Below, piece by piece: positions 1-64,000 of a stretch of 64,000 bases of DNA. Where the stretch lies: positions 1,364,001 through 1,428,000 of the forward strand of contig NC_007516.1 in assembly GCF_000012625.1 (NCBI RefSeq), read 5' to 3'. Position numbers and translations under genes: made by a program. Positions within the stretch are counted from its first letter, which is position 1, and each line of letters begins with the position of its first letter. The notes under the pieces were generated by a model. It had not been told where the DNA came from. It searched no databases and saw nothing but the letters and a program-made list of their open reading frames with translations. The DNA is from Synechococcus sp. CC9605 (lineage in GTDB: Bacteria > Cyanobacteriota > Cyanobacteriia > PCC-6307 > Cyanobiaceae).

Positions 1-440
1 AAGGCGCCCTGGTCCTGGGCCTCAGGTCCGAAACCGCGCACGCCGATGCTGCGCTGAACCAGATTCCAGGTGAAGGGCATGAACTGGTAGGCCCCGGCAG
101 CTGCACTGGCGTAGCGGGAGCTATAGATCACCCGGTTGGGATGACGGTCTAGGGAAGGCATCAAACCACCTCCGAACATCACCCGGTAGCCCACATCGAG
201 GCCACCTTTCCAGGTGCCTTCCGCGAAGCGGATCGTGTTGAGCATCGCCCGACGTTCAGGCGTGATCAAGTAGGGAATCGCCCGGCTGGGCTGGATATCA
301 GAGGTGTGAATCAACTGCGCCCGCGAGGCGGGGGGCAACAGGCTCGCCCGGGCTGACAGCGGTGAACAGAGGGCAGGCAGAACTCCGACGATCACGGCCG
401 CTTGAAGCGTCTGACGACCGATGAATGCAGAGATAGCCAT
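1..440 (-). CDS. GH104 lysozyme-like protein (partial, C-terminus outside window)
   Basis: Read on the minus strand from ATG at 440, this stays open to the window edge (146 codons). The N-terminus has a hydrophobic signal-like segment (AVIVGVLPALCSPLSA). It is followed by a stretch typical of lambda-endolysin type muramidases: RAMLNTIRFAEGTWKGG, then YRVMFGGG and AAGAYQFMPFTW. The conserved Glu in RFAEGT is the expected catalytic residue of this family. The likely role is peptidoglycan cleavage in the periplasm (inference). Phage genes are absent around it, so this is probably a resident cell-wall enzyme rather than a prophage gene. Confidence 0.85.
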   Translation of the reverse strand, partial: MAISAFIGRQTLQAAVIVGVLPALCSPLSARASLLPPASRAQLIHTSDIQPSRAIPYLITPERRAMLNTIRFAEGTWKGGLDVGYRVMFGGGLMPSLDRHPNRVIYSSRYASAAAGAYQFMPFTWNLVQRSIGVRGFGPEAQDQGA

Positions 441-647
441 TAAGAGCGTTCAAAGTGCATGCCCTCAGAAGAGGACGATGAGCAGATCAGAAGCGGATGA
501 AATGCTCGGGCGAGAAAAAATCCCACTCCGTGCGACTTTCTCGAACCGAAGGCTCAAAGCAATAGGTATATATGCCAGTCAAATAATCGGCCAGGGCATC
601 AACTTGGCAGCAAATTGACGCGACAAGAAGTAGTTTTTTCGTGAAAA

Positions 648-1733
648 TCAAATGGTCTGCTCAGCCCAACCCACCAGTGCCAGAGCGGCTTCTTCAGCCC
701 CTGATGCAGAAAGAGGAGCTTCGCTCGGCGCCAGCAATGGCTGGTCCAGCTGCCATGCCCCGGCATCCAGCTCCTGACGCGTGAGGCAGCGGTGCTGACC
801 GTGGCGACGCAGACCATCCATCAACGCCGCCGCTTCAGCGAATCCGCTGCGCTCCACCACGTGCATCCCAACCCCTTGTGCAATCGCCTCGCAGAAGCTG
901 CTGAAACCGGGCTTGCCCAGAAAACGGGAGCAACGGCCCAGCACATCAACGGGACGCAGCCCATCTGGAAGAAGCGTGAGGTTGGGGAGCGCTGCCAACT
1001 CAGGTGCTTGCGAACCATCTGCTGAAGTCGGCAGCAGGAAATGGTGGTTGGGCCAGAGCTGAAACAGATCCCGCGAAAGGGACAAGCCCAAGCCTCCAAA
1101 TCCCACCAGCACCAGGGAAGCATCCTGGCCATCAAGGGAAGCCTCAAGATCCGCCGGGATGGTCCGCGGGCTGGCACAGACCAACCCGATCCTCTGTTCA
1201 GGCAACCCCCAATTCATGGCGAGGTCAAACGGACAGCGCAGCAGGAGATCACCGCAGCAGTAGGCCTCAGCGGCGGCATCGGCCCAGCCTTGGAAAGCAG
1301 GGCCCAAGGGGCCATAGATGTCATCCCAGCCGAAATTGCTCATCCACACCATGGGTGCATCGAGGCGCTTGGCCAGGGCGGCCGCGGCCGGGGGAATGTC
1401 CCCGATGATCAACACCGGCTGCCCCTGCGACGCCATCCAGACGGCTTCAGCCTCGATCAGGGCCGGCAGCCGTTGTTCAAGCTGATCCAGGGCACTAAGG
1501 GTGGCGGCGCAATCCACACCGAGCGCATCGGCCTGCACCATGCCCACATCCCACTGACAGCAGCGTTGCTCAATCGCTGCATCCCCCAACAACAGCTGGA
1601 GTACCGGGGAGGGCAGGCCCGAGCTCATCACCAACGTCCACTCAGGACGCAGGCGGCGCAGCTGCTGCAACACCGCAGCATCGCGAGCCGCATGGCCGAA
1701 GCCATGGCTGCTGCTGCAGAGATAGATCAGCAC
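648..1733 (-). CDS. Glycosyltransferase-like protein (MurG/GT-B fold type)
   Basis: 361 aa starting at GTG 1733. The N-terminus YLCSSSHGFGHAARD carries the Gly/His-rich loop seen at the start of GT-B fold transferases acting on nucleotide sugars. The C-terminal half has LVGFGGLGLS and LGKPGFSSFCEAIAQG, resembling the donor-binding region of MurG-like enzymes and of the N-terminal half of cyanobacterial arabinose-kinase-like proteins. Acceptor and donor cannot be told from sequence. Its start overlaps the stop of the upstream metallophosphoesterase by 7 nt, so the two are probably co-transcribed. Confidence 0.7.
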   Translation of the reverse strand: MLIYLCSSSHGFGHAARDAAVLQQLRRLRPEWTLVMSSGLPSPVLQLLLGDAAIEQRCCQWDVGMVQADALGVDCAATLSALDQLEQRLPALIEAEAVWMASQGQPVLIIGDIPPAAAALAKRLDAPMVWMSNFGWDDIYGPLGPAFQGWADAAAEAYCCGDLLLRCPFDLAMNWGLPEQRIGLVCASPRTIPADLEASLDGQDASLVLVGFGGLGLSLSRDLFQLWPNHHFLLPTSADGSQAPELAALPNLTLLPDGLRPVDVLGRCSRFLGKPGFSSFCEAIAQGVGMHVVERSGFAEAAALMDGLRRHGQHRCLTRQELDAGAWQLDQPLLAPSEAPLSASGAEEAALALVGWAEQTI

Positions 1734-2575
1734 GGCAGCGGAGCATCGATCGGCAACCGCTCCTGATGGATCAGCTCAGCATCGGGGGTGTACCAGCGAT
1801 GGGCGAGCTGGGTGAGGCGGGAACCCTGGAATTCAGCCCAGGAGAGATGCAGCAGCGATCGACCCTGCCTATCCACCCCTGAACGAGGCACACAAGCGGC
1901 GTTGATCAGAGCGGTTCCATGGCGATGGCGCAACAGCGTCTGGCGGACACCGGAGCCGCGCTTGAGGGCATGGTGCATGTGACCGAAAATCACCAGATCG
2001 GCGGGTCGGTGCTTGGCCATGCGGTCCAGGGCAAGGGCCAGATCCTGATCCCCCCAGTCCACCGCCGGGGTCTTCCAGTCACGTCCGCAGGGACTGGCGG
2101 CATCAGATCCCAAGCCCGAGGGACCGCAGTGGGCCATCACGATCAAGGGCTGATCAGCGGGAACTTCAGCTGCGGCCTGCACGATTCGCTCGGCTGAAGC
2201 CTCAAGCGACACCGGACCGTACACCGCCTCCACAGCTTTCGAGAGGTGAAACCCCCCACCAGCACTGCAGGGACGCGCACCCACAACCGTCAACGGGAGC
2301 TCCGGCCAATGGATCGAGCGCCAGGCGCAATGGAGATCGCCGAGCACAGCGCGTTGTTGCTCGAGGATGCCGCCACTGCGATCTCGCCCGCGGTCGTGGT
2401 TCCCCAGGATCACGGCCACGGGGAAGGGAAGCCGCGTGATCCGGCGCGTCAGACGCAGATCCCCATCAGCGAGATCACCAACAAAAAGAACAGCGTCAGG
2501 CCTGAGCTGCTGCAGCAGCTGCTCATCCGCGTCGCCCCAGGCGCCGTGCAGATCACCGGCAATGGCAAGGCGCAG
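1727..2575 (-). CDS. Calcineurin-like metallophosphoesterase (cyanobacterial TIGR04168-like)
   Basis: About 283 aa. The metal-binding blocks are present in order: AGDLHG near the N-terminus, VGDLADGD, then ILGNHDR, a middle MAHCGPSG, and GHMHHAL near the end. The first Met (2419) lies inside the family core and would delete the essential GDLHG motif, so translation must begin upstream. The only codons available between an in-frame TAG and the motif are CTG at 2584 or 2575; 2575 aligns best with the motif spacing. It overlaps the following glycosyltransferase gene and runs divergently from nadA about 50 bp away. The substrate is unknown. Confidence 0.75.
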
Positions 2576-2628
2576 GTGCTTCAGAGCGAGTGCCTAGGCT
2601 GTGGCCATCCTGCCCCGAACCGGTCCTG

Positions 2629-3561
2629 ATGAGCGCTGACACCGCCCTTGTTGCGGCGATCAACCGGCTCCGCCAGGACCGCAATGCCGTGATCCTGGCG
2701 CACTACTACCAGGAACCGGAGATACAGGACATCGCCGATTTCGTTGGTGACTCCCTGGAGCTGTCGCGCAAGGCCGCCAGCACGGATGCCGATGTGATCG
2801 TGTTCTGCGGCGTGCACTTCATGGCGGAGACCGCCAAGATTCTCAGCCCGGAAAAGACGGTGGTGCTGCCGGATCTAGAGGCCGGTTGCTCTCTGGCGGA
2901 CGACTGCCCCGCTGATGAGTTCGCCCGCTTTCGTGCAGAACACCCCGACCACTTTGTGGTGAGTTACATCAACTGCACGGCAGCAGTGAAGGCGCAAAGC
3001 GATCTGATCTGCACCAGCAGCAATGCGGTTGATCTGGTGAACCAACTGCCTGCCGATCAGCCCGTTCTGTTCGCCCCGGATCAGAACCTGGGGCGCTGGG
3101 TTCAGCAACAGAGCGGTCGCGAGCTGACCCTCTGGCCAGGACGCTGCATCGTTCATGAGACCTTCAGCGAAGAGGCCGTTCTGGCCCTCAAGCACGAACA
3201 TCCCACGGCTGAAGTGATCGCCCACCCCGAGTGCCAGCAGAACCTGCTGGACCTGGCGGATTTCATTGGATCCACCAGCAAGCTGTTGAACTACGCCGAA
3301 GAGAGCTCCTGCGAAAGCTTCATCGTTCTGACGGAACCAGGGATCCTCCATCAGATGCAGCAACGGGTTCCGGAGAAAACCCTGCTCGACGTGCCAGGGA
3401 TCGATGGATGCAGCTGCAATGCCTGCCCCTACATGCGTCTCAACACCCTGGAAAAACTGAAGGCATGCCTGGAGACCCTCACGCCTGCGATCGAGATGGA
3501 TGAACCGATGCGTCTGAAGGCCATGAAACCCATGCAGCGCATGCTTGAGATGAGCCGGTGA
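2629..3561 (+). CDS. nadA: Quinolinate synthase A
   Basis: 310 aa; the ATG at 2629 is preferred over an in-frame GTG at 2590 because family members start just before the [10 protein letters not shown] region. It condenses iminoaspartate with dihydroxyacetone phosphate to quinolinate in de novo NAD synthesis, using an oxygen-sensitive [4Fe-4S] cluster. Seen: [17 protein letters not shown], the [13 protein letters not shown] block, [13 protein letters not shown], and the C-terminal [11 protein letters not shown] motif with cluster cysteines. Length matches the family. The downstream lipoprotein gene overlaps its stop codon by 4 nt (GTGA). Confidence 0.96.
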
Positions 3562-3860
3562 AGCCTGATCAGGCAACCACCAGAAGCCTTCAACGTTGTG
3601 CCGTGGGCATCACGTTGGTCCTCGCGGCCTGTTCAACCATGAGCGACTTGGAGAGAGAAGTGTTCCTCTGTGGGGAATGGGAACGAGGCACGAAAAATGT
3701 GGATCAGCTCAGGGCGACCTATTTCATCCTCACGGGCAAGCGATTGATCATCCGATCTGGAGGCCCAAGGACTGGAGTGAACTTCATCGAAGGCGATCTC
3801 AAACAACTTGCCCAGGAGGTCGACGCTGCTTGCGAGGTTCTATCCATCGGATCGGAATAG
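3558..3860 (+). CDS. Small putative lipoprotein
   Basis: 100 aa from GTG 3558, overlapping the nadA stop. A short basic N-terminus, a hydrophobic stretch and a lipobox (VLAAC, Cys about residue 25) predict lipid attachment and export. The remainder ([14 protein letters not shown]-like region, then [16 protein letters not shown]) matches no family I recognise. The overlap suggests translational coupling to nadA, but no functional link is evident. Confidence 0.65.
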
Positions 3861-3904
3861 ATTTTCAACGCCAAGAACACCGTGTCGGGGAGCATGTCGA
3901 GCAA

Positions 3905-4318
3905 ATGAAGGGCATCGACGTCTTGGCCGTTTTGGCGGTCATCACATTGGGTTCAGGCGAGAAAGTGGTCGCACAAGCCTGGAATCAGCCGATTCCTGAA
4001 CCAGCAACGGAGTCCACAGCACAAACCATGCAGTTGGCCAACCAACTGAACCAAGTGGGGGCCAGATTTTTTGGAGCCCATTGGTGCCCCGCCTGCAAAG
4101 AACAGATGAAGCTCTTCGGCAAACAGGCCGGAGGCAACCTGAACTACGTGGAATGCGGTCTGCCCGACAAGTACCCCGACCAGCTCAGGCAGTGCAGGGA
4201 TGAAAACATTCGATCCATCCCCACTTGGACACGGCCCGGATCAGCACGGCTTGAGGGTGTTCAGTCGATCAACACCCTCGAGCGCTGGAGTGGCCTCAGG
4301 CCTGAACAGAAGAACTGA
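3905..4318 (+). CDS. Exported thioredoxin-like protein with CPAC active site
   Basis: 137 aa from ATG 3905. A hydrophobic N-terminus (VLAVLAVITLGSG) precedes a thioredoxin-fold segment RFFGAHWCPACKEQMKLFG with a CXXC redox pair. Two further Cys (YVECGLP, LRQCRD) and a cis-Pro type SIPTW follow. The WCPAC context resembles the thioredoxin domain fused to cyanobacterial vitamin K epoxide reductases (VKOR/LTO1), here as a stand-alone protein. Likely role: thiol-disulfide exchange outside the cytoplasm or in the thylakoid lumen (inference). Confidence 0.8.
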   Translation: MKGIDVLAVLAVITLGSGEKVVAQAWNQPIPEPATESTAQTMQLANQLNQVGARFFGAHWCPACKEQMKLFGKQAGGNLNYVECGLPDKYPDQLRQCRDENIRSIPTWTRPGSARLEGVQSINTLERWSGLRPEQKN

Positions 4319-4552
4319 TCACTTCTTGCGGCAATAGCCAGCGCCAACATTCATCCAGCCAGAAGGGCAGGCTTCACCGTTGGTGGGCCTCATCTCGTAG
4401 TAAATGGGAGACGTGCAGGTGGTGCCCAGCGTGTTGACATAACCCAGAGGGCATTGGTTGTGGCCTTTTGCCTTGGGAATCTTTTTCTGAGCCAGAGCGG
4501 AACTGGGCACAGCCAGGGCTGAAACAAACAGGGCGGCAGCCAGAAGCTTCAT
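4319..4552 (-). CDS. Small secreted Cys-rich protein, paralogue of 61784..62035
   Basis: 77 aa from ATG 4552; an in-frame ATG at 4576 is possible but would sit before the signal peptide. The signal peptide (KLLAAALFVSALAVPSSALA) is followed by a mature domain with CPLGYVNTLGTTC, SPIYYE and ACPSGWMNVGAGYCRKK. Four Cys suggest two disulfides. A second copy with the same arrangement lies 57 kb away. I do not recognise a named family; an exported structural or binding role is only a guess. Confidence 0.7.
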   Translation of the reverse strand: MKLLAAALFVSALAVPSSALAQKKIPKAKGHNQCPLGYVNTLGTTCTSPIYYEMRPTNGEACPSGWMNVGAGYCRKK

Positions 4553-5606
4553 GGCAAACGGGGCAAACGCGCTCAAAGTACGGGGCTTCCAGACTGTTTG
4601 CAGTGATCAGCAGCGGAGCTTGATCGAACGCACGCCTGATGGGTTGTACTGCCGAGCCGCAAAAGCTTGGGTTGACCCGTGGCGTCCAGTACCTCGGGCC
4701 CTGATCACCCACGCCCATGCCGACCACGCCCGACCCGGATGCGGGGAGTACTGGGCTGTGGCCTCAAGTGAAGGGGTTCTGCGCCAAAGGCTGGGCAAAG
4801 ACATCACGCTTAACCCGGTGGCCTACGGCGAAGAACACTGGCTGGGGCAATGCAAGGTGTCGTTTCACAGCGCAGGACACGTGCTTGGTTCAGCGCAGAT
4901 CCGCCTGGAATCGGAGGGGGTGGTGTGGCTGGTGAGCGGTGATTACAAACGTGATGACGACCCCAGCTGCGAACCCTTTGAACCGGTGCGCTGCGATGTG
5001 CTGATCACCGAAGCCACCTTCGGGATGCCGATCTATCGCTGGCAGAGCGGTGAACAGGTGGCCAAGGACATCCATGCCTGGTGGAGCGGTGATCGCACCA
5101 GGCCGTCACTGCTGTTCTGCTACGCCTTCGGCAAAGCCCAACGCTTGCTGGCTGAGCTGAAGGCCATCGGCGTCGAGGAGGAGGTGCTACTGCACGGCGC
5201 CGTAGAAACCGTAACCCGCCACTACCGCGAGGCGGGAGTTCCCATGACCCCCAGCCGTCCCGTCAGCGAACTGACCCGCAAGGATCCGCTCCACGGGCGT
5301 TTGATCCTGGCCCCGCCATCGGCCCATCGCTCCAGCTGGATGCGTCGGTTCAAGTCACCTCAAACAGCCTTTGCCTCCGGCTGGATGGCCGTGCGCGGAG
5401 CGCGCAGACGGCGGGGCTATGAGCGGGGCTTCGTGCTCAGTGACCATGCCGACTGGCCTGGGCTGATCCAGACCGTTCGGGACAGCGGCGCCCGAAAGGT
5501 ATACGTCACCCATGGCCAGAGCGATGTTCTAGCCCGCTACCTGCGGGAGGTGGAGGGTGTGGATGCGGAGCCGCTGGAGACCCTGTTCGAAGGGGAATCG
5601 GACTAG
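4551..5606 (+). CDS. Ligase-associated MBL-fold DNA exonuclease
   Basis: Up to 351 aa. It has the metallo-beta-lactamase/beta-CASP signature THAHADHARPG (HxHxDH) about residue 53, FHSAGHVLGSAQI, VSGDYKRDDDP, and a late VLSDHADWPGL plus YVTHGQ. This is the arrangement of the exonuclease encoded next to ATP-dependent ligases (TIGR04122 group), related to SNM1/CPSF nucleases. The start is uncertain: ATG 4551 abuts the divergent gene start, while TTG 4620 (before IERTPDGLYC) fits the family N-terminus better. It acts with the ligase and helicase downstream, presumably in end-processing DNA repair. Confidence 0.88.
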   Translation: MANGANALKVRGFQTVCSDQQRSLIERTPDGLYCRAAKAWVDPWRPVPRALITHAHADHARPGCGEYWAVASSEGVLRQRLGKDITLNPVAYGEEHWLGQCKVSFHSAGHVLGSAQIRLESEGVVWLVSGDYKRDDDPSCEPFEPVRCDVLITEATFGMPIYRWQSGEQVAKDIHAWWSGDRTRPSLLFCYAFGKAQRLLAELKAIGVEEEVLLHGAVETVTRHYREAGVPMTPSRPVSELTRKDPLHGRLILAPPSAHRSSWMRRFKSPQTAFASGWMAVRGARRRRGYERGFVLSDHADWPGLIQTVRDSGARKVYVTHGQSDVLARYLREVEGVDAEPLETLFEGESD

Positions 5607-5863
5607 AACTTGGCGATGCCGTCCGGCAGCTCGGGGAGGTTGAGATTCGCCTGACGGCCTTCAATCGCGGCATTGAGTGACTCAATCATCATGGCGTTGC
5701 CGCTGTCTTTAACGGCTTCAAGTGCCTTCTGCAGTCGACGTTGACGGTCGGAAGGATCCTCCGCTGTTTCCGGAACAGCCACAGGAGTCACCACGGCAGT
5801 TGCTGACTCAGTGGCGCGGACAGTGTCCAGTTGTTGCGCCAGGTTGTCCCAGAGGAGTGCCAT
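5603..5863 (-). CDS. Conserved-looking hypothetical, 86 aa
   Basis: Starts ATG 5863 and converges with the exonuclease gene (4-nt overlap at the 3' ends). Central segment rich in Val/Ala/Pro/Glu, then a charged helical tail (DRQRRLQKALEAVKDSG and later NLPELPDGIAKF). No transmembrane segment or Cys. It sits antisense between exonuclease and ligase, so it is not part of that operon. Family not recognised. Confidence 0.55.
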   Translation of the reverse strand: MALLWDNLAQQLDTVRATESATAVVTPVAVPETAEDPSDRQRRLQKALEAVKDSGNAMMIESLNAAIEGRQANLNLPELPDGIAKF

Positions 5864-5945
5864 CCGGCTGATTCAGGAAGCTGCGCTCAGATCAACACAG
5901 GTCTGCGTCTGATTTCCAGCACTGCTCACAAAATGTCTTGTCAGG

Positions 5946-7637
5946 ATGGCGGGGCATTTCGTCCATCCCGTTCAAGCGCGCATGCGGGCCTTTCAGGACC
6001 TGTTCAATCAACTGGATCAGGTCACGGGCACCAAGGCCAAGGTGCAGGCGCTGGTGGACCACTTTCAGGGGGTCGAGCCAGGCGAAGCGGCCTGGGCGTT
6101 GACGCTGCTGTTGGGCAAACGACGCCGGCGGCTGATCACCGGTCGCCGACTCCGCGACATCCTGCGAGACCGCGGCGGTCTTCCGGATTGGCTGATCGAC
6201 GACTGCTATGGCCAGGTGGGCGACTCAGCCGAAACCATCAGCCTGCTCTGGCCTGCCGTGCAAGAGCGGGTGGAAGCGACCGATCCCGGTCTACCCAGAG
6301 CTGAAGGGGATAGGCCCCTGAGCTGGTGGATGGACACACTGCTGCCGGCCATCAGCACCAGAAGCGATGAGGACCAAGCCAATGCGGTGATCTGGCTGTG
6401 GCATCGAACCCCGCTCGACCAGCACTTCATCGTCAACAAACTGCTCACGGGAGGGTTCCGTGTCGGCGTGTCGACGGGCCTGATCAGCCGCGCCATCGCC
6501 GAGGCGTTTGATCTCGAGGAAAGCCTGGTGGTGCAACGGCTGATGGGGGGCTTTGAGCCCTCGGCCGAGCGCTTCAGGCAACTCACCGACAGCGCAACCG
6601 CAGATGAACACCGTTCCAGTGGCACCCCTTACCCCTTTTATCTCGCCAGTCCCCTGGAGCCCGAACGACTGCGGGAGACATCCGCAAACGAATGGCAACT
6701 TGAGTGGAAATGGGATGGGATCCGCGGTCAGCTGATCCACCGCGGTTCCGGCGTCTACCTCTGGAGCCGTGGAGAAGAATTGGTCAACGAGAGCTTCCCT
6801 GAGCTGGTTGAGGTGGCTCAGGCCTTGCCGTCAGGAAGCGTTCTGGACGGCGAACTGATCTGCTGGCAGCAGAACGCAGCTCAACCACTTGGTTTTGATC
6901 AGCTGCAACGACGTCTCGGCCGCAAAACCGTTGGGGCAACATTGAAACGCGACTGCCCGATGCGGTTCATCGCCTACGACCTGCTGGAACATCAGGGCAC
7001 GGACATTCGCCAGCTGGGATTACGGCAGCGTCAGCAGCATCTGACTCAGCTGCTGGGCAGCATCGAGCATCCTGATTCGTGGCGGTTGAAGCAGAGCCCG
7101 TCCTGGTCGATCAACACCTGGGAAGAGCTTGAGAAACAACGGAACCTGGCGCGTCAACACAACGCCGAAGGGCTGATGCTCAAACAAGCGGATTCGCCTT
7201 ATCTCAGCGGGCGCAAACGCGGCAACTGGTGGAAACACAAGCTGGAGCCGATGACCCTCGATGCGGTGCTCCTGTATGCCCAGGCCGGCAGTGGGCGACG
7301 CGCCAACCTCTTCACCGATTACACCTTCGGCCTGTGGAGCAACACGGAAGAACCGCAGCTGGTGACTTTTGCCAAGGCTTATTCAGGCCTCAATGATGCC
7401 GAAATCCTCGAACTGGACCGCTGGATCCGCCGCAACACCCTGCAGCGCTTCGGGCCAGCACGGTCCCTGAAAACCGAGCTGGTGTTTGAAATCGGCTTTG
7501 AGGGCATCCACCCCTCAAAACGCCATAAATCAGGCATCGCCGTGCGTTTCCCGCGCATCCTGCGCTGGCGACGCGACAAACCTGCCGATGAAGCGGATTC
7601 ACTCCAGACCGCGATGGCATTGATCGAGAACCGTTGA
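5946..7637 (+). CDS. ATP-dependent DNA ligase (bacterial LigB/LigC-like, helicase-associated)
   Basis: 563 aa. The adenylation motif EWKWDGIRGQ places the catalytic Lys near residue 255; downstream motifs VLDGELICW, FIAYDLLE, EGLMLK and WWKHKLEPM complete the nucleotidyltransferase core. The N-terminal about 210 residues form the DNA-binding domain seen in larger ATP ligases (ALTLLLGKRRRRLI, FNVNKLLTGGFRVGVS-like region). It seals nicks with ATP, in contrast to the replicative NAD-dependent LigA. The stop overlaps the helicase start as TGATG, indicating translational coupling. Confidence 0.93.
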   Translation: MAGHFVHPVQARMRAFQDLFNQLDQVTGTKAKVQALVDHFQGVEPGEAAWALTLLLGKRRRRLITGRRLRDILRDRGGLPDWLIDDCYGQVGDSAETISLLWPAVQERVEATDPGLPRAEGDRPLSWWMDTLLPAISTRSDEDQANAVIWLWHRTPLDQHFIVNKLLTGGFRVGVSTGLISRAIAEAFDLEESLVVQRLMGGFEPSAERFRQLTDSATADEHRSSGTPYPFYLASPLEPERLRETSANEWQLEWKWDGIRGQLIHRGSGVYLWSRGEELVNESFPELVEVAQALPSGSVLDGELICWQQNAAQPLGFDQLQRRLGRKTVGATLKRDCPMRFIAYDLLEHQGTDIRQLGLRQRQQHLTQLLGSIEHPDSWRLKQSPSWSINTWEELEKQRNLARQHNAEGLMLKQADSPYLSGRKRGNWWKHKLEPMTLDAVLLYAQAGSGRRANLFTDYTFGLWSNTEEPQLVTFAKAYSGLNDAEILELDRWIRRNTLQRFGPARSLKTELVFEIGFEGIHPSKRHKSGIAVRFPRILRWRRDKPADEADSLQTAMALIENR

Positions 7638-10132
7638 TGGCAGCTTCAAAAGCGAAGGCGAAGGCAAAGGCCAAACCAACAACCAACGACCCTCGCTTGA
7701 ACCCGATTCATGCCTGGTTCGCGCAGAGAAACTGGACACCGCTGCCGTTTCAGCAGGAGACATGGAACGCCTATCTAGCGGGGCGGAATGGGTTAATCCA
7801 AGTGCCCACGGGATCGGGCAAAACCTTCGCCGCTGTTATGGGACCGATGGCGCGGATGTTGGCGGAGGAGCAGCCGTTGAAAGGAATACGTCTCGTCTAC
7901 ATCACGCCCTTGCGGGCCCTCAGCCGCGACTTGTCGCTGGCGATCCGCGAGCCGATCGAGGCGATGGGGTGGCCGATTCGGGTGGGCATCCGCAATGGCG
8001 ACAGCAGCAGCAGCGAACGCACTAAACAGCTCAAGGCGCCGCCACAGATTCTGGTGACAACTCCGGAGTCCCTCGCCCTGCTGCTTAGCAACGCCAAGGC
8101 CGAAGAGCTGTTTGGCCAACTCGAGACGGTGATCCTCGATGAATGGCACGAGTTGATGGGCAGCAAACGGGGCAGCCAGACCGAGCTGTGCCTGAGCTGG
8201 TTGCGGCAGCTGCGTCCCCAGCTCCAGACCTGGGCCATCAGTGCCACCATCGGCAACATCGAGCAGGCGGCGCGCCATGCCCTGGGGACGGCAGGCGAAC
8301 CGCAGCTGATCGGGGGTGCGCCAGCCCGCAGCACGGAGATTCGGAGCATCCTTCCAGACACGATCGATGGCTTCCCCTGGGCTGGACACCTCGGTTTGCG
8401 TATGTACGAGGAGCTGGTGGCCCGCCTCAATCCCGGCATCAGCACCTTGCTGTTCACCAACACCCGCAATCAGTCAGAGCGTTGGCACCAGTGTCTGCGC
8501 TTCGCATGCCCGGAAATGGAGAAGGGATTGGCCCTGCACCACAGCGCGATTGATCGCAGTGAGCGGGAAGCGATCGAAGCCTCCGTGAAAGCCGGCAGCA
8601 TTCGTTGGGTGGTCTGCACAAGCTCTCTGGATCTCGGGGTGGACTTCCAGCCCGTGGAACAGGTAGTGCAGATCGGGAGCCCCAAGAATCTGGCTCGGCT
8701 GCTTCAGCGGGCAGGGCGGTCAGCGCACTTGCCCGGCGGAACATCCCAAGTACTGTTCATGCCCACCAATGCCCTTGAACTGCTTGAACTCAGTGCCGTG
8801 CGGCGGGGGCTGGTGGAGGGTCTGGTGGAACAACGCAAGCCGCCGAAAGCCCCTCTTGATGTGCTGCTGCAGCACCTCACAGGGTTGGCCTGCGGCCCTG
8901 GCTTCAATCCCGAGCACACGTTGCAGACCGTGCGGAGCTGTGCCGCCTACGCCGATCTGAGTCAGGACGACTGGGACTGGTGCATGCTGTTTCTCGAGCA
9001 GGGCGGAGAGTGCCTGGGGGCCTATCCCCGTTACCGCAAGCTCGAGTGGGAGGAGACAAGCCAGCGCTACCGGGTTCGAGAAAAGGCCATCGCCCGGCTG
9101 CACCGTCTCAACGTTGGAACGATCACAGCCGCACCAGCGATCACCGTGCGGTTTGTCCGTGGTGCCGTTCTCGGCCATGTGGAGGAGACCTTCATCAGCC
9201 AGCTCAAACCGAAGGATGTGTTCTTCTTCTCCGGCCGCCAGCTGGAATTCGTGCGGCTGCGGGACATGACCGCTTACGTGAAAGTGAGCACCAAGAAGAC
9301 GCGCACGGTGCCTGCCTGGGCAGGGGGACAGATGGCCCTCTCCGATCTGCTGACCCATCACCTGCGTCTCGAGGTGGACCGTGCCAGCCGGGGTGATCTC
9401 GACAACGCTGAACTGCAGGCTCTGAAACCCCTGTTTGATCGACAACAGGACATCTCAGTGCTGCCGACGGTTGGTCAGCTGTTGATTGAGACCTGTCGCA
9501 CCCGCGAAGGCACGCACCTGTTTGCCTACCCCTTTGAAGGACGGTTCGTACATGAGGGCATCGGCTTCCTCTGGGCGTCGCGACTCACCCGTCTGGAGCG
9601 AGGCACGATCACGGTGTCGGTGAACGACTATGGCTTTGAGCTGTTGGCACCAAAGAGCTACCCCATGGCGGAGCTGCTGGAGGACCACATCGATCTGCTG
9701 CTCGATCGGCAACAACTGGAGCGGGATCTGAAGAACGCACTGAATCTTTCCGAGCTGCAACGGCGACGCTTCCGCGCTATCGCCCAGATCGCTGGTCTGA
9801 TGAACCGCGGCTTCCCTAGATCGAGCAAAAGCACCGGCCAACTTCAGATCAGTGCCTCGCTGCTGTTCGATGTGTTCAGCCGCCATGAACCGAACAATCG
9901 CTTGCTGCTGCAGGCCCAACAGGAAGTGCTCGATGACCAGTTGGAGATCTCACGCCTGGAGGCTGCCTTGAAACGTGCTGCAAGCCAGGAATGGCTGCAC
10001 GTTGAAACCCCTCGCCCCAGCCCGCTGGCCTTTCCGCTGCTGGTGGAACGGCTCAACAACAGGATGAGCAATGAATCCGTTTTGGAGCGGGTTCAGCGGA
10101 TGAAGGACGAGGCCATCCGCAAAGAGGGTTGA
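7637..10132 (+). CDS. Ligase-associated DEXH-box DNA helicase (Lhr-like)
   Basis: 831 aa from ATG 7637 (a TTG one codon earlier is possible). A lysine/alanine-rich tract at the N-terminus is followed by FQQETW (Q motif), VPTGSGKT (Walker A), ILDEWHELMG (DEXH), ISATIGN (motif III), TSSLDLGVDF and LLQRAGRSAH (motif VI). The C-terminal half corresponds to the winged-helix/DUF4011-like core of Lhr helicases. Expected role: 3'-5' translocation and unwinding in repair with the ligase and MBL exonuclease. Family length is about 800-850 aa, so it is complete. Confidence 0.93.
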   Translation: MAASKAKAKAKAKPTTNDPRLNPIHAWFAQRNWTPLPFQQETWNAYLAGRNGLIQVPTGSGKTFAAVMGPMARMLAEEQPLKGIRLVYITPLRALSRDLSLAIREPIEAMGWPIRVGIRNGDSSSSERTKQLKAPPQILVTTPESLALLLSNAKAEELFGQLETVILDEWHELMGSKRGSQTELCLSWLRQLRPQLQTWAISATIGNIEQAARHALGTAGEPQLIGGAPARSTEIRSILPDTIDGFPWAGHLGLRMYEELVARLNPGISTLLFTNTRNQSERWHQCLRFACPEMEKGLALHHSAIDRSEREAIEASVKAGSIRWVVCTSSLDLGVDFQPVEQVVQIGSPKNLARLLQRAGRSAHLPGGTSQVLFMPTNALELLELSAVRRGLVEGLVEQRKPPKAPLDVLLQHLTGLACGPGFNPEHTLQTVRSCAAYADLSQDDWDWCMLFLEQGGECLGAYPRYRKLEWEETSQRYRVREKAIARLHRLNVGTITAAPAITVRFVRGAVLGHVEETFISQLKPKDVFFFSGRQLEFVRLRDMTAYVKVSTKKTRTVPAWAGGQMALSDLLTHHLRLEVDRASRGDLDNAELQALKPLFDRQQDISVLPTVGQLLIETCRTREGTHLFAYPFEGRFVHEGIGFLWASRLTRLERGTITVSVNDYGFELLAPKSYPMAELLEDHIDLLLDRQQLERDLKNALNLSELQRRRFRAIAQIAGLMNRGFPRSSKSTGQLQISASLLFDVFSRHEPNNRLLLQAQQEVLDDQLEISRLEAALKRAASQEWLHVETPRPSPLAFPLLVERLNNRMSNESVLERVQRMKDEAIRKEG

Positions 10133-10160
10133 GCCAGGATTGGCGTGTTGCAACAACACC

Positions 10161-11094
10161 ATGGGTCGTTGGTTCACGGTTTTGGGTCACAGCGCCCTGT
10201 TGTTTGGCCTGGCTGTTGTTGAGCCAGGTTTGAGCCGAGCCGATGGATCGGCACGCGGGTCAATCACCACAGCAGCATTAACAACGGAAAAGCAGGCAGC
10301 AGAAGGAAATTGGCATGCCTTTTGGAACAACCACCTGGGGATATGGAAAGGCAGCTGGACGCGCTACACGTCGAAAGGAGACGTCAAAGAAAGCTTCGCC
10401 AGCACACGCGAATTCACCGCCAACTCAGCCGCGACGGAGATCGTTCAAAACAATCGATACCGCTATACGGACGGTCGCTCAAGACACAAGCAATGGTCCT
10501 ACAACGTCAAAGATCACAATCAACGGGATGGTTTTGCTCATCCAGCCAGCATTCCCATGCGCGGGCTTGCTCTCGACAATGGTGCCGCTGCCTGGTTGAT
10601 CCCAATCGTTGGAGCCAAACCAGTTCACACCGTTTGAGCTGTTTCTGATGGATGGCGACCGTCGCCACAGCGTGGGAGTGCTCTTTGAGAAAGATGGGGC
10701 GTTACTTCGCACCGCCACGATCAGAGAACAACGGGGCAACGCCTCAACCGATGGTTGGACAGACGCCATCGATCAGGTGGAACCGTGGCATCTCGTCGGC
10801 CCATGGCAAGGGCAAGGGCGTCAGATTCTCAAGGATTTATCGCGCTTGCCCTCCAGCACCACGTTCTGGCAATGGATTGCCCCCGGAGAATCGGATCAAT
10901 CCAATCACTACCTTCCGGATCGCATCATCCTGCGTTGTCCAAAACGCATCACTCCGATGCAGCCCTTTTCCATCCAGGTGATCTGGATGTTGCGCGACGA
11001 TGCGATGCAGACCATCACAGCGGAATACGACAAGGATTTAGAGCTGATCGACGTGACACACCAAAGCCTCAGTCCCGGGACGCTTCCGAATTGA
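10161..11094 (+). pseudogene. DUF3598-like exported protein, frameshifted near 10600
   Basis: Two reading frames together give one protein. The first (from ATG 10161) has a signal-like N-terminus, then WHAFWNNHLGIWKGSWTRY, ending out of frame at about 10637. The second resumes at about 10609 with FTPFELFLMDGDRRHSVGV and runs to 11094 (LPDRIILRCPKR). Continuity of the family pattern (GxWxGSxTRY, then EFLLFDGxRRH-like) points to one single-base change between 10597 and 10615. Either the gene is dead or the base call is wrong. DUF3598 proteins are beta-barrel (lipocalin/CpeT-like) proteins of cyanobacteria. Confidence 0.7.
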
Positions 11095-11126
11095 GATCCA
11101 ACTAGATCACCCTTAAAGTTCGAAAC

Positions 11127-11345
11127 TTGCAGAGATCAGAAACGTTGGCAAAGCTTGGCGAGATCAAACTCAAACAGATTCCCCAACTGAACACGGCCAA
11201 CAGCTCACCGTTGATTCGAAAACACAAGGAGGTTCTGAATCTGATGATGAGAACGCTTTCACTCGATACCTACGGCCTCACCTGGGCTCAGTTCGCCAAA
11301 GGTTTTGGTTGTGGCGGCTTAGCCGTTTGGCTGCTGATGCGCTGA
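11127..11345 (+). CDS. Hypothetical, up to 72 aa
   Basis: Open from a TTG at 11127; a shorter form from ATG 11244 gives a 33-aa protein ending with a single hydrophobic segment (FAKGFGCGGLAVWLLM). The short form looks like a one-pass membrane peptide. Its end is 2 nt from the convergent gene at 11348. Start and coding status are uncertain. Confidence 0.35.
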   Translation: MQRSETLAKLGEIKLKQIPQLNTANSSPLIRKHKEVLNLMMRTLSLDTYGLTWAQFAKGFGCGGLAVWLLMR

Positions 11346-11347
11346 TA

Positions 11348-11506
11348 TCAGCCATGGTGTACGGGCCTTCCACCCCGTCGCAGCGACTCCAGCATTCCCT
11401 TTTCCAAGGCCGTCAGTTTTGGGGCCGGCTCATTCAACGCAGCTTCCGCCCGTGTCTTGGCGGCAGCAATGAATCGATCAGTTTTATCTCCAGAATCAAA
11501 GGCCAA
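11348..11506 (-). CDS. Short charged protein, paralogue of 36098..36271
   Basis: 52 aa from TTG 11506 (no ATG available after the upstream in-frame stop). The core FIAAAKTRAEAALNEPAPKL and TALEKGM aligns with the 57-aa gene at 36098 (FINAAKARGEAALQDKQPKL, TKLEKAF). The match supports coding on this strand rather than the overlapping open frame on the plus strand. Predicted all-helical, cytoplasmic. Function unknown. Confidence 0.6.
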   Translation of the reverse strand: MAFDSGDKTDRFIAAAKTRAEAALNEPAPKLTALEKGMLESLRRGGRPVHHG

Positions 11507-11663
11507 GCTGTCTCAGCAAGAACCACCAAAGGTATGGATCGACATTTGTTCAGGCTCAGGACTTAAGGAAGATCACTGAACCATGAGACGAGGCAGCGAG
11601 CTCCTTTCAACAATTCCCTCGATTGCACAATCGTTGCTATCGGTTGGAGGTTGCAGCAACCCA

Positions 11664-11864
11664 ATGAGCCGTTACCCCGTCTTCTATTGCTCTCCAGCGG
11701 CCGTTGACGCTGGCTTCAGGCCTGTTGAAGCGGCGGATGCCTACGAGGCTGAACAGATCGTGCAGCGCGAGCACCCCGGCGCAGTAACGGCCTCTCTAAG
11801 CGAACGGGTGACCAACGAGGAGGAAATCCGCCGATTGTTTGTGGTCTGGCTCGAAAAAGTTTGA
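11664..11864 (+). CDS. Conserved hypothetical, 66 aa
   Basis: ATG 11664 (MSRYPVFYCSPAAVDAGF) is preferred over an in-frame ATG at 11583, since the intervening stretch looks non-coding. The sequence continues EAADAYEAEQIVQREHPGA and ends EEIRRLFVVWLEKV. No membrane segment. It resembles short picocyanobacterial proteins of unknown function. Confidence 0.5.
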   Translation: MSRYPVFYCSPAAVDAGFRPVEAADAYEAEQIVQREHPGAVTASLSERVTNEEEIRRLFVVWLEKV

Positions 11865-11888
11865 ACAGCTGGAGCCACCGAGGGGTGC

Positions 11889-12287
11889 ATGGGACGCAAT
11901 CCGTTGTCGGTCACAACCCCCAGCTGGCTGGACATCGACACCGATAGCTACAAGCGGCTGCTGAACCGCACCGCGGTGACGATCACCAAACGCGCCAGAA
12001 AGCGTGGAGCCACGTATCAGGTGAAGGAAGCCATCGATGCCATCCATGCAGCCTTTCAGCGTTGTGACGGCACGGACCCCTACGACGGACAGCCATTGGA
12101 CGATCGCCTTCATGATGGACAGCGCAGTCCGACCGTCTCCCCGGTGAGCAGCACCACCACTGCGAGTTTTGAGATTCTCAGCCGGCAGACCAAGGAAGCC
12201 AAAGGAGAGAGAAACGCCGAGGAGTTCATCGCCCACTGCCGTGCTGTCGTCGCCCATGCCGACTCGGCGTCGACGGTACGGCCATGA
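11889..12287 (+). CDS. Conserved hypothetical, 132 aa
   Basis: ATG 11889. N-terminal half is basic and well ordered (PSWLDIDTDSYKRLLNRTAV, TKRARKRGATYQV), then RCDGTDPYDGQPLD, a motif faintly like the centre of HNH-type endonuclease domains but without the needed histidines. Its stop overlaps the start of the DUF1543 gene by 4 nt (ATGA), so the pair is coupled. Function not assigned. Confidence 0.6.
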   Translation: MGRNPLSVTTPSWLDIDTDSYKRLLNRTAVTITKRARKRGATYQVKEAIDAIHAAFQRCDGTDPYDGQPLDDRLHDGQRSPTVSPVSSTTTASFEILSRQTKEAKGERNAEEFIAHCRAVVAHADSASTVRP

Positions 12288-12829
12288 GCAGCGCCAAGAA
12301 GCTGTTCCTGGTGGTGCTGGGGGGGCGTTGCAAGGGCTGCCACGTTGAGCAACACGATGTGCGCTGGGTCGTGGGCGAAACCATCGACGCAACGTTGCCA
12401 GCCCTGCGCAAGGAATGGATCGGCCTTCGCCGTGGCCTGCACATCGACAGCTACCGCTGCATCGACCATGCCGATGGACATCGCATTGAGGTTGTAGAGC
12501 ACGCACAGGACGCAACTAGTGCCGATGCTTCGCATCTGTGGTTCGTCAACCTTGGCGCCTACGACCCCACATCAATGGCGGAGCAGCACGCCTTCGGGGT
12601 GATCGTGGCCCGTTCTTCAGCCTCTGCAAAAGCACGGGCACGCCAGCGTTGGCTGCAAGGTAAAGAACAGGTTCACAAGGATGATCTTCACCCTATCGAC
12701 ATGGACAGCAGCCTGGATGATCTGCTGCCGATTCAAGGCAATGGCCAGTGGCATTTGAAACTGATCGTGGATCCTGACGTTGGCGACGCACCAGTGCACC
12801 CCGATTGGTACGGCTACTTGAAGATCTGA
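12284..12829 (+). CDS. DUF1543 domain protein
   Basis: 181 aa from ATG 12284. LFLVVLGGRCKGCHVEQHDV followed by RWVVGETID and HLWFVNLGAYDP is the characteristic DUF1543 pattern; a second, divergent repeat of the fold follows (KVDDLHPIDMD-like region). The CKGCHVE cluster and nearby His could bind metal, but that is inference. Biochemical role unknown for the family. Coupled to the upstream 132-aa gene. Confidence 0.85.
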   Translation: MSSAKKLFLVVLGGRCKGCHVEQHDVRWVVGETIDATLPALRKEWIGLRRGLHIDSYRCIDHADGHRIEVVEHAQDATSADASHLWFVNLGAYDPTSMAEQHAFGVIVARSSASAKARARQRWLQGKEQVHKDDLHPIDMDSSLDDLLPIQGNGQWHLKLIVDPDVGDAPVHPDWYGYLKI

Positions 12830-12882
12830 CCACAAAACAAACTCAGGTCAGCTACAACACACATCCACACTGAGGATGAGTC

Positions 12883-12975
12883 GTGCTGATCCTGATCCTC
12901 CTTGTTCTGACAGGCTCCTATGCCGGACTGTGGGCATTGCGATTCGTACTCGAACAACGCACCGACACGCCATAA
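12883..12975 (+). CDS. Single-pass membrane mini-protein, 30 aa
   Basis: GTG 12883 opens a 30-codon frame: LILILLVLTGSYAGLWALRF, then a charged tail ending RTDTP. One predicted transmembrane helix with a cytoplasmic polar end, like many cyanobacterial mini-proteins. Preceded by GAGGATGA, a plausible ribosome site. No family recognised. Confidence 0.45.
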   Translation: MLILILLVLTGSYAGLWALRFVLEQRTDTP

Positions 12976-13077
12976 GCAGACCGATTCCACGATGAAGATT
13001 TAGTCACATCTGGCTGGAAACTTGACGAAGTTTGGCGAATCAGTCGGTCTAGGGTCAGCCCATTCCATCCGCCTGCA

Positions 13078-13410
13078 ATGTCGCCAGCCCAACGTCTCAG
13101 CACAACTGCGCTGGTTGCCGTCCTCGCCGGAACCGGCCTGAGTTCCGCAGCTGCAGCCCATGGTGATAACCATCACCACCACCACTCACGCAAAAAGAAG
13201 AAGGCCTACAACAGGGGCTATAGGCAGGGTTACAGAAGAGCAATCGAAAGCAACTACCGCACCTATTACCGCATCTATTCACCGGTGTACGGACCCATGG
13301 TTTCACCGGCGCCCCAGCGGGTCATCGTTGCCCCAGCGCCGTGGATCGTTCCCGTTCACCCCCACCGGCAAGGCACACGGGTCAATGTCGGCCTTGGCTT
13401 CAATCTGTAG
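13078..13410 (+). CDS. Secreted His/Tyr-rich protein
   Basis: 110 aa from ATG 13078. Signal peptide (STTALVAVLAGTGLSSAAAA) then HGDNHHHHHSRKKKKAYNRG, a five-His run next to basic residues. A Tyr/Arg-rich segment (YRTYYRIYSPVYGPM) and Pro-rich C-terminus follow. The histidines could bind Ni, Zn or Cu in the periplasm; this is inference from composition only. No named family. Followed after 17 nt by another small gene. Confidence 0.65.
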   Translation: MSPAQRLSTTALVAVLAGTGLSSAAAAHGDNHHHHHSRKKKKAYNRGYRQGYRRAIESNYRTYYRIYSPVYGPMVSPAPQRVIVAPAPWIVPVHPHRQGTRVNVGLGFNL

Positions 13411-13427
13411 ACAGGGTTCAAGGAACG

Positions 13428-13682
13428 ATGCCCAAAGAAGTCGGTAACGATGCCAGTGAAGCGTGGCGCGACCATGTGCTGAAACAGGTGGTGGATTATC
13501 TGGAGACCCATCGCGATGAGATCATCGACCGCTTTGAGGTCGAGAACAGCTACAGCCTCAAGCGTGAGGACATCGAACAATCGGATCTTTTCGATTTCGA
13601 TGTGTCAGTCACCCTGCATCGCGATCAATCATCTTCGTTCGGCCTTGGGTTCGGTTTTTTCAAAGCCAACATGATTCGCTGA
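13428..13682 (+). CDS. Conserved hypothetical, 84 aa
   Basis: ATG 13428. The sequence is acidic and likely helical at the start (DHVLKQVVDYLETHRDEIID), then LKREDIEQSDLFDFDVSVTL and a glycine/phenylalanine end (FGLGFGFFKANMI). No export signal. Converges with the 49-aa gene at 13684 with 1 nt between stops. Confidence 0.6.
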   Translation: MPKEVGNDASEAWRDHVLKQVVDYLETHRDEIIDRFEVENSYSLKREDIEQSDLFDFDVSVTLHRDQSSSFGLGFGFFKANMIR

Positions 13683-13683
13683 T

Positions 13684-13833
13684 TCAACCTGCGGGCTTCC
13701 AGATGACGTCGGGATCCTGGCTTTGAAGGGTTTGTTCAGCCAGCTTCAGGTAATAGAAATAGCTTTGTCTGTCTTCAGATTCAGCAGCTTTGTTCATCAG
13801 GTGCAGATAGCTCAGACGCTGATCGCTGTTCAT
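13684..13833 (-). CDS. Small hypothetical, 49 aa
   Basis: ATG 13833 to TGA 13684. Sequence begins MNSDQRLSYLHLMNKAAESE and continues with an aromatic YFYYLKLAEQTL segment, ending DPDVIWKPAG. It reads like a single amphipathic helical pair, soluble. Regular codon use and a clean stop facing its neighbour support it. Function unknown. Confidence 0.6.
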   Translation of the reverse strand: MNSDQRLSYLHLMNKAAESEDRQSYFYYLKLAEQTLQSQDPDVIWKPAG

Positions 13834-13983
13834 GCGTGGTCGTGATTTGAATCAAACAATCACCTCGAGCAGCCTTTGATTTCGGTATCAGAAAAAACAA
13901 CCGAAACAATTCTGGGTATCACTTAGGCACGTTTTTATCTTTTCTTCTGGTACCTGGGTCCCATGCCTTCCCGAATCCTGCAA

Positions 13984-14238
13984 TCAACAGGGCTGAAAGT
14001 TCGGCGTGACGGGAGGACCACCTCCAGGGGGAACAACGCAGCCGGGATCAGATGAACCAGTGTTCTGCTCAGGCAATGCAGGAGATTGGAGCGCGGGCCC
14101 TCCTGGGGATGCCGGACCCAGATCAATCTTGCCCGGCCGGATCAGTTGAGACGTGACATTGAACGCCAAACCAACGAGCAAACCGAGCCCCATCGAGGCC
14201 GAGAAAGCGATGAGGAGTTGACGCTGACGGTTGTTCAT
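13984..14238 (-). CDS. Membrane-anchored Gly/Pro-rich protein, 84 aa
   Basis: ATG 14238 is chosen because a longer start at 14370 would overlap the well-formed small gene on the other strand. N-terminal membrane anchor (LLIAFSASMGLGLLVGLAF), then a low-complexity extracytoplasmic tail of Pro, Gly and Ser ending in GGGPPVTPNFQPC. Function unknown. Confidence 0.55.
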   Translation of the reverse strand: MNNRQRQLLIAFSASMGLGLLVGLAFNVTSQLIRPGKIDLGPASPGGPALQSPALPEQNTGSSDPGCVVPPGGGPPVTPNFQPC

Positions 14239-14294
14239 CCCACTGCTTGATCCCGATGAAGGTTGATGGGCCGCTGGCTCTGGCCTGAATCTCA

Positions 14295-14450
14295 GTGAAT
14301 GAAAGAGATTTGACAGATCAAAACAGACCGCTGGATGATCCGCCTGCTGCAAACGGAACGATCGAAACACAGTCTCTGCTGACGCTGCTCACGCCCTTCC
14401 TCGTCTTCGGGGCGTTGTTTGTGGTGCTGCTGCTGGTCTGGGACCGATGA
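14295..14450 (+). CDS. Single-pass membrane mini-protein, 51 aa
   Basis: GTG 14295; a polar N-terminus (NERDLTDQNRPLDDPP) is followed by one hydrophobic helix (LLTPFLVFGALFVVLLLVW) and DR. Its TGA overlaps the next gene's ATG (ATGA at 14447), so the two mini-proteins are translationally coupled and could form a complex. Confidence 0.65.
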   Translation: MNERDLTDQNRPLDDPPAANGTIETQSLLTLLTPFLVFGALFVVLLLVWDR

Positions 14451-14569
14451 CAGCCCCTGTTGCGGGACTGCTCTGGACGCCATACGCCGATTGGATTTAC
14501 ACCGTGGTCAGCCTGAGTGGGTTGATGCTGATCACCTGGCTGGTGCTGGGCCGCAGCAGCGGCAGCTGA
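14447..14569 (+). CDS. Single-pass membrane mini-protein, 40 aa
   Basis: ATG 14447, coupled to the preceding gene. Begins MTAPVAGLLWTPYADWIYTV and has a hydrophobic core (SLSGLMLITWLVLG) with a short polar end. Resembles small photosystem or respiratory-complex subunits in architecture only; I do not recognise it. Confidence 0.6.
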   Translation: MTAPVAGLLWTPYADWIYTVVSLSGLMLITWLVLGRSSGS

Positions 14570-14590
14570 CGCGATTCAAGGCACGTCAGG

Positions 14591-14935
14591 TCAGGCGGCA
14601 AGCATTTCCATCTCAGGCTCAAGCAGCACATCGCGAGCTGTGTTGAAGCGCGTCATCACCTCAGGGTGGCCCCCTTTGTCGGGGTGATGTTGAACAGCCA
14701 GAAGTTTGTGGGCCCGCTTCACCTGGGCAACGGTCAAACGTCCAGTCAGCGGCAGGCCAAGACACTGCCTGGCCTGAATCGCCTCGAGGCCGGGGTCGCG
14801 CCCCATTTGGCATTGATCGCGACGATGGTTTGACGTTCCCGGCTTGCGCTTCTTGCTTGTTTTGCGTGTAGCCGACCTGGCCTGACCCCCAAACCCTTTC
14901 GATTCCTGCACAAGCTGATCGCCGAAGCAGGTCAC
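14591..14935 (-). CDS. J-domain protein
   Basis: 114 aa from ATG 14935. The C-terminal 60 residues form a J domain with the invariant HPD (LAVQHHPDKGGHPE), which stimulates DnaK-type Hsp70 ATPase. The N-terminal half is basic (KTSKKRKPGTSNHRRD) and has no recognised domain. No G/F region or zinc finger, so this is a class C type co-chaperone with an unknown client. Confidence 0.88.
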   Translation of the reverse strand: MTCFGDQLVQESKGFGGQARSATRKTSKKRKPGTSNHRRDQCQMGRDPGLEAIQARQCLGLPLTGRLTVAQVKRAHKLLAVQHHPDKGGHPEVMTRFNTARDVLLEPEMEMLAA

Positions 14936-14953
14936 AATGCCTGATCGCCTGGT

Positions 14954-15677
14954 TCAGTCGCCGAGCTGCGACCACCAGCGCTCGATCCGATCGGTGGAGC
15001 CGTACCAGCTTTGGCCGAACAATCCGCCGTGGGCCGTATCAGCCAGCTCAATCCAACGGGCATCCCGCAGCAGGGCTGATGGGAGGGGAACCAGGCCGTC
15101 CCCCTCCAGATCCGGGTCGCCAATGATCTGGCGATAGCTGCGGGCAGCGCTGCGGCGCGAAAAATTGGATGCATTCGCTCCCAGCGGATCAAGCCGACCC
15201 GCAACCGCCACGTAGTCCACCCGATCGGCTTCAGGGCAACCCGGAAACTCACGATCCACACGAGCCCGCAATGGTGTGGCACGCAGGGCCTGATGGGGAC
15301 TGCCGAGAGTAATCAGGCGATTGCATCGGGCTGCACCGTTGAAACGGCGTCCCAGAAAGGTCTGATCGGCCAGATAGGGGCGCAACATCACCCCGCCGGA
15401 GCTGTGACCAATCAAGGTAACGCGCCCTTTAGGCGACTCGCTTTGAAGCTTGCGCACAGCGGCATCAACACGATCAAGCAGGCGACGCCAACCGAAGCCC
15501 CCAGCTGGTGGCCAGCCAATCCAATTTGGACGCAGGCACGATGCGCACCGCAGCACCGGTGGCCTGATCAATCCAATCAGCGAGGGGGCTATAGGCCTCC
15601 TGCGTGATCAGAAAGCCACCGAAGATGACGACGGGCTGGGTGAGGCGAGACGTGCTGCTCACCGGATCAACGCACAT
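14954..15677 (-). pseudogene. Alpha/beta-hydrolase (lipase-like), frameshifted at a five-base C/G run
   Basis: From 15677: TQPVVIFGGFLITQEAY, then VPASKLDWLATSWG, where the frame breaks. It resumes one base over as GFGWRRLLDRVDAAV, IGHSSGGVMLRPYL (GxSxG nucleophile elbow, Ser in GHSSG) and a C-terminal GDGLVPLPSALL/TAHGGLFGQ (Asp and His of the triad). Removing one base from the run at 15498-15502 restores one frame of about 240 aa. So either the gene is recently inactivated or the run is miscalled. The family resembles plant/cyanobacterial lipid-acting esterases. Confidence 0.8.
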
Positions 15678-15841
15678 TGCGGAGCCTTGATCAGGTCGTA
15701 ACCACGCCGAATCCGACTTCCACCAGGTTCAAGAACCGTGCTCAGCTGCTGATCCTCAGACGAAGCCTCAAGAACCACCTGCTGACCGATCAACACAATC
15801 CTGAAGCGCCAGGGGAGAAAACCTGGAAGGGTGAAGCTCAT
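15659..15841 (-). CDS. Small hypothetical, 60 aa
   Basis: ATG 15841. FTLPGFLPWRFRIVLIGQQV, then DQQLSTVLEPGGSRI and KAPQCALI. It overlaps the start of the lipase-like gene by 19 nt in the same direction. No membrane segment strong enough to call. Likely real because of its position and codon usage, but unrecognised. Confidence 0.5.
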   Translation of the reverse strand: MSFTLPGFLPWRFRIVLIGQQVVLEASSEDQQLSTVLEPGGSRIRRGYDLIKAPQCALIR

Positions 15842-15919
15842 GGAGATCCTGGTTCTAGCCTCACGCTGCCGCTATGCAGAACAACGTCCATCCCTGCAAG
15901 GCAAAGGAAAGTCGAGGAA

Positions 15920-16576
15920 TCAGTAGAGAGGTTTCTCGGCCACGACGGCAAAGAAAGGATCTCCCTTACCGCCAAACAAGCCCATCACACCCTCGGCGCG
16001 GGTGTCTTCGGCAACGATCTCCGGCTGGGGCCAACCCTGTGCCATCAACACCTCAGCGACATAACGGAGGTGATCACCGTCATCCCCATCGGTCCAGACC
16101 TGGGGAGCCTTGGTGAAGAACATTCGATTGGAAAACGCCACGATCACCTGGCCCCGGGGACGGGTGATCCGCCAAAGCTCAGCGGCGATCGGCTCGGGCT
16201 GTTGCAGGTATTGCCAACCGGCCACGATCAGAGTGGCGTCGATCGAAGCATCCTCAACCGGGAGGGTTTGGTCGCGGTTGAGGTTCTGAACCCAGTGCCG
16301 ATCCAATCGGGGGTTGGCACTCAGCTCCTCAGCGTTAAGGCCATGGCCGATGACGTTGTCGTAACTGACGTCGTCCGGCAGGTGGCTCACCCAACTGCTC
16401 ATCAGATCCAGCACCTGGGCACAGGGAGGAATGCGCTCGCGGTAAAGGGCAGTCAGCCGAGCCCGAAAACCCGCATCCAGGTGGTGAACGAAACGCGGCT
16501 CGCTGTAGAAGATCGCGTCGTCGGTGGCGTCCAACTTGAAGCGTTGGGAGTCCTTCAGAACAGGAACTACCGTCAT
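15920..16576 (-). CDS. SAM-dependent methyltransferase, cyanobacterial type
   Basis: 218 aa from ATG 16576. A class I methyltransferase core can be seen: VLDLMSSWVSHLPDD (motif I region, atypical lacking GxGxG), NVIGHGLNAEEL, QNLNRDQTLPVEDASID, and ELWRITRPRGQVIVAFSNRM. The methyl acceptor cannot be deduced. It lies 3 nt downstream of an HLIP gene in one transcription direction, suggesting a light-stress or pigment-related context (inference). Confidence 0.8.
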   Translation of the reverse strand: MTVVPVLKDSQRFKLDATDDAIFYSEPRFVHHLDAGFRARLTALYRERIPPCAQVLDLMSSWVSHLPDDVSYDNVIGHGLNAEELSANPRLDRHWVQNLNRDQTLPVEDASIDATLIVAGWQYLQQPEPIAAELWRITRPRGQVIVAFSNRMFFTKAPQVWTDGDDGDHLRYVAEVLMAQGWPQPEIVAEDTRAEGVMGLFGGKGDPFFAVVAEKPLY

Positions 16577-16579
16577 CGA

Positions 16580-16801
16580 TCAACCCAGCAGCAGGTACCA
16601 GTGCAGGGCTGCACCAAGCTGACCCGCGATTCCCAAGCCTGTGGCCTTTTCAAGCACCACGGCAGCCAAGAAACCGAGCATGGCCACCCGGCCATTGAGC
16701 CGCTCCACATCGGTCAGGGCAGACCGGTTCCAGGGGCGTGCTGTGGTGAGCGACTCGCCGAAGCGTTCCGGTTCTTCGTAATGAAAAGCAGGCCGACTCA
16801 T
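16580..16801 (-). CDS. hli: High-light-inducible protein (HLIP/Scp)
   Basis: 73 aa from ATG 16801. The chlorophyll-binding helix motif ERLNGRVAMLGFLAAVVLE is complete (ExxNGRxAMxGF). HLIPs are single-helix thylakoid proteins that bind chlorophyll and carotenoid and protect photosystem assembly. Its ATG overlaps the upstream gene's TGA, and the methyltransferase gene follows 3 nt later, so this is a three-gene operon. Confidence 0.95.
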   Translation of the reverse strand: MSRPAFHYEEPERFGESLTTARPWNRSALTDVERLNGRVAMLGFLAAVVLEKATGLGIAGQLGAALHWYLLLG

Positions 16802-17211
16802 CGCAATGCGCAGATCCAGCGGACCTTAACCACGGTTCCTTTGCGACCGGGGTAGACAGTCCAGGCACCATCGGCCTGGCGTTGCTCCAGCTGACCTTTG
16901 GCGCAGTTGGCACGCATCGGCAGAACCCGTTGGGTCCACTGGTCCTGGCCAGCGCGCTGGATCAGCAGGCCTGCCTCTACCTCAACGGCACCGTCCACGC
17001 TCTTGGGGGCCCGGATGTATTCAGCCGCCTTGAGGGCGGGGGTGTCGAGGGCTTCCATGAAGATCCAGCCGTAGCCGGGAAGCAGATCGCCGCGACGGGA
17101 CTGCCAAACCGCTGGCTCCTGCATCGGCTGCCATTCCGCCTGGACAGGCCCTGCGATCAGTGACAGGAGTGAAGCAAGAGCAACGTTGAAGGCCAGAGCA
17201 GGGGAGGCCAT
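16798..17211 (-). CDS. Exported protein of unknown function, 137 aa
   Basis: ATG 17211. Signal peptide (FNVALASLLSLIAGPVQA) followed by GYGWIFMEALDTPALKAAEY and a Cys-containing end (MRANCAKGQL, VRWICALR). First gene of the operon with the HLIP and methyltransferase genes. Probably periplasmic or lumenal; no family assigned. Confidence 0.7.
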   Translation of the reverse strand: MASPALAFNVALASLLSLIAGPVQAEWQPMQEPAVWQSRRGDLLPGYGWIFMEALDTPALKAAEYIRAPKSVDGAVEVEAGLLIQRAGQDQWTQRVLPMRANCAKGQLEQRQADGAWTVYPGRKGTVVKVRWICALR

Positions 17212-17357
17212 GGGCAGCGGGATGCGGGCAGAGAGGTCGGACGGACTGTCGGTCGCTTCATACAGCTTTACGAAGCGTTGAAACGCAAACACGAATGAAT
17301 GGTTATGGAATTCCACCCAGCAGGAGTGCCAGCTTGAAACGACTGCTTCATCAGTCC

Positions 17358-17543
17358 ATGGCCAGCATTGCTCGGGGACGGGCTGCCTACACCGTCCGAC
17401 ACAAGACATCCAACGGAGAAAAGCTGGAATCCTGCTTCTACGCCACCGATGCCTTTGAGGCCCGTCTGCTGGCCATGGAGTTCAACGCCTACATCCGACA
17501 ACACCCGAACTGCATCGATTCAATCCTCAGGACGGAGGCCTGA
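17358..17543 (+). CDS. Conserved hypothetical, 61 aa
   Basis: ATG 17358 (ASIARGRAAYTVRHKTSNGE), continuing LESCFYATDAFEARLLAMEF and ending ILRTEA. Compact alpha/beta character, no export signal. The longer frame upstream to 17295 looks non-coding. Converges with, and overlaps by 17 nt, the membrane gene at 17527. Confidence 0.6.
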   Translation: MASIARGRAAYTVRHKTSNGEKLESCFYATDAFEARLLAMEFNAYIRQHPNCIDSILRTEA

Positions 17544-17718
17544 ACGGCGCCCGCCGACGCTCCACCTGAACGAACACCAGCCAGGCCAGGCTGGCGAGCC
17601 CCCCTCCGATCCAATCACTGCGCAGCAGTTCCACCAGGGCGATGGTGCTGGCCCCGATGCGCAGTCCCCGTAGAAGCAGGTCCGTTAGGGGAGGTGTCCG
17701 GCGCTTGTCGCGCTCCAT
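17527..17718 (-). CDS. Small membrane protein, 63 aa
   Basis: ATG 17718. A basic N-terminus (MERDKRRTPPLTDLLLRGLR) precedes two hydrophobic stretches (GASTIALVELL and GGGLASLAWLVFVQV) and a basic tail. Divergent from the gene starting at 17736. Function unknown. Confidence 0.55.
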   Translation of the reverse strand: MERDKRRTPPLTDLLLRGLRIGASTIALVELLRSDWIGGGLASLAWLVFVQVERRRAPFRPPS

Positions 17719-17735
17719 GGGCCGACTCCGAAAAG

Positions 17736-18254
17736 ATGGGGGTGTTGCAGAGCCCCATGATCTCAGCCGTGCCTGGTTCGCCTGCCGCAGCTCTTCTGGC
17801 GAGGGAAGGCAAGAGCCGCCGTGAGGGCAGCGGCATTCAGATCGAGCAGCTGCCGGGCTGCTGGATGTTGCAGCAGACCTGGACGCGCAGCGGTGATGCA
17901 CCGGCACCTGGCACTGCAACGCTGCTGCGTTGGCTGCAGGCCAGCCTGACCTTGAGCCGCGGCGGCCAGGGCCTGAGCATCGTGAATCAGGTCTGCCTGG
18001 CCGGTTTCCGGTTGCGGTTCAGCGGCCAGGCACAGCTGAAGGGATCCAGGCCATTGCTGATGTTCAGCTTCACTTCGTTGGAGCTGAGCTGGTTCGATCA
18101 GGTCCTGCTGCAGCGAAGCCTGCCGTCACCGGAGCCCCAACGCTTGCCCTTCTTTGCCCTGATCGAACTGAACGAGCAGCAGGGAACACTCACAGCGCGG
18201 GGGCGGGGCGGTGGACTGGCCCAGTGGTCACGCCTCGAGCCGCAGACGCCATGA
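17736..18254 (+). CDS. PAP/fibrillin-like protein (tentative)
   Basis: About 172 aa from ATG 17736 (17757 also possible). Pattern LPGCWMLQQTWTRSG, then beta-rich LSIVNQVCLAGFRLRFSGQ and MFSFTSLELSWFDQ, reminiscent of plastid-lipid-associated (fibrillin) proteins, which are lipocalin-like and thylakoid-associated. The assignment rests on pattern only. It overlaps the NUDIX gene start by 4 nt (ATGA), so they are coupled. Confidence 0.55.
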   Translation: MGVLQSPMISAVPGSPAAALLAREGKSRREGSGIQIEQLPGCWMLQQTWTRSGDAPAPGTATLLRWLQASLTLSRGGQGLSIVNQVCLAGFRLRFSGQAQLKGSRPLLMFSFTSLELSWFDQVLLQRSLPSPEPQRLPFFALIELNEQQGTLTARGRGGGLAQWSRLEPQTP

Positions 18255-18682
18255 AGCCCGCCGTCGCCCTGGCCATGCTCGAGCGGGAGGGCCGATGGCT
18301 GCTCCAGCTGCGAGACGACATCGACTCAATCATTTACCCGGGCCACTGGGGGTTGTTCGGCGGCCATCTCGATCCGGGAGAGACAGCCAGCGACGCGGTG
18401 CACCGCGAGCTGCAGGAGGAGATCGATTGGTCACCCAGCCTTCCGCTGGAACCATGGTTCAGCGATGACAGCGGCAACCGGGTGGCCCACGTGTTCCGCG
18501 GAAAGCTCAGCGTGCCCCTGAGCCAACTGCAGTTGAAGGAAGGCCAGGAGATGAAGTTGGTCTCCCTCAGTGGTCTGGTGCGTGACTCGATCTGGAGTGA
18601 GCGGCAGCAGGAGCTCCGTCCCGTCGCCCCACGACTCTCGATCGTGATCGAACGGTTGCTGCAGGAAAGCCATGACAGCTGA
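18251..18682 (+). CDS. NUDIX hydrolase
   Basis: 143 aa from ATG 18251. The NUDIX box is GHLDPGETASDAVHRELQEE (GX5EX7REUXEE arrangement, final part LQEEIDW). Such enzymes cleave nucleoside diphosphates linked to other moieties; the substrate is not evident. Operon position: after the fibrillin-like gene and overlapping the ABC ATPase start by 11 nt. Confidence 0.9.
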   Translation: MKPAVALAMLEREGRWLLQLRDDIDSIIYPGHWGLFGGHLDPGETASDAVHRELQEEIDWSPSLPLEPWFSDDSGNRVAHVFRGKLSVPLSQLQLKEGQEMKLVSLSGLVRDSIWSERQQELRPVAPRLSIVIERLLQESHDS

Positions 18683-19460
18683 AACCTGGCTCGATCTCCG
18701 CAACGTGGAGGCATGGCAGGGCGATCGCCCGGTGCTGCACGAGCTCAACCTGCAATTGAAACTGCGGCAGTCCACAACCTTGTTGGGGCCCAATGGCGCA
18801 GGCAAAAGCAGCCTGGTGAAACTGATCGACCGCAGCCTCTACCCCATCGTTCGCCCCGATGCTCATCTGCGGTTGTTTGGTAGCGAGACGGTGAACCTCT
18901 GGGCGCTGCGCAGCCGCCTGGGAGTGGTGTCGAGCGAGCTGGAACAGCGGCTTCATCCCAAAACAGCTGTTGAAGAGGTGGTGGTGAGCAGTTTTTTTGG
19001 GGCCACCCGGCTGGGCCGCGATCAGGAGCCAAGCGTTAAGCAGTGGGAGCAGGCGCGAGATCTGCTTGATCAACTGCACCTTCACAGCATCCGTGAACGC
19101 TGCTGGGGAGAGCTATCGGACGGAAAGCGACGCCGCCTGTTGATCGCTCGCGCCCTGGTTCACCAACCCGAGGTGCTGGTGCTGGATGAACCGAGCCGCG
19201 CCCTCGACCTCCAGGCCTGCCATCAATTGCTGGCGATCCTGCGGCGCTTGATCCAAGGGGGAACCACGGTGGTGCAGGTCACCCATAGGGTCGACACGAT
19301 CGTGCCGGAAATGGAACGGGTGCTGTTTCTGGCGCAGGGACGCATCGTTAGTGATGGAACTCCGCAGGAGATGCTGCAGCCCGCCGAGCTGAGTGAACTG
19401 TTCAACACCCCGCTCAACGTGGTTGAAGCCCAAGGCTTTCGCCAGGTTCTTCCGGGATAG
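18672..19460 (+). CDS. Orphan ABC transporter ATP-binding protein
   Basis: 262 aa. Walker A LLGPNGAGKSSLVKLID, signature LSDGKRRRLLIARAL (variant of LSGGQ), Walker B EVLVLDEPSRALD and switch His in VTHRVD. No permease or binding protein is adjacent; partners must be elsewhere, or it may have a non-transport role like ModF/YfmF-type ATPases. Overlaps the NUDIX gene, so they share a transcript. Confidence 0.88.
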   Translation: MTAETWLDLRNVEAWQGDRPVLHELNLQLKLRQSTTLLGPNGAGKSSLVKLIDRSLYPIVRPDAHLRLFGSETVNLWALRSRLGVVSSELEQRLHPKTAVEEVVVSSFFGATRLGRDQEPSVKQWEQARDLLDQLHLHSIRERCWGELSDGKRRRLLIARALVHQPEVLVLDEPSRALDLQACHQLLAILRRLIQGGTTVVQVTHRVDTIVPEMERVLFLAQGRIVSDGTPQEMLQPAELSELFNTPLNVVEAQGFRQVLPG

Positions 19461-19515
19461 ATCCAGACGCAGCACCCTGCTCTGCTAGGGATGAGGGCCA
19501 GTCCACGAAATCGCC

Positions 19516-19716
19516 ATGGCAACGGCAGAACAAAAAAAGACCATCACCAAGAAGCGCCTGCAGGAGCTGCGCAACCAGTGCCGTGACCACTACAACGTGG
19601 TGGCCGATGGTGTTCTGCCCGACGGTGCCGATGTGCGCGTCACCATGGGCAGGCTCCAGGAGCTGATCGAACTGCTCGATGGCAAAGCCAAGTGGGATGA
19701 CAGCGAAGCCTCCTGA
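19516..19716 (+). CDS. Conserved hypothetical, 66 aa
   Basis: ATG 19516. Basic helical start (EQKKTITKKRLQELRNQCRD) and a later RVTMGRLQELIELLDGKAKW. Looks like a soluble helical mini-protein. The next gene starts within its 3' end (19697), a coupled arrangement. Confidence 0.65.
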   Translation: MATAEQKKTITKKRLQELRNQCRDHYNVVADGVLPDGADVRVTMGRLQELIELLDGKAKWDDSEAS

Positions 19717-19885
19717 ACCGTTCCAGGACATGCGGGACGATCTGGATTACCGCGAGCCGTGGGACCAGGCCGGTTCCAATCAAAGGGAATCCTATCGGGG
19801 TCGTTCCGCCAAGGACTTTCACTTTCGAGAAGCCGGCGTTCAACGCTTCAACGACACCTACGACTGGGACGAGGACGAGCGCTGA
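19697..19885 (+). CDS. Conserved acidic hypothetical, 62 aa
   Basis: ATG 19697 inside the end of the previous gene. TAKPPEPFQDMRDDLDYREP, then SYRGRSAKDFHFREAGVQRF and a very acidic end (DWDEDER). The TGA stop forms the first bases of a tandem 8-bp repeat. Unknown function. Confidence 0.55.
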   Translation: MTAKPPEPFQDMRDDLDYREPWDQAGSNQRESYRGRSAKDFHFREAGVQRFNDTYDWDEDER

Positions 19886-19920
19886 TCCACTGATCCACTG
19901 ATCCACTTATCCACTGATCA
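19883..19920. repeat. Tandem 8-bp repeat (TGATCCAC) between convergent genes
   Basis: Units at 19883, 19891, 19899, 19907 (one change, TTATCCAC) and a partial one at 19915. It fills the whole spacer between the convergent stop codons at 19885 and 19918; the first unit supplies the upstream gene's TGA and the last partial unit supplies the opposite gene's stop. Confidence 0.9.
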
Positions 19921-20742
19921 GAGACGCCGCAGCACCCCCTGGCCAGGAGCAAGAAGAAAGGCGAGCACGAATTGCGCGGTTTGTGCCAGCACGATGCAAC
20001 CAGCGGTGGAGCTGTCGGTCCAGTAGCTGATGAACACCCCCAGAACGCTGGAGAGCACGCTGCTGGTGACGGCCAGCAGCGTCATCCGGTCAAACCGATC
20101 GGTGAGCAGATAGGCCGTGGCACCGGGGGTGACCAGCATGGATACCACCAGGATGATTCCCACGGTCTGCAGGCCGGCAACGGCGGCCAGGGACAGGAGT
20201 CCCAACAGCATGTAGTGCAGGAGTCCGGTGTTGATCCCGATCGATCTGGCGTGGGTCGGATCGAAGCAGAAGAGCATCAGGTCCCGCCGAAACAGCAGCA
20301 GCAGCACCAACACCAGCACCGAAATCACCAGGGTCTGCTGCACGTCCCCCGCTGAGATCCCCAGAACATTGCCGAACAGGATGTGGGTGAGATCGATGTT
20401 GCTGCGCGTCTTGGAGACGAGCACGAGCCCCAGAGCGAAGAAGCCAGTGAAGACAAGCCCGATGACGGTGTCTTCCTTCACCCTCGACTTCTGCTTCACA
20501 AAGCCGATGGCGGCAACGGAGCCCACACCGAAGACGAACGCCCCGAGGGAGAAGGGCAGGCCCAGGGCATAGGCCACCACCACGCCAGGGAGTACAGCAT
20601 GGGAGACGGCATCACCCATCAACGCCCATCCCTTCAGGGTCATGAAGCAGGACAACAGCCCGCAAACACCCCCAACCAGGGCACTGATCATCAAAGCCTT
20701 CACCATGAAGGCGTGACTGAGGGGTTCCAGCAAAAGCTCCAT
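19918..20742 (-). CDS. mntB: Manganese ABC transporter permease
   Basis: 274 aa with about eight hydrophobic segments of the ABC-3 (ZnuB/MntB/TroC) family: FMVKALMISALVGGVCGLLS, MGDAVSHAVLPGVVVAYALG (EAA-like loop), GFFALGLVLVSKTRSNIDLT, QTVGIILVVSMLVTPGATAY. It forms the membrane channel with the ATPase (22140) and the Mn-binding protein (22895). Unlike the usual mntCAB operon it is separated from its partners by an acyltransferase gene on the opposite strand. Mn rather than Zn is inferred from the binding protein. Confidence 0.88.
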   Translation of the reverse strand: MELLLEPLSHAFMVKALMISALVGGVCGLLSCFMTLKGWALMGDAVSHAVLPGVVVAYALGLPFSLGAFVFGVGSVAAIGFVKQKSRVKEDTVIGLVFTGFFALGLVLVSKTRSNIDLTHILFGNVLGISAGDVQQTLVISVLVLVLLLLFRRDLMLFCFDPTHARSIGINTGLLHYMLLGLLSLAAVAGLQTVGIILVVSMLVTPGATAYLLTDRFDRMTLLAVTSSVLSSVLGVFISYWTDSSTAGCIVLAQTAQFVLAFLLAPGQGVLRRL

Positions 20743-20774
20743 CGGATCAGTATGGGCGCGCTGCAGCCGGTTCG

Positions 20775-22139
20775 ATGCCCCGCGCCTCCACCCAGAACGC
20801 CCGCCCCGCGCTGCGCCGGCTGCCCACCCGCCCCAGCCGAATGGTTCAGGCCGTGGTCAGTCGATTGCTGCCCCTGCTCTTCCGCAGTCAGGGGCTGGAA
20901 CTAAGCCACCGTGATGCGGCAGAAGGCCTGGCCAGGGCCTTTGCAGTTCAGCAGTCGGGGGCCTGCAATCTGCTGATCGCCTTTCGTCACCCCAGCACCC
21001 GTGACCCGGTGGTGATGGCGGATCTGTTCTGGAACCAAGTTCCCCGGGCAGCTCGGCGGCTCAAGCTGCAACTGCCACGACCCATCCAGTTGCGGTTTCT
21101 CTACGACCGCGGCATTCCGATCTGGGCTGGCCCCGTGATCGGCTGGCTGTTGCAACGCAGTGGCGGCATCGCCATCCACCGCGGCCGCTTGGATCGCCCA
21201 GCTCTGGCCCTGGCCCGCGCGGCGCTGGCCCAGGGGCGCTACCCGCTCGTGGTGGCACCGGAAGGAGCCACCAACAAACTCTCCGGCGAGATGGCGCCCT
21301 TGGAGCCGGGAGTGGCCCAACTGGCGTTCTGGGCCGCTGAGGATCTGGAGAAAGCCAACGACGAGCGGCCGCTGGAGGTGTTGCCCATTGGCATTCATTA
21401 CAGCTGGAGACACCCCAACTGGATCGCCCTCCGGTCGCGGTTGGCGTCCCTCGAACGCCATCTCGGCATCAACTGCACCGACGCCGGCCCGGACAATCCC
21501 GAGACCACCAGCCGCGACAGGCTGATCCAGATCGGCATGAATCTGCTCAAAGCCCTTGAGCAGCTTGAACGGCTGACGCCTAATCCAGCTCAGACCTTCA
21601 TCGAACGGATCGAGGCCTACCGACTGCATGGCCTGGCCAAAACCGAAGCGCATTTCGGACTGCGTGCCGTCGGCAACCTTCAGGAGCGCTGCCGCCGGAT
21701 CGAGCAGGCCGCCTGGGATCGGATCTACAGGGAAAGTGTTGATCAGCTCCCACCGCTGCAGCGGAGCCTGGCGGACTGGGAGGCACGGGAAGCCGACCTC
21801 CAACTCACCCGCATGCGACTGGTGGAGCATTTCACCAGCGTGAGTGGTCATTACATCAGCGATCGAGCCGACTTCGACCGCTTTGCCGAGATGTTGCTGC
21901 TGGTGGAAGAAGCGATCGGCTGGATCGAAGACAAGCCCTGGAAGGGTCAGCCCAGCCTCGGCCCACAACGGGTGGAACTGCGTCTTGGACGGGCCTTGCC
22001 TGTGCGGCCTCGCCTGAGTCAGTACCGCAGCAACCGTCGCGAGGCGATGCAGCTGTACATGCAAGACCTGGAGCAGGCTCTCGTTGCCCTGATGCCCGAC
22101 GCCTCTCGGGAAACGGCAACTGAAACAGGAGAGCTCTGA
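20775..22139 (+). CDS. Acyltransferase-domain protein (PlsC-like)
   Basis: 454 aa. LIAFRHPSTRDPVVMADLF (HX4D catalytic motif, here HPSTRD), then PVIGWLLQRSGGIAIHRG and VVAPEGATNKLSGEM (PEG motif) identify a glycerolipid acyltransferase fold. The C-terminal half is helical and charged without recognised domain. Expected to act at the membrane on an acyl acceptor that cannot be named. It starts 33 nt from divergent mntB and ends directly at mntA's stop. Confidence 0.82.
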   Translation: MPRASTQNARPALRRLPTRPSRMVQAVVSRLLPLLFRSQGLELSHRDAAEGLARAFAVQQSGACNLLIAFRHPSTRDPVVMADLFWNQVPRAARRLKLQLPRPIQLRFLYDRGIPIWAGPVIGWLLQRSGGIAIHRGRLDRPALALARAALAQGRYPLVVAPEGATNKLSGEMAPLEPGVAQLAFWAAEDLEKANDERPLEVLPIGIHYSWRHPNWIALRSRLASLERHLGINCTDAGPDNPETTSRDRLIQIGMNLLKALEQLERLTPNPAQTFIERIEAYRLHGLAKTEAHFGLRAVGNLQERCRRIEQAAWDRIYRESVDQLPPLQRSLADWEAREADLQLTRMRLVEHFTSVSGHYISDRADFDRFAEMLLLVEEAIGWIEDKPWKGQPSLGPQRVELRLGRALPVRPRLSQYRSNRREAMQLYMQDLEQALVALMPDASRETATETGEL

Positions 22140-22895
22140 TTAGAACGTCTCCTCCGGGGAGCTGTTGCCCGTCAGCAGATCGGGCGGCACGCCTCCGAAG
22201 GTCATGGCGAGATTTTCAGGGGTGAACACTTCCGAGGTTTCCCCGTAGGCGAGCACGGTCTTGTTGATCAGAACCACCAGATCGCAAAAATCACGGACGT
22301 GGCCCAGGTCGTGGGTGGAAATCAGGATCGTGCGGCCCTCGTCGCGGAACTGAAGAAACAGCTGGGCCATCAGCTGCTCAGTGCGCACATCAACACCATT
22401 GAAGGGCTCATCCAGCAGCAGCACATCGGCGCGCTGGGCGATGGCTCGGGCCAGGAACGTGCGCTTGCGCTGACCACCCGAAAGGGTGCCAAGGGGACGA
22501 TCGGCCAGCTCCAGCAGATCAACCCGCGTCAAGGCGTCCCGCACAGCAACACGATCTGAGCTGCGGGGAATCCGCAACAGATTCATCGCTCCGTAGCGGC
22601 CCATCATCACTACATCCCACACCGACACTGGGAACTGGGCGTCCACCCCTTCGCTCTGGGGCACATAGGCCACCGCTTGATGACGCTGGGCTTCAGCAAC
22701 GCTGCTGCCGTTGATGCGGATTCTGCCCCGCGAGGGGCGAACAAACCCAGTGAGGGCCTTGAAGAACGTCGATTTGCCGGCACCGTTCATGCCCACCAAA
22801 CCGCAGATGCAACCGGCTGGCAGGTGCAGGCTGGCGTCGTATAAGGCAACGGTGCCGTTGTAGTCCACACAGAGCTGGTCGGCCTGAATGCGCAT
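22140..22895 (-). CDS. mntA: Manganese ABC transporter ATP-binding protein
   Basis: 251 aa. Walker A LVGMNGAGKSTFFKALTG, Q-loop YVPQSEGVD, signature LSGGQRKRTFLARAI, Walker B DVLLLDEPFNGVD, switch His STHDLGH. Belongs with the ZnuC/MntA/TroB ATPases. It overlaps the stop of mntC by 1 nt (TGATG-type), so mntC-mntA form an operon; the permease is the next minus-strand gene but lies beyond the acyltransferase. Confidence 0.9.
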   Translation of the reverse strand: MRIQADQLCVDYNGTVALYDASLHLPAGCICGLVGMNGAGKSTFFKALTGFVRPSRGRIRINGSSVAEAQRHQAVAYVPQSEGVDAQFPVSVWDVVMMGRYGAMNLLRIPRSSDRVAVRDALTRVDLLELADRPLGTLSGGQRKRTFLARAIAQRADVLLLDEPFNGVDVRTEQLMAQLFLQFRDEGRTILISTHDLGHVRDFCDLVVLINKTVLAYGETSEVFTPENLAMTFGGVPPDLLTGNSSPEETF

Positions 22896-23908
22896 CAGCG
22901 GTTGCTCTCGGACAGGTCCAGGCCCTTGAGGATCAGACCCACATTGTGCCGCTGCAGTTCCAACAGGGTTGGTGCAGGGCCGTCCGGAGATGAGAGGGAA
23001 TCCACGTAAAAGGTGCCACCGAATCGTGCTCCGGCCGCCGCTGCCACCTCCCGTTGGGCTTTATCGCTCACGGTGCTTTCACAGAAAATGGCCGGCACCT
23101 GCCGCTCCCGCACCGTGTCGATCAACCGTGCCATGCGTTTGGGTGTGATCTCGCTTTCGGCATTCACCGGCCAGAGATAGGCCTCTTCGAGTCCGTAATC
23201 CGCTGCCAGATAAGTGAAGGCCCCCTCACAACTCACCAGCAGCCGTTGCCGGGCCGGCAGCGTGGCAATCGCCGTGCGCAGCTCCTGATCCAGAGCCTTG
23301 AGCTTGGCTTTGTAGACTGACGAGTTAGCGGCAAAGACCTCGGCTCCGGCCGGATCGAGTTGGCTGAAGGCCCGCTCCAGATGGTCCACATAGCCCATCG
23401 TGCGCTGGGGGGACATCCAGGCATGGGGATTGGGCTTACCGGAATAGGCGTCCTCCTTGATCAGCAGAGGCTCCATCCCCTCCGAAAGTGTGATGGTGGG
23501 CACGTCCCCCGCTGCAGCCGTGAAACGCTGGGCCCACAACTCCAGCCCCAACCCGTTCTCGACAATCAGATCCGCCTTGCTGGCGCGCTCGATGTCACTG
23601 GGGGTGGGTTGATAACCGTGGATCTCGGCCCCGGGCTTGACGATCGAAGCCACCTGCATCCGATCACCCGCCACATTTCTGGCCAGATCAGCCAACACCG
23701 TGAAGGTGGTGAGCACCTGGGGGCGGGAATCCGCGGCGATGTTCTTGTCTCGACTGCGGCAGGAGGCGAGCAACACACCCATCACAACCAGCAGCACGGC
23801 CGCCGAACGTTTCCAGCTCAACAGGTGCAATGAAGACAAATCTGGCCTATCAAGGATCGCACCTGTTGGTCCTAAAACAACTGCGGCAGCTGCAGGGAAA
23901 CGCTGCAA
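22895..23908 (-). CDS. mntC: Manganese-binding lipoprotein of ABC transporter
   Basis: Up to 337 aa; the real start is probably internal, just before the export signal (KRSAAVLLVVMGVLLASC, lipobox LASC). Metal-site blocks: GAEIHGYQPTPSDI, KPNPHAWMSP, LVSCEGAFTYLAADYGLEEA and FCESTVSDKAQREV, closely matching what I recall of Synechocystis MntC, including the CEGAF and YLWPVNAE segments. It captures Mn2+ in the periplasm for photosystem II supply. The region upstream (23909-23960) is shared with divergent nth. Confidence 0.92.
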   Translation of the reverse strand: MQRFPAAAAVVLGPTGAILDRPDLSSLHLLSWKRSAAVLLVVMGVLLASCRSRDKNIAADSRPQVLTTFTVLADLARNVAGDRMQVASIVKPGAEIHGYQPTPSDIERASKADLIVENGLGLELWAQRFTAAAGDVPTITLSEGMEPLLIKEDAYSGKPNPHAWMSPQRTMGYVDHLERAFSQLDPAGAEVFAANSSVYKAKLKALDQELRTAIATLPARQRLLVSCEGAFTYLAADYGLEEAYLWPVNAESEITPKRMARLIDTVRERQVPAIFCESTVSDKAQREVAAAAGARFGGTFYVDSLSSPDGPAPTLLELQRHNVGLILKGLDLSESNR

Positions 23909-23960
23909 CGAAGCGATGCAATCGCCGAAGCGCCAAGATCACCTGACTCACTGAACACCC

Positions 23961-24614
23961 GTGCGCAGGTCTGAGCGAGTGGAGGTGATCCTGCAGCGCC
24001 TCCACGAGCAGTACCCGGAAACACCGGTCCCCCTGGATCACAGTGATCCCTTCACCCTGCTGATCGCTGTTCTGTTGAGTGCCCAGTGCACCGACAAGAA
24101 GGTGAATGAGGTGACGCCGGCGCTGTTTGCCGCCGGACCGACACCCGCTGCCATGGCAGCACTCGAGGAGGAGCAGATCCTGGCGTTCATCCGGCAGCTA
24201 GGGTTGGCCAAAACCAAGGCCAGAAACGTGCGCCGCCTCGCCCAGATTCTGGTGGCGGCCTACGACGGCGACGTACCCCAGAGCTTTGAGGAACTCGAGG
24301 CATTACCCGGCGTGGGGCACAAGACAGCCAGCGTGGTGATGGCCCAGGCCTTCGGCGTGCCCGCCTTCCCCGTCGACACCCACATCCACCGGCTGGCACA
24401 GCGCTGGGGCTTGAGCGACGGCAGCAGTGTGGCGCGCACAGAGCAGGACCTCAAGCGCCTCTTTCCCAAGGAGCACTGGAACAAGCTGCACCTGCAGATC
24501 ATCTTCTGGGGCCGTGAGTTCTGCACGGCAAGGGGCTGCGACGGCACCGTCTGCCCCATGTGCCGTGAGCTTTATCCAAAACGGCGGCGTCCTGTGATCA
24601 CCCGCAAGCCCTGA
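23961..24614 (+). CDS. nth: Endonuclease III
   Basis: 217 aa. LLSAQCTDKKVNEVTPALF, the HhH motif LPGVGHKTASVVMAQAFG (Lys nucleophile) and VDTHIHRLAQRWG (catalytic Asp). A bifunctional glycosylase/AP lyase for oxidised pyrimidines. The C-terminal Fe-S region reads FCTARGCDGTVCPMC: cysteine spacing is C-x4-C-x4-C-x2-C rather than the E. coli C-x6-C-x2-C-x5-C, so cluster ligation is likely altered. Confidence 0.95.
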   Translation: MRRSERVEVILQRLHEQYPETPVPLDHSDPFTLLIAVLLSAQCTDKKVNEVTPALFAAGPTPAAMAALEEEQILAFIRQLGLAKTKARNVRRLAQILVAAYDGDVPQSFEELEALPGVGHKTASVVMAQAFGVPAFPVDTHIHRLAQRWGLSDGSSVARTEQDLKRLFPKEHWNKLHLQIIFWGREFCTARGCDGTVCPMCRELYPKRRRPVITRKP

Positions 24615-24899
24615 TCAAGACAAGTGCTCTTCAGCGTTGGCCTTGATCACGCAATCAGCGGTGGGATAGCTCACACAAAGGAGGGCAAACCCCTGACCCA
24701 TCTGATCTTCATCGAGAAAGCTCTGATCGGTCTGATCCACAGAGCCACTCACCAAAAGGCCGGCGCAGGTTGAACAGGCGCCTGCCCGGCAGGAATAGGG
24801 CAGATCAACACCGGCCTCCTCAGCCGCATCGAGGATGTACGTGTCATCAGGGCAGGCAAAGCTGGCACCGCCCTCGATGCTGATGTTGAAAGAGGCCAT
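24615..24899 (-). CDS. petF: Plant-type [2Fe-2S] ferredoxin
   Basis: 94 aa from ATG 24899. Cluster ligands CRAGACSTC and a fourth Cys in LLCVSYP, plus [15 protein letters not shown]. Soluble electron carrier of the photosynthetic type; several paralogues usually exist in these genomes, so its precise role (FNR, nitrogen assimilation, thioredoxin) is not fixed by sequence. Convergent with nth. Confidence 0.9.
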
Positions 24900-25270
24900 G
24901 ACGTGGAAGGTCCTGAAGGGGTGTTAGCTGAATCAGACCATCCGAGCCAGGAAAGCTGGACTTGCAATGTCGTCCCTTGCATGGGAGGGGGAGGCGCAGG
25001 CGAGGGAACCTCCGCTCGTTCAACTCCCCGAAGCGTTGGCAGTGATGCTCGCGCCGGAGAATCATCAAGCGAATGAGAACAGCTCTTACTAAGCAGTAAT
25101 ACCTAAAAACGTGCGGATCTATACCCGCCAAAGCGCCAGCGTCATGGACAGCGCAGCTTGAAAGCAGTGGTGCTTTCGATGCGTCACGAAGGGGGCGGGC
25201 TGAGAAGCCTGCTCCTTTTTTTGGCCCAGACCGGGCGATTGAAGACGACTTGACCGCTCGCGCCCACCCT
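24900..25270. other. 370-bp intergenic stretch; possible sRNA ending at about 25222
   Basis: No convincing coding frame on either strand. The plus strand carries a hairpin followed by seven T (25192-25222), which would terminate a transcript starting somewhere after 25080, where TACTAAGCAGTAAT-like AT-rich bases could form a promoter. Not assignable to a known RNA family by eye. Confidence 0.35.
25192..25222 (+). terminator. Rho-independent terminator-like hairpin without upstream gene
   Basis: Stem CGGGCT/AGCCTG with loop GAGA, followed by TTTTTTT. It lies in a gene-free stretch 70 nt upstream of the LexA-like box. Confidence 0.55.
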
Positions 25271-25274
25271 TGCT

Positions 25275-25288
25275 AGTACAGATGTACT
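25275..25288. promoter_or_regulatory. LexA-type SOS box upstream of DUF1651 gene
   Basis: AGTACAGATGTACT matches the published cyanobacterial LexA consensus AGTACWNWTGTACT at all positions and ends 6 nt before the ATG of the DUF1651 gene. This supports SOS-type repression of that gene (inference). Confidence 0.65.
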
Positions 25289-25294
25289 TACAGC

Positions 25295-25504
25295 ATGGCC
25301 ATCGGAGAGGGCTGGCTGATCGACAGCGACGATTGCTGGATCTGGCGATTCCACCGGGATCAGAAGAGATGGATCAACGAGCCGAAGGTCTTCATCGACA
25401 GAGGCCGTCGACTGCCGGATGGCCCTCCCCTACTGAAGGAACGCCGACATCTGCGAGAGGCCGAAGCAGAACAACTCTGGGCGTCCTTGCAGACCCAGGG
25501 CTGA
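25295..25504 (+). CDS. DUF1651 protein
   Basis: 69 aa from ATG 25295. GEGWLIDSDDCWIWRFHRDQ, then FIDRGRRLPDGPPLLKERRH and EAEQLWASLQ follow the DUF1651 pattern known from marine Synechococcus and Prochlorococcus. Molecular role unknown. The near-perfect LexA box in its leader suggests DNA-damage control. Confidence 0.8.
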   Translation: MAIGEGWLIDSDDCWIWRFHRDQKRWINEPKVFIDRGRRLPDGPPLLKERRHLREAEAEQLWASLQTQG

Positions 25505-25681
25505 AAGCGGCTTGCATCACCGACCTGGGGGGACGCAGTTGAACTTTGAAAGAGGTCGCTGGGGCCAACTGCGAGGCTGTCCATCAGCAACCCCAGCCCA
25601 CGCATTGGATTGGCAAGTTGGATATGTGAGGAAAACGCTTCACAGGGTGGAAACAAGGACACACTCCTAAGAGTCGTTTTG

Positions 25682-25712
25682 AAACCCCTGCCTTCGGCGG
25701 GGGTTTCTTTTT
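25682..25712 (+). terminator. Rho-independent terminator
   Basis: Stem AAACCCCTGCC/GGCGGGGGTTT (one G-T pair) with a TTC loop and a following TCTTTTT. It could close the DUF1651 transcript, 180 nt downstream of that stop. The next gene starts 17 nt later. Confidence 0.8.
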
Positions 25713-25728
25713 GTCTGCAGGAAAGCCC

Positions 25729-25992
25729 ATGGAATCGGTCATCAACGAAATCGAGTTCAACTTCGAGCAGACCGTCAGCATCCGAACTGACGTGAAGCTG
25801 AGCAAGGACGACGTGAAGCAGATCGTCTCGGAAGCCCCAGCAGAAACGCTGGAGGAGATCGTCTACCAAAGCCTGGTCACCGATGAGTTGTACCTGAGGG
25901 CGAGGGCAAAGGAGATCGCCGCCAAACTCAAACAGGACACCCTTGAAGTGAACAGGATCGAGTACTGGGACGACCAAGGGAACAAGGTCTGA
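25729..25992 (+). CDS. Conserved hypothetical, 87 aa
   Basis: ATG 25729 (MESVINEIEFNFEQTVSIRT). Acidic helical protein, continuing DVKQIVSEAPAETLEEIVYQ and ending EYWDDQGNKV. No membrane segment. It starts directly after a strong terminator, so it must have a very short leader or a promoter inside the terminator region; alternatively the hairpin acts as an attenuator. Confidence 0.6.
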   Translation: MESVINEIEFNFEQTVSIRTDVKLSKDDVKQIVSEAPAETLEEIVYQSLVTDELYLRARAKEIAAKLKQDTLEVNRIEYWDDQGNKV

Positions 25993-26146
25993 ACCCGTAA
26001 CCGCTGGTTGACCTGAACACACCAAGCACCACTTGCGACTCCCCCATTGATGAGCAGTGGATGAACATCCTCCGGTTGAAGTGAAATGGCCGCTGGCAGA
26101 GCTTGGCCTGGTTGGGCCATGGTGAAGAAAGGTGCCTTGAACGCTG

Positions 26147-26407
26147 TTGCGCACTCAACGTCAGCTTCGCCAGCAGTTGCTGGCTCAATCACCACCAGGC
26201 AAGCCCCGATCCTTCATGGGGATTACCGCTGGGCATTGTCAGAACATTCAAGCCCTAGCCCTGCTTCTGCCAGGCAAAGAACGCTGGTTCTTTCGACAGA
26301 ACAAGCTGCACCGGGTCGATGGATGGCGAAAATTTCGCGGCTCTTATTTCGCCGCAAAGCGCAGACCCGTTGATTCAGTTCGTCGAACCACGGGCCACTT
26401 CGGCTAG
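26147..26407 (+). CDS. Hypothetical, up to 86 aa
   Basis: TTG 26147 or ATG 26216. The C-terminal part (IQALALLLPGKERWFFRQNK, VDGWRKFRGSYFAAKRRP) looks protein-like with basic and aromatic residues. Overlaps the stop of the convergent kinase gene by 4 nt. Coding status uncertain. Confidence 0.4.
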   Translation: MRTQRQLRQQLLAQSPPGKPRSFMGITAGHCQNIQALALLLPGKERWFFRQNKLHRVDGWRKFRGSYFAAKRRPVDSVRRTTGHFG

Positions 26408-26994
26408 CCGATTCTGCTGAGAACGGGCTCCAGATCCCAGGCGTAGCCGCGAACGACCACGTCCGCACGGCGTTTCAAAGGGTGAATGAAGCATCGCTCA
26501 CCCGGCAACATCTCGCACAGCATCTGGCGAATCACGTACAAAGCCGACCGCTGCCTGTCACGCACATCACGCCTGAGGCGTTGAACCAACCGCTGCAGAA
26601 GAGGCGTTTCGATGTACACCACCAGCGAAATCGGCAAAGACTCCAACAGATGTTGCGGCCCGTAGGAGCCTTCCACCAGAACCAAGTCATAGGACTGCTG
26701 CAACAACCTGGAGCTGACCTTGCGGCTGCGCATGTCGTAGCTGCGCAGGGAATCGAGCTGCCGGTAGCGAACAGCGCTGAGCTGCAACCTCAACTGATCC
26801 GCATCAATGGCATCCACCGTGTCGAAGCCGTAGCGCGAGCTGGGCGACCAACCACTGCGGTAGTAGTCGTCGCAGGAGATCAGCAGTGGCAGGTGCCCCC
26901 TGGCACGCAGCTGCTCAGCCAGATGGGCCGCGAAGGTTGTTTTGCCGGCCGCGGACGGGCCGCAGATGCACACCAGAGGTACTGCCCGAGACAT
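26404..26994 (-). CDS. Uridine kinase-like P-loop protein
   Basis: 196 aa from ATG 26994. Walker A ICGPSAAGKTTFAAHLAEQL, then LLISCDDYYRSGWSP (DDYY, as in uridine kinase/PRK) and LVLVEGSYGPQHLLE. Likely phosphorylates a nucleoside or related small molecule. The lid Arg-rich segment QRLRRDVRDRQRSA supports the kinase fold. Not Prk itself, which is longer. Confidence 0.82.
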   Translation of the reverse strand: MSRAVPLVCICGPSAAGKTTFAAHLAEQLRARGHLPLLISCDDYYRSGWSPSSRYGFDTVDAIDADQLRLQLSAVRYRQLDSLRSYDMRSRKVSSRLLQQSYDLVLVEGSYGPQHLLESLPISLVVYIETPLLQRLVQRLRRDVRDRQRSALYVIRQMLCEMLPGERCFIHPLKRRADVVVRGYAWDLEPVLSRIG

Positions 26995-27161
26995 ATGCCG
27001 CCTTGACTCACGCCAATGCTGACAACACACCCCGAACAAGGCAGCAAACGGTAGCCTTTGATACAGTTTGAGACTATGGTGAAATCACGTTGAGCCTCAT
27101 CCACAGGCCGCAGTCAGTTCCACGCCAGGCAACGGGGGTGTGGGCACCGCGCAAGAGAGAG

Positions 27162-27404
27162 ATGAACACCCTTCAACTGATCAAGGCACGGACTGTGCGC
27201 AACCAGGCCGTTGAATCGGCCAGAACACAGATGGCACGTGCCTTCCGCCACCAAGGCCACACCGACCGGGTGCACACCCCGGTGGGAACCACAACCAAGC
27301 TGCTGCGCTATCGCGGCGTCACCTACGAACCGATTGATCCGCAGCAGCACCCAACCGGCGGGCGGGAACTGCGTTACCGCGGCGTCAGCTACGACGTGTA
27401 CTGA
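27162..27404 (+). CDS. DUF4278 protein
   Basis: 80 aa from ATG 27162. Two copies of the family signature YRGVxY: LLRYRGVTYEP and LRYRGVSYDVY at the end. Basic N-terminal helix (IKARTVRNQAVESARTQMA). Cyanobacteria-specific family with unknown role. Followed by a clear terminator at 27428. Confidence 0.82.
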   Translation: MNTLQLIKARTVRNQAVESARTQMARAFRHQGHTDRVHTPVGTTTKLLRYRGVTYEPIDPQQHPTGGRELRYRGVSYDVY

Positions 27405-27427
27405 AGCCAAACATGCACCGATGATTG

Positions 27428-27452
27428 AAGCGGGGGCCATCCCCGCTTTTTT
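27428..27452 (+). terminator. Rho-independent terminator of the DUF4278 gene
   Basis: Stem AAGCGGGG/CCCCGCTT with a short G-CCAT loop and six T. It ends 10-16 nt before the start of the hydrolase gene, so that gene needs its own promoter or readthrough. Confidence 0.9.
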
Positions 27453-27467
27453 CATGGGCTGTTGAGG

Positions 27468-28853
27468 GTGACGAAGAACCAGTTGCGCACTGCCTTGTTC
27501 TCAGCTGCAGCAGTGACCTTCAGCGCCGGGGCAGCCCTGGAACCTCCATTGCAGAACCTGACCAACCTCGCCAGGGCGGGCACGAGCTTCAGCGCCAAAC
27601 AGCTCTGCAGCGGTGTGCTCATGGCTGGAATGGATCCAAATCGGATGCTCAGGGAAGATCTGGCCGCCGGCCAGGGGCTGATCCAAACCAGGATCGAACC
27701 CGGCGCTGGGCGCGTTGAAGCCAGCGCCCTGTTCGGACTGTTCCGCTCTGAAGCCGTTCAGAACGGAGAACGGGGCTGCACCTGGCGGATGAACGGGCAG
27801 CCATCGCCACGGTTGTTCCGTCAGGCCACCCCAGGCAACAGAGATCCCAAGTCAAGCGGAGGTCCCTGGCGCCTGGTCGACATGGCTCCTGCAGAGCCAC
27901 CGGAGATCGATCGCCAGGCGCTGAACGATGTTCTCGATCGCGCCTTTGAGGAAAACGAGCCACTTGCACCCAAACGAACCCGTGCCGTTGTGGTGGTGCA
28001 GGACGGCTGGGTGATCGCTGAGCGCTACGCCGAAGGCATTCAGCCAAACATGCCCCTGATCGGCTGGTCGATGAGCAAAAGCATCACTCATGCCCTGATC
28101 GGACTTGCCGTATACAAAGGAATTCTGGATCCGGACAAGCCGCCGAGCGTGCCCGAGTGGAGCGATCCAGAGGACCCACGTCGACGAATCAGCCTCGATC
28201 AACTGCTGCGGATGAACAGCGGGCTGGCCTTTGAGGAATCGACGGGAGCCCTGAACTCAGATCTGGTGCAAATGCTCACCCAGGAAGCCGACATGGCAGG
28301 GTTCGCCGCCAGCCAGCCCCTCATCAAAAAACCAGGCAAAAAGTGGAGCTACTCATCCGGAACCACCAACATTCTCAGCCGGATCCTGAGGCACGCCATC
28401 AACGACGATCAGGACTACTGGGCCTTTCCCTCGCGGGCTTTGTTCGCACCCCTGGGCATGACGACGGCTCTGCTGGAAAGCGACAACAGCGGAACTTTGG
28501 TGGGCTCATCGCTGGCCTGGGCCAGCGGACGCGATTGGGCCCGATTTGGCCAGCTTTATCTGGATCAGGGCCGATGGAACGGCAAACAACTTCTGCCCGC
28601 GAACTGGGTTCAGCGGGCGCGAACGGCGTCGCGAGGATCCAAGAAGGGATATGGAGCGCATTGGTGGCTCAGCCGCCGCAAATCTCGGCCTGATCTCCCC
28701 AACAACAGCTTTTCAGCGGAGGGCTACCAGGGACAACTTCTGCTGATTGTTCCATCCCAGCGTGCTGTGATCGTGCGTCTGGGACAGACACCGAACAAGG
28801 CAGGATTTGATGTCAATGCTTTCGGGGCTGATGTTCTCTCAGCCCTTCGATAA
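27468..28853 (+). CDS. Beta-lactamase-family serine hydrolase, exported
   Basis: About 461 aa from GTG 27468 (TTG 27462 possible). Signal peptide (TKNQLRTALFSAAAVTFSAG). Serine-beta-lactamase/class C fold: GWSMSKSITHALIG (SxxK, Ser nucleophile), KWSYSSGTTNILS (YxS/YSSG) and a C-terminal SAEGYQGQLLLIVP (usually HxG; here EGYQG). Probably a peptidase or esterase in the periplasm, not an antibiotic-resistance enzyme. An N-terminal domain of about 130 residues precedes the catalytic domain. Confidence 0.85.
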   Translation: MTKNQLRTALFSAAAVTFSAGAALEPPLQNLTNLARAGTSFSAKQLCSGVLMAGMDPNRMLREDLAAGQGLIQTRIEPGAGRVEASALFGLFRSEAVQNGERGCTWRMNGQPSPRLFRQATPGNRDPKSSGGPWRLVDMAPAEPPEIDRQALNDVLDRAFEENEPLAPKRTRAVVVVQDGWVIAERYAEGIQPNMPLIGWSMSKSITHALIGLAVYKGILDPDKPPSVPEWSDPEDPRRRISLDQLLRMNSGLAFEESTGALNSDLVQMLTQEADMAGFAASQPLIKKPGKKWSYSSGTTNILSRILRHAINDDQDYWAFPSRALFAPLGMTTALLESDNSGTLVGSSLAWASGRDWARFGQLYLDQGRWNGKQLLPANWVQRARTASRGSKKGYGAHWWLSRRKSRPDLPNNSFSAEGYQGQLLLIVPSQRAVIVRLGQTPNKAGFDVNAFGADVLSALR

Positions 28854-28867
28854 GCGAATAGCAGAGC

Positions 28868-28993
28868 TCAGCTGTTGTCGCCGCCCTTGGGAACGAAAGC
28901 CTGGGATGCTGCAACAAGAAGCCCAGTAATCAACAGGGCAGGCAGGATGACGGTTGGACCGCCTGGAGCTGTCTGGGAAGCAAACAACAGCAT
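28868..28993 (-). CDS. Single-pass membrane mini-protein, 41 aa
   Basis: ATG 28993. MLLFASQTAPGGPTVILPAL, then ITGLLVAASQAFVPKGGDN: one transmembrane helix and a short charged tail. Convergent with the hydrolase gene (15 nt apart). Architecture like small thylakoid subunits; not identified. Confidence 0.55.
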   Translation of the reverse strand: MLLFASQTAPGGPTVILPALLITGLLVAASQAFVPKGGDNS

Positions 28994-29079
28994 GGTGTGG
29001 CAACAAAAACCATTGGATACCCTGACAGAACAGGGACCAAACAGCGACTCCCGCAAACGTTTGTCGTAGAGGCCAAGGC

Positions 29080-29283
29080 TCAGCAGATCACAACAGGAAA
29101 GAGGAAGAGCTCACCCTGCACAGCCTCACAAGCGCGAGCAGGACCGGATGACCTGGCGCGAGGTTTCGTCGTTGCAGAAACCGTGGCCGAAGCCGCTGCC
29201 GGAAACGCCTTGCGGGGCCGGATCAAGGAATGGCGCATCCACTCATCAGCGCGGAAGGGGGCGTAGGGAGAACTGGCAGACAT
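29080..29283 (-). CDS. Doubtful small ORF under a LexA-like palindrome, 67 aa
   Basis: ATG 29283. Low-complexity Ala/Ser/Thr/Arg centre (PAAASATVSATTKPRARSSG) and a hydrophobic end. The opposite strand of the same DNA is also open and protein-like (DDLARGFVVAETVAEAAAGN). One of the two frames may be real, or the DNA may be a conserved non-coding element. Unresolved by eye. Confidence 0.3.
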   Translation of the reverse strand: MSASSPYAPFRADEWMRHSLIRPRKAFPAAASATVSATTKPRARSSGPARACEAVQGELFLFPVVIC

Positions 29284-29295
29284 GAGCTACGGAGC

Positions 29296-29323
29296 AGTAC
29301 ATCTGTTTTAGTGCGCATGTACT
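29296..29323. promoter_or_regulatory. Inverted repeat AGTACAT-N14-ATGTACT, partial LexA-like box
   Basis: The left half AGTACATCTGTTTT resembles one half of a LexA box; the two 7-bp arms are perfect inverted copies 14 bp apart. It lies 12 nt upstream of the minus-strand ORF at 29283 and 57 nt upstream of the gene at 29381. Confidence 0.4.
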
Positions 29324-29380
29324 ACAGCGTCAACCCAGGTACCCTCGGCAACAATCACGGCAGCAACGGCCCACCCGCAG

Positions 29381-29632
29381 GTGTCGCAAGAGAACGAGGC
29401 CATCGCCAGCCGCTTGAGCCGGATCGAAGCGCGGCTGGCCAGGATTGAAGAGCTTCTGGTCAGCGCCAGGGATGGTGAAGATCAGAACGCCATGGAAACG
29501 CAACAACAGTGCTACGAGGCATGGATTCACTACCTGAACACCACCCCTGAAGCCGTTGAAGCGCACCTCACTGCCCACGAGATGGCCGCCCTGAAAGCTT
29601 CCATCAACGCCCAGGTTCCAAGCGATTCGTAG
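29381..29632 (+). CDS. Coiled-coil-containing hypothetical, 83 aa
   Basis: GTG 29381. Heptad-rich N-terminus (AIASRLSRIEARLARIEELL) predicts a coiled coil, followed by QCYEAWIHYLNTTPEAVEAH and ALKASINAQ. Soluble, possibly oligomeric. Two DnaA-box-like sequences follow 3 nt after its stop. Confidence 0.6.
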   Translation: MSQENEAIASRLSRIEARLARIEELLVSARDGEDQNAMETQQQCYEAWIHYLNTTPEAVEAHLTAHEMAALKASINAQVPSDS

Positions 29633-29634
29633 AG

Positions 29635-29654
29635 TTATACACAGCTTTTCCACA
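29635..29654 (+). promoter_or_regulatory. Pair of DnaA-box-like sequences
   Basis: TTATACACA (29635-29643) and TTTTCCACA (29646-29654), the latter being the preferred cyanobacterial DnaA box. A third TTTTCCACA lies on the minus strand at 29919-29927 inside the next gene, and a near match (TTTTCCACG) at about 29702. Function not established. Confidence 0.45.
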
Positions 29655-29764
29655 GGGCTGAAACAGGTGATCCCGGCGAGCACAGTGGTTTTGGCGATCG
29701 GCGTGGAAAACACGTCTCAGACGCTCAACAGCTCCTCCGCAAATCCTGCCGTTCATTGTGAAGA

Positions 29765-30109
29765 ATGCTGTGCTGGCCGTTGATTTCAAGCAACAAACGC
29801 ATCAGTGATTCTGAAAACGCCTCAAGTGGCAACGAAGCGCCTTCTGCTGTGAACCAAGCAAAAAATCCTCAGCGGAAGCATGAGGGCCCCAATCCGCCGG
29901 ATGGGTCGGCTGACAAACTGTGGAAAAACAAAAGTTTCTGTTGCGAGCACTGCATGCAGCCGGGTGACGTGCATTTCCGGGTCCGCAGCGCACAACTCGC
30001 GGACTGGATTCTGGTGTGCGAAACCTGCTGGCCGAACTTTCGCGACCAAGCCGGTTATCGCTATGGAGGAACCCGCAAGGCCAAACGACGCCAGCGAAAA
30101 CGACGGTAG
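29765..30109 (+). CDS. Zinc-ribbon-like hypothetical, about 114 aa
   Basis: ATG 29765. After a polar linker there is KSFCCEHCMQPGDVHFRVRS and WILVCETCWPNFRDQAGY: two CxxC pairs about 30 residues apart, a zinc-ribbon pattern. Very basic C-terminus (TRKAKRRQRKRR) suggests nucleic-acid binding. The neighbouring DnaA-like boxes are notable, but no link is shown. Confidence 0.65.
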   Translation: MLCWPLISSNKRISDSENASSGNEAPSAVNQAKNPQRKHEGPNPPDGSADKLWKNKSFCCEHCMQPGDVHFRVRSAQLADWILVCETCWPNFRDQAGYRYGGTRKAKRRQRKRR

Positions 30110-30121
30110 AAGGATGAAGGC

Positions 30122-30490
30122 TCAGATCAGATCACATTGGTGACGGATCACCGTGCCGCGGCGCTCCCAGAATTCCGGCGCTGATTCATCAACAACATGC
30201 CACCACCAACGGCCATCGGTGTAACTGGGGGCACCTGCATTGTTGGTGCGCGGAAGTTGCAAGTCGAGATCGCGCCAGTGCAGCAGAACACCATCCCCAG
30301 GCAGGGTCCCCTCCAATGTGTTGGGAATGCCCTCCGCCAGACCGGTGAGATCAACAGCTCCCCGTGTGATCTCAACACTGAGTCGATCCCCATCACAAAC
30401 CCAATCCGCCCATGAGGGCTGGGGCGCCACCAACAACCAGCAGAGCAACAACAACGCCAGACCTAAGCCTTTCGCGACAGAATTCAGCAA
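30122..30490 (-). CDS. Exported hypothetical, 122 aa
   Basis: Starts at TTG 30490. Signal peptide (GLGLALLLLCWLLVAPQPSWA); mature part has WVCDGDRLSVEITRGAVDLT and a closing VIRHQCDLI: two Cys that could form one disulfide. Tryptophan-rich centre (YTDGRWWWHVV). Divergent from the DCC-type gene with the two start codons overlapping at 30490. Confidence 0.6.
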   Translation of the reverse strand: MLNSVAKGLGLALLLLCWLLVAPQPSWADWVCDGDRLSVEITRGAVDLTGLAEGIPNTLEGTLPGDGVLLHWRDLDLQLPRTNNAGAPSYTDGRWWWHVVDESAPEFWERRGTVIRHQCDLI

Positions 30491-30876
30491 TGCTGTTAAC
30501 CCTCATCTACGACGGCGGGTGCCCATTCTGTCGGGAGTTCGCCCTGCGCAGTGAGCTCCAGGCGGGTGTACCCAACCTGCGCATTGTTGACGGACGCGCC
30601 GATCACGACCTGCGTCGCGAGCTCAATACCCTCGGACTGCCACTGCGCAATGGCGCCGTTCTGATCGAAGGAGAACAAAAGTGGCATGGCAGTGAAGCCA
30701 TTGCAGAACTCAGCCGGCGCATGAAGCCCAGTGATCCCCTGCTGAGGCTCCTGGCCAGGCTGTTCGCTGACAACCAACGCTCAGCACTGGCCTATCCCGC
30801 CCTGTTGGCAGCCCGGCGCCTGGCCCTAGCCACACGCGGCCTGAGCGTTGACCCGGATCAAGTTCCATCACGCTGA
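30490..30876 (+). CDS. DCC-family thiol-disulfide oxidoreductase (DUF393)
   Basis: 128 aa from ATG 30490. LIYDGGCPFCREFALRSELQ carries the YDGxCxxC motif of the DUF393/DCC family. Later LRNGAVLIEGEQKWHGSEAI fits the family core. Expected to do thiol-disulfide chemistry; partner unknown. Complete length. Confidence 0.85.
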   Translation: MLLTLIYDGGCPFCREFALRSELQAGVPNLRIVDGRADHDLRRELNTLGLPLRNGAVLIEGEQKWHGSEAIAELSRRMKPSDPLLRLLARLFADNQRSALAYPALLAARRLALATRGLSVDPDQVPSR

Positions 30877-31009
30877 GGCAATGAGCCAAAACACGGGTGG
30901 TCGCAACCGATACTTCTGAACTACTGTAAAGACACTCCTAAAGATTTTCTTAAGCATCGATCCTGATCCCTTTGTTCCTGACGCGCTGAGCCATCAGCAA
31001 CTCAACGCC

Positions 31010-31246
31010 TTGCTGAAAGCGGCGGCGGATCCATCCGCCGTTCCTGAAGGAAGACTCAGCGATGACGAACTGCTGCGCGCCGCACTGAGTGCATGGGCCG
31101 ACCAAACCCAGGAGCTGCTGCATTGGATTGAAAGCCAGGGCGATGCCGTGAGCGACACGCGATCACCCAAGCAGGTGATGGCGCTGGGAAGTTTTCGCAC
31201 CCATCTGGTGATGGGCCTCAAAGCCCTGCGCTATTCCGAGGGCTGA
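31010..31246 (+). CDS. Conserved hypothetical, at least 78 aa; start codon unclear
   Basis: TTG 31010 is the first conventional start, but the frame is open and protein-like upstream (IDPDPFVPDALSHQQLNALL) back to a TGA at about 30917, with only rare codons such as ATT or CTG available. Core: AAALSAWADQTQELLHWIES-like helix and SPKQVMALGSFRTHLVMGLK. The true start may be non-canonical or lost by mutation. It overlaps the convergent gene by 16 nt. Confidence 0.55.
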   Translation: MLKAAADPSAVPEGRLSDDELLRAALSAWADQTQELLHWIESQGDAVSDTRSPKQVMALGSFRTHLVMGLKALRYSEG

Positions 31247-31524
31247 ACCCTCTGCTGTTCCCGACGGGCATCACAACATTCCTCGAGAACGGAAAGAAAC
31301 TGTTCCGGCTCCGGTTGATCATCAAGATCGAAGCGGGTGGCAGTGGTCACCGTGAAGTTGATCCAGATCTCCACTTCAGGGCCACCGGATGCCATCACGA
31401 GGTCGTAGCAGGCTTGAAAATCTGAATCCGGTGCAAGATCACGTGCCGCATTGATGACGTCGTACAGCTGATCCAAACCTTCCGTTTGAGCGTCAGCAAA
31501 GACGGCACGAATGCGAGCCAACAT
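31231..31524 (-). CDS. Conserved hypothetical, 97 aa
   Basis: ATG 31524. LARIRAVFADAQTEGLDQLY, then a beta-rich VEIWINFTVTTATRFDLDDQ and SVLEECCDARREQQ. Soluble. Its ATG overlaps the stop of the upstream 48-aa gene, so they are translated together. Confidence 0.6.
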   Translation of the reverse strand: MLARIRAVFADAQTEGLDQLYDVINAARDLAPDSDFQACYDLVMASGGPEVEIWINFTVTTATRFDLDDQPEPEQFLSVLEECCDARREQQRVQPSE

Positions 31525-31670
31525 CAGCAGGCACGCTCAAGCTCAACAACAGAAACCTCTGCTGTGACATTGGAGGCTTCATCAGCAAGCTCGAGCAGTT
31601 CTGCATTGAGCTCCAACAGTATCAATGCCAGGGAGGATGCAAATTCGATGCAAAACGACTCGTCTTTCAC
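31524..31670 (-). CDS. Acidic mini-protein, 48 aa
   Basis: GTG 31670. KDESFCIEFASSLALILLEL, then NAELLELADEASNVTAEVSV and VELERAC. Amphipathic helical, acidic. Overlaps the next gene's start (TGATG), indicating coupling. Confidence 0.5.
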   Translation of the reverse strand: MKDESFCIEFASSLALILLELNAELLELADEASNVTAEVSVVELERAC

Positions 31671-31838
31671 AGCACCGCCGCGATGAATGCGAAGGGTCTA
31701 ATCAACACAACAAGTTGACTGTGGATCCCGCAATCCTGCTTTACATGGTCAGTGAAATATGAGAGAAATTCAGTCAATCTGTATCGAAAAATCAAATCAG
31801 CCGCAGAAGGGAAACACGGCCGCTAGCGGATGCAGAGC

Positions 31839-32699
31839 TCAAGCCGCCACAGGTTCGAGCATGGAGCTGACGCTGGGCTGAAATCCGATCTCACGCAACC
31901 GGGCGTTGCTGATACGGGCATTGAAGACCCGGGCGCCAGGTCGATCATGGTTGTCCCAGATCACGGGAGGCAGTCCAAAGTCATCACACAGAGCATTGGA
32001 GAGCTGACGCCGGGTGAACTGGAGATCATCCACGAGGTTGTAGATGCCTTGGAGCCGCCGGCCGAAGGCGAAATCAACGCCACGGATGATGTCGTGCAGA
32101 TGAACCCAGGCGTTGATGTGATTACCGTTCTTGCGAACCGACTGTCCAGCAGCGCTGCGGATGTACGACGGGATGTCCTTACCGGGACCGTAGATACCAC
32201 CAAGTCGCAGCACGCAGGCCTGGGTTGAGGCGTCGTTCAACGCAAGAACGCAGCTCTCGGCGCTGACCAGAAGAGCGTTCGCACCGTTGGAACAATCCGG
32301 GGGCGTCAGTTCATTGCAGATCGCACCGGACTGATCGCCATAAACGCCTGCACTGCTCAGGTACGCCACATGCAGCGGCTTACACCCCTGCCGTTGACGG
32401 ATGGCATCCACCAGGGCCGGCACCGCTTGGCCATAGACCTTCTCGTATTGATCCTCTTCAAAGGTGGCGGTGGTGGGGGCCATCGCAATCAAAACGCCGT
32501 CAAGCCGATCCAGGAAGCTGGTGTCTGCCACCGGGTCTTCCGCGCTGTAAAGACGGGGATGGTCAACCAGATCGCAGAGTTCAGCCAGTCGTCCGGGGCT
32601 TGTGGTAGTGCCGACAACCTCATGGCCTTGGTGCCTGAGATGGGCTGCAACAGCAGAACCGACATATCCACAACCAACAATCCCGAAACAGCCCGGCAT
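31839..32699 (-). CDS. NAD-dependent epimerase/dehydratase (extended SDR-like)
   Basis: 286 aa from ATG 32699. Rossmann motif GIVGCGYVGSAVAAHLRHQG, then VAYLSSAGVYGD (Ser and Tyr of the SDR active site region), RLGGIYGPGKDI and INAWVHLHDIIRG. Such YeeZ-like proteins act on nucleotide-linked sugars or similar; substrate unknown. Length typical. Confidence 0.88.
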   Translation of the reverse strand: MPGCFGIVGCGYVGSAVAAHLRHQGHEVVGTTTSPGRLAELCDLVDHPRLYSAEDPVADTSFLDRLDGVLIAMAPTTATFEEDQYEKVYGQAVPALVDAIRQRQGCKPLHVAYLSSAGVYGDQSGAICNELTPPDCSNGANALLVSAESCVLALNDASTQACVLRLGGIYGPGKDIPSYIRSAAGQSVRKNGNHINAWVHLHDIIRGVDFAFGRRLQGIYNLVDDLQFTRRQLSNALCDDFGLPPVIWDNHDRPGARVFNARISNARLREIGFQPSVSSMLEPVAA

Positions 32700-32764
32700 A
32701 CCTGGTCAAACACCTTTTACAGAATTTAACGAACGAACATCGGGCGTGCCGTGACAATGGAGAC

Positions 32765-33169
32765 ATGCTTTCGATGCTCCTCAACTTCCTCTGGGCTGTT
32801 CTCGGCGGACTGCCCATGGCTCTGGCCTGGTGGCTGGCCGCATTGATCTGCGCGATCAGCATCGTTGGCCTGCCCTGGGCGCGTTCGTGCTGGGTGATCG
32901 GCTGTTTCTCGCTCTGGCCCTTCGGCTCCGAGGCCATGAACCGGCGTCAGCTCAGGGGACGAGGCGATCTGGGAACGGGCCCCCTGGGTGCACTCGGCAA
33001 TGTGATCTGGTTCCTTGTGGCCGGCTGGTGGTTGGCTCTGGGTCACCTCAGCAGCGCCCTGGCCTGTTTTGTCACGATCATCGGCATTCCCTTCGGCATC
33101 CAGCACATCAAGCTGGCGTTGATTGCCCTGGCCCCCGTGGGCATGACGGTGGTGAAGTCAAGACACTGA
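32765..33169 (+). CDS. YccF-domain inner-membrane protein
   Basis: 134 aa. Two repeats of the YccF pattern: NFLWAVLGGLPMALAWWLAA with SIVGLPWARSCW, and ALGNVIWFLVAGWWLALGHL with TIIGIPFGIQHIKLA. Predicted four membrane segments. Role of the family is not known. Confidence 0.88.
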   Translation: MLSMLLNFLWAVLGGLPMALAWWLAALICAISIVGLPWARSCWVIGCFSLWPFGSEAMNRRQLRGRGDLGTGPLGALGNVIWFLVAGWWLALGHLSSALACFVTIIGIPFGIQHIKLALIALAPVGMTVVKSRH

Positions 33170-33186
33170 TCTGATCGGAGTTCTAA

Positions 33187-33540
33187 TCAGAAAAGCAGCT
33201 GAACCAGCCAGACCATCGCCAAACCGAGCACGCCAGCCAACAGCAATCCGCCCACCAGGAAAGTGACCGCCGCAGCCAGACCAAGCCTGGCCATGGTGTC
33301 TGGATAAAGAAGAAACAAGGTGAGCCCGAGGGCCAGAGGCCACAACGGCGGAATCAACAGGCAGACCCCGGTGAGGATCATCAGCTTGCGATCACGACGT
33401 TGCTTGGCCTCCACCTGAAGGGCCACGGCATCAGCCTCGCGATCAAGCTCAGCCTGCTCATCGTCACTAAGCCAACGGCCACGAGCCTTGGCACGATCCA
33501 GCTCGTCTTCGAGCCGTTCAACGGGGTTGCCCTTGCTCAT
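33187..33540 (-). CDS. Small membrane protein with charged N-terminal helix, 117 aa
   Basis: ATG 33540. Acidic/basic coiled N-terminus (ERLEDELDRAKARGRWLSDD), then two or three membrane helices (MILTGVCLLIPPLWPLALGL, AVTFLVGGLLLAGVLGLAMV). Convergent with the YccF gene. Unknown function. Confidence 0.6.
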   Translation of the reverse strand: MSKGNPVERLEDELDRAKARGRWLSDDEQAELDREADAVALQVEAKQRRDRKLMILTGVCLLIPPLWPLALGLTLFLLYPDTMARLGLAAAVTFLVGGLLLAGVLGLAMVWLVQLLF

Positions 33541-33728
33541 CGGCTCACCTTAAGGAGCTCGGGCCTGCAATAAGAACGGCTTGAGAGCGCTCCAGCACTG
33601 GATCTAAGACAGGGATGAATAAATCGGAAATCTACATTCGGCTTGAATAGGTATTCCTATCTAGGTATTTACCCGCCGCAATAATATCGTTGCCTTAAAA
33701 GAAAAATCAGCATAGTGTCGCTCTGCGA
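33541..33728. other. Intergenic region, AT-rich
   Basis: No coding frame seen. Contains a short direct repeat TAGGTATT at about 33650 and 33663. Probably promoter DNA for the two overlapping mini-genes that follow; no specific motif recognised. Confidence 0.4.
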
Positions 33729-33902
33729 ATGGAGATTGACGTGCTGAATAGAACTCTGGAATCACCAAATGCTGCCCATTCATGCGTCACTGAATCACAA
33801 GTGAATGCCTACTTTGAATGCCTAACTCTCTGCAATCTCGATGATGGCAGTTGCTACGAGCAATGCATTCTCCTGCATCTGAAAAACGAGGTTGATGCAT
33901 GA
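33729..33902 (+). CDS. Twin CX3C mini-protein, 57 aa
   Basis: ATG 33729. Begins MEIDVLNRTLESPNAAHSCV and carries ECLTLCNLDDGSCYEQCILL: two CX3C pairs separated by six residues, plus one earlier Cys. Such spacing would allow a disulfide-stapled helical hairpin or metal site. Its TGA overlaps the ATG of the next gene (ATGA). No family recognised. Confidence 0.6.
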   Translation: MEIDVLNRTLESPNAAHSCVTESQVNAYFECLTLCNLDDGSCYEQCILLHLKNEVDA

Positions 33903-34021
33903 AAAGCCTGAGCAATCAAACACAAATGGGCCTGGCATCCATTGCCTCAACAGTTGCTGTTGCGCTTCTTGTGATCGGCTTCATGGGCATGGCCCAGCAC
34001 ATCAACGCCAGCCCGCTCTGA
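33899..34021 (+). CDS. Single-pass membrane mini-protein, 40 aa
   Basis: ATG 33899, coupled to the CX3C gene. KSLSNQTQMGLASIASTVAV then ALLVIGFMGMAQHINASPL: one helix. The coupling suggests the two peptides work together, for example a membrane anchor with a Cys-rich partner (inference). Confidence 0.55.
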   Translation: MKSLSNQTQMGLASIASTVAVALLVIGFMGMAQHINASPL

Positions 34022-34030
34022 ACCACCTGC

Positions 34031-34273
34031 TTACTTCTGGCGTTTGAAGGTGTAGCAACCGCCGTGGTATCCGGTGAAGGGTTGGGCATACGTGACCAAT
34101 TCCCAGCCCTGTTCTCCCAATTCATTCATAAGACCCACCAGGGTGACGTCACGCTGCGGGTGGCTTCTGGAGATCAGCTGCCGGTCATCCAGCCAGAGCT
34201 CCTCGATTTCTCCGGTCCAGGACTTCCCCCGCGGAACGAAACGCAACTGGGTGTATTCCCAACGCATCACCAA
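34031..34273 (-). CDS. DUF4177-like protein, 80 aa
   Basis: ATG 34273 (or ATG 34267). MVMRWEYTQLRFVPRGKSWT, then LVGLMNELGEQGWELVTYAQ and a final GGCYTFKRQK. The WEY...LNELGEQGWELV pattern is that of DUF4177, a small alpha/beta fold of unknown role. Converges with the gene ending at 34021. Confidence 0.75.
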   Translation of the reverse strand: MVMRWEYTQLRFVPRGKSWTGEIEELWLDDRQLISRSHPQRDVTLVGLMNELGEQGWELVTYAQPFTGYHGGCYTFKRQK

Positions 34274-34352
34274 GCATCAGCCGAAAGACGCACCATCTTC
34301 ACCGCAGACGGCACCAACCGGGAGCGACAATTCAAGAACCCGCTGTTCTGTG

Positions 34353-34889
34353 ATGCCTCGCCTGCTCGTCCAGCTCGTTCTGCTAATCGGCCTGATCACG
34401 CTCACACCCGGCTGGTGCGACGCCTTGGAGGTGCCCTTGCAACGCATTGATGCCAACGGCATTGGCGAATCGATCGGCAGCGTCACAGCGCAAGACACCG
34501 ACCAAGGCCTGGTGATATATCCCGATCTAGCGGGGCTAACACCCGGGGAACACGGCTTCCATCTCCACAGCACGGGGAGCTGTGAGGCGGGCCAGACCGC
34601 ACAAGGCACCGCCATTGCCGGCCTCGCTGCCGGTGGGCACTGGGATCCTGACGAGACTGGCCAGCACCTCGGCCCCTTCGGAAACGGTCACCGGGGCGAT
34701 CTGAGCAGGCTTGTGGTGGATGACGACGGCAAGACCAACACCAGCGTGGTGGCCCCACGGCTCAGCACAGCTGATCTGAAAGGGAAAGCACTGATTGTTC
34801 ACGCTGGAGGCGACACCTATAGGGACGAGCCACCCCTCGGCGGAGGTGGAGCACGGGTTGCCTGTGGTGTGGTGCCGGACGAGCGCTGA
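34353..34889 (+). CDS. sodC: Cu/Zn superoxide dismutase
   Basis: 178 aa from ATG 34353. Signal peptide (LLVQLVLLIGLITLTPGWCDA) then all metal ligands: GFHLHSTGSC (His-x-His and disulfide Cys), AGGHWDPDETGQHLGPFGNG with H and HRGDLS (bridging His, Zn His and Asp), LIVHAGGDTYRDEPP (Cu His) and the second disulfide Cys in ARVACGVV. It converts superoxide to H2O2 and O2 in the periplasm. Complete; longer upstream open frame is not coding. Confidence 0.95.
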   Translation: MPRLLVQLVLLIGLITLTPGWCDALEVPLQRIDANGIGESIGSVTAQDTDQGLVIYPDLAGLTPGEHGFHLHSTGSCEAGQTAQGTAIAGLAAGGHWDPDETGQHLGPFGNGHRGDLSRLVVDDDGKTNTSVVAPRLSTADLKGKALIVHAGGDTYRDEPPLGGGGARVACGVVPDER

Positions 34890-34950
34890 CTCAGCCGTTC
34901 ACCAGGCGGGCATGGAGGCGGCAGACCCTGATGGCCTGCGCGGGAGGCTC

Positions 34951-35058
34951 CTAACAGAGGGCACCGAGTTCCCTGTTCAGCTGCTGAAACAGGGAAAGAT
35001 CCGCTCCGAGAATCGAGGGAAACACCAGGAACAAACCTGAGGCGATCAAACCGATCAA
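34951..35058 (-). CDS. Possible membrane mini-protein, 35 aa
   Basis: TTG 35058. LIGLIASGLFLVFPSILGAD then LSLFQQLNRELGALC: one hydrophobic helix and a polar tail, like small photosystem subunits in shape. No ATG or GTG is available and the opposite strand is also open, so this is tentative. Confidence 0.35.
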   Translation of the reverse strand: MIGLIASGLFLVFPSILGADLSLFQQLNRELGALC

Positions 35059-35100
35059 GGCACCGCTCCAACTCTTAAGAGAACCCTAAGCCCGCATTGG

Positions 35101-35256
35101 CTAAGGGTCGTGTTCGCCCCTGCAGACCACGGCCATCAGGGCATCGATGTGCAGCATCAGACCAGCACGCCAGGCGGCGTCTTCGTCCTTGGCCTTGATG
35201 GTCTCCACCACAATCGAGCCTCCACGCTCAATGATCAGGTCATAGGCGGGTGGCAT
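35101..35256 (-). CDS. Mini-protein, 51 aa, paralogue of the gene at 51001
   Basis: ATG 35256. PPAYDLIIERGGSIVVETIK and KAKDEDAAWRAGLMLHIDA. The start resembles the minus-strand gene beginning at 51001 (SPFYDLILQRKGELHTETVQ, then DAALAWRLG). The shared YDLI-x8-ET-x5-D-x3-AWR-x-G pattern defines a small family I cannot name. Confidence 0.6.
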   Translation of the reverse strand: MPPAYDLIIERGGSIVVETIKAKDEDAAWRAGLMLHIDALMAVVCRGEHDP

Positions 35257-35368
35257 CGGAGTGTTGCGGCGCCTCCCCATTCAGCAGGCAAAGGGCGTCT
35301 GGCACATCCCCCACTTGGGGGGGTTCAGCGGCAGGTGACCATGGTGAAACGCTTGAGCTCTTCGAACG

Positions 35369-35635
35369 TTGTTCAAATCACCCCTGTTCCGGCGCGTCGG
35401 GATCTACCTCGTGCTCAGCACGGCAGCGGTCACCGTCGTCAATCAGCTCGAGATCGAACAGCAGAGTGCCTATCAGATCTATATCCCGATGTTCATTGGG
35501 ATCTACATCGTCTCGCGTTGGCTCGACAGTCTGTTCAGCCAGGCCTCACAGGAGCAGACGTCACAACAGACACAGACCAACGCAACGCATGACAAAACAT
35601 CACCGTCCCCAACCAATCGTGGTTTTGGACAGTGA
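35369..35635 (+). CDS. Membrane protein, 88 aa
   Basis: ATG 35369. Two hydrophobic segments (VGIYLVLSTAAVTVVNQLEI and YIPMFIGIYIVSRWLDSLFS) followed by a Gln/Thr/Ser-rich tail. Convergent with the RRM gene (24 nt). Unknown function. Confidence 0.6.
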   Translation: MFKSPLFRRVGIYLVLSTAAVTVVNQLEIEQQSAYQIYIPMFIGIYIVSRWLDSLFSQASQEQTSQQTQTNATHDKTSPSPTNRGFGQ

Positions 35636-35659
35636 GGTGAGTAAAAGCTGTTTTGAAGC

Positions 35660-35905
35660 TCAGCGGCGGGGTTCGGCCTTGCGAACGGAGATGGCGCGAC
35701 CCATCCACTCAACGTTTTGCAGGTCGTCGATCGCCGACTGCTCATCGGCTTCGCTGCTGAGGTCCACAAAAGCGAAACCACGCTTGCGGCCCGTCTCCCG
35801 GTCGAGGGGCAAGGAGCATTTGCTCACTTCGCCGTACTGACCGAACAGATGAATGAGATCCTCCCGCTCAGCGTCCCAGGAGAGATTTCCAATAAAGATC
35901 GTCAA
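35660..35905 (-). CDS. rbp: RRM-type RNA-binding protein (Rbp)
   Basis: 81 aa from ATG 35905. RNP2 IFIGNLS and RNP1 KRGFAFVDL are intact, with the usual betaalphabeta spacing and a basic tail (RKAEPRR). Cyanobacterial Rbp proteins bind mRNA, are often cold-induced and can localise thylakoid mRNAs. No Gly-rich extension, so this is the short type. Confidence 0.93.
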   Translation of the reverse strand: MTIFIGNLSWDAEREDLIHLFGQYGEVSKCSLPLDRETGRKRGFAFVDLSSEADEQSAIDDLQNVEWMGRAISVRKAEPRR

Positions 35906-35918
35906 AAAAATGAGTTAA

Positions 35919-36191
35919 TCAAGACTGCTTACCTTCGCATACAGCGGCCAGGCGCAGCGCCTTCAGTGGGAATGGCTCAAGGATGGAGTCAAGGGCTACC
36001 AAACAATTCCGTCCAAGGCTGAATTCGATAAAAAGCCTTTGCTTCGAGACGAATTGAGCCTCAACGGAACCAGGCTTGATTCAGTTGAGGCATTGAGATG
36101 GGTGGACTCAGCGGGACCAAGTCAGACGATTTCATCAACGCCGCCAAAGCCCGCGGCGAGGCTGCCCTGCAGGACAAGCAGCCCAAATTGA
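35919..36191 (+). pseudogene. Protein-like frame without a usable start codon (gene remnant)
   Basis: Open from a TAA at 35916-35918. FAYSGQAQRLQWEWLKDGVK, then KKPLLRDELSLNGTRLDSVE and ALRWVDSAG read as an organised protein, but only CTG 35925 or later TTG codons could initiate. After about 36110 the sequence turns low-complexity where it overlaps the next gene. Probably a 5'-truncated gene, or one with a rare start. Confidence 0.4.
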
Positions 36192-36271
36192 CCAAGCTGG
36201 AAAAGGCATTCCGCCATGCTGCGATCCGGCGTCGGGCAGAAGATGCCCGCAAAAAAGGGCACCACGCCTAG
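36098..36271 (+). CDS. Short charged protein, 57 aa, paralogue of 11348..11506
   Basis: ATG 36098. GGLSGTKSDDFINAAKARGE, then AALQDKQPKLTKLEKAFRHA and a basic tail. Shares the F-I-x-A-A-K-x-R-x-E-A-A-L and KLT-x-LEK pattern with the minus-strand gene at 11348. Overlaps the stop of the convergent glycosyltransferase by 4 nt. Unknown role. Confidence 0.65.
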   Translation: MGGLSGTKSDDFINAAKARGEAALQDKQPKLTKLEKAFRHAAIRRRAEDARKKGHHA

Positions 36272-37461
36272 GTCAGAGAGCGACCTTTCCAGGTCCAGCC
36301 GCGTCCCGTGTAGGTGCGCCAGATCGAAACCGGGCCAATCGCACCCACCAGCAACCCACCGGCTCCCATCAGCCACCAAAGGGTGAGGGGCACATCAAAG
36401 TTGCTGCGGGTCCAGAGCCGCAGCAGCAGCTGTTGAAGGATGGCCAAGCTCGCCAGGGCCATCAACCACAACCAAGCTGAAGCCAGCAGGGGTTGGAGCC
36501 AGAGCAGCAAGAGCGATGCCGGCAGCAACAGCCAGGGCACGCTGAACATCAACACCACCACCAAAGCGGCGCCGAGGGCTTTGACGGGGTTGCGGTCCAG
36601 GCCCAGAAACCAGTTCTTGGTCCAGCCCTCCCAAAGCGCCGCAAGGTTGCTGTACATCCGCAGATCGACCGCATCAAGCCCCAGCAGATAACGAAGCCGA
36701 TGTCCTCCAGCCTTGATGGTGCGAGCGAGGGCCAGATCTTCCACCACTTCACCAGCCAAGGCCCGGTGGCCACCGATCTGCCTGTAGGTGGAGGCCTTAA
36801 ACAACATGAAAGGGCCCGCGGCAAACGCCACCGGAGAGGCCGGATCGTTGGTTTCGAGGATGGGAAAGCCGAGGCCCAGCAAGCTAGCCATAATCGGCTG
36901 GACCAACCATTCCGCCAGGCATCCGCAGATCAACCGTGGTGCCAGGCTCAGCAGATCGGCCTGCTCATCAAGGGCCTGAGCCAGGGCCCGTTGCAGCGCA
37001 TCGGGCTTGAGCCGAACATCGGCATCGATGAACAACAGCCACTCGCTGGAGAGCTGTTCAACAGCCTTGCTGCAGGCCCAGTTCTTGCCCACCCAGCGTT
37101 CGTTGACGGGCCTGGGGCCGGCCTTGATCAGATGGAAGTGGGACGCTGCAGAGCCAGCGCGGAGAGCGTTCTCCACCGTTGCATCGGTGGACTCGTCATC
37201 CACCACCAACACCGACCAGTCCCTGCAGGGGGCCTGGTTGGCCAGAACGCTGGCGACACAGGCATCGATGTTGTGTGCTTCGTTGAAGGCCGGGATCACC
37301 ACGGTCAGCGTGGTGTCCGGAGACGCAACGTCTTGGCCTGGCTTCAAGCGCGGCGCAACATCAAACACCCGTTGTAACCCCAACTGAAGGATCAGCAATC
37401 CCGCTGAGGCCGAACCAGCCGCAGCGAGAAACAGCAGGGGCTCAAGCAGGGCAAGGGTCAA
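36268..37461 (-). CDS. Family 2 glycosyltransferase, membrane-bound
   Basis: 397 aa from ATG 37461. TVVIPAFNEAHNIDACVASV, VVDDESTDATVENAL, LFIDADVRLKPDALQ (DxD) and GEVVEDLALARTIKAGGHRL (ED in acceptor motif), followed by three or four C-terminal membrane helices. It resembles HpnB/CrtQ-type GT2 enzymes that modify membrane lipids such as hopanoids or carotenoids; substrate unproven. Confidence 0.85.
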   Translation of the reverse strand: MTLALLEPLLFLAAAGSASAGLLILQLGLQRVFDVAPRLKPGQDVASPDTTLTVVIPAFNEAHNIDACVASVLANQAPCRDWSVLVVDDESTDATVENALRAGSAASHFHLIKAGPRPVNERWVGKNWACSKAVEQLSSEWLLFIDADVRLKPDALQRALAQALDEQADLLSLAPRLICGCLAEWLVQPIMASLLGLGFPILETNDPASPVAFAAGPFMLFKASTYRQIGGHRALAGEVVEDLALARTIKAGGHRLRYLLGLDAVDLRMYSNLAALWEGWTKNWFLGLDRNPVKALGAALVVVLMFSVPWLLLPASLLLLWLQPLLASAWLWLMALASLAILQQLLLRLWTRSNFDVPLTLWWLMGAGGLLVGAIGPVSIWRTYTGRGWTWKGRSLT

Positions 37462-37491
37462 GGCCGGGCCATGGTCTGGTGGTCATCCGTC

Positions 37492-37869
37492 TCAGTCGAC
37501 GGTTGCTGCAGCTTCCACCATCGGCCACATCGCAGCAAATTCAGCATCCGAAACCACGGCGGTGACCTCGAACTGAATGCCGAAGTCCTTGATCCAGGGG
37601 CCGAGATGCGCCCACACCTTGCCGATGTCACTGGCGACGGCAATGGCGACACCGCTGCCGCTGATCGGTTCGCAGACCCGATATTTGAGGGCAAAGCCAT
37701 CGAAAGCATCTCCCGGTGCTCCCGAATTGATGTAGTCAGCAAAGCCAGGGCACGACTCCCACGCACCCTCAACGGTCGGGAACGTCCAAACGATCAAGTA
37801 ATGCTGCACGGTGAAGGGGGGCAAACGCTTGCTTCGTAGCCATGAATCGGCATCCAGGCGGAATTGCAA
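37492..37869 (-). CDS. DUF3303-like protein, 125 aa
   Basis: ATG 37869. FTVQHYLIVWTFPTVEGAWE, then AFDGFALKYRVCEPISGSGV and VAIAVASDIGKVWAHLGPW. Pattern of the DUF3303 family (dimeric ferredoxin-like fold). Function unknown; common in marine Synechococcus. Confidence 0.75.
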   Translation of the reverse strand: MQFRLDADSWLRSKRLPPFTVQHYLIVWTFPTVEGAWESCPGFADYINSGAPGDAFDGFALKYRVCEPISGSGVAIAVASDIGKVWAHLGPWIKDFGIQFEVTAVVSDAEFAAMWPMVEAAATVD

Positions 37870-37948
37870 CTGAATTCGGTAGTCATTCAGCAGGAGCCTT
37901 CGTCAAAGCTGGCGACGGGCTAGAGCTGAAACAGGACCCAGCACAGCC

Positions 37949-38119
37949 ATGACACTCCATATCGCCAATGAGATGGATGAAGTGGAAGTGGCCGTCTGGT
38001 GGGACTTATCACGCATCGTCCGTCACTTTGAACGCCAAGGACTGGAACGACGGGAGGTGAAAACTGCCGTGATGAATGCGGCATTGCGCCTGATGAAGGA
38101 TGAAGGGGAGCCCCATTGA
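37949..38119 (+). CDS. Conserved hypothetical, 56 aa
   Basis: ATG 37949. TLHIANEMDEVEVAVWWDLS then RHFERQGLERREVKTAVMNA and ALRLMKDEGEPH. Soluble helical. Its TGA overlaps the TTG start of the following ferredoxin-MBL gene, so they were co-translated. Confidence 0.6.
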   Translation: MTLHIANEMDEVEVAVWWDLSRIVRHFERQGLERREVKTAVMNAALRLMKDEGEPH

Positions 38120-38983
38120 CCGATGCCCCGGCATCAGACGAGTTCCGCATCAATGAGCGCTGCATCGATTGCGGCACCTGCTGGACCTTTGATCCGGATC
38201 ACTTCGCTGCCGGTGCAGGAACGGCAGTGGTGGCTCACCAACCCCGCGGAGCGTCATCCCAGCGCCAGGCCCTTCTGGCCTTGCAGGCTTGTCCGGTTGC
38301 TGCGATCGAGACAAGCCGTGCTTGCAACGCACCACACCGACTGACGGCTTCCCGAGCTGGATCTGCAGCCACGCCGCCGGTGAGGTGTTCTATTGCAGCT
38401 GGGCGTCCCAACGCAGTTTCGGTGCCCGCAGCTGGCTTATTCAACGCGCCGATGGCAACATCATGGTCGACGTTCCCCGGTGGAGTGCCCCCTGGCCCGG
38501 CGGATCCAGGCGATGGGCGGACTGGCTCAGATCGTGCTCACGCATCGGGATGACGTGGCTGAGCATCAGCGCTGGGCTCAGGCGTTCGCCTGTGAGCGTT
38601 GGATTCATCGCGGTGATGCCGATGCCGCGCCCTCGGCTGAACAGGTGCTGGAAGGGCAAGAGCTATTGGGACTCGCACCACAGATCGAACTGCTGCCCAC
38701 GCCAGGACACACCCCTGGCTCGCTCTGCCTGTTGCTCGGTGATCAACGACGGGTTCTGTTCAGCGGCGATCACGTGTGGTGGAACCGCGACCAGGACGTG
38801 TTGGTGTGTTCCGAGCGCTACTTCTGGTGGGATTTCAAAGTGCAGATCCGTTCGCTTCAGCGCCTGCAACCCCTCGATGTGGCTTGGCTCCTGCCGGACC
38901 ATGGCCATCGCCAGCATTTTCAACCGGGCGCATGGACTGAGGCGGTGAAGCAGACCCTCACCTGGATCCAGGCACAGCATTGA
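38116..38983 (+). pseudogene. Ferredoxin-domain/MBL-fold hydrolase with two frameshifts
   Basis: Frame 1: RINERCIDCGTCWTFDPDHF and LQACPVAAIE, a ferredoxin-like domain (CxxCxxC ... CP). Frame 2 from about 38330: FPSWICSHAAGEVFYCSWAS. Frame 3 from about 38500: ARRIQAMGGLAQIVLTHRDD, then LPTPGHTPGSLCLLLGDQRR, LFSGDHVWW and LLPDHGHR, a metallo-beta-lactamase fold. Both breaks are consistent with loss of one base; the second lies in a C-run near 38490. It resembles cyanobacterial ferredoxin-MBL proteins of about 290 aa. Confidence 0.8.
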
Positions 38984-39500
38984 GAAAGGCTGTCTCCTCC
39001 AGACTGCTAATCCGAACGAGGGCAAGGTTGCGCCGCGGGTAACGCCCAAACCGCTCCAATTCCGCGAGATGGCGGCAAGCAACACTGGCGGTGGCTTCAT
39101 CCACGTGCCGCTCCAGCAGGGGGATCACCGCTCGCACCACGCTGACGTCTTCGCTGTGAAGCTGCGGCATCAGCCAGAACTGCCGCCGCGGTCGTTGCGA
39201 TTCCGCTGCGATCCATCCCCGCTCCAGCGCCTCCAGGCTCAGCTGCAGAGCCTGGGGATCTCCGGCAAAAGCCTTGGCTTCACCGCGCCAGATCTGACGG
39301 GGGAACTGATCCAGCAGCAGCACCAAGGCCAGACCGCTGCTGGGCGAACAGCTCCAGTGGTTCAGGTCTCCAGCGAGGGCGCGCTCAACAGCCTCCCCGA
39401 ACCGCTCTCGCACCAGGGCATCGAAGCTGTCGCGGCGGCGAAACCACTGCCAGGGTCGGCACTGCTGGAACCAGAACTCCAGAACGTCGTCGGCGGTCAA
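38958..39500 (-). CDS. DUF924 protein
   Basis: 180 aa from ATG 39500. VLEFWFQQCRPWQWFRRRDS, LVLLLDQFPRQIWRGEAKAF (signature) and FWLMPQLHSEDVSVV. DUF924 is a helical TPR-like family of unknown function. The start overlaps the selO stop by 4 nt, so it is coupled to selO. Confidence 0.88.
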   Translation of the reverse strand: MTADDVLEFWFQQCRPWQWFRRRDSFDALVRERFGEAVERALAGDLNHWSCSPSSGLALVLLLDQFPRQIWRGEAKAFAGDPQALQLSLEALERGWIAAESQRPRRQFWLMPQLHSEDVSVVRAVIPLLERHVDEATASVACRHLAELERFGRYPRRNLALVRISSLEETAFLNAVPGSR

Positions 39501-41170
39501 GAGGAACAGCTGTAGTGGGACACCCCACCGGCGCTGAAGAACTCCCGCGGTTTCAAGCGGTCGTAGCGGGCCGCCATGTCGGGGGACGGAGTCTCATAGG
39601 GGGTGCTGAACAGCTGCTGCAGTTCAGTCATCAGGGAAGTGTCGCCTTCGGCGGCCTGCTGGTAGGCCGGAGCGATCAACCATTCGCGCCAGGTGATCGC
39701 CGGGTTGACCCGCCGCATCCCAGCGGAGATCACAGATGGTTCAACGCCACTGGGCCACTGGGCACGCCAGCGCAGCAACCAGTCGTTCCATTGGGATTCA
39801 AGGGGGGCCGACAGGGGCAGATAGAAACAGTCCCGCAGCGGATCGATCTGCTCGGGCAGATCCGACAAACGGCGGAAGAACATCGAGTAATCGGCGCTCG
39901 ACTCCACCAGGAGCTTCAACAGCTCTTGCACCAGGGTGTCATCGGCACTGGGCAGGCCAAGTTTGCTGCTCCACATCCGTTGCATGGTCTCCTGCATGGC
40001 AGCGGGGAAATCCTCCAGCAACTGATCCAGTTGGGCCTGGGCCTGCGCCTGGCCCTCCATCAGCGTGCGCAGGGATTTCCAGAACATGCGGTAGTTGGCC
40101 TCCGCAGCCGCCGGCTGGTTGAAGAAGCAGAAGTGGGCGCCACCACCGGTCCAGGGCTGAAAACGCGGATCAAACAGCTCGCAAAAGCCGAACGGGCCGT
40201 AGTCGAGGGTGAAGCCACCGGCGGCGCAGTTGTCGCTGTTGAAGTTGCCCTGGCAGTAGCCCACACGGATCCAGTTGGCCACGAGGGCCGTGAGCCGATC
40301 ACGGAACAAGCGCGCCAACAGCACAACCTGGTCGCTGAATGGAAGGCCGGGATCGATCTCCTGGCGGTAGTTGCGTTCGATCAGGTGCGCCACGATCAGG
40401 TGCAGCTCCTGGTGTGCCCGGGGATGGGCCTCACTGCGGGCACGGCGTGCGAACAACTCCAGCTGACCCACCCGCAGAAATGAGGGCGCCACCCTGGTGC
40501 TGATAGCGGCCGGGCAATCGACCATCACGTCCGGATCCATCGAGCGTGAGTTCTCGGAATACCAGGGCCGTCGCACCGACTCGGCGTGGGAGACGTACAG
40601 CGTCAACGAGCGGGAGGTGGGCACACCGAGGGCGTGCATGAACTCCTGCGCCAGAAATTCACGCACGCTGGAGCGCAGCACGGCTCGGCCGTCGGCACCA
40701 CGGCAGTAGGGGGTCTGACCGCCACCTTTGAGCTGCATCTCCCAGCGGCGACCTTCAAACACCCCCTCAAACACCGACATGGCTCGACCATCGCCGTAGC
40801 CGTTGCCATTACCGAAGGGACACTGCTGCGTGTATTCGGTGCCGTAGATCGAAAGGGCATAGCCGGTGGCCCAGCCCCAGGGCCGCATCGGACCAGTGGC
40901 CACACCGAGATCACCGGAGAACATCCGGCAGAACTGATCGTCCTGAGCCAGGTCGTTGCTGAGACCCAGCTCGCTGAACAAGCTGCGGCTGTGCGCCAAG
41001 TATTGGGGCTCGGGAATCGGGGTTGGCGTCACCGGCACGTAGTGGCCAGAGAGCACCTGGCGGGGACGGTGGTCCTTCCCATCCGCCGTGGACTCCGGGT
41101 CAGGCGTGAGGGCTTCCAGAAGGGAGTAGTCGGCCCGTTCGGCGAACTCAGCAAACGTGGCGGTGCTCAT
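39497..41170 (-). CDS. selO: Protein adenylyltransferase SelO (UPF0061)
   Basis: 557 aa. Pseudokinase-fold AMP transferase that attaches AMP to Ser, Thr or Tyr of target proteins, linked to redox stress in other bacteria. Seen: QFCRMFSGDLG, WEMQLKGGGQTPYCRGADGR (Gly-rich/ion-pair region), RSSVREFLAQEFMHALGVP, GNFNSDNCAAGGFTLDYGPF (metal-binding DN and DYGPF) and a C-terminal RRVNPAITWREWL. Many family members end in a Cys-x2-Cys or SelCys motif; here the end is GVSHYSCSS. Confidence 0.95.
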   Translation of the reverse strand: MSTATFAEFAERADYSLLEALTPDPESTADGKDHRPRQVLSGHYVPVTPTPIPEPQYLAHSRSLFSELGLSNDLAQDDQFCRMFSGDLGVATGPMRPWGWATGYALSIYGTEYTQQCPFGNGNGYGDGRAMSVFEGVFEGRRWEMQLKGGGQTPYCRGADGRAVLRSSVREFLAQEFMHALGVPTSRSLTLYVSHAESVRRPWYSENSRSMDPDVMVDCPAAISTRVAPSFLRVGQLELFARRARSEAHPRAHQELHLIVAHLIERNYRQEIDPGLPFSDQVVLLARLFRDRLTALVANWIRVGYCQGNFNSDNCAAGGFTLDYGPFGFCELFDPRFQPWTGGGAHFCFFNQPAAAEANYRMFWKSLRTLMEGQAQAQAQLDQLLEDFPAAMQETMQRMWSSKLGLPSADDTLVQELLKLLVESSADYSMFFRRLSDLPEQIDPLRDCFYLPLSAPLESQWNDWLLRWRAQWPSGVEPSVISAGMRRVNPAITWREWLIAPAYQQAAEGDTSLMTELQQLFSTPYETPSPDMAARYDRLKPREFFSAGGVSHYSCSS

Positions 41171-41278
41171 CGGACCCTGACGCTGAACCCATCATCGCCA
41201 GAGCTGCGGCCAGGTGTTTTGACCGATGGCCAATGCCGAGCCGAGGCCTTACACCGAGGGAAGCATTCCAAGGAAACC

Positions 41279-41428
41279 GTGGGCAAAGCCAGGAAACTTC
41301 GCTCAGACAGCCGGCAGGAGGAGCTGATCACGAGTCTGATCGGCGTCACCGCCATTTTCGTGGCCACAGCCATCTGGTGGAGCGTGGCTCCCCAGTGGCT
41401 CACCAGCAGCTGGCAGACCTTTCAGTAG
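41279..41428 (+). CDS. Single-pass membrane mini-protein, 49 aa
   Basis: GTG 41279 (TTG 41219 also in frame). KARKLRSDSRQEELITSLIG then VTAIFVATAIWWSVAPQWLT: basic N-terminus, one helix, polar end. Unknown. Confidence 0.5.
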   Translation: MGKARKLRSDSRQEELITSLIGVTAIFVATAIWWSVAPQWLTSSWQTFQ

Positions 41429-41445
41429 TCAGCTGATTAGCCGGG

Positions 41446-41622
41446 CTAGTAGTCGGGCATGGACGCCTCAGCCCGCAGCCTGCACCAGGGCTCAAGCAGG
41501 GTGGGGCGACCGCAATGGGGGCAATCCTGCCCCCGCTTTTCCACCTGCACGAAGGGGATCCAACGGGAGTTGGCCTGCCCCTCATAGCCGCAGTGCTTGC
41601 AGTGAATCCGATATTCCGCCAT
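41446..41622 (-). CDS. Zinc-ribbon mini-protein, 58 aa
   Basis: ATG 41622. AEYRIHCKHCGYEGQANSRW and GQDCPHCGRPTLLEPW: two CxxC pairs 25 residues apart, a canonical zinc ribbon. Likely a small nucleic-acid or protein binder. Preceded 3 nt upstream by another minus-strand gene, so they form an operon. Confidence 0.7.
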   Translation of the reverse strand: MAEYRIHCKHCGYEGQANSRWIPFVQVEKRGQDCPHCGRPTLLEPWCRLRAEASMPDY

Positions 41623-41625
41623 GGC

Positions 41626-41787
41626 TCAGAGCGCAGGCTTTTCCTGACGTTGCACGGCCTCATGGGCCTGGCGCAGGCCGTGCACCATGAAGCAATAGGC
41701 CGGATTGCACACCAGGTACTTGCCGTCGCCGATGGCGTCGATGGTGGACCCGCGCGAGGTGGCAAAAATTCGACTTTTGAACTCCAT
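41626..41787 (-). CDS. Conserved hypothetical, 53 aa
   Basis: ATG 41787. EFKSRIFATSRGSTIDAIGD then GKYLVCNPAYCFMVHGLRQA. No export signal, two Cys. Upstream partner of the zinc-ribbon gene. Confidence 0.6.
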   Translation of the reverse strand: MEFKSRIFATSRGSTIDAIGDGKYLVCNPAYCFMVHGLRQAHEAVQRQEKPAL

Positions 41788-41870
41788 CTCATCTCCTTGG
41801 CTGACCTCACTGTTGTGGGGACATGGAGGAGCGGCAACCCGTGTAAACGCGCATTGTGCGCAGGGCTGAC

Positions 41871-42074
41871 TCAGTCGACAGGTTCACAGTGATCGCCATC
41901 GCACTGCAGCCCGCATTGGGGTTGCTTGGTGCCGTACTGCCAGGGACGACGCATCGCCCAGTACTCATCCACCAAGCCGAGCAGGTAGGTGCCGATGCGC
42001 CGGAGCAGGGAAGCCTGTTTCATCTCTTCAAGCTGGCAAGGGCGTGGCAAGTCCGCAACCGAAGGTGAGGACAT
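41871..42074 (-). CDS. Hypothetical with Cys-rich end, 67 aa
   Basis: ATG 42074 (42023 also possible). KQASLLRRIGTYLLGLVDEY then WAMRRPWQYGTKQPQCGLQC and DGDHCEPVD. Three to four Cys clustered at the C-terminus could bind metal. Start uncertain. Confidence 0.5.
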   Translation of the reverse strand: MSSPSVADLPRPCQLEEMKQASLLRRIGTYLLGLVDEYWAMRRPWQYGTKQPQCGLQCDGDHCEPVD

Positions 42075-42170
42075 CAAGGGGAGGAACGCAAGGTGGCAAA
42101 ACACAGCCTGGGTGGGTTAGGCCCGATGCAGTGCGACTGACCTTGAGCACCGACCCACCAGCACCGAGCC

Positions 42171-42332
42171 ATGACCACCACGCAACATTCGAACCAGCTG
42201 CTGGAAGAGCTGGTTGCTGAAGAAATCAGCTTTCAGATCGATCAGATCGCGGAAGACCTGCAGCGGGAAGGCTGGCCGATCGCCATGGTGAAGCGGTTCA
42301 TGCATGTGGCCGTGGAGCGGCTGCCGGAATGA
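42171..42332 (+). CDS. Acidic mini-protein, 53 aa
   Basis: ATG 42171. TTTQHSNQLLEELVAEEISF then QIDQIAEDLQREGWPIAMVK and RFMHVAVERLPE. Predicted two amphipathic helices. Unknown. Confidence 0.6.
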   Translation: MTTTQHSNQLLEELVAEEISFQIDQIAEDLQREGWPIAMVKRFMHVAVERLPE

Positions 42333-42443
42333 CGCGAGGGGCCGACTAGGTGAAACGACTCATCTGCAGAGAGCTGTTGCACTTTTAACAACGGTGATCC
42401 AGGCCATTCGTTGACAGTTGGGCATCGATTGCGCCATTCCCGA

Positions 42444-42872
42444 ATGAATGTCGTCACTGCTTTTGCGGCCGTTGGCCTGACCGCGGTGTCATGGGACGAC
42501 ACCCTCAGCCGGGCTGGGGCCAGGGCCTTCAGGCACGCCCTCGACTACCGCGAGCCCTACTGCCGGATGAGTGAGAACGAGGTGGTGCTGCTGATGGATG
42601 CGGTGCTGGCCATGCGGCTGGAGCGGGGCACCAAAGCATTGATGCTGGAGGCCGCCAAAGCGCTCACGGCCGATCAAGCGCTAACGGCCTACGCCATGGC
42701 CTCAGAACTGATGCGCTCCGATGGGCCCTATTCCGCCGAAGAGCGACGGAGGCTCGATCTTCTGGCGTTGATGCTCTCGATCTCGCAGGTGGAGGCCGAG
42801 CGCATCGACTCCGTTTTTGAGTTGCTGCACGCTCCCCTGGAGCCAGCGGTCATCCCCTCAGGCGTCAGCTGA
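42444..42872 (+). CDS. TerB-like protein (tentative)
   Basis: 142 aa from ATG 42444. SENEVVLLMDAVLAMRLERG, then ASELMRSDGPYSAEERRRLD and LLALMLSISQVEAERI: the helical acidic pattern (DGxxxxxE) of TerB/co-chaperone DjlA N-terminal type folds. The N-terminus is hydrophobic and may be a membrane anchor. Function inferred only from fold. Confidence 0.55.
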   Translation: MNVVTAFAAVGLTAVSWDDTLSRAGARAFRHALDYREPYCRMSENEVVLLMDAVLAMRLERGTKALMLEAAKALTADQALTAYAMASELMRSDGPYSAEERRRLDLLALMLSISQVEAERIDSVFELLHAPLEPAVIPSGVS

Positions 42873-43169
42873 TGGCTGCAGCTCAACCCAAAGCAACCAG
42901 AGAACCCCGACGAACGGGATCAGAGAGATAAAGATCCACTGCCAGGAACGGCCGGTGTCCCGAATGCGCCGAATGTTCATCGCCAGGCCCGGGCAGATGG
43001 AAGCGACAGCAAACACGAAATAAACAGCCGAAGTCGAGACTTTCGCCAAGACACCGCCAATGATCAGGTTGACGAGGACGATCTTCCAGTAGTCAATCCG
43101 GGATGTCCGCCCCTCGAAGTCGAAGGCCTGGGTCCAGAACTGGGGATAAAAGCTCAGCATTGAATTCAC
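42858..43169 (-). CDS. DUF805 membrane protein
   Basis: 103 aa from ATG 43169. FEGRTSRIDYWKIVLVNLII is the DUF805 signature (GRxxRxxYW), followed by helices and AMNIRRIRDTGRSWQWIFIS, then FVGVLWLLWVELQ. Three membrane helices. Role unknown. Overlaps the TerB-like gene end by 15 nt. Confidence 0.88.
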   Translation of the reverse strand: MNSMLSFYPQFWTQAFDFEGRTSRIDYWKIVLVNLIIGGVLAKVSTSAVYFVFAVASICPGLAMNIRRIRDTGRSWQWIFISLIPFVGVLWLLWVELQPSADA

Positions 43170-43172
43170 GCC

Positions 43173-43322
43173 TCAAGCCGCACGCTTGTCATCACCGAAA
43201 CAGATGCCCCTGCGGCTGTCGGGCAGACGGATCACGGCACGTTCGTAGCGCTGTCGGCAGCTGCGGGCACGGAGGTGTTCTTCTGCCTCCTGAAGCAGCT
43301 GTTGCAGCCTGACGTCGTCCAT
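43173..43322 (-). CDS. Basic mini-protein, 49 aa
   Basis: ATG 43322. DDVRLQQLLQEAEEHLRARS then CRQRYERAVIRLPDSRRGI. Helical and basic, possibly nucleic-acid binding. Stop lies 4 nt upstream of the DUF805 start, in one direction. Confidence 0.55.
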   Translation of the reverse strand: MDDVRLQQLLQEAEEHLRARSCRQRYERAVIRLPDSRRGICFGDDKRAA

Positions 43323-43368
43323 GGCGTTGCCTTGATGCCCACCCATTCAGGCCACGATCCAAGCGGCG

Positions 43369-43551
43369 TCAATAGGCGACGTTCAACTCTTCTGATCCGT
43401 AACGGAGCAGGAAATCTGCTTCGGATTGATCGGAAAGCAGCAGGCAGGTGTGGTCATTGGCGCCGGTTCGGTAGCAGTAAACGTCGAGCTCTTCAGGGTT
43501 GCGGTTGGAGTGGATGACCTCCCCCGTTCGAAGCACATAACGCGTTGCCAT
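43369..43551 (-). CDS. Conserved hypothetical, 60 aa
   Basis: ATG 43551 (a longer form from 43602 is less likely). ATRYVLRTGEVIHSNRNPEE then LDVYCYRTGANDHTCLLLSD and QSEADFLLRYG. Small alpha/beta protein. Unknown. Confidence 0.55.
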   Translation of the reverse strand: MATRYVLRTGEVIHSNRNPEELDVYCYRTGANDHTCLLLSDQSEADFLLRYGSEELNVAY

Positions 43552-43632
43552 CACCTTGCACCCACAGATAACTCCGCGATAGCGCTGATCCAGACGATTC
43601 AATCGTCTATGTGCTGAGCTGCGTACAAGAGC

Positions 43633-43800
43633 TCATTCGTTGTCGACGCGGATGAAAAAGCGACTCTCCACATCCATCTCGCCCTGATCGTCGGTTTCCG
43701 GGTCGCCCTCCACCAGCTCCACGGCGAATTCCTTGTCGTCCAGTTCATGCACAACTCTCTGACCATGCACCAGGTTGTGGACGAGCAGGAGTCGTTTCAT
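43633..43800 (-). CDS. Acidic hypothetical, 55 aa
   Basis: ATG 43800. KRLLLVHNLVHGQRVVHELD then DKEFAVELVEGDPETDDQGE and MDVESRFFIRVDNE. Beta-rich and acidic. Unknown. Confidence 0.55.
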   Translation of the reverse strand: MKRLLLVHNLVHGQRVVHELDDKEFAVELVEGDPETDDQGEMDVESRFFIRVDNE

Positions 43801-43848
43801 GGGTGGACGGAGACGCCGTTCCACCGGTTGGTAGCAACAGCTGGTCGT

Positions 43849-44040
43849 TCAACGAAAGCCGAAACCTTCTCGAATCGGCTGCTTCGAGGAATATTCCCGC
43901 GACAGAGCATCCAACATCAAAGAAATGTAGCGGTCATCCATGCCGATGTCCTGCTTCAGCTGGCGCATCAGGCTGTTGATGCTCTTGAACGTGTCTGGAA
44001 TCTGATGGTCCAGATGCTCCTTAGTGGGTTGATAGGGCAT
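43849..44040 (-). CDS. Conserved hypothetical, 63 aa
   Basis: ATG 44040, just downstream of the cyAbrB terminator; an in-frame ATG at 44115 lies before the terminator and is rejected. PYQPTKEHLDHQIPDTFKSI, then NSLMRQLKQDIGMDDRYISL and MLDALSREYS. Soluble, helical. Unknown. Confidence 0.55.
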   Translation of the reverse strand: MPYQPTKEHLDHQIPDTFKSINSLMRQLKQDIGMDDRYISLMLDALSREYSSKQPIREGFGFR

Positions 44041-44047
44041 CGGAGCC

Positions 44048-44085
44048 AAAAAAATTCCCCGTGGAACATAAGGGAACCACGGGGA
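44048..44085 (-). terminator. Rho-independent terminator of the cyAbrB gene
   Basis: Minus-strand stem CCCCGTGG/CCACGGGG with an 12-nt loop, followed by a T-rich tract (AATTTTTTT on the minus strand). It lies 26 nt after the cyAbrB stop. Confidence 0.88.
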
Positions 44086-44111
44086 GAACGGTGTTGCTGC
44101 TGAACCGGAGA

Positions 44112-44477
44112 TCAATCCTCTTCTTCAGATCCACCAACGGGAATCAGGCGGATCTGCTTGCGTCCAAGCTTGATCTCATATTCATCGCCAGGCTGCAATT
44201 CCAGTAGAGCGGTGTAGGCCTTGCCAATCAACAAATTGCCATTGCCCTGAACCACAGCTTTGTAGGAAAGCTTACGACCACCTTTGCCCACACCGGATCC
44301 ACCCGTGGAGAAAGACAGGCCCTTGGCTTCCAGCAGTGCCTCGTAGAAGGCGGTGAATTTCACCTGTTCAGAGCCGTCTTTTTTGGTGACGACGTAGCCA
44401 CAACCTCTGGCCAGGTCTGTTTTGGCGCAATCGCCAAGTTCCTTGACGCGGTTGAGCAATTCAGCTCCGGTAAGCAT
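44112..44477 (-). CDS. cyAbrB-type transcriptional regulator
   Basis: 121 aa from ATG 44477 (a longer start at 44498 is possible). TGAELLNRVKELGDCAKTDL, ACGYVVTKKDGSEQV-like region, then GGRKLSYKAVVQGNGNLLIG and LLELQPGDEYEIKLGRKQIR, the C-terminal AbrB-like fold unique to cyanobacteria. These regulate nitrogen and carbon metabolism. Transcribed alone with a clear terminator. Confidence 0.92.
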   Translation of the reverse strand: MLTGAELLNRVKELGDCAKTDLARGCGYVVTKKDGSEQVKFTAFYEALLEAKGLSFSTGGSGVGKGGRKLSYKAVVQGNGNLLIGKAYTALLELQPGDEYEIKLGRKQIRLIPVGGSEEED

Positions 44478-44499
44478 GGGTCTGTGAGGTCGTGACATC

Positions 44500-44960
44500 T
44501 CTATTAGAACAAATATTGTGCCGGTAACAAGGGGAAAAAAGAATCGAATTCAGTTGATTTGCTGTGAAAACAAAAAATCAGCATGTGTTGGTGGTTTGAC
44601 ACAGCCCTCGGCGTCAAACAATTAGCCTTGAGAATGCGTTCAACTGGTTAACTACCAGCACCAACCACAATCCCGATCACAACCCAACTTGCGGGGAAGC
44701 GGATGGTTGGTGAACACAATCCAGCAACTGGTGGTGCAGTTCAAGCCGGAACTGAATTCAGAATCCACGGGCTGGGTCTCAATCAGGACGTATCACTACG
44801 TTCCGCCCAAACCACCTGAATCCCTGAGCCATCGCCGCGTCTTGATCAGTACGCGATCGGCACCTGGAACGTGATGGTGAAACGGGGCTGGAGGCCCTGC
44901 CGCGCTCCAGCACGCTGATCACTTTCGTTGTCGTCGCTACTGGTTCGGCAATCAATGGCA
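44500..44960. other. 460-bp stretch without a convincing gene
   Basis: Contains the AT-rich leader of the cyAbrB gene (44500-44600). A 61-aa open frame at 44689-44874 (IQQLVVQFKPELNS, YVPPKPPESLSHRR) has some protein character but a poor start, so it may be a decayed gene. I see no RNA gene. Confidence 0.4.
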
Positions 44961-45041
44961 TCAATTGCGCAGTAATGCCTCGCTTCAGGCTGTCAAAGCC
45001 AAGCCACGATCGATAGGTTGCCGCTCAGGAACAGATTCAGT

Positions 45042-45498
45042 TGTGAGCGTAAGTTCGGTTCAGCCCGCCCAAGCGATCAGTTCCACCAGCGTGCATGGCG
45101 CGTGGCAATTATTGAGTTACGACGTTGAAGAAAAAGCCAACGGCAACACCTTCGCACCGATGGGCAAGAAGCCCAGCGGATATGTGATCTTCACAGCGGA
45201 AGGTCGTCTTTCCTTCATGCTTTCGGCGGAGGGTCGCCAACCAGGCAGCAACGCCGAGGAGCGATCAGCCCTGCTGAGCAGCATGATCGCCTACATGGGC
45301 ACCTACCGGCTCGAGGGTGATCATTGGATCACCCAGGTGGATGTGGCCTGGAACCCGGAATGGGTGGGCACGGAACAGACCCGCTTTTTCGCGATCGACG
45401 GCGACGTGCTCACGGTGCACACCCCCTGGCGGGTGATGCCCAACTGGCCCGAGAAAGGCCTCACCCGCAGCATTGTTCGTTTTCAGCGCTGCCGCTGA
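45042..45498 (+). CDS. Lipocalin-like protein (Lipocalin_5 type)
   Basis: About 152 aa; GTG 45042 is the most likely start, though the frame is open from ATG 44965. VHGAWQLLSYDVEEKANGNT, then PSGYVIFTAEGRLSFMLSAE and AYMGTYRLEGDHWITQVDVA, ending RSIVRFQR. A beta-barrel fold often found as a stand-alone protein binding hydrophobic ligands. Ligand unknown. Confidence 0.78.
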
Positions 45499-45516
45499 AC
45501 GGTTTAAGGAGAAGAC

Positions 45517-45795
45517 TCAGGCGTCGGTCTCGCCCTTCTGGCCACCACAGGCGTGGCGGGGTTGGTAGCCCTGCTGTTCAGCCAGATAGCGGAGATAAAC
45601 AATTTGATGACGGTCCGGCATGCCCACAGCAGCAATCAGACCCAAAGGCCCGAACAGAAAACCCGCAACAGCCCAGAGATTGCTGTTGCGCGCCTTCTGG
45701 GCGGCAACGGTTTTCGAGAGGCCCGCGCTGATCAGATGGGCGATCAGCACAAACAGCAAAGACTTGAGTTCCACGGAGAAGGCGCAGTACACCAT
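45517..45795 (-). CDS. Membrane protein, 92 aa
   Basis: ATG 45795. Hydrophobic helices (LLFVLIAHLISAGLSKTVAA and LWAVAGFLFGPLGLIAAVGM) then a Cys/His tail (YQPRHACGGQKGETDA). Reminiscent of small YtxH/DUF-type membrane proteins, not identified. Confidence 0.55.
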   Translation of the reverse strand: MVYCAFSVELKSLLFVLIAHLISAGLSKTVAAQKARNSNLWAVAGFLFGPLGLIAAVGMPDRHQIVYLRYLAEQQGYQPRHACGGQKGETDA

Positions 45796-45856
45796 TTGGG
45801 ATAGCCAGCGCCTGCTGCACTGTCAGCCCTAGAACAGCAGCTCATGCCGAGCTGTG

Positions 45857-47095
45857 ATGGCCACCACCCCCCTCCCCAGCACGGGCGCCTTGAGCGGACT
45901 GGGGGAAACCCTGGCCTTCTTCACCCAGGCGGATTTCGCCCAGCGTCGCTTTGAGACCCACGGCGATGTATTCGAAACCAAGCTGCTGGCCCAGCGGATG
46001 GTGTTCATCCGCGGCGAACGGGCCATCGGCGACATGCTGGGGCAGGGGGATGCCCTCCAGGGCTGGTGGCCCGAAAGCGTGCGGCAACTGCTGGGCAGCC
46101 GATCGCTGGCCAACCGCAGTGGGCCAGGACACAAAGCCAGGCGCCGGGTGGTGGGGCAACTGTTTTCCAGCGCAGCACTGGCCCGCTACACCCCGTCGAT
46201 CGAGCAGTTGGTGGCGGAGCTCTGCCACGAGCTGATCACCACTAACACAGCGCTGCCGCTGGCGGCACGGATGCGGCGCTTCGCCTTTGCGGTGATCGCC
46301 ACCACAGTGCTGGGGCTGGATGGCGCCAGCCGTGATGCCCTGTTCGCCGACTTCGAAATCTGGACCCGGGCTCTGTTCTCAATTCCACTGGCGATTCCCG
46401 GCACCCCCTTCGCCAAGGCGATGGCGGCACGCCAAAGGCTGCTGAAGCGGATCAAGGGCGTGCTCCAAGCGGGCACCAACCAAGGCGGGCTTGATCTGCT
46501 GAGCGGCGGCCTGGATGAAGCCGGCATTCCCCTGGACGATGACGACCTGGCCGAACAGCTGCTGCTGTTGCTGTTCGCCGGCTACGAGACAACAGCCTCT
46601 TCGCTGAGCTGCCTGTTCCGGGCGCTGCTGCTCAACCCCGAGGTGGAGAGCTGGTTGCGGGACGGCCTCAATAAGGATCCAGCATCACCAAAGTTGGACG
46701 CAACGGTGATGGAGGTGATGCGGCTTACGCCTCCAGTGGGAGGCTTCTTCCGGCGCAGCCTGGCGCCGATCGAGCTGGCGGGGGTGGCTGTTCCCGAAGG
46801 CAGCGTTATTCAGGTGGTGCTAAGCCCGACGTCGGACGGCGATGACGACGATCTGGCATCATTTCGGCCGCAACGCCACCTGGATGGATCGTTCAAGCAG
46901 ACGCTGCTGCCCTTTGGCGGCGGCGAACGAGTCTGCTTGGGAAAGGCCCTGGCGGAACTGGAGATCCGCCTGATGGCGGTGGGGCTGCTGCAGGCGGTGG
47001 AGCTGCAGTTGCAGCCGGGTCAAGACCTAGCGCTGCAGCTGATCCCCAGCCCCACCCCAAAAGATGGCCTGCTTGTTCAGGCAGCAGCGCGGTGA
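45857..47095 (+). CDS. Cytochrome P450
   Basis: 412 aa. I-helix LLLLFAGYETTASSLSCLFR, K-helix ExxR region VMEVMRLTPPVGGFFRRSLA, and heme-binding FGGGERVCLGKALAELE with the axial Cys. It resembles cyanobacterial CYP120-type enzymes that oxidise retinoids or other terpenoids. An electron donor gene is not adjacent; ferredoxin is the usual donor. Substrate unproven. Confidence 0.94.
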   Translation: MATTPLPSTGALSGLGETLAFFTQADFAQRRFETHGDVFETKLLAQRMVFIRGERAIGDMLGQGDALQGWWPESVRQLLGSRSLANRSGPGHKARRRVVGQLFSSAALARYTPSIEQLVAELCHELITTNTALPLAARMRRFAFAVIATTVLGLDGASRDALFADFEIWTRALFSIPLAIPGTPFAKAMAARQRLLKRIKGVLQAGTNQGGLDLLSGGLDEAGIPLDDDDLAEQLLLLLFAGYETTASSLSCLFRALLLNPEVESWLRDGLNKDPASPKLDATVMEVMRLTPPVGGFFRRSLAPIELAGVAVPEGSVIQVVLSPTSDGDDDDLASFRPQRHLDGSFKQTLLPFGGGERVCLGKALAELEIRLMAVGLLQAVELQLQPGQDLALQLIPSPTPKDGLLVQAAAR

Positions 47096-47331
47096 CGGCG
47101 ACGGCCAAGGGGTTCGATCCAGTCCACCAGCACCTCCTGGTGGCGCAGCATCGGCTCCGGCAGGCGGCAGCCAAGGTTGATCTGGCCCTGGTCCATCAGG
47201 CGTCCGAGGCGGATGGCGGCGGCTTCTTCGGGCCGATCAAAGCTGGTCTGGTGGGAGGCAAGCCAGTTCACCTCGTGCTCGGTGATCACCCCGGTGGAAA
47301 GGCTCTCCAGGAAGATTTCTCCGACGGTCAT
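47077..47331 (-). CDS. Conserved hypothetical, 84 aa
   Basis: ATG 47331. TVGEIFLESLSTGVITEHEV then SHQTSFDRPEEAAAIRLGRL and MDQGQINLGCRLP. Soluble alpha/beta. Overlaps the P450 3' end by 19 nt on the opposite strand. Unknown. Confidence 0.6.
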   Translation of the reverse strand: MTVGEIFLESLSTGVITEHEVNWLASHQTSFDRPEEAAAIRLGRLMDQGQINLGCRLPEPMLRHQEVLVDWIEPLGRRRHRAAA

Positions 47332-47396
47332 GAGAAACTTGTAACGAATTCGTTACATCCTGGCGCGGCCGGCCGGCAGCTGCGATCCAAGGCCGC

Positions 47397-47621
47397 TCAG
47401 GCCAGCCACTGATCGGCATCCATCACCTTTTTGATAAGCAGACCGAGGCGCTTGAACTCGGCGAAATTCACATCCTTCACCGCCTGATCCAGACCGCAAT
47501 CCACCCAGGCGCCATCGCGCTTCTCCTCAATCGTGAAGTCCTGCTCGAGGCTGTCGCGGCGGATCCGGTAGGTGATGCCGTCCTCGTGGAGGTAATCGGC
47601 GGAAACAAGCTGCAGACCCAT
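47397..47621 (-). CDS. Conserved hypothetical, 74 aa
   Basis: ATG 47621. LQLVSADYLHEDGITYRIRR then EEKRDGAWVDCGLDQAVKDV and EFKRLGLLIKKVMDADQW. Likely small alpha/beta domain. Follows the 202-aa gene by 12 nt, same strand. Confidence 0.6.
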   Translation of the reverse strand: MGLQLVSADYLHEDGITYRIRRDSLEQDFTIEEKRDGAWVDCGLDQAVKDVNFAEFKRLGLLIKKVMDADQWLA

Positions 47622-47633
47622 CGATCGCTCGCG

Positions 47634-48242
47634 TCAATCCAGCGATGGTGGCGTGAAGGTGTCGGCCACCGCAACAATCCAACGAGCCGCCGCCGCCGTC
47701 ACTTGTTCCTTGGTGACGTTGAACTCCAGATCGTGCCCCTGCTCGAGCAGATCGGGAATGATCGTCTGCCAGGCCATGCCGGCGGCACTGGCATTGAGAT
47801 CGCCGATCAGCACGAAGGCCTTGGCTGCCCCGGTGACGGCATCGGTGTACTCGGGATTGGCGCTCACCTTGCTGCGATACCAATCACCCACCAGATCGCG
47901 CTGGGCCTTGCTCAGAAAGGGTGGGGCGCCAACGAGGTAGGCGTCGAGCACGAGCATCGGGCTGGGAACGCTCTTGCCCGGGTGATTTAGCTCGAACCAG
48001 GCCTGACCGATGGAGGCGGCATCGGGCCAATGGCAGAGGATCGCGGCGTCCTGGCTGTCGAGGGAACGCTGACTGACCAGCTGATCGATGCGCTCGAGCA
48101 GGGCTGGCCCGGTGAGGGGCGGTTCAATGCGGGCGTGCTCGGCGCGGGCCTCATTGATCGCCTCGGCAACGGCGGCCTCGTTCTCGTTGAGCTGCTCGAG
48201 GGCCCGCTTGAGGTTGGAGTCGGCATCGGCGGGACTGGCCAC
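47634..48242 (-). CDS. Conserved hypothetical, 202 aa
   Basis: ATG 48242. Acidic N-terminal coiled region (NLKRALEQLNENEAAVAEAI), then LCHWPDAASIGQAWFELNHP and AQRDLVGDWYRSKVSANPEY, ending VAVADTFTPPSLD. Helical, no membrane segment. I do not recognise the family. Confidence 0.6.
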   Translation of the reverse strand: MASPADADSNLKRALEQLNENEAAVAEAINEARAEHARIEPPLTGPALLERIDQLVSQRSLDSQDAAILCHWPDAASIGQAWFELNHPGKSVPSPMLVLDAYLVGAPPFLSKAQRDLVGDWYRSKVSANPEYTDAVTGAAKAFVLIGDLNASAAGMAWQTIIPDLLEQGHDLEFNVTKEQVTAAAARWIVAVADTFTPPSLD

Positions 48243-48313
48243 GAAGCATCAAGCGGGGGCAATCCCCAAGATGTCATCCCGGAAAGCCAGCCGAAGCTGA
48301 GGCAATCAACAGG

Positions 48314-48559
48314 TTATTGAAAATTTTCCACCTGAAGGTTGTAAGCCGATACCAGCAGATTTTTATCCAGACAGATCTCAGCTGGAAATTGTGGCGACGC
48401 CGATTTGATCAGCCGCAAGTGAACATAAATCGGATTGTACCCCGCTCTCAGGCAGCACTCAAAGAATTTGGAGACAGCGACTTCGAGAAATTCAGTGCCA
48501 AAGAGAGGCGTCACCTGGCCGCTTTCGTGCACCAATAGCCCGAAGTAATGCATCCACAA
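48314..48559 (-). other. Ambiguous open frames on both strands, possible small gene
   Basis: An 81-aa minus frame (VTPLFGTEFLEVAVSKFFEC, YNPIYVHLRLIKSASPQFPA) and a 73-aa plus frame (IFHLKVVSRYQQIFIQTDLS, LKEFGDSDFEKFSAKERRHL) overlap almost completely. Composition is more AT-rich than the flanks. One may be a gene of recent origin or transferred; I cannot choose. Confidence 0.3.
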
Positions 48560-48621
48560 GCCAAAGAACTCGGGGACTTTACGTAAATGAGGATGATTCT
48601 CAATGAGTAGTAATACACACG

Positions 48622-48650
48622 AAAAAAGCAGGAGGGTTGCCCCTCCTGCC
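48622..48650 (-). terminator. Rho-independent terminator of the linker gene
   Basis: Perfect 9-bp stem GCAGGAGGG/CCCTCCTGC with a four-base loop, followed on the minus strand by TTTTTT. It lies about 37 nt after the linker stop. Confidence 0.92.
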
Positions 48651-48686
48651 CTTACGACTCAACGCATCGCTGCAGGCAGCAATGAA

Positions 48687-49559
48687 TCAGAAGCGGCCGT
48701 AGTTGAACTTGCCGCCATACATGCGGCGGTAAGCAGCGTTGCGGGGGTTGCTTACGGCGTTCGTGTAGGAGAAACCACCACGATCGCTGTCGTCTGAATA
48801 GACAGCAGCTGCTGCGAAGGAATTGAGATCCATGCTGAAACGCTTCACCAGGGAGGGACCGGTGTACATGGCGTTTTCAGAGCTGGCATTGGCCGGAGTG
48901 ATTTCGGCCATGCCAACGAAGGTGGAGCAGGAAGCCCGTGCTTCCGACTTGAAACCACGCAGATAGGGAACCGTGTCGGTTCCGAAGGTTTCGAGGTACT
49001 CCTCCGAGCGGACGAGGCTGTCAACGAAAGCGTCGAAACCCTCTGCAGCGATCAGCTGAATGCCAGCACTCACTTCCTTCTGATTGATGGGAGGGCGCCC
49101 CAGCAGGTGCTTGGTGGTGAGCTCGATACCGCGCATGGGAGACACGGCGTGGAAAAACTTGTTCTTGTACAGCTCAGATTTCACAAGGCCTGCCATGAAG
49201 CCCTGAACGTTGATGCGGCCGTCACAGAGGAAGGCTTCAAGCGAGACAAGACGCTGGTTGTCGGAGATGCCGATGTTGCCAAACACCTGCTTGTAGCCAG
49301 CGGTGATGGCAGCTTCCAGAGCCTGGCTGCCCGTGGAGGCATAGGAGTGGTTGATCGCCGAGTAGGGGCACTCCTCATGGATCCGGGGGCCCATACCAAT
49401 GCCCATAGCGGCGCACTGGTTTTGCTTGTACTCAGCAGGTGTAGATGCCGCCTTGCCCTTGTTCGAGCTGGCACTTTTGGCTGCATCCACGGAGTTCGCA
49501 AAGGCGAACGACACCCGCTGTTCGTGGGTGAAATCCCGCTTGTACTTCAGGGCTGGCAT
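48687..49559 (-). CDS. Phycobilisome linker polypeptide (rod-core/CpcG-like)
   Basis: About 290 aa from ATG 49559. PBS-linker domain: SYASTGSQALEAAITAGYKQ, VFGNIGISDNQRLVSLEAFL, GFMAGLVKSELYKNKFFHAV, ELTTKHLLGRPPINQKEV, DSLVRSEEYLETFGTDTVPY. The N-terminus is short (MPALKYKRDFTHEQRVSFAF), and a C-terminal extension of about 70 residues ends KFNYGRF. It attaches phycobiliprotein rods to each other or the core. It sits outside any phycobilisome cluster, with its own terminator. CpcG is the best guess, not certain. Confidence 0.85.
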   Translation of the reverse strand: MPALKYKRDFTHEQRVSFAFANSVDAAKSASSNKGKAASTPAEYKQNQCAAMGIGMGPRIHEECPYSAINHSYASTGSQALEAAITAGYKQVFGNIGISDNQRLVSLEAFLCDGRINVQGFMAGLVKSELYKNKFFHAVSPMRGIELTTKHLLGRPPINQKEVSAGIQLIAAEGFDAFVDSLVRSEEYLETFGTDTVPYLRGFKSEARASCSTFVGMAEITPANASSENAMYTGPSLVKRFSMDLNSFAAAAVYSDDSDRGGFSYTNAVSNPRNAAYRRMYGGKFNYGRF

Positions 49560-49675
49560 CCGAGAAAACAGTGAAATCAAATCAAAGATATGGCGATCGC
49601 TTCATCTATGGAGATGAACTTAGTAATAGTTAAAAGCTGCGTTACAGCAGCAATAGGCATTCATTGCTTCAGGCC

Positions 49676-49712
49676 AAAACAAAAGCCTGATCCCGGCCAG
49701 AACGCAGGCTCA
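49676..49712 (-). terminator. Terminator-like hairpin for the gene at 49759
   Basis: Minus strand AGCCTG/CAGGCT stem with a long loop and CTTTTGTTTT tail, 47 nt after the decayed gene's stop. Confidence 0.5.
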
Positions 49713-49758
49713 TCCAAGGGTGTTGGCCATAACCCTCGGGAAGGGTTGGTCTTGAATC

Positions 49759-49992
49759 TCAGCCGCCGTTGCAGTAGCGAACCGCTTCCGCCTGGGAGCG
49801 ACCCTCGGCCACAACTGTTTCTACGCAGCCGTTGAACAGGCGGCTCTCCTGCTTCACGGCGCAAAGGCCAACGGCAATGGCCGCCTAAGACACAGCCAAA
49901 ACCACAGTGGCGGAGATCTAAACCAGGCCATAGGCGAGCATCGCCCGCTTCTTGCCGCAGCAGGACTGCTGGTTGGAGGTTTCCTCGGGCAT
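49759..49992 (-). pseudogene. Small membrane protein gene with two in-frame TAG codons
   Basis: From ATG 49992: PEETSNQQSCCGKKRAMLAY, then GLV-TAG-ISATVVLAVS-TAG-AAIAVGLCAVKQES and SRLFNGCVETVVAEGRSQAE. Replacing each TAG by a sense codon gives an unbroken 77-aa protein with one membrane helix and Cys pairs. The protein-like continuity on both sides argues this was a gene. Both stops are amber, which could be chance. Confidence 0.7.
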
Positions 49993-50080
49993 CACACAAA
50001 ATCAACGCCGAGACTCTATGGATCAAGCGTTGGCAACCGAAGCAAAATCACGACCGTGATCACCGAACAGCCCCCAGGAC

Positions 50081-50715
50081 TCAGCCGAGGGGATCGATCA
50101 AGCCGTAAAGCAACGCCATTACCGCCAATTGGGTGCGATCAGCGGCACCCAACTTGTCTTTGGCGTTCACCACGTGGGTCTTCACCGTTTCCACCGAGAT
50201 GCCGAGGCTGCTGCCGATGCCCTGGTTGGTGAGGCCGCGGGCCACGCCTGCCACCACTTCCATTTCTAGCTCGGTGAGCTCTTCAATCAACGGCGGCAGG
50301 TGGGGTTCGGCGCCTGGGCCGCACCGAGCTGGCGAATCTCCTCGGGGAGATACACCCCACCTTCGGAAAGGGTTTGGAGGGCTTGAACGAAATCGCCCTT
50401 GCCGGTGCCGAGGCTTGATTTGAAGATCACCGCATCGGCGTAGGCCTGCATCGCCTCCTGCACCACGGCCTGGGTTTCGCGCACCAGCACGATCAACAAC
50501 TGGCAGGTGGGCAGCTCCGCCTTCACCCGCCGCAGCAGGTTCATGCCGTAGCCGGTCTCCAGATCCGACGTGCAGATCAGCAGGCTCGGCTTGTGGCGCA
50601 GCACCAGTTCCAAGCCCTCCTCTTCGGTGGTGGCGGCACCCACCCCGGCACGGCGGATCGGCTCCGCCAGACACAGGCAAGTCAGGGTGAAACGATCGCC
50701 GCAGCAGGCCACCAC
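50081..50715 (-). pseudogene. LuxR/NarL-family response regulator, frameshifted near 50310
   Basis: GTG 50715 starts a receiver-like domain (EGLELVLRHKPSLLICTSDL, LPTCQLLIVLVRETQAVVQE, LQTLSEGGVYLPEEIRQLGA). The frame breaks near 50306-50314 by one missing base and the HTH domain continues in another frame: LTELEMEVVAGVARGLTNQG, SLGISVETVKTHVVNAKDKL. Phospho-acceptor Asp is unclear, though TSDLETGYG fits. The gene is broken or the base call wrong. Confidence 0.8.
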
Positions 50716-50761
50716 CCGCTGGGTCTTGAAAAAAATGCGCCGTCACTTCGACGGCTTCACT

Positions 50762-51001
50762 CAACGCGCGCGACTCGAGCCGCAGCTCTATCCCAGGCTC
50801 TTCAGATGCCCTTCTTTTAGGGCTTTTGGATGGCTCAGCTGCAGAGCCATCACGCCCACCATCGCGACGAACAACGCCACGGATGCAGTGGGGATAGCGC
50901 TCACGCCCCAGACGCCAGGCCAGGGCGGCATCGACCACCTGCACCGTTTCGGTGTGCAGCTCGCCCTTGCGCTGAAGAATCAGGTCATAAAAAGGAGACA
51001 T
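50762..51001 (-). CDS. Mini-protein, paralogue of 35101..35256; 3' end unclear
   Basis: ATG 51001. SPFYDLILQRKGELHTETVQ and VVDAALAWRLGRERYPHCIR. Shares the YDLI...ET...AWR pattern with the gene at 35256. The frame has no stop before it runs out-of-frame through the LuxR receiver region, giving a false 306-aa fusion, so the real C-terminus is unknown and may have been lost. Confidence 0.5.
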
Positions 51002-51151
51002 GCAAACCGACGGCGCACTTCCTTAATTCACCAGCACGCCAATGGATTCCACATCCCTCAGTTGAGGGAGAGAGCAACACTCGCAACTCACTTGTTGGAG
51101 GGATGCGCACACCAAGCAGCGCACAAATAATGAAAAAGGCCAGGCATATCC

Positions 51152-51409
51152 ATGCCCTCCCGCCTAATCGCACCAAGCCAGCTGTTGCTTTTCAGCATCA
51201 GCCCAGTGATCGGGGCCTGGTGGGAAGAGCTGCAGGCGCAGAAGCTGTTTGAAGGCAGCAAGCCAGCAGTGAGTGAGCTGGATCAGCAGCTGTTTGCTGA
51301 TGGCCTGCGCCACGAGCAGGTGCTGCTCACCAAGCTGGAAAAGGCAGGCCGCAGCATTGCCCGGCTCCCCGGCAAACAAACGACAGCGAACAGAGCGCTC
51401 CTGCCTTGA
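51152..51409 (+). pseudogene. N-terminal remnant of a RecB-like nuclease/TM0106-type gene
   Basis: 85 codons from ATG 51152: PSRLIAPSQLLLFSISPVIG, AWWEELQAQKLFEGSKPAVS and DQQLFADGLRHEQVLLTKLE, resembling the start of large RecB-family nucleases. It stops abruptly at about 51380 where unrelated sequence begins. Only the first part of the domain remains. Confidence 0.55.
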
Positions 51410-51765
51410 TCGAGTGCTACCCCCATGTGGCCCTGCTGGCCTTGCTCAAGAGGGACTACCAAGTGCCCTACGAGGTGAGCCGCTCCGGCAAATACTGGAA
51501 AGCCGAAAAGCTGACGCGCAGCGAGCGGATTGAACGGCTGCTCGAACAATTCCAAGCCATCAAAACCGGACTCAATAAACACATCAGCGGCATCCCGGAC
51601 TTCATCCCAGCGCCCTACGAGGTGTCAACGCTGGCGTCGCTCAAACCAGTGGAAGACATGCTCGATGGCCTGATCTGCGCCTGGATTGGCATCAAACACC
51701 TCGAAGGCCGAACCGTTGGCCTGGGTGATGACACCGCCGCGATCTGGGTTCCACAACAGCTCTAA
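51406..51765 (+). pseudogene. C-terminal remnant of a DUF429 protein
   Basis: About 119 codons starting at TTG 51406: IECYPHVALLALLKRDYQVP, KYWKAEKLTRSERIERLLEQ and DGLICAWIGIKHLEGRTVGL are the second half of DUF429. The first half is missing. A deletion has joined it to the RecB-like remnant. Whether it is still translated is unclear. Confidence 0.65.
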
Positions 51766-51844
51766 GGCACCAAGCCCCCTTCGTGTCATTTGGCACAACA
51801 GCATTGAGTTGGAGTCAGCACATTTATGCTGTTGCTTCAAAGCT

Positions 51845-52072
51845 GTGGCCAGCTGGCTACGTCGATCCCTGCTTCAACTCGGTGACCGCGTTGGCCGCCG
51901 CGTGCAGCGCTGGCCAGAGGGATCCTGGCCTGATGCCATGCAACGCAGCCCCCGCCGGGTTCGCAGCACAGCCACGGATGTGATCATTAGCACTGCCCAG
52001 GCAGCTGTGGGGCTGGGGCGTCGGGCGGCACGCCTGGGGATGGAATCGATCAAAAGCGCCAGCAACCGATGA
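51845..52072 (+). CDS. Basic hypothetical, 75 aa
   Basis: GTG 51845 (frame open further upstream without a better start). ASWLRRSLLQLGDRVGRRVQ, RWPEGSWPDAMQRSPRRVRS then TAQAAVGLGRRAARLGMESI. Strongly basic amphipathic helices. Overlaps the next gene's ATG (ATGA). Confidence 0.5.
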   Translation: MASWLRRSLLQLGDRVGRRVQRWPEGSWPDAMQRSPRRVRSTATDVIISTAQAAVGLGRRAARLGMESIKSASNR

Positions 52073-52140
52073 ACAGTGGCTTGCTGGTGTTGTCTGTTTT
52101 GCTGTTCGTGGCCGGTGTCACCTTGATCAGCCTGGGCTGA
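52069..52140 (+). CDS. Membrane mini-protein, 23 aa
   Basis: ATG 52069, coupled to the preceding gene. NSGLLVLSVLLFVAGVTLIS then LG: one short transmembrane helix. The smallest candidate in the window. Confidence 0.45.
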   Translation: MNSGLLVLSVLLFVAGVTLISLG

Positions 52141-52224
52141 TTAAGCACAAGTACTCAACACGATTAAACGGATCGATCGGCGACCAAATTCAAAAAAAAT
52201 GACAGCGGTTGATACAGCTTGTCT

Positions 52225-52368
52225 ATGAAATTCGACGGATTATGGGCTTATCAAATTCCAAACACAATGGAATTCCTAGTTGCAAGCTGCTTCATTTTCC
52301 CGCTTTCTGCCCTGTGGATTCAATCCAGGGAAGACGACAACAATGAAGACGAGATGGACTTTCTCTGA
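52225..52368 (+). CDS. Membrane mini-protein with acidic tail, 47 aa
   Basis: ATG 52225. KFDGLWAYQIPNTMEFLVAS then CFIFPLSALWIQSREDDNNE and DEMDFL. One helix and a very acidic end. Followed by the tandem duplicated region. Unknown. Confidence 0.55.
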   Translation: MKFDGLWAYQIPNTMEFLVASCFIFPLSALWIQSREDDNNEDEMDFL

Positions 52369-52369
52369 A

Positions 52370-52582
52370 TCAAGCCCAGAACAGAGGCAAGTCTGAGGTC
52401 TTCAACTCATGGGCCACAAGATCGGTGGCCAACATGGTGAGAGCGATATTCATCAGGGCAAGTGACCTGCCCTGATTTTTCAAGGTAACAGCTCCTTTTC
52501 TGGTCAATTCCAGACGTTTTCCCAGAAGACATGCATTAGCTCTGAGCCGACGCATGCTTTTAAAGGCCAAAAGCCTTGGCAA
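52370..52582 (-). CDS. Mini-protein, copy A of a tandem duplication
   Basis: Up to 70 aa from ATG 52582 (or 52555). Basic N-terminus, then NQGRSLALMNIALTMLATDL and VAHELKTSDLPLFW. The C-terminal half corresponds to copy B at 52623. One hydrophobic helix is predicted. Unknown. Confidence 0.5.
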   Translation of the reverse strand: MPRLLAFKSMRRLRANACLLGKRLELTRKGAVTLKNQGRSLALMNIALTMLATDLVAHELKTSDLPLFWA

Positions 52583-52622
52583 TCCGAGTGATCCAAAGAA
52601 GATTGTATGGACTTTGCCTGAA

Positions 52623-52793
52623 TCAAGCTCTGGAGGACGGCAAGGCCGAGCACTTCAATTCATGGGCCAGAAGATCGGTGGCCAACATGGTGAGAGCAAC
52701 ACCCATCAGGGCAATAGCTATGCCCTGATTTTTGTCTGACGCAATAGTTACGTTCCTGGACAATTCCAGATGTTTTTCCCAGGAGAAATGCAT
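52623..52793 (-). CDS. Mini-protein, copy B of the tandem duplication
   Basis: 56 aa from ATG 52793. HFSWEKHLELSRNVTIASDK then NQGIAIALMGVALTMLATDL and LAHELKCSALPSSRA. The hydrophobic core ALTMLATDL is identical to copy A; elsewhere substitutions keep the reading frame, which argues both copies are translated. Confidence 0.55.
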   Translation of the reverse strand: MHFSWEKHLELSRNVTIASDKNQGIAIALMGVALTMLATDLLAHELKCSALPSSRA

Positions 52794-52990
52794 CAGCTCC
52801 AGGCCAATACATCTTTTCTAAGGCCATAAGCCTTTGCGATCAGAGTGATCAGCGGCATTCAGAAATGTTCTGTAATGAAAGCAATGTATTGAGATGAGCA
52901 TTCTTTCCTCAAATCGGTTGCAAATACTACGTTTTTGATTTGCAACAACAAAAGTTCTCGGGTACGTTCCGCACACAAAGCCACAAGCCA

Positions 52991-53170
52991 ATGGAACCAA
53001 TCGCGTTGACTCTGGGCCAAAAGTTTGAGATCGAGAAATTCTCACGCGAGATCGACAACTCAGATGATCTTTCTGCCCTGAAAAGCATTGCCAAAGACCT
53101 CTTGGTGGCGTGGCAACAACAGCAGGCCGCCTCAGCATGGATTGTGCGCCAGCAGTCCCAGGGCCTCTGA
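52991..53170 (+). CDS. Conserved hypothetical, 59 aa, faintly NblA-like
   Basis: ATG 52991. EPIALTLGQKFEIEKFSREI then DNSDDLSALKSIAKDLLVAW and QQQQAASAWIVRQQS. Two amphipathic helices with the acidic/hydrophobic spacing of NblA phycobilisome-degradation factors, but the identity is too weak to assign. Followed 27 nt later by another small gene. Confidence 0.55.
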   Translation: MEPIALTLGQKFEIEKFSREIDNSDDLSALKSIAKDLLVAWQQQQAASAWIVRQQSQGL

Positions 53171-53197
53171 AATCATCTCCTTTCGCTCTTAGCGCCA

Positions 53198-53389
53198 ATG
53201 GAAGGCAACCAAATGATCACCACACTTACGTTGGAGAGAGATGTTCTGCGTCTTCTGCACCGTGTCGTGGCTGAAGCTCACGACAACTGGCCCGGCGGTG
53301 ACGCCAACGAACAGGCCTGCCTGTTGAACATGAAGACCCAGCTCTATGCGGCATTGATGGACCACCTGCTCGAATCAGGTTCCATCTGA
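53198..53389 (+). CDS. Conserved hypothetical, 63 aa
   Basis: ATG 53198 (or 53213). MITTLTLERDVLRLLHRVVA then GGDANEQACLLNMKTQLYAA and LMDHLLES. Helical, soluble. Unknown. Confidence 0.55.
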   Translation: MEGNQMITTLTLERDVLRLLHRVVAEAHDNWPGGDANEQACLLNMKTQLYAALMDHLLESGSI

Positions 53390-53491
53390 GCTTTGTTCAG
53401 CATTAAATCTGTACTTTTCCCTTACCCAGTAGAAAAGCTCATGTGTGGGAAGCAGCCGCGGCAGCAGAATTGATCTGGCCGGGGAGTTCCC

Positions 53492-53659
53492 ATGCAATCT
53501 GATCGCTCCCGTCTGCGCGAACTCGAGATCCGTGTCGCCAACCCGCAGCACTGGAGTTCCGGCGAACACCAGATCGATGTTGAAAACCTGAGGCAGCTGC
53601 GCTTTCAGATCGAGGATCAACTCAAGAAACTGCGCCAGCACAACCAGCCATCCGCTTGA
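53492..53659 (+). CDS. Mini-protein, 55 aa
   Basis: ATG 53492. QSDRSRLRELEIRVANPQHW then SSGEHQIDVENLRQLRFQIE and DQLKKLRQHNQPSA. Coiled-coil-like C-terminus. Its TGA abuts the convergent LOG-family gene. Unknown. Confidence 0.6.
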   Translation: MQSDRSRLRELEIRVANPQHWSSGEHQIDVENLRQLRFQIEDQLKKLRQHNQPSA

Positions 53660-54574
53660 TCAGGCTGCTGGGCCTGCACCCCCCTGGGGGTCGTTCTGCG
53701 TTCGGCTGCGGATGAACTCCCAGGCCTCGTCCGCTGAGTCCGAGAAATGAATCAGATCGAGATCGTCATCTGAGATCAAGCCCGTCTCGGCGAGGTAGTC
53801 GAAATCCACCAGCCTCCTCCAAAACTCTGTTCCAAACAGCACGATGGGCATGCTGCCTTTGGTGCCCACTTGCCGCAGGGTGAGCAGCTCAAACAGTTCA
53901 TCAAGCGTGCCGAAGCCACCCGGGAAAAGGATGGCGCCAATCGAGCGCATCACAAAATGGAATTTGCGCAGTGAGAAGTAGTTGAACTTGAAGCAAAGAT
54001 CGGGGGTGATGTAGGGATTGGGGTGTTGTTCAAACGGCAGCGTGATATTCAGCCCGATCGAGCGACAGCCGACCTCAAAGGCACCCCGGTTGGCGGCTTC
54101 CATGATTCCCGGGCCACCGCCGGTCACGATCACATGGGATGAGCATCCATGGCTTTCCCCCTTATTGGCCTGCCCGTGCTGGGACGCCAATGAGGCGAAT
54201 TCCCGTGCTGCATCGTAAAAACGGGACAACTCCACAAGCTGTTTCGCATGGACGACTTGTCGCTTTAACACCGGTGAGCCTGGAGTTTCACTAAGCCGTT
54301 GCTCGGCTTGCGCCAGCTTCGCTGCTGCAGTGTCGTTGTCGATAATCCTGGCACCACCAAAAACAATGATCGTCGATTCGATCCCGGCTGTTTCCAGATG
54401 CAGATCCGGCTTGGTGATTTCAAGCAGCATGCGCACACCACGCATGGCATTGCTGTTCAGCAAGTCGGGATCTTCATGGGCAATTCGGTAGGTGGGGGAC
54501 ATCAGAATCGCGCCCAGGTTGGCTTGCTCAGGGGTTGAGGTGCCTGAGAATTGAGTCATCGGTTCAACAGTCAT
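53660..54574 (-). CDS. LOG-family Rossmann-fold protein (TIGR00730-like)
   Basis: 304 aa. Signature VIVTGGGPGIMEAANRGAFE and FPGGFGTLDELFELLTLRQV (PGGxGTxxE). The N-terminal 100 residues are extra relative to short LOG enzymes. Family members hydrolyse nucleotide monophosphates to release base or ribose phosphate, some being cytokinin-activating phosphoribohydrolases; substrate here is not proven. It lies 42 nt downstream of phoH on the same strand. Confidence 0.9.
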   Translation of the reverse strand: MTVEPMTQFSGTSTPEQANLGAILMSPTYRIAHEDPDLLNSNAMRGVRMLLEITKPDLHLETAGIESTIIVFGGARIIDNDTAAAKLAQAEQRLSETPGSPVLKRQVVHAKQLVELSRFYDAAREFASLASQHGQANKGESHGCSSHVIVTGGGPGIMEAANRGAFEVGCRSIGLNITLPFEQHPNPYITPDLCFKFNYFSLRKFHFVMRSIGAILFPGGFGTLDELFELLTLRQVGTKGSMPIVLFGTEFWRRLVDFDYLAETGLISDDDLDLIHFSDSADEAWEFIRSRTQNDPQGGAGPAA

Positions 54575-54616
54575 GGGTGTCAGTGATGTCGGCGGTATCG
54601 GCTATTTCGTCTTGCG

Positions 54617-56005
54617 TCAGAGGGTGTTGGCCGCCAGTTCAGCCAGTTCACTGCGCTCACCTTTGGTGAGGGTCATGTGTCCCACCAGGGGCTGACCTTT
54701 GAGCTTTTCCACCAGCCAGGTGAGCCCGTTGCTTTCGGCATCCACATAGGGATTGTCGATTTGATAAGGGTCACCGGTGAAGACAACCTTGGTTCCTTCC
54801 CCCACCCGCGTCACGATCGTCTTCACTTCCAGGGGCGTGAGGTTTTGCGCCTCATCCACCACCAGGAACTGATTGGGAATCGATCGGCCGCGGATGGTGT
54901 TGATCGCTTCAACCTCAAGCAAGCCCATGCCTTGCAAGTCAGCCCAGGCGTTGCGTGGTTCGCAGTGCCGTTGTTTCTTCGTCTGCTCAGCCTCCCCGCC
55001 GGGAGACGAACCTGTGATGAAGTCGATGTTGTCGATGATCGGCTTCGTCCAAGGGCCGAGTTTCTCCTCAAGCGTGCCCGGCAGGTAGCCGATGTCTTTG
55101 CCGAGGGAAATCGGTGGGCGCGTCACCAACAGGCGGGCGTAGTGATGGGTGTCGGCCACCTGGTGCAAACCTGCGGCGATGGCCAGCAACGTTTTGCCTG
55201 TGCCGGCCTTGCCCACCAAGGTCACCAGAGCGACCGAGGGATCGAGCAGCAGATCCAGCGCAAAGCTTTGCTCGCGATTTCTCGCCTTGATCCGTCCCAG
55301 GTGGGCGCGTTTCAGCCAGTGCAGCGGCTTGATGATGTTGCTGTTGCCTTGATGCCGGGCAAGCAGGGTGTGGCTGTCGTTGTGCTGATCCACCAGCACC
55401 ACACCTTCATTGGCCTGGAGATGCTGCCCCTCGGGATCGGCGACAGCTTCCAAAGGGAGTTGATCCTCGTCATGCAGGGTCTTGATCGTCTCCGCATCGG
55501 TGCTGAGTTGTCGGAACCCTGCGTAGAGATCGTCGATCGAGACGTTGTCGTTGACGTAGTCCTCGGCCTGCAGGCCCACCGCATCAGCCTTGATTCGCAG
55601 GTTGATGTCTTTGCTGATCAGCACAACCTCAGGTGCCTTCGTCAGCCCGCTGCATCGCATCTGCTCGAGGGCCACCGCAAGGATGTTGTTGTCGCCGCCT
55701 CCCCCCTGCAGTTCTGCCGGCAAGGCGTTGAGAGCTTGGGCCTGACAGAACACCACCTGCAGGATGCCGTGATTCGTGCCCTCAATCGGAACGCCATCGG
55801 CAAGGCTTCCGCGGGCTCGGTAGGAATCCAGGAGCCTTGAAATCCGCCGAGCGTTGCGGCCTTTTTCAGAGTGATCCTTTTTGAAGCGATCGATTTCTTC
55901 AACCACTTGGATGGGGATCACAACCCTGAGATCACCAAAGCGGTGCGGCGCCTCAGGATCATGGAGCAGCACATTCGTGTCGAGAACAACAATTTTGTCT
56001 TTCAT
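54617..56005 (-). CDS. phoH: PhoH family protein with N-terminal PIN domain (PhoH2 type)
   Basis: 462 aa. PIN ribonuclease domain at the start: IVVLDTNVLLHDPEAPHRFG, RDLRVVIPIQVVEEIDRFK-like region. PhoH ATPase at the end: VTLVGKAGTGKTLLAIAAGL (Walker A about residue 250), DIGYLPGTLEEKLGPW, QFLVVDEAQNLTPLEVK (Walker B). PhoH2 proteins act as RNA helicase-nucleases. Transcribed with the LOG-family gene. Confidence 0.95.
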   Translation of the reverse strand: MKDKIVVLDTNVLLHDPEAPHRFGDLRVVIPIQVVEEIDRFKKDHSEKGRNARRISRLLDSYRARGSLADGVPIEGTNHGILQVVFCQAQALNALPAELQGGGGDNNILAVALEQMRCSGLTKAPEVVLISKDINLRIKADAVGLQAEDYVNDNVSIDDLYAGFRQLSTDAETIKTLHDEDQLPLEAVADPEGQHLQANEGVVLVDQHNDSHTLLARHQGNSNIIKPLHWLKRAHLGRIKARNREQSFALDLLLDPSVALVTLVGKAGTGKTLLAIAAGLHQVADTHHYARLLVTRPPISLGKDIGYLPGTLEEKLGPWTKPIIDNIDFITGSSPGGEAEQTKKQRHCEPRNAWADLQGMGLLEVEAINTIRGRSIPNQFLVVDEAQNLTPLEVKTIVTRVGEGTKVVFTGDPYQIDNPYVDAESNGLTWLVEKLKGQPLVGHMTLTKGERSELAELAANTL

Positions 56006-56567
56006 TGAACCTCACCATTGGTGGATCAATTGGTGTTGAAAAGACCAACAAGATCGTGACCAAAAAAATCACTACAGCAGACCCCTTTCTCTCCGCAGGA
56101 AAGACGCAGGGAGAAAGCAGATTGCAACAACAAAACCAGGCAGGTCAACCAGGGTTTATTGCTTAAACCAAAGGCAATCGATTGCGTTGCCTTGATGACG
56201 TCAACTACGACGTACTGAGCTCAGTCGTCTTAGATCTTGCACCCAGGTGTAGTGGGGGATGTGTCGCAACGTTCTTCCCAATACAGATCGTGCTGAGATT
56301 TCATCGCTTGCTTGGGTTCGTCAGCCAGCACTGGCTGTGTTTTGTCAAATGCATTGAGGGGAATGCAGAGATCGAAAAAACCTGAACAGATCGTGACCAT
56401 CTCTCTCCTTGTCGCTGACTTATCTCTACTCCTCTCACCTCCAGAATCAATAGGTACTTAACCCATTCCTTTACACAAAATAAATGCTCTTCCCGGAAGG
56501 AGAAAGGCAATTGGGTTACTCAGATGGATGGACTCATCCGCGCTTTGAACACTTGTTAGTTGATTGG
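56006..56567. other. 560-bp stretch without a confident gene
   Basis: Contains the phoH leader, an imperfect inverted repeat CTTTCTC.../...GAGAAAG at about 56084-56116, and short overlapping frames at 56182-56510 with no convincing protein character. No RNA gene recognised. Confidence 0.4.
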
Positions 56568-56732
56568 TCAAGCAGCCTGCTGATTGCCTGAATCTTCTTC
56601 CTCGGAACGGATGAAACGCTTGCGTTGAGCGGATTCATTGCCAGACAGATCGTTCGCCTTTGAAGGCTCAACGGGTTTGCGCTTGGGTTTGTCCATGCCC
56701 ATCAAAAGGGGATGGATACCTCTCCTGCTCAT
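56568..56732 (-). CDS. Polar mini-protein, 54 aa
   Basis: ATG 56732. SRRGIHPLLMGMDKPKRKPV then EPSKANDLSGNESAQRKRFI and RSEEEDSGNQQAA. Highly charged, probably disordered. It overlaps a plus-strand frame at 56695; this strand looks slightly more natural. Confidence 0.45.
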   Translation of the reverse strand: MSRRGIHPLLMGMDKPKRKPVEPSKANDLSGNESAQRKRFIRSEEEDSGNQQAA

Positions 56733-56880
56733 TGAAGTTTCCTCTTATTCAGATCTCGCGTCGTGGTCTCACGGCCCATTCGCGTGGGCCAACTATCGCG
56801 CAGAACAGTTGCAGACGCGCTCCGCAATGCTTAAGAGAATCTTGCGAGTCGCCCAGAAAGACCAGCCTCAGAAGGACTAA
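56695..56880 (+). CDS. Hypothetical, 61 aa
   Basis: ATG 56695 (frame open from 56638). IKRGWIPLLLIEVSSYSDLA then WANYRAEQLQTRSAMLKRIL and RVAQKDQPQKD. Basic end. Competes with the minus-strand gene across 38 nt only, so both could be real. Confidence 0.45.
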   Translation: MPIKRGWIPLLLIEVSSYSDLASWSHGPFAWANYRAEQLQTRSAMLKRILRVAQKDQPQKD

Positions 56881-56934
56881 AGCAGCAAAGTGAGTCCACG
56901 AATCGAACACAACGCCCTACAGGGTGCTCCGATG

Positions 56935-57243
56935 ATTTGCATTCGAACCAGCCTCACCGCGGCAGGCCTCGCCATCGCCACCGCCATTCCTGCAAGCGCT
57001 GAGATCGTTGCCTCAACATGCCGACTGCTCAGCTACAACGGCCCCAACACCAGCGTGGAAACCTTCCGCTGTGATTTCATGCAGCGCGGCGGCAACGTGA
57101 TGGTGAACAGTGCTAAGCATGAGTTCAGCTTTCTGGCTGCTGAGCAGGGCGAGACGTACATCCGCATCAACTCGATCCCGCTGCGCTTCACCCGCACAGG
57201 GGAGTACACCCTGGAAGTGACCCAATCGCCTTGGTTGCGATGA
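56935..57243 (+). CDS. Exported hypothetical, 102 aa
   Basis: ATG 56935. Signal peptide (TAAGLAIATAIPASAEI) then STCRLLSYNGPNTSVETFRC and GETYIRINSIPLRFTRTGEY. Two Cys may form a disulfide in the periplasm. A CCCC-N4-GGGG hairpin motif follows 15 nt after the stop. Unknown. Confidence 0.65.
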   Translation: MCIRTSLTAAGLAIATAIPASAEIVASTCRLLSYNGPNTSVETFRCDFMQRGGNVMVNSAKHEFSFLAAEQGETYIRINSIPLRFTRTGEYTLEVTQSPWLR

Positions 57244-57430
57244 CTGTTGCGAGGACCACCCCAAATGGGGGTATCGAGAATCGGATGCACAAGAGTTGAT
57301 TGATTCAGCCGGCGGCAGATCCTGCAGTCAGTCGCCGGTCGTCGAGTGAATGCCCTGAGGCCCTCCATGCTCTTGGGGTTTTCCTCCTCGAATCCGAGAG
57401 AGTTTTGAAACTGACTCTTTCGGATGAATA

Positions 57431-57463
57431 AAGGAAGCCCTGGAGCCGTCACTCCAGGGTTTT
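57431..57463 (+). terminator. Terminator-like hairpin
   Basis: CCCTGGAG/CTCCAGGG with a six-base loop followed by TTTTCT. It lies 190 nt after the gene ending at 57243 in a gene-poor stretch. Confidence 0.65.
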
Positions 57464-57702
57464 CTCGTTTGGGAGGAGCTTGCGGTGTGAGGAACGCGCA
57501 AGGAAAAAGCCACAAGAGAAGGAAGCCACCCTCCCCGATTGCCTGTCGCCATGAAGACAAGATCGTGCGTGGATAAAAGCGCGACCAACCAATGAGTATC
57601 GGGTGGTTACGCAGTTCAGGATTTCTTCCGTGAATCTTCAGGGAGCATTGCCTCAGCAGACATCTCGATGCCCATAGCTTTCAAGCAGTATCACGCTCCC
57701 AT

Positions 57703-57879
57703 ATGTGCCCACTTGACCTTTCCAGTCTCAAGTGGGGCGATGACGGCGAGTTGTCTCCCAACGACACCCTCAACCTGGTGGAGCGATTGGCCAGAGCAGA
57801 AGAAATAAGCCGGGGGGCAGACCAATCGAGTCTCAACTCCAGTTCCCTTCCTCAGGAGGAACGATCACAAGAGTCCTGA
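57703..57879 (+). CDS. Polar mini-protein, 58 aa
   Basis: ATG 57703. CPLDLSSLKWGDDGELSPND then TLNLVERLARAEEISRGADQ and a Ser/Gln/Glu-rich end. Probably helical then disordered. Unknown. Confidence 0.5.
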   Translation: MCPLDLSSLKWGDDGELSPNDTLNLVERLARAEEISRGADQSSLNSSSLPQEERSQES

Positions 57880-57889
57880 TTTGAACGGC

Positions 57890-58117
57890 TTAACCAACCA
57901 GCCGGTCATCGGAATTCAAAAGCGCCTTTCCTTTCGCAACCCTCACCACTTCGCCTGAGAGCCCAGGGCTTTGATAAAGGACGCGATACACGTTCGTGAA
58001 AGCAATCGATTTAGCGCGTGCATTCACAAACGCCTTGAACTCAGTTTTGAAGCACTGTTCTTGAACCCATTGGTCGGGCCCATCGCTTCGCTCAACGCAG
58101 TACATCGTTTGGAGCAC
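57890..58117 (-). CDS. Hypothetical, 75 aa
   Basis: ATG 58117 (or 58105). TMYCVERSDGPDQWVQEQCF then KTEFKAFVNARAKSIAFTNV and YRVLYQSPGL. Alpha/beta, soluble. Convergent with the previous gene. Unknown. Confidence 0.55.
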   Translation of the reverse strand: MLQTMYCVERSDGPDQWVQEQCFKTEFKAFVNARAKSIAFTNVYRVLYQSPGLSGEVVRVAKGKALLNSDDRLVG

Positions 58118-58500
58118 AGAACATACGCAGCTTGATGAGGCTGTAGCCGCTTGCCCTTGATCGACATGCCAGCTTCGGGATCACGTCTTCAATTGATGAC
58201 GCCAAGCCTGGCGCCAACACTCTCAAAGGTTGTTCTTTCACCTTGAACGTCGATCAAAGGTAAAGGTGGATGCACACGACGGAATCACATCGCGTCGAGC
58301 GATGAGGGATGCGATTCCGCCACCGGTGTGCCCTCGAACGCACAGCACGGCACTTCGGTTGTATCCCCGCTCAACAGATTGAAATCGAGTCACCGACTAC
58401 CGAAGCGCGTTCACGCTTCAGCCTTCAGGGCGTGATCGTCGATGCCAGTGACGATTCCAATTCTGAGACCAATTCGTGTAAACTTTCAATAAGTAGCCTC
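58118..58500. other. 380-bp intergenic stretch
   Basis: No convincing gene; open frames here are low-complexity. Probably carries promoters of the two flanking genes; no specific motif recognised. Confidence 0.4.
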
Positions 58501-58506
58501 AGGTCG

Positions 58507-58767
58507 ATGATCAAAGCTTTGTTCTCCCTGTTGTTTGCAGCAGTGATGTGGGTTCAGGTGCCGCAGTGGCAGCCGGACTGGTCGCAGTGCTCCGTTGATA
58601 CCCCGGATGTGAACTGCCACTGGTACGTCACGGCACCCGACAACACTTTTGGTGAAGGCTTCAGCTGGGAGAACGCACCCTGGTTCAGTGCCGAAGGGCT
58701 TCGGGATGTGGGCGATCTGAACAACACAATGACCACGATCCACAGCCAGGCCTTTCCAGGCACCTGA
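58507..58767 (+). CDS. Small exported protein, 86 aa
   Basis: ATG 58507. Hydrophobic start (KALFSLLFAAVMWVQVPQWQ), then SQCSVDTPDVNCHWYVTAPD and GLRDVGDLNNTMTTIHSQAF. Two Cys in the mature part. The longer frame upstream is rejected. Unknown. Confidence 0.55.
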   Translation: MIKALFSLLFAAVMWVQVPQWQPDWSQCSVDTPDVNCHWYVTAPDNTFGEGFSWENAPWFSAEGLRDVGDLNNTMTTIHSQAFPGT

Positions 58768-58816
58768 CGCAGCCAGCAAAGCGTCGGACCTAACCTCACT
58801 CTTTAAAGAAACTTCA

Positions 58817-58942
58817 GTGAACGACTACTCAGCAGCCATCACCGGTCTCATCGTGGTCACCGTGGTGATCTCTGCAGCAGTCGTTTACGTGCTGGCTCAG
58901 CCAACCGACCTGCCCAGATACAAAGAAAACAAGGACCAATAG
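58817..58942 (+). CDS. Membrane mini-protein, 41 aa
   Basis: GTG 58817. NDYSAAITGLIVVTVVISAA then VVYVLAQPTDLPRYKENKDQ: one transmembrane helix and a polar tail. Shape resembles photosystem or NDH mini-subunits. Not identified. Confidence 0.55.
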   Translation: MNDYSAAITGLIVVTVVISAAVVYVLAQPTDLPRYKENKDQ

Positions 58943-59037
58943 CGGCCACCCCTTGGATGAACACTGACCGTGCCACCCACATCGCCCCGCAGGCCTGAAT
59001 CCTGAACTAGGGTCGGCAGAACTTCAGCACAACCGAC

Positions 59038-59211
59038 GTGAAAGGTCCGAACCTCGCTTTTGTAGGCGGCTCCGTAATCGTCGCGATCATGGCAGTGGTT
59101 GTTTTTATTGGAGCCGCCAACGCTGGTGACTGCCCCCGCAGCAAATCAGCCGAAGCCACCTCAGTGGAGGCCCATCACAACGCCGATGACAAGGCTGACG
59201 TTGAAGCCTGA
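59038..59211 (+). CDS. Membrane-anchored mini-protein, 57 aa
   Basis: GTG 59038. KGPNLAFVGGSVIVAIMAVV then VFIGAANAGDCPRSKSAEAT and an acidic/His end. One helix, then a polar tail with one Cys. Unknown. Confidence 0.55.
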   Translation: MKGPNLAFVGGSVIVAIMAVVVFIGAANAGDCPRSKSAEATSVEAHHNADDKADVEA

Positions 59212-59225
59212 TCGGCTCCACGACT

Positions 59226-59414
59226 TCAGCGAAGCGTGTCAACCTCAACTGGGGTGATTGTTTGGAGCGTGCTTAACGCTTCACCAATGGTCTGGCCAAC
59301 AAAGATCCCACCGGTTAGCACCGCAGCGAAACAAGCCATCCCGAGGATGAGTCCGGCTGCAATGCGAGTGGAGCTCGGTGTTTCCGCTTTTCTTTGCTCA
59401 GTGCTGAAACCCAT
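59226..59414 (-). CDS. Small membrane protein, 62 aa
   Basis: ATG 59414. GFSTEQRKAETPSSTRIAAG then LILGMACFAAVLTGGIFVGQ and TIGEALSTLQ. One helix. Convergent with the gene at 59038. A CCCC-N3-GGGG motif lies upstream at 59518. Confidence 0.55.
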   Translation of the reverse strand: MGFSTEQRKAETPSSTRIAAGLILGMACFAAVLTGGIFVGQTIGEALSTLQTITPVEVDTLR

Positions 59415-59662
59415 CTGACTTACTGCGACAAACCAGTTGTGGCTCAAACCGCTGCCGGTTTCAACTGGGCAACAAATCACTGCAGTGCTTTGCCGTAAGC
59501 CCTGTTCCCATACGGTTCCCCACTGGGGTATCGAGAAATGGTTTCAGTTTTGAAGCGATTTCTTTTGATTATGCAGATCAACATCGCGTTCAGCTTGATA
59601 CATACAAACGGTATCCATACGAACTCACATCAACAACCATCACGCATCTTGGGGGTTTTCGT

Positions 59663-59887
59663 TTGCGACCATTAGCGTCTTGCGGCTTGAAAAGACTTGT
59701 GCCTTCAAGGACTTCTCCACTCTCAGGGCCCTTCCGTGTGACCAATCCCAAACCCAAACGGTGGAGAACCGCCATCAAAGCCCGAGAGAATCAGCTGCTG
59801 ACTCTCGCCAAGGAAGCTTTGCAAGCGAAGAAGGAGAGAAGAGTGATTCATTTTCTGGACTACATCGATCAAGACATCGCTGCATAG
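59663..59887 (+). CDS. Basic hypothetical, about 74 aa
   Basis: TTG 59663. PSRTSPLSGPFRVTNPKPKR then AIKARENQLLTLAKEALQAK and ERRVIHFLDYIDQDIAA. Basic with a helical C-terminus. Start uncertain. Confidence 0.45.
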   Translation: MRPLASCGLKRLVPSRTSPLSGPFRVTNPKPKRWRTAIKARENQLLTLAKEALQAKKERRVIHFLDYIDQDIAA

Positions 59888-59945
59888 CCAGCATTTGGTG
59901 CGCCGAACCCCCAGCAGGAGGTTCTGTACCTGCTGCTAGGGGTAA

Positions 59946-59977
59946 CAAAAAGCCCCTGGAGATCTCACCTCCAGGGG
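59946..59977 (-). terminator. Terminator-like hairpin (minus strand)
   Basis: CCCCTGGAG/CTCCAGGGG, 9-bp stem with a seven-base loop and TTTTT on the minus strand. Similar in stem to the hairpin at 57431. Confidence 0.65.
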
Positions 59978-60179
59978 CCGGTGTCCCCCGTTTGACGACC
60001 AATCCACTTTCCTCCAGATAACTCGTGAAAGGGAGTGGGAGAACCGTTGGAAAAAGTCGTGGACACCGGCCATGGGTTGGTCGGCAACAGGCAAAAAAAG
60101 GCGGCATGGAATGCCGCCCATCTACAAGGGGACGAATGCGTCGAAGATGCTTGCGTCCCAGCGACACCACCCTCTTCAA

Positions 60180-60335
60180 TCAGTCAGCGGTGCCGTGGGC
60201 ATCGTTAACGAACTGCCAAAAAAGGGGGTGTTCCCTAAGCACCCAGATAACAACGTGGGGTTCAGCGACAGGTCGATCGGTTGTTTCATCCACAAAGGAA
60301 ACGACACACCCGTCTTGCGAAGGCTTGAAGGTCAC
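60180..60335 (-). CDS. Mini-protein, 51 aa
   Basis: GTG 60335. TFKPSQDGCVVSFVDETTDR then PVAEPHVVIWVLREHPLFWQ and FVNDAHGTAD. The frame continues upstream (WLHEAAVGRD) without another good start. Well-ordered beta-rich sequence. Unknown. Confidence 0.5.
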   Translation of the reverse strand: MTFKPSQDGCVVSFVDETTDRPVAEPHVVIWVLREHPLFWQFVNDAHGTAD

Positions 60336-60354
60336 GTCTCTGCCGACGGCCGCC

Positions 60355-60600
60355 TCATGCAGCCATGGAATTGAACTCTTGCCGATTCTTCAAAACTTGA
60401 GCATTGATGTGCATCAAAACATTGTCTGCTTCCTGAATAAACTTTTCCCGACACCATTCGTCAGACACCCATCCAGCTGCGTCCATCAGAGTGATGTATT
60501 GATCTTCAAGCGTCACAACCTTCGAGCGGTTAATTGATCTTCGCAGGACTAACTCAGGCTGCAGTAGTTGCTGATACCTGAGACCCGATAGAAACAACAA
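60355..60600 (-). CDS. Hypothetical, 81 aa
   Basis: Frame opens at 60600. LRYQQLLQPELVLRRSINRS then DAAGWVSDEWCREKFIQEAD and VLMHINAQVLKNRQEFNS. Helical, soluble. Stop lies 20 nt before the start of the 51-aa gene, same strand. Confidence 0.5.
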   Translation of the reverse strand: MLFLSGLRYQQLLQPELVLRRSINRSKVVTLEDQYITLMDAAGWVSDEWCREKFIQEADNVLMHINAQVLKNRQEFNSMAA

Positions 60601-60624
60601 ACTCTCTTCATGTTTGGGAAGCCC

Positions 60625-60654
60625 AAAAAGCCCTCCGCCAAAGGCAGAGGGCTT
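60625..60654 (-). terminator. Terminator-like hairpin
   Basis: AAGCCCTC/GAGGGCTT with inner GCC/GGC pairs and five T on the minus strand. It lies just upstream of the 60600 gene and would end an unseen minus-strand transcript from beyond 60660. Confidence 0.6.
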
Positions 60655-60811
60655 GAAATAATCTCAGGGATGCAACCTTGTTTCCATCCCATGAGGTGTT
60701 GTCCTCACATATGAATCGTGTCTGCAAGAGAGGGAATCGGGAAGCCCGTCATGGACAGCCTTTGGCTTGTCCCTCTGCCTGGGCACCCATCACAAGGCCG
60801 TGAGTCAGAAG

Positions 60812-60840
60812 ACGGTGGGGCGGTATCCCTACGCCCCAGA
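60812..60840. repeat. Small hairpin TGGGGCG / CGCCCCA
   Basis: Perfect 7-bp inverted repeat with a nine-base spacer in the leader of the gene at 60868. Function unknown. Confidence 0.5.
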
Positions 60841-60867
60841 CCATGTTCCAAGTTTTAAGGACGAACC

Positions 60868-61212
60868 GTGGGCGACACCAAAAAAAGCCCCGAGGTTTCG
60901 CGTGCGACTGGACCGACCAGCCTGCAGCAGATGGCACGTCCAAGCCTGATTCGACAGGGCTACGACAGAAATGCCCCGGGACGGCCCGAACCACTCAGGG
61001 GCGGCGAAATCAACTTCGAGCGGTCATCTGACCGGTGGTTTCGCCTGAGAAGGACCTGCAGAGCCTCTCAGCTCCGACCAACGGCCTTGGCAAGGGACTG
61101 CTCCATGCGGAGATACAAGGGCAGGAGCTTCGAGGGGACCTGCTTGAGGAACTCACGTTCGGCTTTGACCGTGGCCAACGCATGGATCACTTGTCCCTTC
61201 TGGTCTTCGTAG
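60868..61212 (+). CDS. Hypothetical, first about 58 codons protein-like
   Basis: GTG 60868: GDTKKSPEVSRATGPTSLQQ, MARPSLIRQGYDRNAPGRPE and LRGGEINFERSSD look coding; beyond 61045 the frame is antisense to the next minus-strand gene and loses protein character. The real gene may be shorter through a frameshift or stop change. Confidence 0.35.
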   Translation: MGDTKKSPEVSRATGPTSLQQMARPSLIRQGYDRNAPGRPEPLRGGEINFERSSDRWFRLRRTCRASQLRPTALARDCSMRRYKGRSFEGTCLRNSRSALTVANAWITCPFWSS

Positions 61213-61292
61213 CTGAAGACCTCAAGCCCTGCTGGTGAGACTTCAGCCCCAACCTTGCTCCCGTCCCTGAGTAGAAATCGCGCCACGTTCAT
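61068..61292 (-). CDS. Conserved hypothetical, 74 aa
   Basis: ATG 61292. NVARFLLRDGSKVGAEVSPA then GLEVFSYEDQKGQVIHALAT and EFLKQVPSKLLPLYLRMEQS. Alpha/beta, soluble. Unknown. Confidence 0.6.
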   Translation of the reverse strand: MNVARFLLRDGSKVGAEVSPAGLEVFSYEDQKGQVIHALATVKAEREFLKQVPSKLLPLYLRMEQSLAKAVGRS

Positions 61293-61388
61293 TTGAAGCT
61301 GGAAGTGATTGTCTGATGGCTTTTCCCTTGCAGAGCGGTTGTCTGCATTCCGAGACTTGAGCTGCCTCGTCCAGCACCAGCAGGGGCT

Positions 61389-61637
61389 TCAGACCCTTGG
61401 AACGATGTGGGTCACAAAATCGGCGTTAACCCAGTTGATAAAGCCGGTGTCGACATCGGCCACTTGGAACAACGTTGGAGTCTTGGGGTTCCTGGCACCG
61501 CCATCGACCCAAATCACATCGGCCATCCGCCAAGCCCCATCCGTGTCAGTGACGATCACGGTCATTCCCGACTTGACATGCAGAAAGACCGGATCCGACT
61601 TAGAGGCCGAAACGCTGCTCCCATAATCAACCGCCAC
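61389..61637 (-). CDS. DUF3104-like protein
   Basis: 82 aa from GTG 61637. HVKSGMTVIVTDTDGAWRMA then DVIWVDGGARNPKTPTLFQV and ADVDTGFINWVNADFVTHIV: the pattern of DUF3104, found mainly in marine Synechococcus. The start codon lies inside a perfect inverted repeat centred on a LexA-like box 13 nt upstream. Confidence 0.75.
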   Translation of the reverse strand: MAVDYGSSVSASKSDPVFLHVKSGMTVIVTDTDGAWRMADVIWVDGGARNPKTPTLFQVADVDTGFINWVNADFVTHIVPRV

Positions 61638-61687
61638 ACCCTTTAAGCTAGTACAGAAGTACTAGCTTAAAGGGTGTGGCGGTTGAT
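61626..61687. repeat. Perfect 29-bp inverted repeat with 4-nt centre, holding a LexA-like box
   Basis: Left arm 61626-61654 and right arm 61659-61687 are exact reverse complements around AGAA. The centre reads AGTACAGAAGTACT, one base off the LexA consensus. The left arm contains the start of the DUF3104 gene, and the right arm is a mirror copy of that same start region with no gene behind it. Confidence 0.95.
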
Positions 61688-61783
61688 GTCATCGCATCGG
61701 TGGTTTGCAGCTCCGCGAGCCCGTTCTGAGCATGGGCCGGGTCTGAGGCCCCGGCCTTGATGTGCCTGTTGCCCTAAGGGTGT

Positions 61784-62035
61784 TCAGAGGACTCCCAGAG
61801 GACCTTTCTTCTTCTTGCAGTAGCCAGCACCAATGTTCACCCAACCTGACAGGCAAGCTTTGCCATTGGTTGGGGCTACTTCGTAATGGATCGGAGAGAC
61901 GCACGTCGTCCCAAGGGTGTTCACGTAACCCAGAGGGCACTGATCATGACCTTCACCCTTGGGGATCTCCTTCTGAGCCAAGGCAGGAAGAGATGTGGAG
62001 GCAAGCAGTAGGCAGCTAGCGAGAAGAGCCTTCAT
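61784..62035 (-). CDS. Small secreted Cys-rich protein, paralogue of 4319..4552
   Basis: 83 aa from ATG 62035. Signal peptide (KALLASCLLLASTSLPALA) then CPLGYVNTLGTTCVSPIHYE and ACLSGWVNIGAGYCKKKKG. Same four-Cys frame as the gene near 4.4 kb, with a longer basic end. Unknown exported role. Confidence 0.75.
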   Translation of the reverse strand: MKALLASCLLLASTSLPALAQKEIPKGEGHDQCPLGYVNTLGTTCVSPIHYEVAPTNGKACLSGWVNIGAGYCKKKKGPLGVL

Positions 62036-62106
62036 CGCAATCAGGAGAGGAAAACGTTGCCACCTGGGTTTAGCCGATGCTGAAAGGCTTGCCTACTGCT
62101 CTTGAA

Positions 62107-62286
62107 TCACAGCAGCCACCAGCCCAACAGCAAGCCAAGAATCAAGCCCTTCAACCAGACCAAGGCAGCCATCTGGTACTCAGATAGTCCGAACTTTCCC
62201 TTGATCCAGAAGAAGGCCTTTTGATCTGCGAACAAGAGAGCACGGACAGGCTTCCAAACAACAAGGCCATCACGTCGCCAGTTCAT
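62107..62286 (-). CDS. Small membrane protein, 59 aa
   Basis: ATG 62286. NWRRDGLVVWKPVRALLFAD then QKAFFWIKGKFGLSEYQMAA and LVWLKGLILGLLLGWWLL. One C-terminal helix rich in Trp/Leu. Unknown. Confidence 0.6.
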   Translation of the reverse strand: MNWRRDGLVVWKPVRALLFADQKAFFWIKGKFGLSEYQMAALVWLKGLILGLLLGWWLL

Positions 62287-62530
62287 CAGCTCTCTTGAGC
62301 AGTGGAGTGCACCTGACAGGTTTAGGAAGAGAGGAATCAGATTTCAACAACTTGGTGCGACTCAGATCGCTTCAAGGGCCGGTGGCGGCATTGCATCCGT
62401 TTTCGCTCAACGAAATGCAACCTCGCCTATTAAGCCAACCAAGGATTTGTAACGAGCAGAACCTTTTGTCTCGTTTTCCCTGGACGCGACCAATTCACGA
62501 CCTACCTGTTGGATTAGCAGGGTTGGGTCC

Positions 62531-62701
62531 ATGAAAGCGACAAAACTAACCACCGCTCCGGAAGGCTTTGAGTACTACAGGATTTGCGACCGAGAAGGTG
62601 TCTGCCAAGTCGTCAGAGGCATGTGGGCAGCTCAGCACCTCACAGAGGACATCCGTGAGCTGAGCGCCACCAAGACAAAATATTCAGAGGATTGGGTTTA
62701 G
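62531..62701 (+). CDS. Hypothetical, 56 aa
   Basis: ATG 62531. KATKLTTAPEGFEYYRICDR then EGVCQVVRGMWAAQHLTEDI and RELSATKTKYSEDWV. Small alpha/beta. Unknown. Confidence 0.55.
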   Translation: MKATKLTTAPEGFEYYRICDREGVCQVVRGMWAAQHLTEDIRELSATKTKYSEDWV

Positions 62702-62920
62702 AGCACTGGACCACATCCATCCTTGGCGCAGGTAATCCCGCCGCCTGAGCAGGACCGGCTCACCATTGGGCATCTCCCGACACTTTTTAACGGATCGGCC
62801 GACTTGTATCAAAAAAATCAAAACCAGCTGTTTAGCATCAAGCTATACCTTCTCTATGTAAATGCCTGAGGCTAAAGAATAGAAATAGCGATTAACTTTT
62901 TGAGCCATTCTTCTGCAGCT

Positions 62921-63079
62921 ATGGCATTGGATCCCGCTGGGAAAGCTCGCATCGTCACGTCAGAAGAGCTGTCGGCCTGGTTCAACGAGCGGGTTGATCA
63001 ACTCACAAAGGACAAGCGCTGGCTGGACGCCAAAGCACTCGTCAGGGAGTTCTTTCTTCAGGGACCTTCATGCCCCTGA
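62921..63079 (+). CDS. Hypothetical, 52 aa
   Basis: ATG 62921. ALDPAGKARIVTSEELSAWF then NERVDQLTKDKRWLDAKALV and REFFLQGPSCP. Helical, soluble. Unknown. Confidence 0.55.
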   Translation: MALDPAGKARIVTSEELSAWFNERVDQLTKDKRWLDAKALVREFFLQGPSCP

Positions 63080-63266
63080 GGCTGTCGGGAACAGGGAACT
63101 TCGGTAGACCGCGCAAAAGGTGAGCGCATGTTGACCCTGCAGGCCTTAGGGGGATCTGCACCGAGGAGTCGAGGACCACAAAGGCTCTTCCCCGCACCAT
63201 TCGTTTGCACAGCGTGAGCTAGCGGCTTATGGGTCAGTCATAACTGCCTCGAGTAACCACCACCAT

Positions 63267-63365
63267 TCAGATGAGGTGCGTAGCCCTGGCTCTGTGATGT
63301 ATCCCCGTCAATGATTTAAGCCACACCAGAACAAGGACAGTGATTGGCAGCACCAAAGGAACCAT
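63267..63365 (-). CDS. Possible membrane mini-protein, 32 aa
   Basis: ATG 63365. VPLVLPITVLVLVWLKSLTG then IHHRARATHLI: one helix and a basic tail. Short and unsupported by context. Confidence 0.35.
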   Translation of the reverse strand: MVPLVLPITVLVLVWLKSLTGIHHRARATHLI

Positions 63366-63637
63366 GACAAGTGGCCCACCAGAAGGTCGAGGAGTGAAAC
63401 AACGCTGGTCTGACTCCCTGCATCGCCAGAAGGGAGTCAGTGCAGTGACCAGCGCCCAATGGTCAACGGAACAACCATTGGAAAGAAGGAGCCTTCGTCT
63501 GCGCCTTACTGTTCCACCATGGCTTCGATGAAAGAGGCCAGCGGCCACAAATGACGCGATGAGGCGGCACTAATGATTGACCCCAATGTTGCGGCACTGA
63601 ATCAACCAGTCAGAGCAAAGTCATCCGTGTCTGCTCA

Positions 63638-63739
63638 TTACTCAGTGGCCTGCATCAACCGCACAGCGCCATAGATGAGAACCAACACACCAACAATGGC
63701 CAGGCACTCTGCAGCAGTCAGGAACAGTGTGTTGAGCAT
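63638..63739 (-). CDS. Possible membrane mini-protein, 33 aa
   Basis: ATG 63739. LNTLFLTAAECLAIVGVLVL then IYGAVRLMQATE: one helix. Typical of cyanobacterial mini-proteins but short. Confidence 0.45.
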   Translation of the reverse strand: MLNTLFLTAAECLAIVGVLVLIYGAVRLMQATE

Positions 63740-63787
63740 CAAACCCACCCTGCATCTGACCTTGGTTTAAGGCTGCGGCGCATCAAT

Positions 63788-64000
63788 ATGGAGAGGGTCA
63801 ACCGACTTGTTTGGTTCGCTTTCCCACCGGGATCAAAAGGACGAATGTTTTCTTCAGTCAAGCCCACAACGCCACAGGCAATGCATCAACAGAGTGTTGC
63901 CACACCAGCATCAGGCTCACCGGCCAATGGGCATGGCTTCGGATCCACCAAGGGCTCTGCCTTTGGTCGCCAATTCGTACATCTCTTGGTGAATATTGTC
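63788..64000 (+). CDS. Partial hypothetical running off the window end
   Basis: ATG 63788 opens a frame that stays open to the last base (71 codons): ERVNRLVWFAFPPGSKGRMF, then low-complexity Ser/Gly/Pro/Ala region, ending AFGRQFVHLLVNIV. Starts at ATG 63845 also possible. Protein character is weak before the end. Confidence 0.3.
   Translation, partial: MERVNRLVWFAFPPGSKGRMFSSVKPTTPQAMHQQSVATPASGSPANGHGFGSTKGSAFGRQFVHLLVNIV

Follow-up and report, generated by a model that had tools for sequence, protein, structure and literature searches.

A Perfect Palindrome at the Putative LexA-Type Operator of a DUF3104 Gene in Synechococcus sp. CC9605, Probably Formed by a Recent Template Switch

Introduction

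In Synechococcus sp. CC9605, a small gene of the Pfam family DUF3104 begins inside one arm of a perfect palindrome that is centred on a LexA-like box. The locus raises the question of how so exact a symmetry came to lie across a promoter, and whether the symmetry itself serves a function. A preliminary description, made from the sequence alone, had offered a recent inverted duplication at the operator, a functional symmetrical operator or cruciform, and a chimeric-read artefact as possible readings. Here, we examined the palindrome within a 64,000-nucleotide stretch of the genome (NC_007516.1, positions 1,364,001 to 1,428,000; hereafter, the window, whose numbering is used for positions given without a genome handle), and compared it with its counterparts in relatives and with similar operators in genomes of the genus.

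Results

Structure and Rarity of the Palindrome

The two exact 29-base arms around AGAA that had been described at 61626-61687 were confirmed in the window sequence; they are 100% complementary and, with the spacer, span 62 bases. The gene-side arm (61626..61654) is the ancestral one and the proposed template; its minus strand carries AAAGGG and the first four codons of DUF3104, beginning with the GTG start. It is followed by the 4-nt spacer AGAA (61655..61658) and by the upstream arm (61659..61687), of which the outer 21 nt (61667-61687), an exact inverted copy of 61626-61646, form the rewritten tract. The right junction, between the upstream arm and the flank, reads AAAGGGTGTGGCGGTTGAT/GTCATCG. 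At the centre of the palindrome lies a putative LexA (SOS) box, AGTACAGAAGTACT (61650..61663), corresponding to the ancestral short inverted repeat and overlapping a putative -10 element, TAGTAC (61659..61664, minus strand), which we propose for the window gene although its own -35 is poor. The gene occupies 61389..61637 on the minus strand, with its GTG start at 61637-61635 in the left arm, and its intact frame encodes an 82-aa protein matching PF11302 (E 1.2e-22). As noted in the preliminary description, the right-hand copy has no matching gene: the mirrored GTG at 61676 on the plus strand opens a frame of 17 codons followed by a stop that ends at 61729, and no gene was recognised there.

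From base composition, about 4e-10 such hairpins are expected in 2.5 Mb, and the next-longest perfect inverted repeats with loops of up to 20 had 13-bp arms in the 464,000 bases scanned (the window and 20 stretches of 20 kb of the same genome); a chance origin of the palindrome is thus excluded. Hairpins with a 4-nt loop and arms of at least 8 bp numbered 13 in these 464 kb, the palindrome included. The GC skew of the sampled stretches flips sign mid-genome, near the window, and the protein starting near base 230 of the contig is presumably DnaN. The palindrome was also flagged by a scan for intrinsic terminators, but its tail, GGTTGATTAT, consists of the arm itself plus the first part of the coding sequence and has no real T run, and this assignment was rejected. 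Separately, a GC-rich inverted repeat (GGCCGGG...CCCGGCC, 61735-61756), mostly kept in the two relatives described below, lies in the gap that separates the palindrome from the end of the next minus-strand frame upstream (61784-62035), and is perhaps a terminator-like hairpin.

DUF3104 is a multi-copy family with seven matches in CC9605, and it is present in 33 of the 34 genus genomes and in none of the 14 control genomes. The predicted model of the protein is a small SH3/Tudor-like beta barrel (pLDDT 74). A fold search with it returned no match at E 0.001, the best being a ribosomal chain (E 3.9e-3) followed by Tudor domains, and the family profile reached only E 0.12 against PDB sequences (SH3 domains). 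We assign the predicted SH3/Tudor-like fold with modest confidence, and it gives no function. Some DUF3104 copies carry in-frame stops (G001:C1:1303384, G029:C41:11494 and G032:C1:380051), which shows paralog decay in the family. Directly after the window gene lies a 74-aa ORF (61068-61292, minus strand) without a Pfam match, and a similar stretch occurs in the same place in one relative (G029, locus L003); the two genes may form an operon.

A LexA-Like Box Upstream of DUF3104 Genes

A pattern search showed that the centre of the palindrome matches RGTACNNNDGTWCB, the consensus given for the cyanobacterial LexA box in PMC3091678. When the 130 nt preceding the DUF3104 domain were scored for their best LexA-like 16-mer, a box of at least 9/12 was found at 66 of the 85 genes examined in the genus, as against 0/187 control windows lying 400-900 nt further upstream, 59/1700 shuffles and 30/3160 windows of the CC9605 genome. 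The 85 genes were drawn from 123 matches; of the other 38, some scored low, some were fragments and some were not fetched, and six exceeded 49 bits. The box is present at four of the seven DUF3104 copies of CC9605, where the consensus occurs at 17 distinct sites, including sites upstream of recA, an S24 peptidase (UmuD-like), a DprA-like gene and three DUF1651 genes. The loose consensus showed no enrichment in this genome (14 + 11 matches versus 28 + 30 for the reversed pattern); the stricter form, AGTACNNNNGTACT, gave 109 matches versus 39 over the 34 genomes. Since the loose consensus is not over-represented genome-wide, the case for LexA rests on position and conservation. The position upstream of DUF3104 across the genus, and the company of recA, the S24 peptidase and DUF1651, support the earlier naming of the box as LexA-like.

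In marine Synechococcus under mitomycin C, recA, lexA and umuC are raised, as reported in PMC3744912; among genes with a predicted LexA box, however, the same source gives only 15/27 and 10/46 as rising in two other marine strains, which, like the lack of enrichment of the loose consensus, speaks against LexA control. From the conserved position of the box, we infer that the DUF3104 gene stands under a LexA-type (SOS) operator that LexA would bind, and that this small gene is probably switched on by DNA damage.

Several other genes lie behind LexA-consensus sites. Three DUF1651 genes of CC9605 begin 6-12 nt past such a site (L105:1526-1774, L106:1527-1775 and L111:1521-1730), the last corresponding to window positions 25295-25504 and having an in-frame stop within. 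Across the genus, 30 of the best-scoring DUF1651 loci were fetched and 28 of them scored, four with a short flank and an assumed offset; 23 of the 28 have a box reaching 9/12 or more within 126 nt upstream. DUF1651 is listed in PMC5490813 among host genes that respond to cyanophage infection. A small Cys-rich family (like MEDWxFVDxRxL..KG..C.TC.HF.Y...C...G.C.LRQ) occurs behind LexA-consensus sites four times in the CC9605 genome (loci L109, L110, L113 and L116; sites G000:C1:1153065, 1157453, 1536271 and 1934461). The three copies tested (L110, L113 and L116) had no Pfam match, and the L116 copy appears degraded. One further site (L104, G000:C1:462874) lies about 50 nt upstream of the DprA-like frame and might connect the SOS response with DNA uptake or recombination. 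These findings suggest that, in marine Synechococcus, DUF3104 and DUF1651 are largely LexA-box genes, which would give these families of unknown role a testable function class.

Comparison with Relatives

Two same-genus genomes contained the locus with both flanks, G003 (91%, 409/411 bases) and G029 (85%, 411), the latter a MAG. Aligned in gene orientation, both read GCTAGTAC-N4-GTACTAGC, with 8-bp perfect arms and non-palindromic outer flanks, whose outer parts pair at 6/20, about as expected by chance. Over the outer upstream positions, the two relatives share 16/20, whereas the window agrees with G003 at 10/20 and with G029 at 11/20. The flanks diverge from G003 by 7%, and at that rate the probability of at least 10 differences in 20 is 2.8e-7. 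The upstream arm of the window matches the reverse complement of its own gene-side arm at 21/21, versus 16/21 for that of each relative. Because the upstream arm agrees completely with its own partner yet at only 10-11 of 20 positions with the relatives, it has been overwritten by the gene-side sequence in inverted form; judged by this alignment, the upstream (right) arm is the new one, over about 20 nt.

We found that 20 nt had been replaced by 21 nt, a net gain of one base, with the flanks in register right after the arm. The gene-side outer 21 nt of the window are 16/21 identical to each of the relatives, and since this divergence of 5/21 exceeds that of the flanks, other changes have also hit the locus. 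At the outer return point, the alignment offers only a short TTGNT-type match; with the outer parts of the relatives pairing at about chance level, the return point rests on this short imperfect match. The arms of the palindrome have so far acquired no difference. Of the recent inverted duplication proposed earlier, the inverted copy, the novelty of one arm as judged from two relatives and the identity of the arms hold, but the sequence was replaced and not added.

Consequences for the Promoter and RNA

In 32 of the 66 DUF3104 promoters with a box, a -35-like element (TTGAC/TTGCC, at least 4/5) precedes the first half of the box by 17 or 18 nt; other adjacent offset pairs gave 0 to 16 (median 5), with the higher values at about 20-24 nt. 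This placement suggests that, in roughly half of these promoters, the putative -10 is overlapped by the box. A Prochlorococcus record (L127) has an equal layout, TTGACG-17 nt-TAGTACAGGTGTACTT. No good -35 was found at 15-19 nt in the window, G003 or G029 (best 3, 2 and 2 of 5, respectively). An extended -10 TG, present in only 7/66 promoters, was discarded as a family feature.

Just upstream of the putative -10, the replacement sequence contains no recognisable -35, and the operator and coding sequence are intact. The gene is thus expected to be still LexA-repressible with an altered promoter strength, although the direction and size of the change are guesswork because the -35 of the relatives is also poor. 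Folded as RNA, the window sequence reached -62.8 kcal/mol (z -10), compared with -40.6 kcal/mol (z -1.7) for G003; a third folded sequence (L003:1599-1704) begins within the box and was left out of this comparison. An mRNA hairpin masking the start codon was considered as the main effect and set aside, as the putative -10 sits in the box. Since this -10 suggests a transcription start within the box, the gene's own mRNA would probably be free of the long hairpin. Read-through RNA from upstream, on the predicted fold, would carry it.

Origin of the Palindrome

With an imperfect repeat in the relatives, an arm replaced by an inverted copy and collinear flanks, the locus has the features of a template-switch mutation. 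We consider it very probable that the palindrome arose by a recent, lineage-specific quasipalindrome template switch, seeded by the LexA-type operator of the DUF3104 gene. In the proposed course, the operator would have begun as the short inverted repeat GCTAGTAC-N4-GTACTAGC, preceded by unrelated sequence and followed by the ribosome-binding site and start. While the DNA was being replicated or repaired, the growing strand would have switched at the operator hairpin, copied the adjoining flank on the gene side, about 21 nt, in inverted orientation, and rejoined its proper template near TTGNT, a short remnant match, so that the arms grew from 8 bp to the 29 bp of the perfect palindrome. In E. 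coli, according to PMC7202029, quasipalindromes gain in perfection when the polymerase copies from the nascent strand, and PMC8794818 describes perfect stems as possible in one template-switch event. Non-cleavable LexA raises template-switch mutation in E. coli according to PMC6357072, which is a parallel and not evidence here. The event is single, and the genomes compared include no intermediate strain.

Selection for the full 62-bp symmetry, whether for tighter LexA regulation, as a cruciform switch or as a bidirectional SOS promoter, would account for a perfect symmetry about the box, for arms free of mutations and for the stability of the predicted RNA fold. However, among the sites examined, such symmetry was seen at this locus alone. 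The stricter AGTACNNNNGTACT pattern, which admitted only A, C or T as its two outermost bases and covered only part of the sites, found 94 sites in 31 of the 34 genomes, 93 with arms of 5-8 bp and one, the palindrome, with 29; the outer pairs at the other 93 averaged 5.7/21, compared with 5.4 expected by chance. After the palindrome, the longest arms at the 66 boxed DUF3104 promoters are the 8 bp of G003 and G029, so that neither set has another perfect arm above 8 bp. The mirrored side holds only the 17-codon frame, and arms without differences are equally expected from a recent event. These data argue against the functional symmetrical operator or cruciform envisaged earlier, and we regard selected symmetry as improbable. 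Still less plausible, to the point of being nearly dismissed, is an ancestral palindrome lost in the relatives, for which we found nothing in favour: the palindrome is likewise absent upstream of the other DUF3104 genes that we examined, and as G003 and G029 agree at 16/20 in the non-palindromic upstream arm, both would need to have changed nearly alike.

A sequencing, cloning or assembly artefact in the form of a fold-back chimera could be suspected because the palindrome is known from one assembly of one isolate. Its junction had no match in viral_contigs, a weak test, as this collection contains little bacterial DNA and may omit near records. However, the genome is a single contig of 2,510,659 bp rated 100% complete, and a fold-back chimera would continue inverted or break collinearity, whereas homology to G003 and G029 resumes in register immediately after the arm; the chimeric-read artefact raised earlier is therefore highly unlikely. 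REP- or MITE-type elements in general resemble the palindrome in length and perfection, which would favour the insertion of a palindromic mobile or dispersed repeat. Against this, a search of the CC9605 genome with the 62 bases found the palindrome alone on both strands (next matches at E 0.07 and 0.25), and the net gain relative to G003 and G029 is no more than one base. Both an inserted element and a fold-back chimera fit poorly with flanks in register and a gain of at most one base, and we give the inserted element hardly any credence.

Hairpin Nucleases

The SbcD model found no match in the CC9605 genome; 13 of the 14 control genomes matched, eight of them over the cut-off. Within the genus, 12 of the 34 genomes had a match, over the cut-off only in G029. 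The SbcD match of G029 (G029:C30:18037-22247) has long SbcC matches beside it; this genome is a MAG, and binning contamination is possible. For SbcC, CC9605 had only a 210-nt match of 20 bits, G029 had two long stretches and G019 one (63 bits), although the cut-off was passed by none of these genus genomes and by only 1 of the 14 controls, so that SbcC absence says little. The ExoI-type Exonuc_X-T_C was absent from all 34 genus genomes, which likewise says little as among the 14 controls it matches only E. coli. ExoVII (xseA/XseA) is present in 30 of the 34 genus genomes, CC9605 included. By the SbcD matches, the hairpin nuclease may be missing from most of the genus, and loss of SbcCD could have aided the origin or persistence of the palindrome. 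For a palindrome of such length, this loss is probably not needed.

Discussion

The template switch proposed here is a known kind of mutation, of which the palindrome would be a clear natural case at a putative SOS-type operator. Because the before-state, in two relatives, and the after-state are both readable at a regulatory site, the effect of a one-step promoter rewrite is directly measurable. Literature searches on LexA with template switching and on LexA-regulon genes, in which subscription journals were thinly covered, found no paper whose title or start of abstract dealt with this combination; DUF3104 and DUF1651 were each named in one paper.

A broader proposal would be that SOS operators holding LexA act as natural template-switch seeds, allowing one-step rewriting of DNA-damage promoters in hairpin-nuclease-poor marine Synechococcus. 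If true, promoters would have a way to evolve that is linked to replication stress, in which a gene's own start region is copied upstream. We consider this generalisation unlikely. A generic hairpin could have served as well, given the 13 hairpins with 4-nt loops in 464 kb. A recurrent hotspot at LexA boxes was also considered and rejected, as only one event was seen among the 94 sites.

The palindrome can be compared with three known systems. In the E. coli lacZ quasipalindrome reporters, as described in PMC7202029, a short imperfect repeat is likewise perfected by arm copying, with clustered one-step changes. In contrast to these reporters, the present case is a natural event in a marine cyanobacterium with a conserved operator as the seed, and about 21 nt beyond the 8-bp core were converted where the relatives have scarcely any arm homology. 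The template-switch RNA hairpins of PMC8794818 are similar in that a perfect reverse-complement stem arises in a single event revealed by ancestral sequences. The cases given there are RNA genes, whereas here the site is a bacterial operator whose gene probably yields a transcript without the hairpin. As for the cyanobacterial LexA box presented in PMC3091678, it is, like the box here, a 14-bp pseudo-palindrome near SOS genes, and it is also found before recA in CC9605; at the present locus, it stands at a Pfam family of unknown function and has been extended on both sides to 62 bp.
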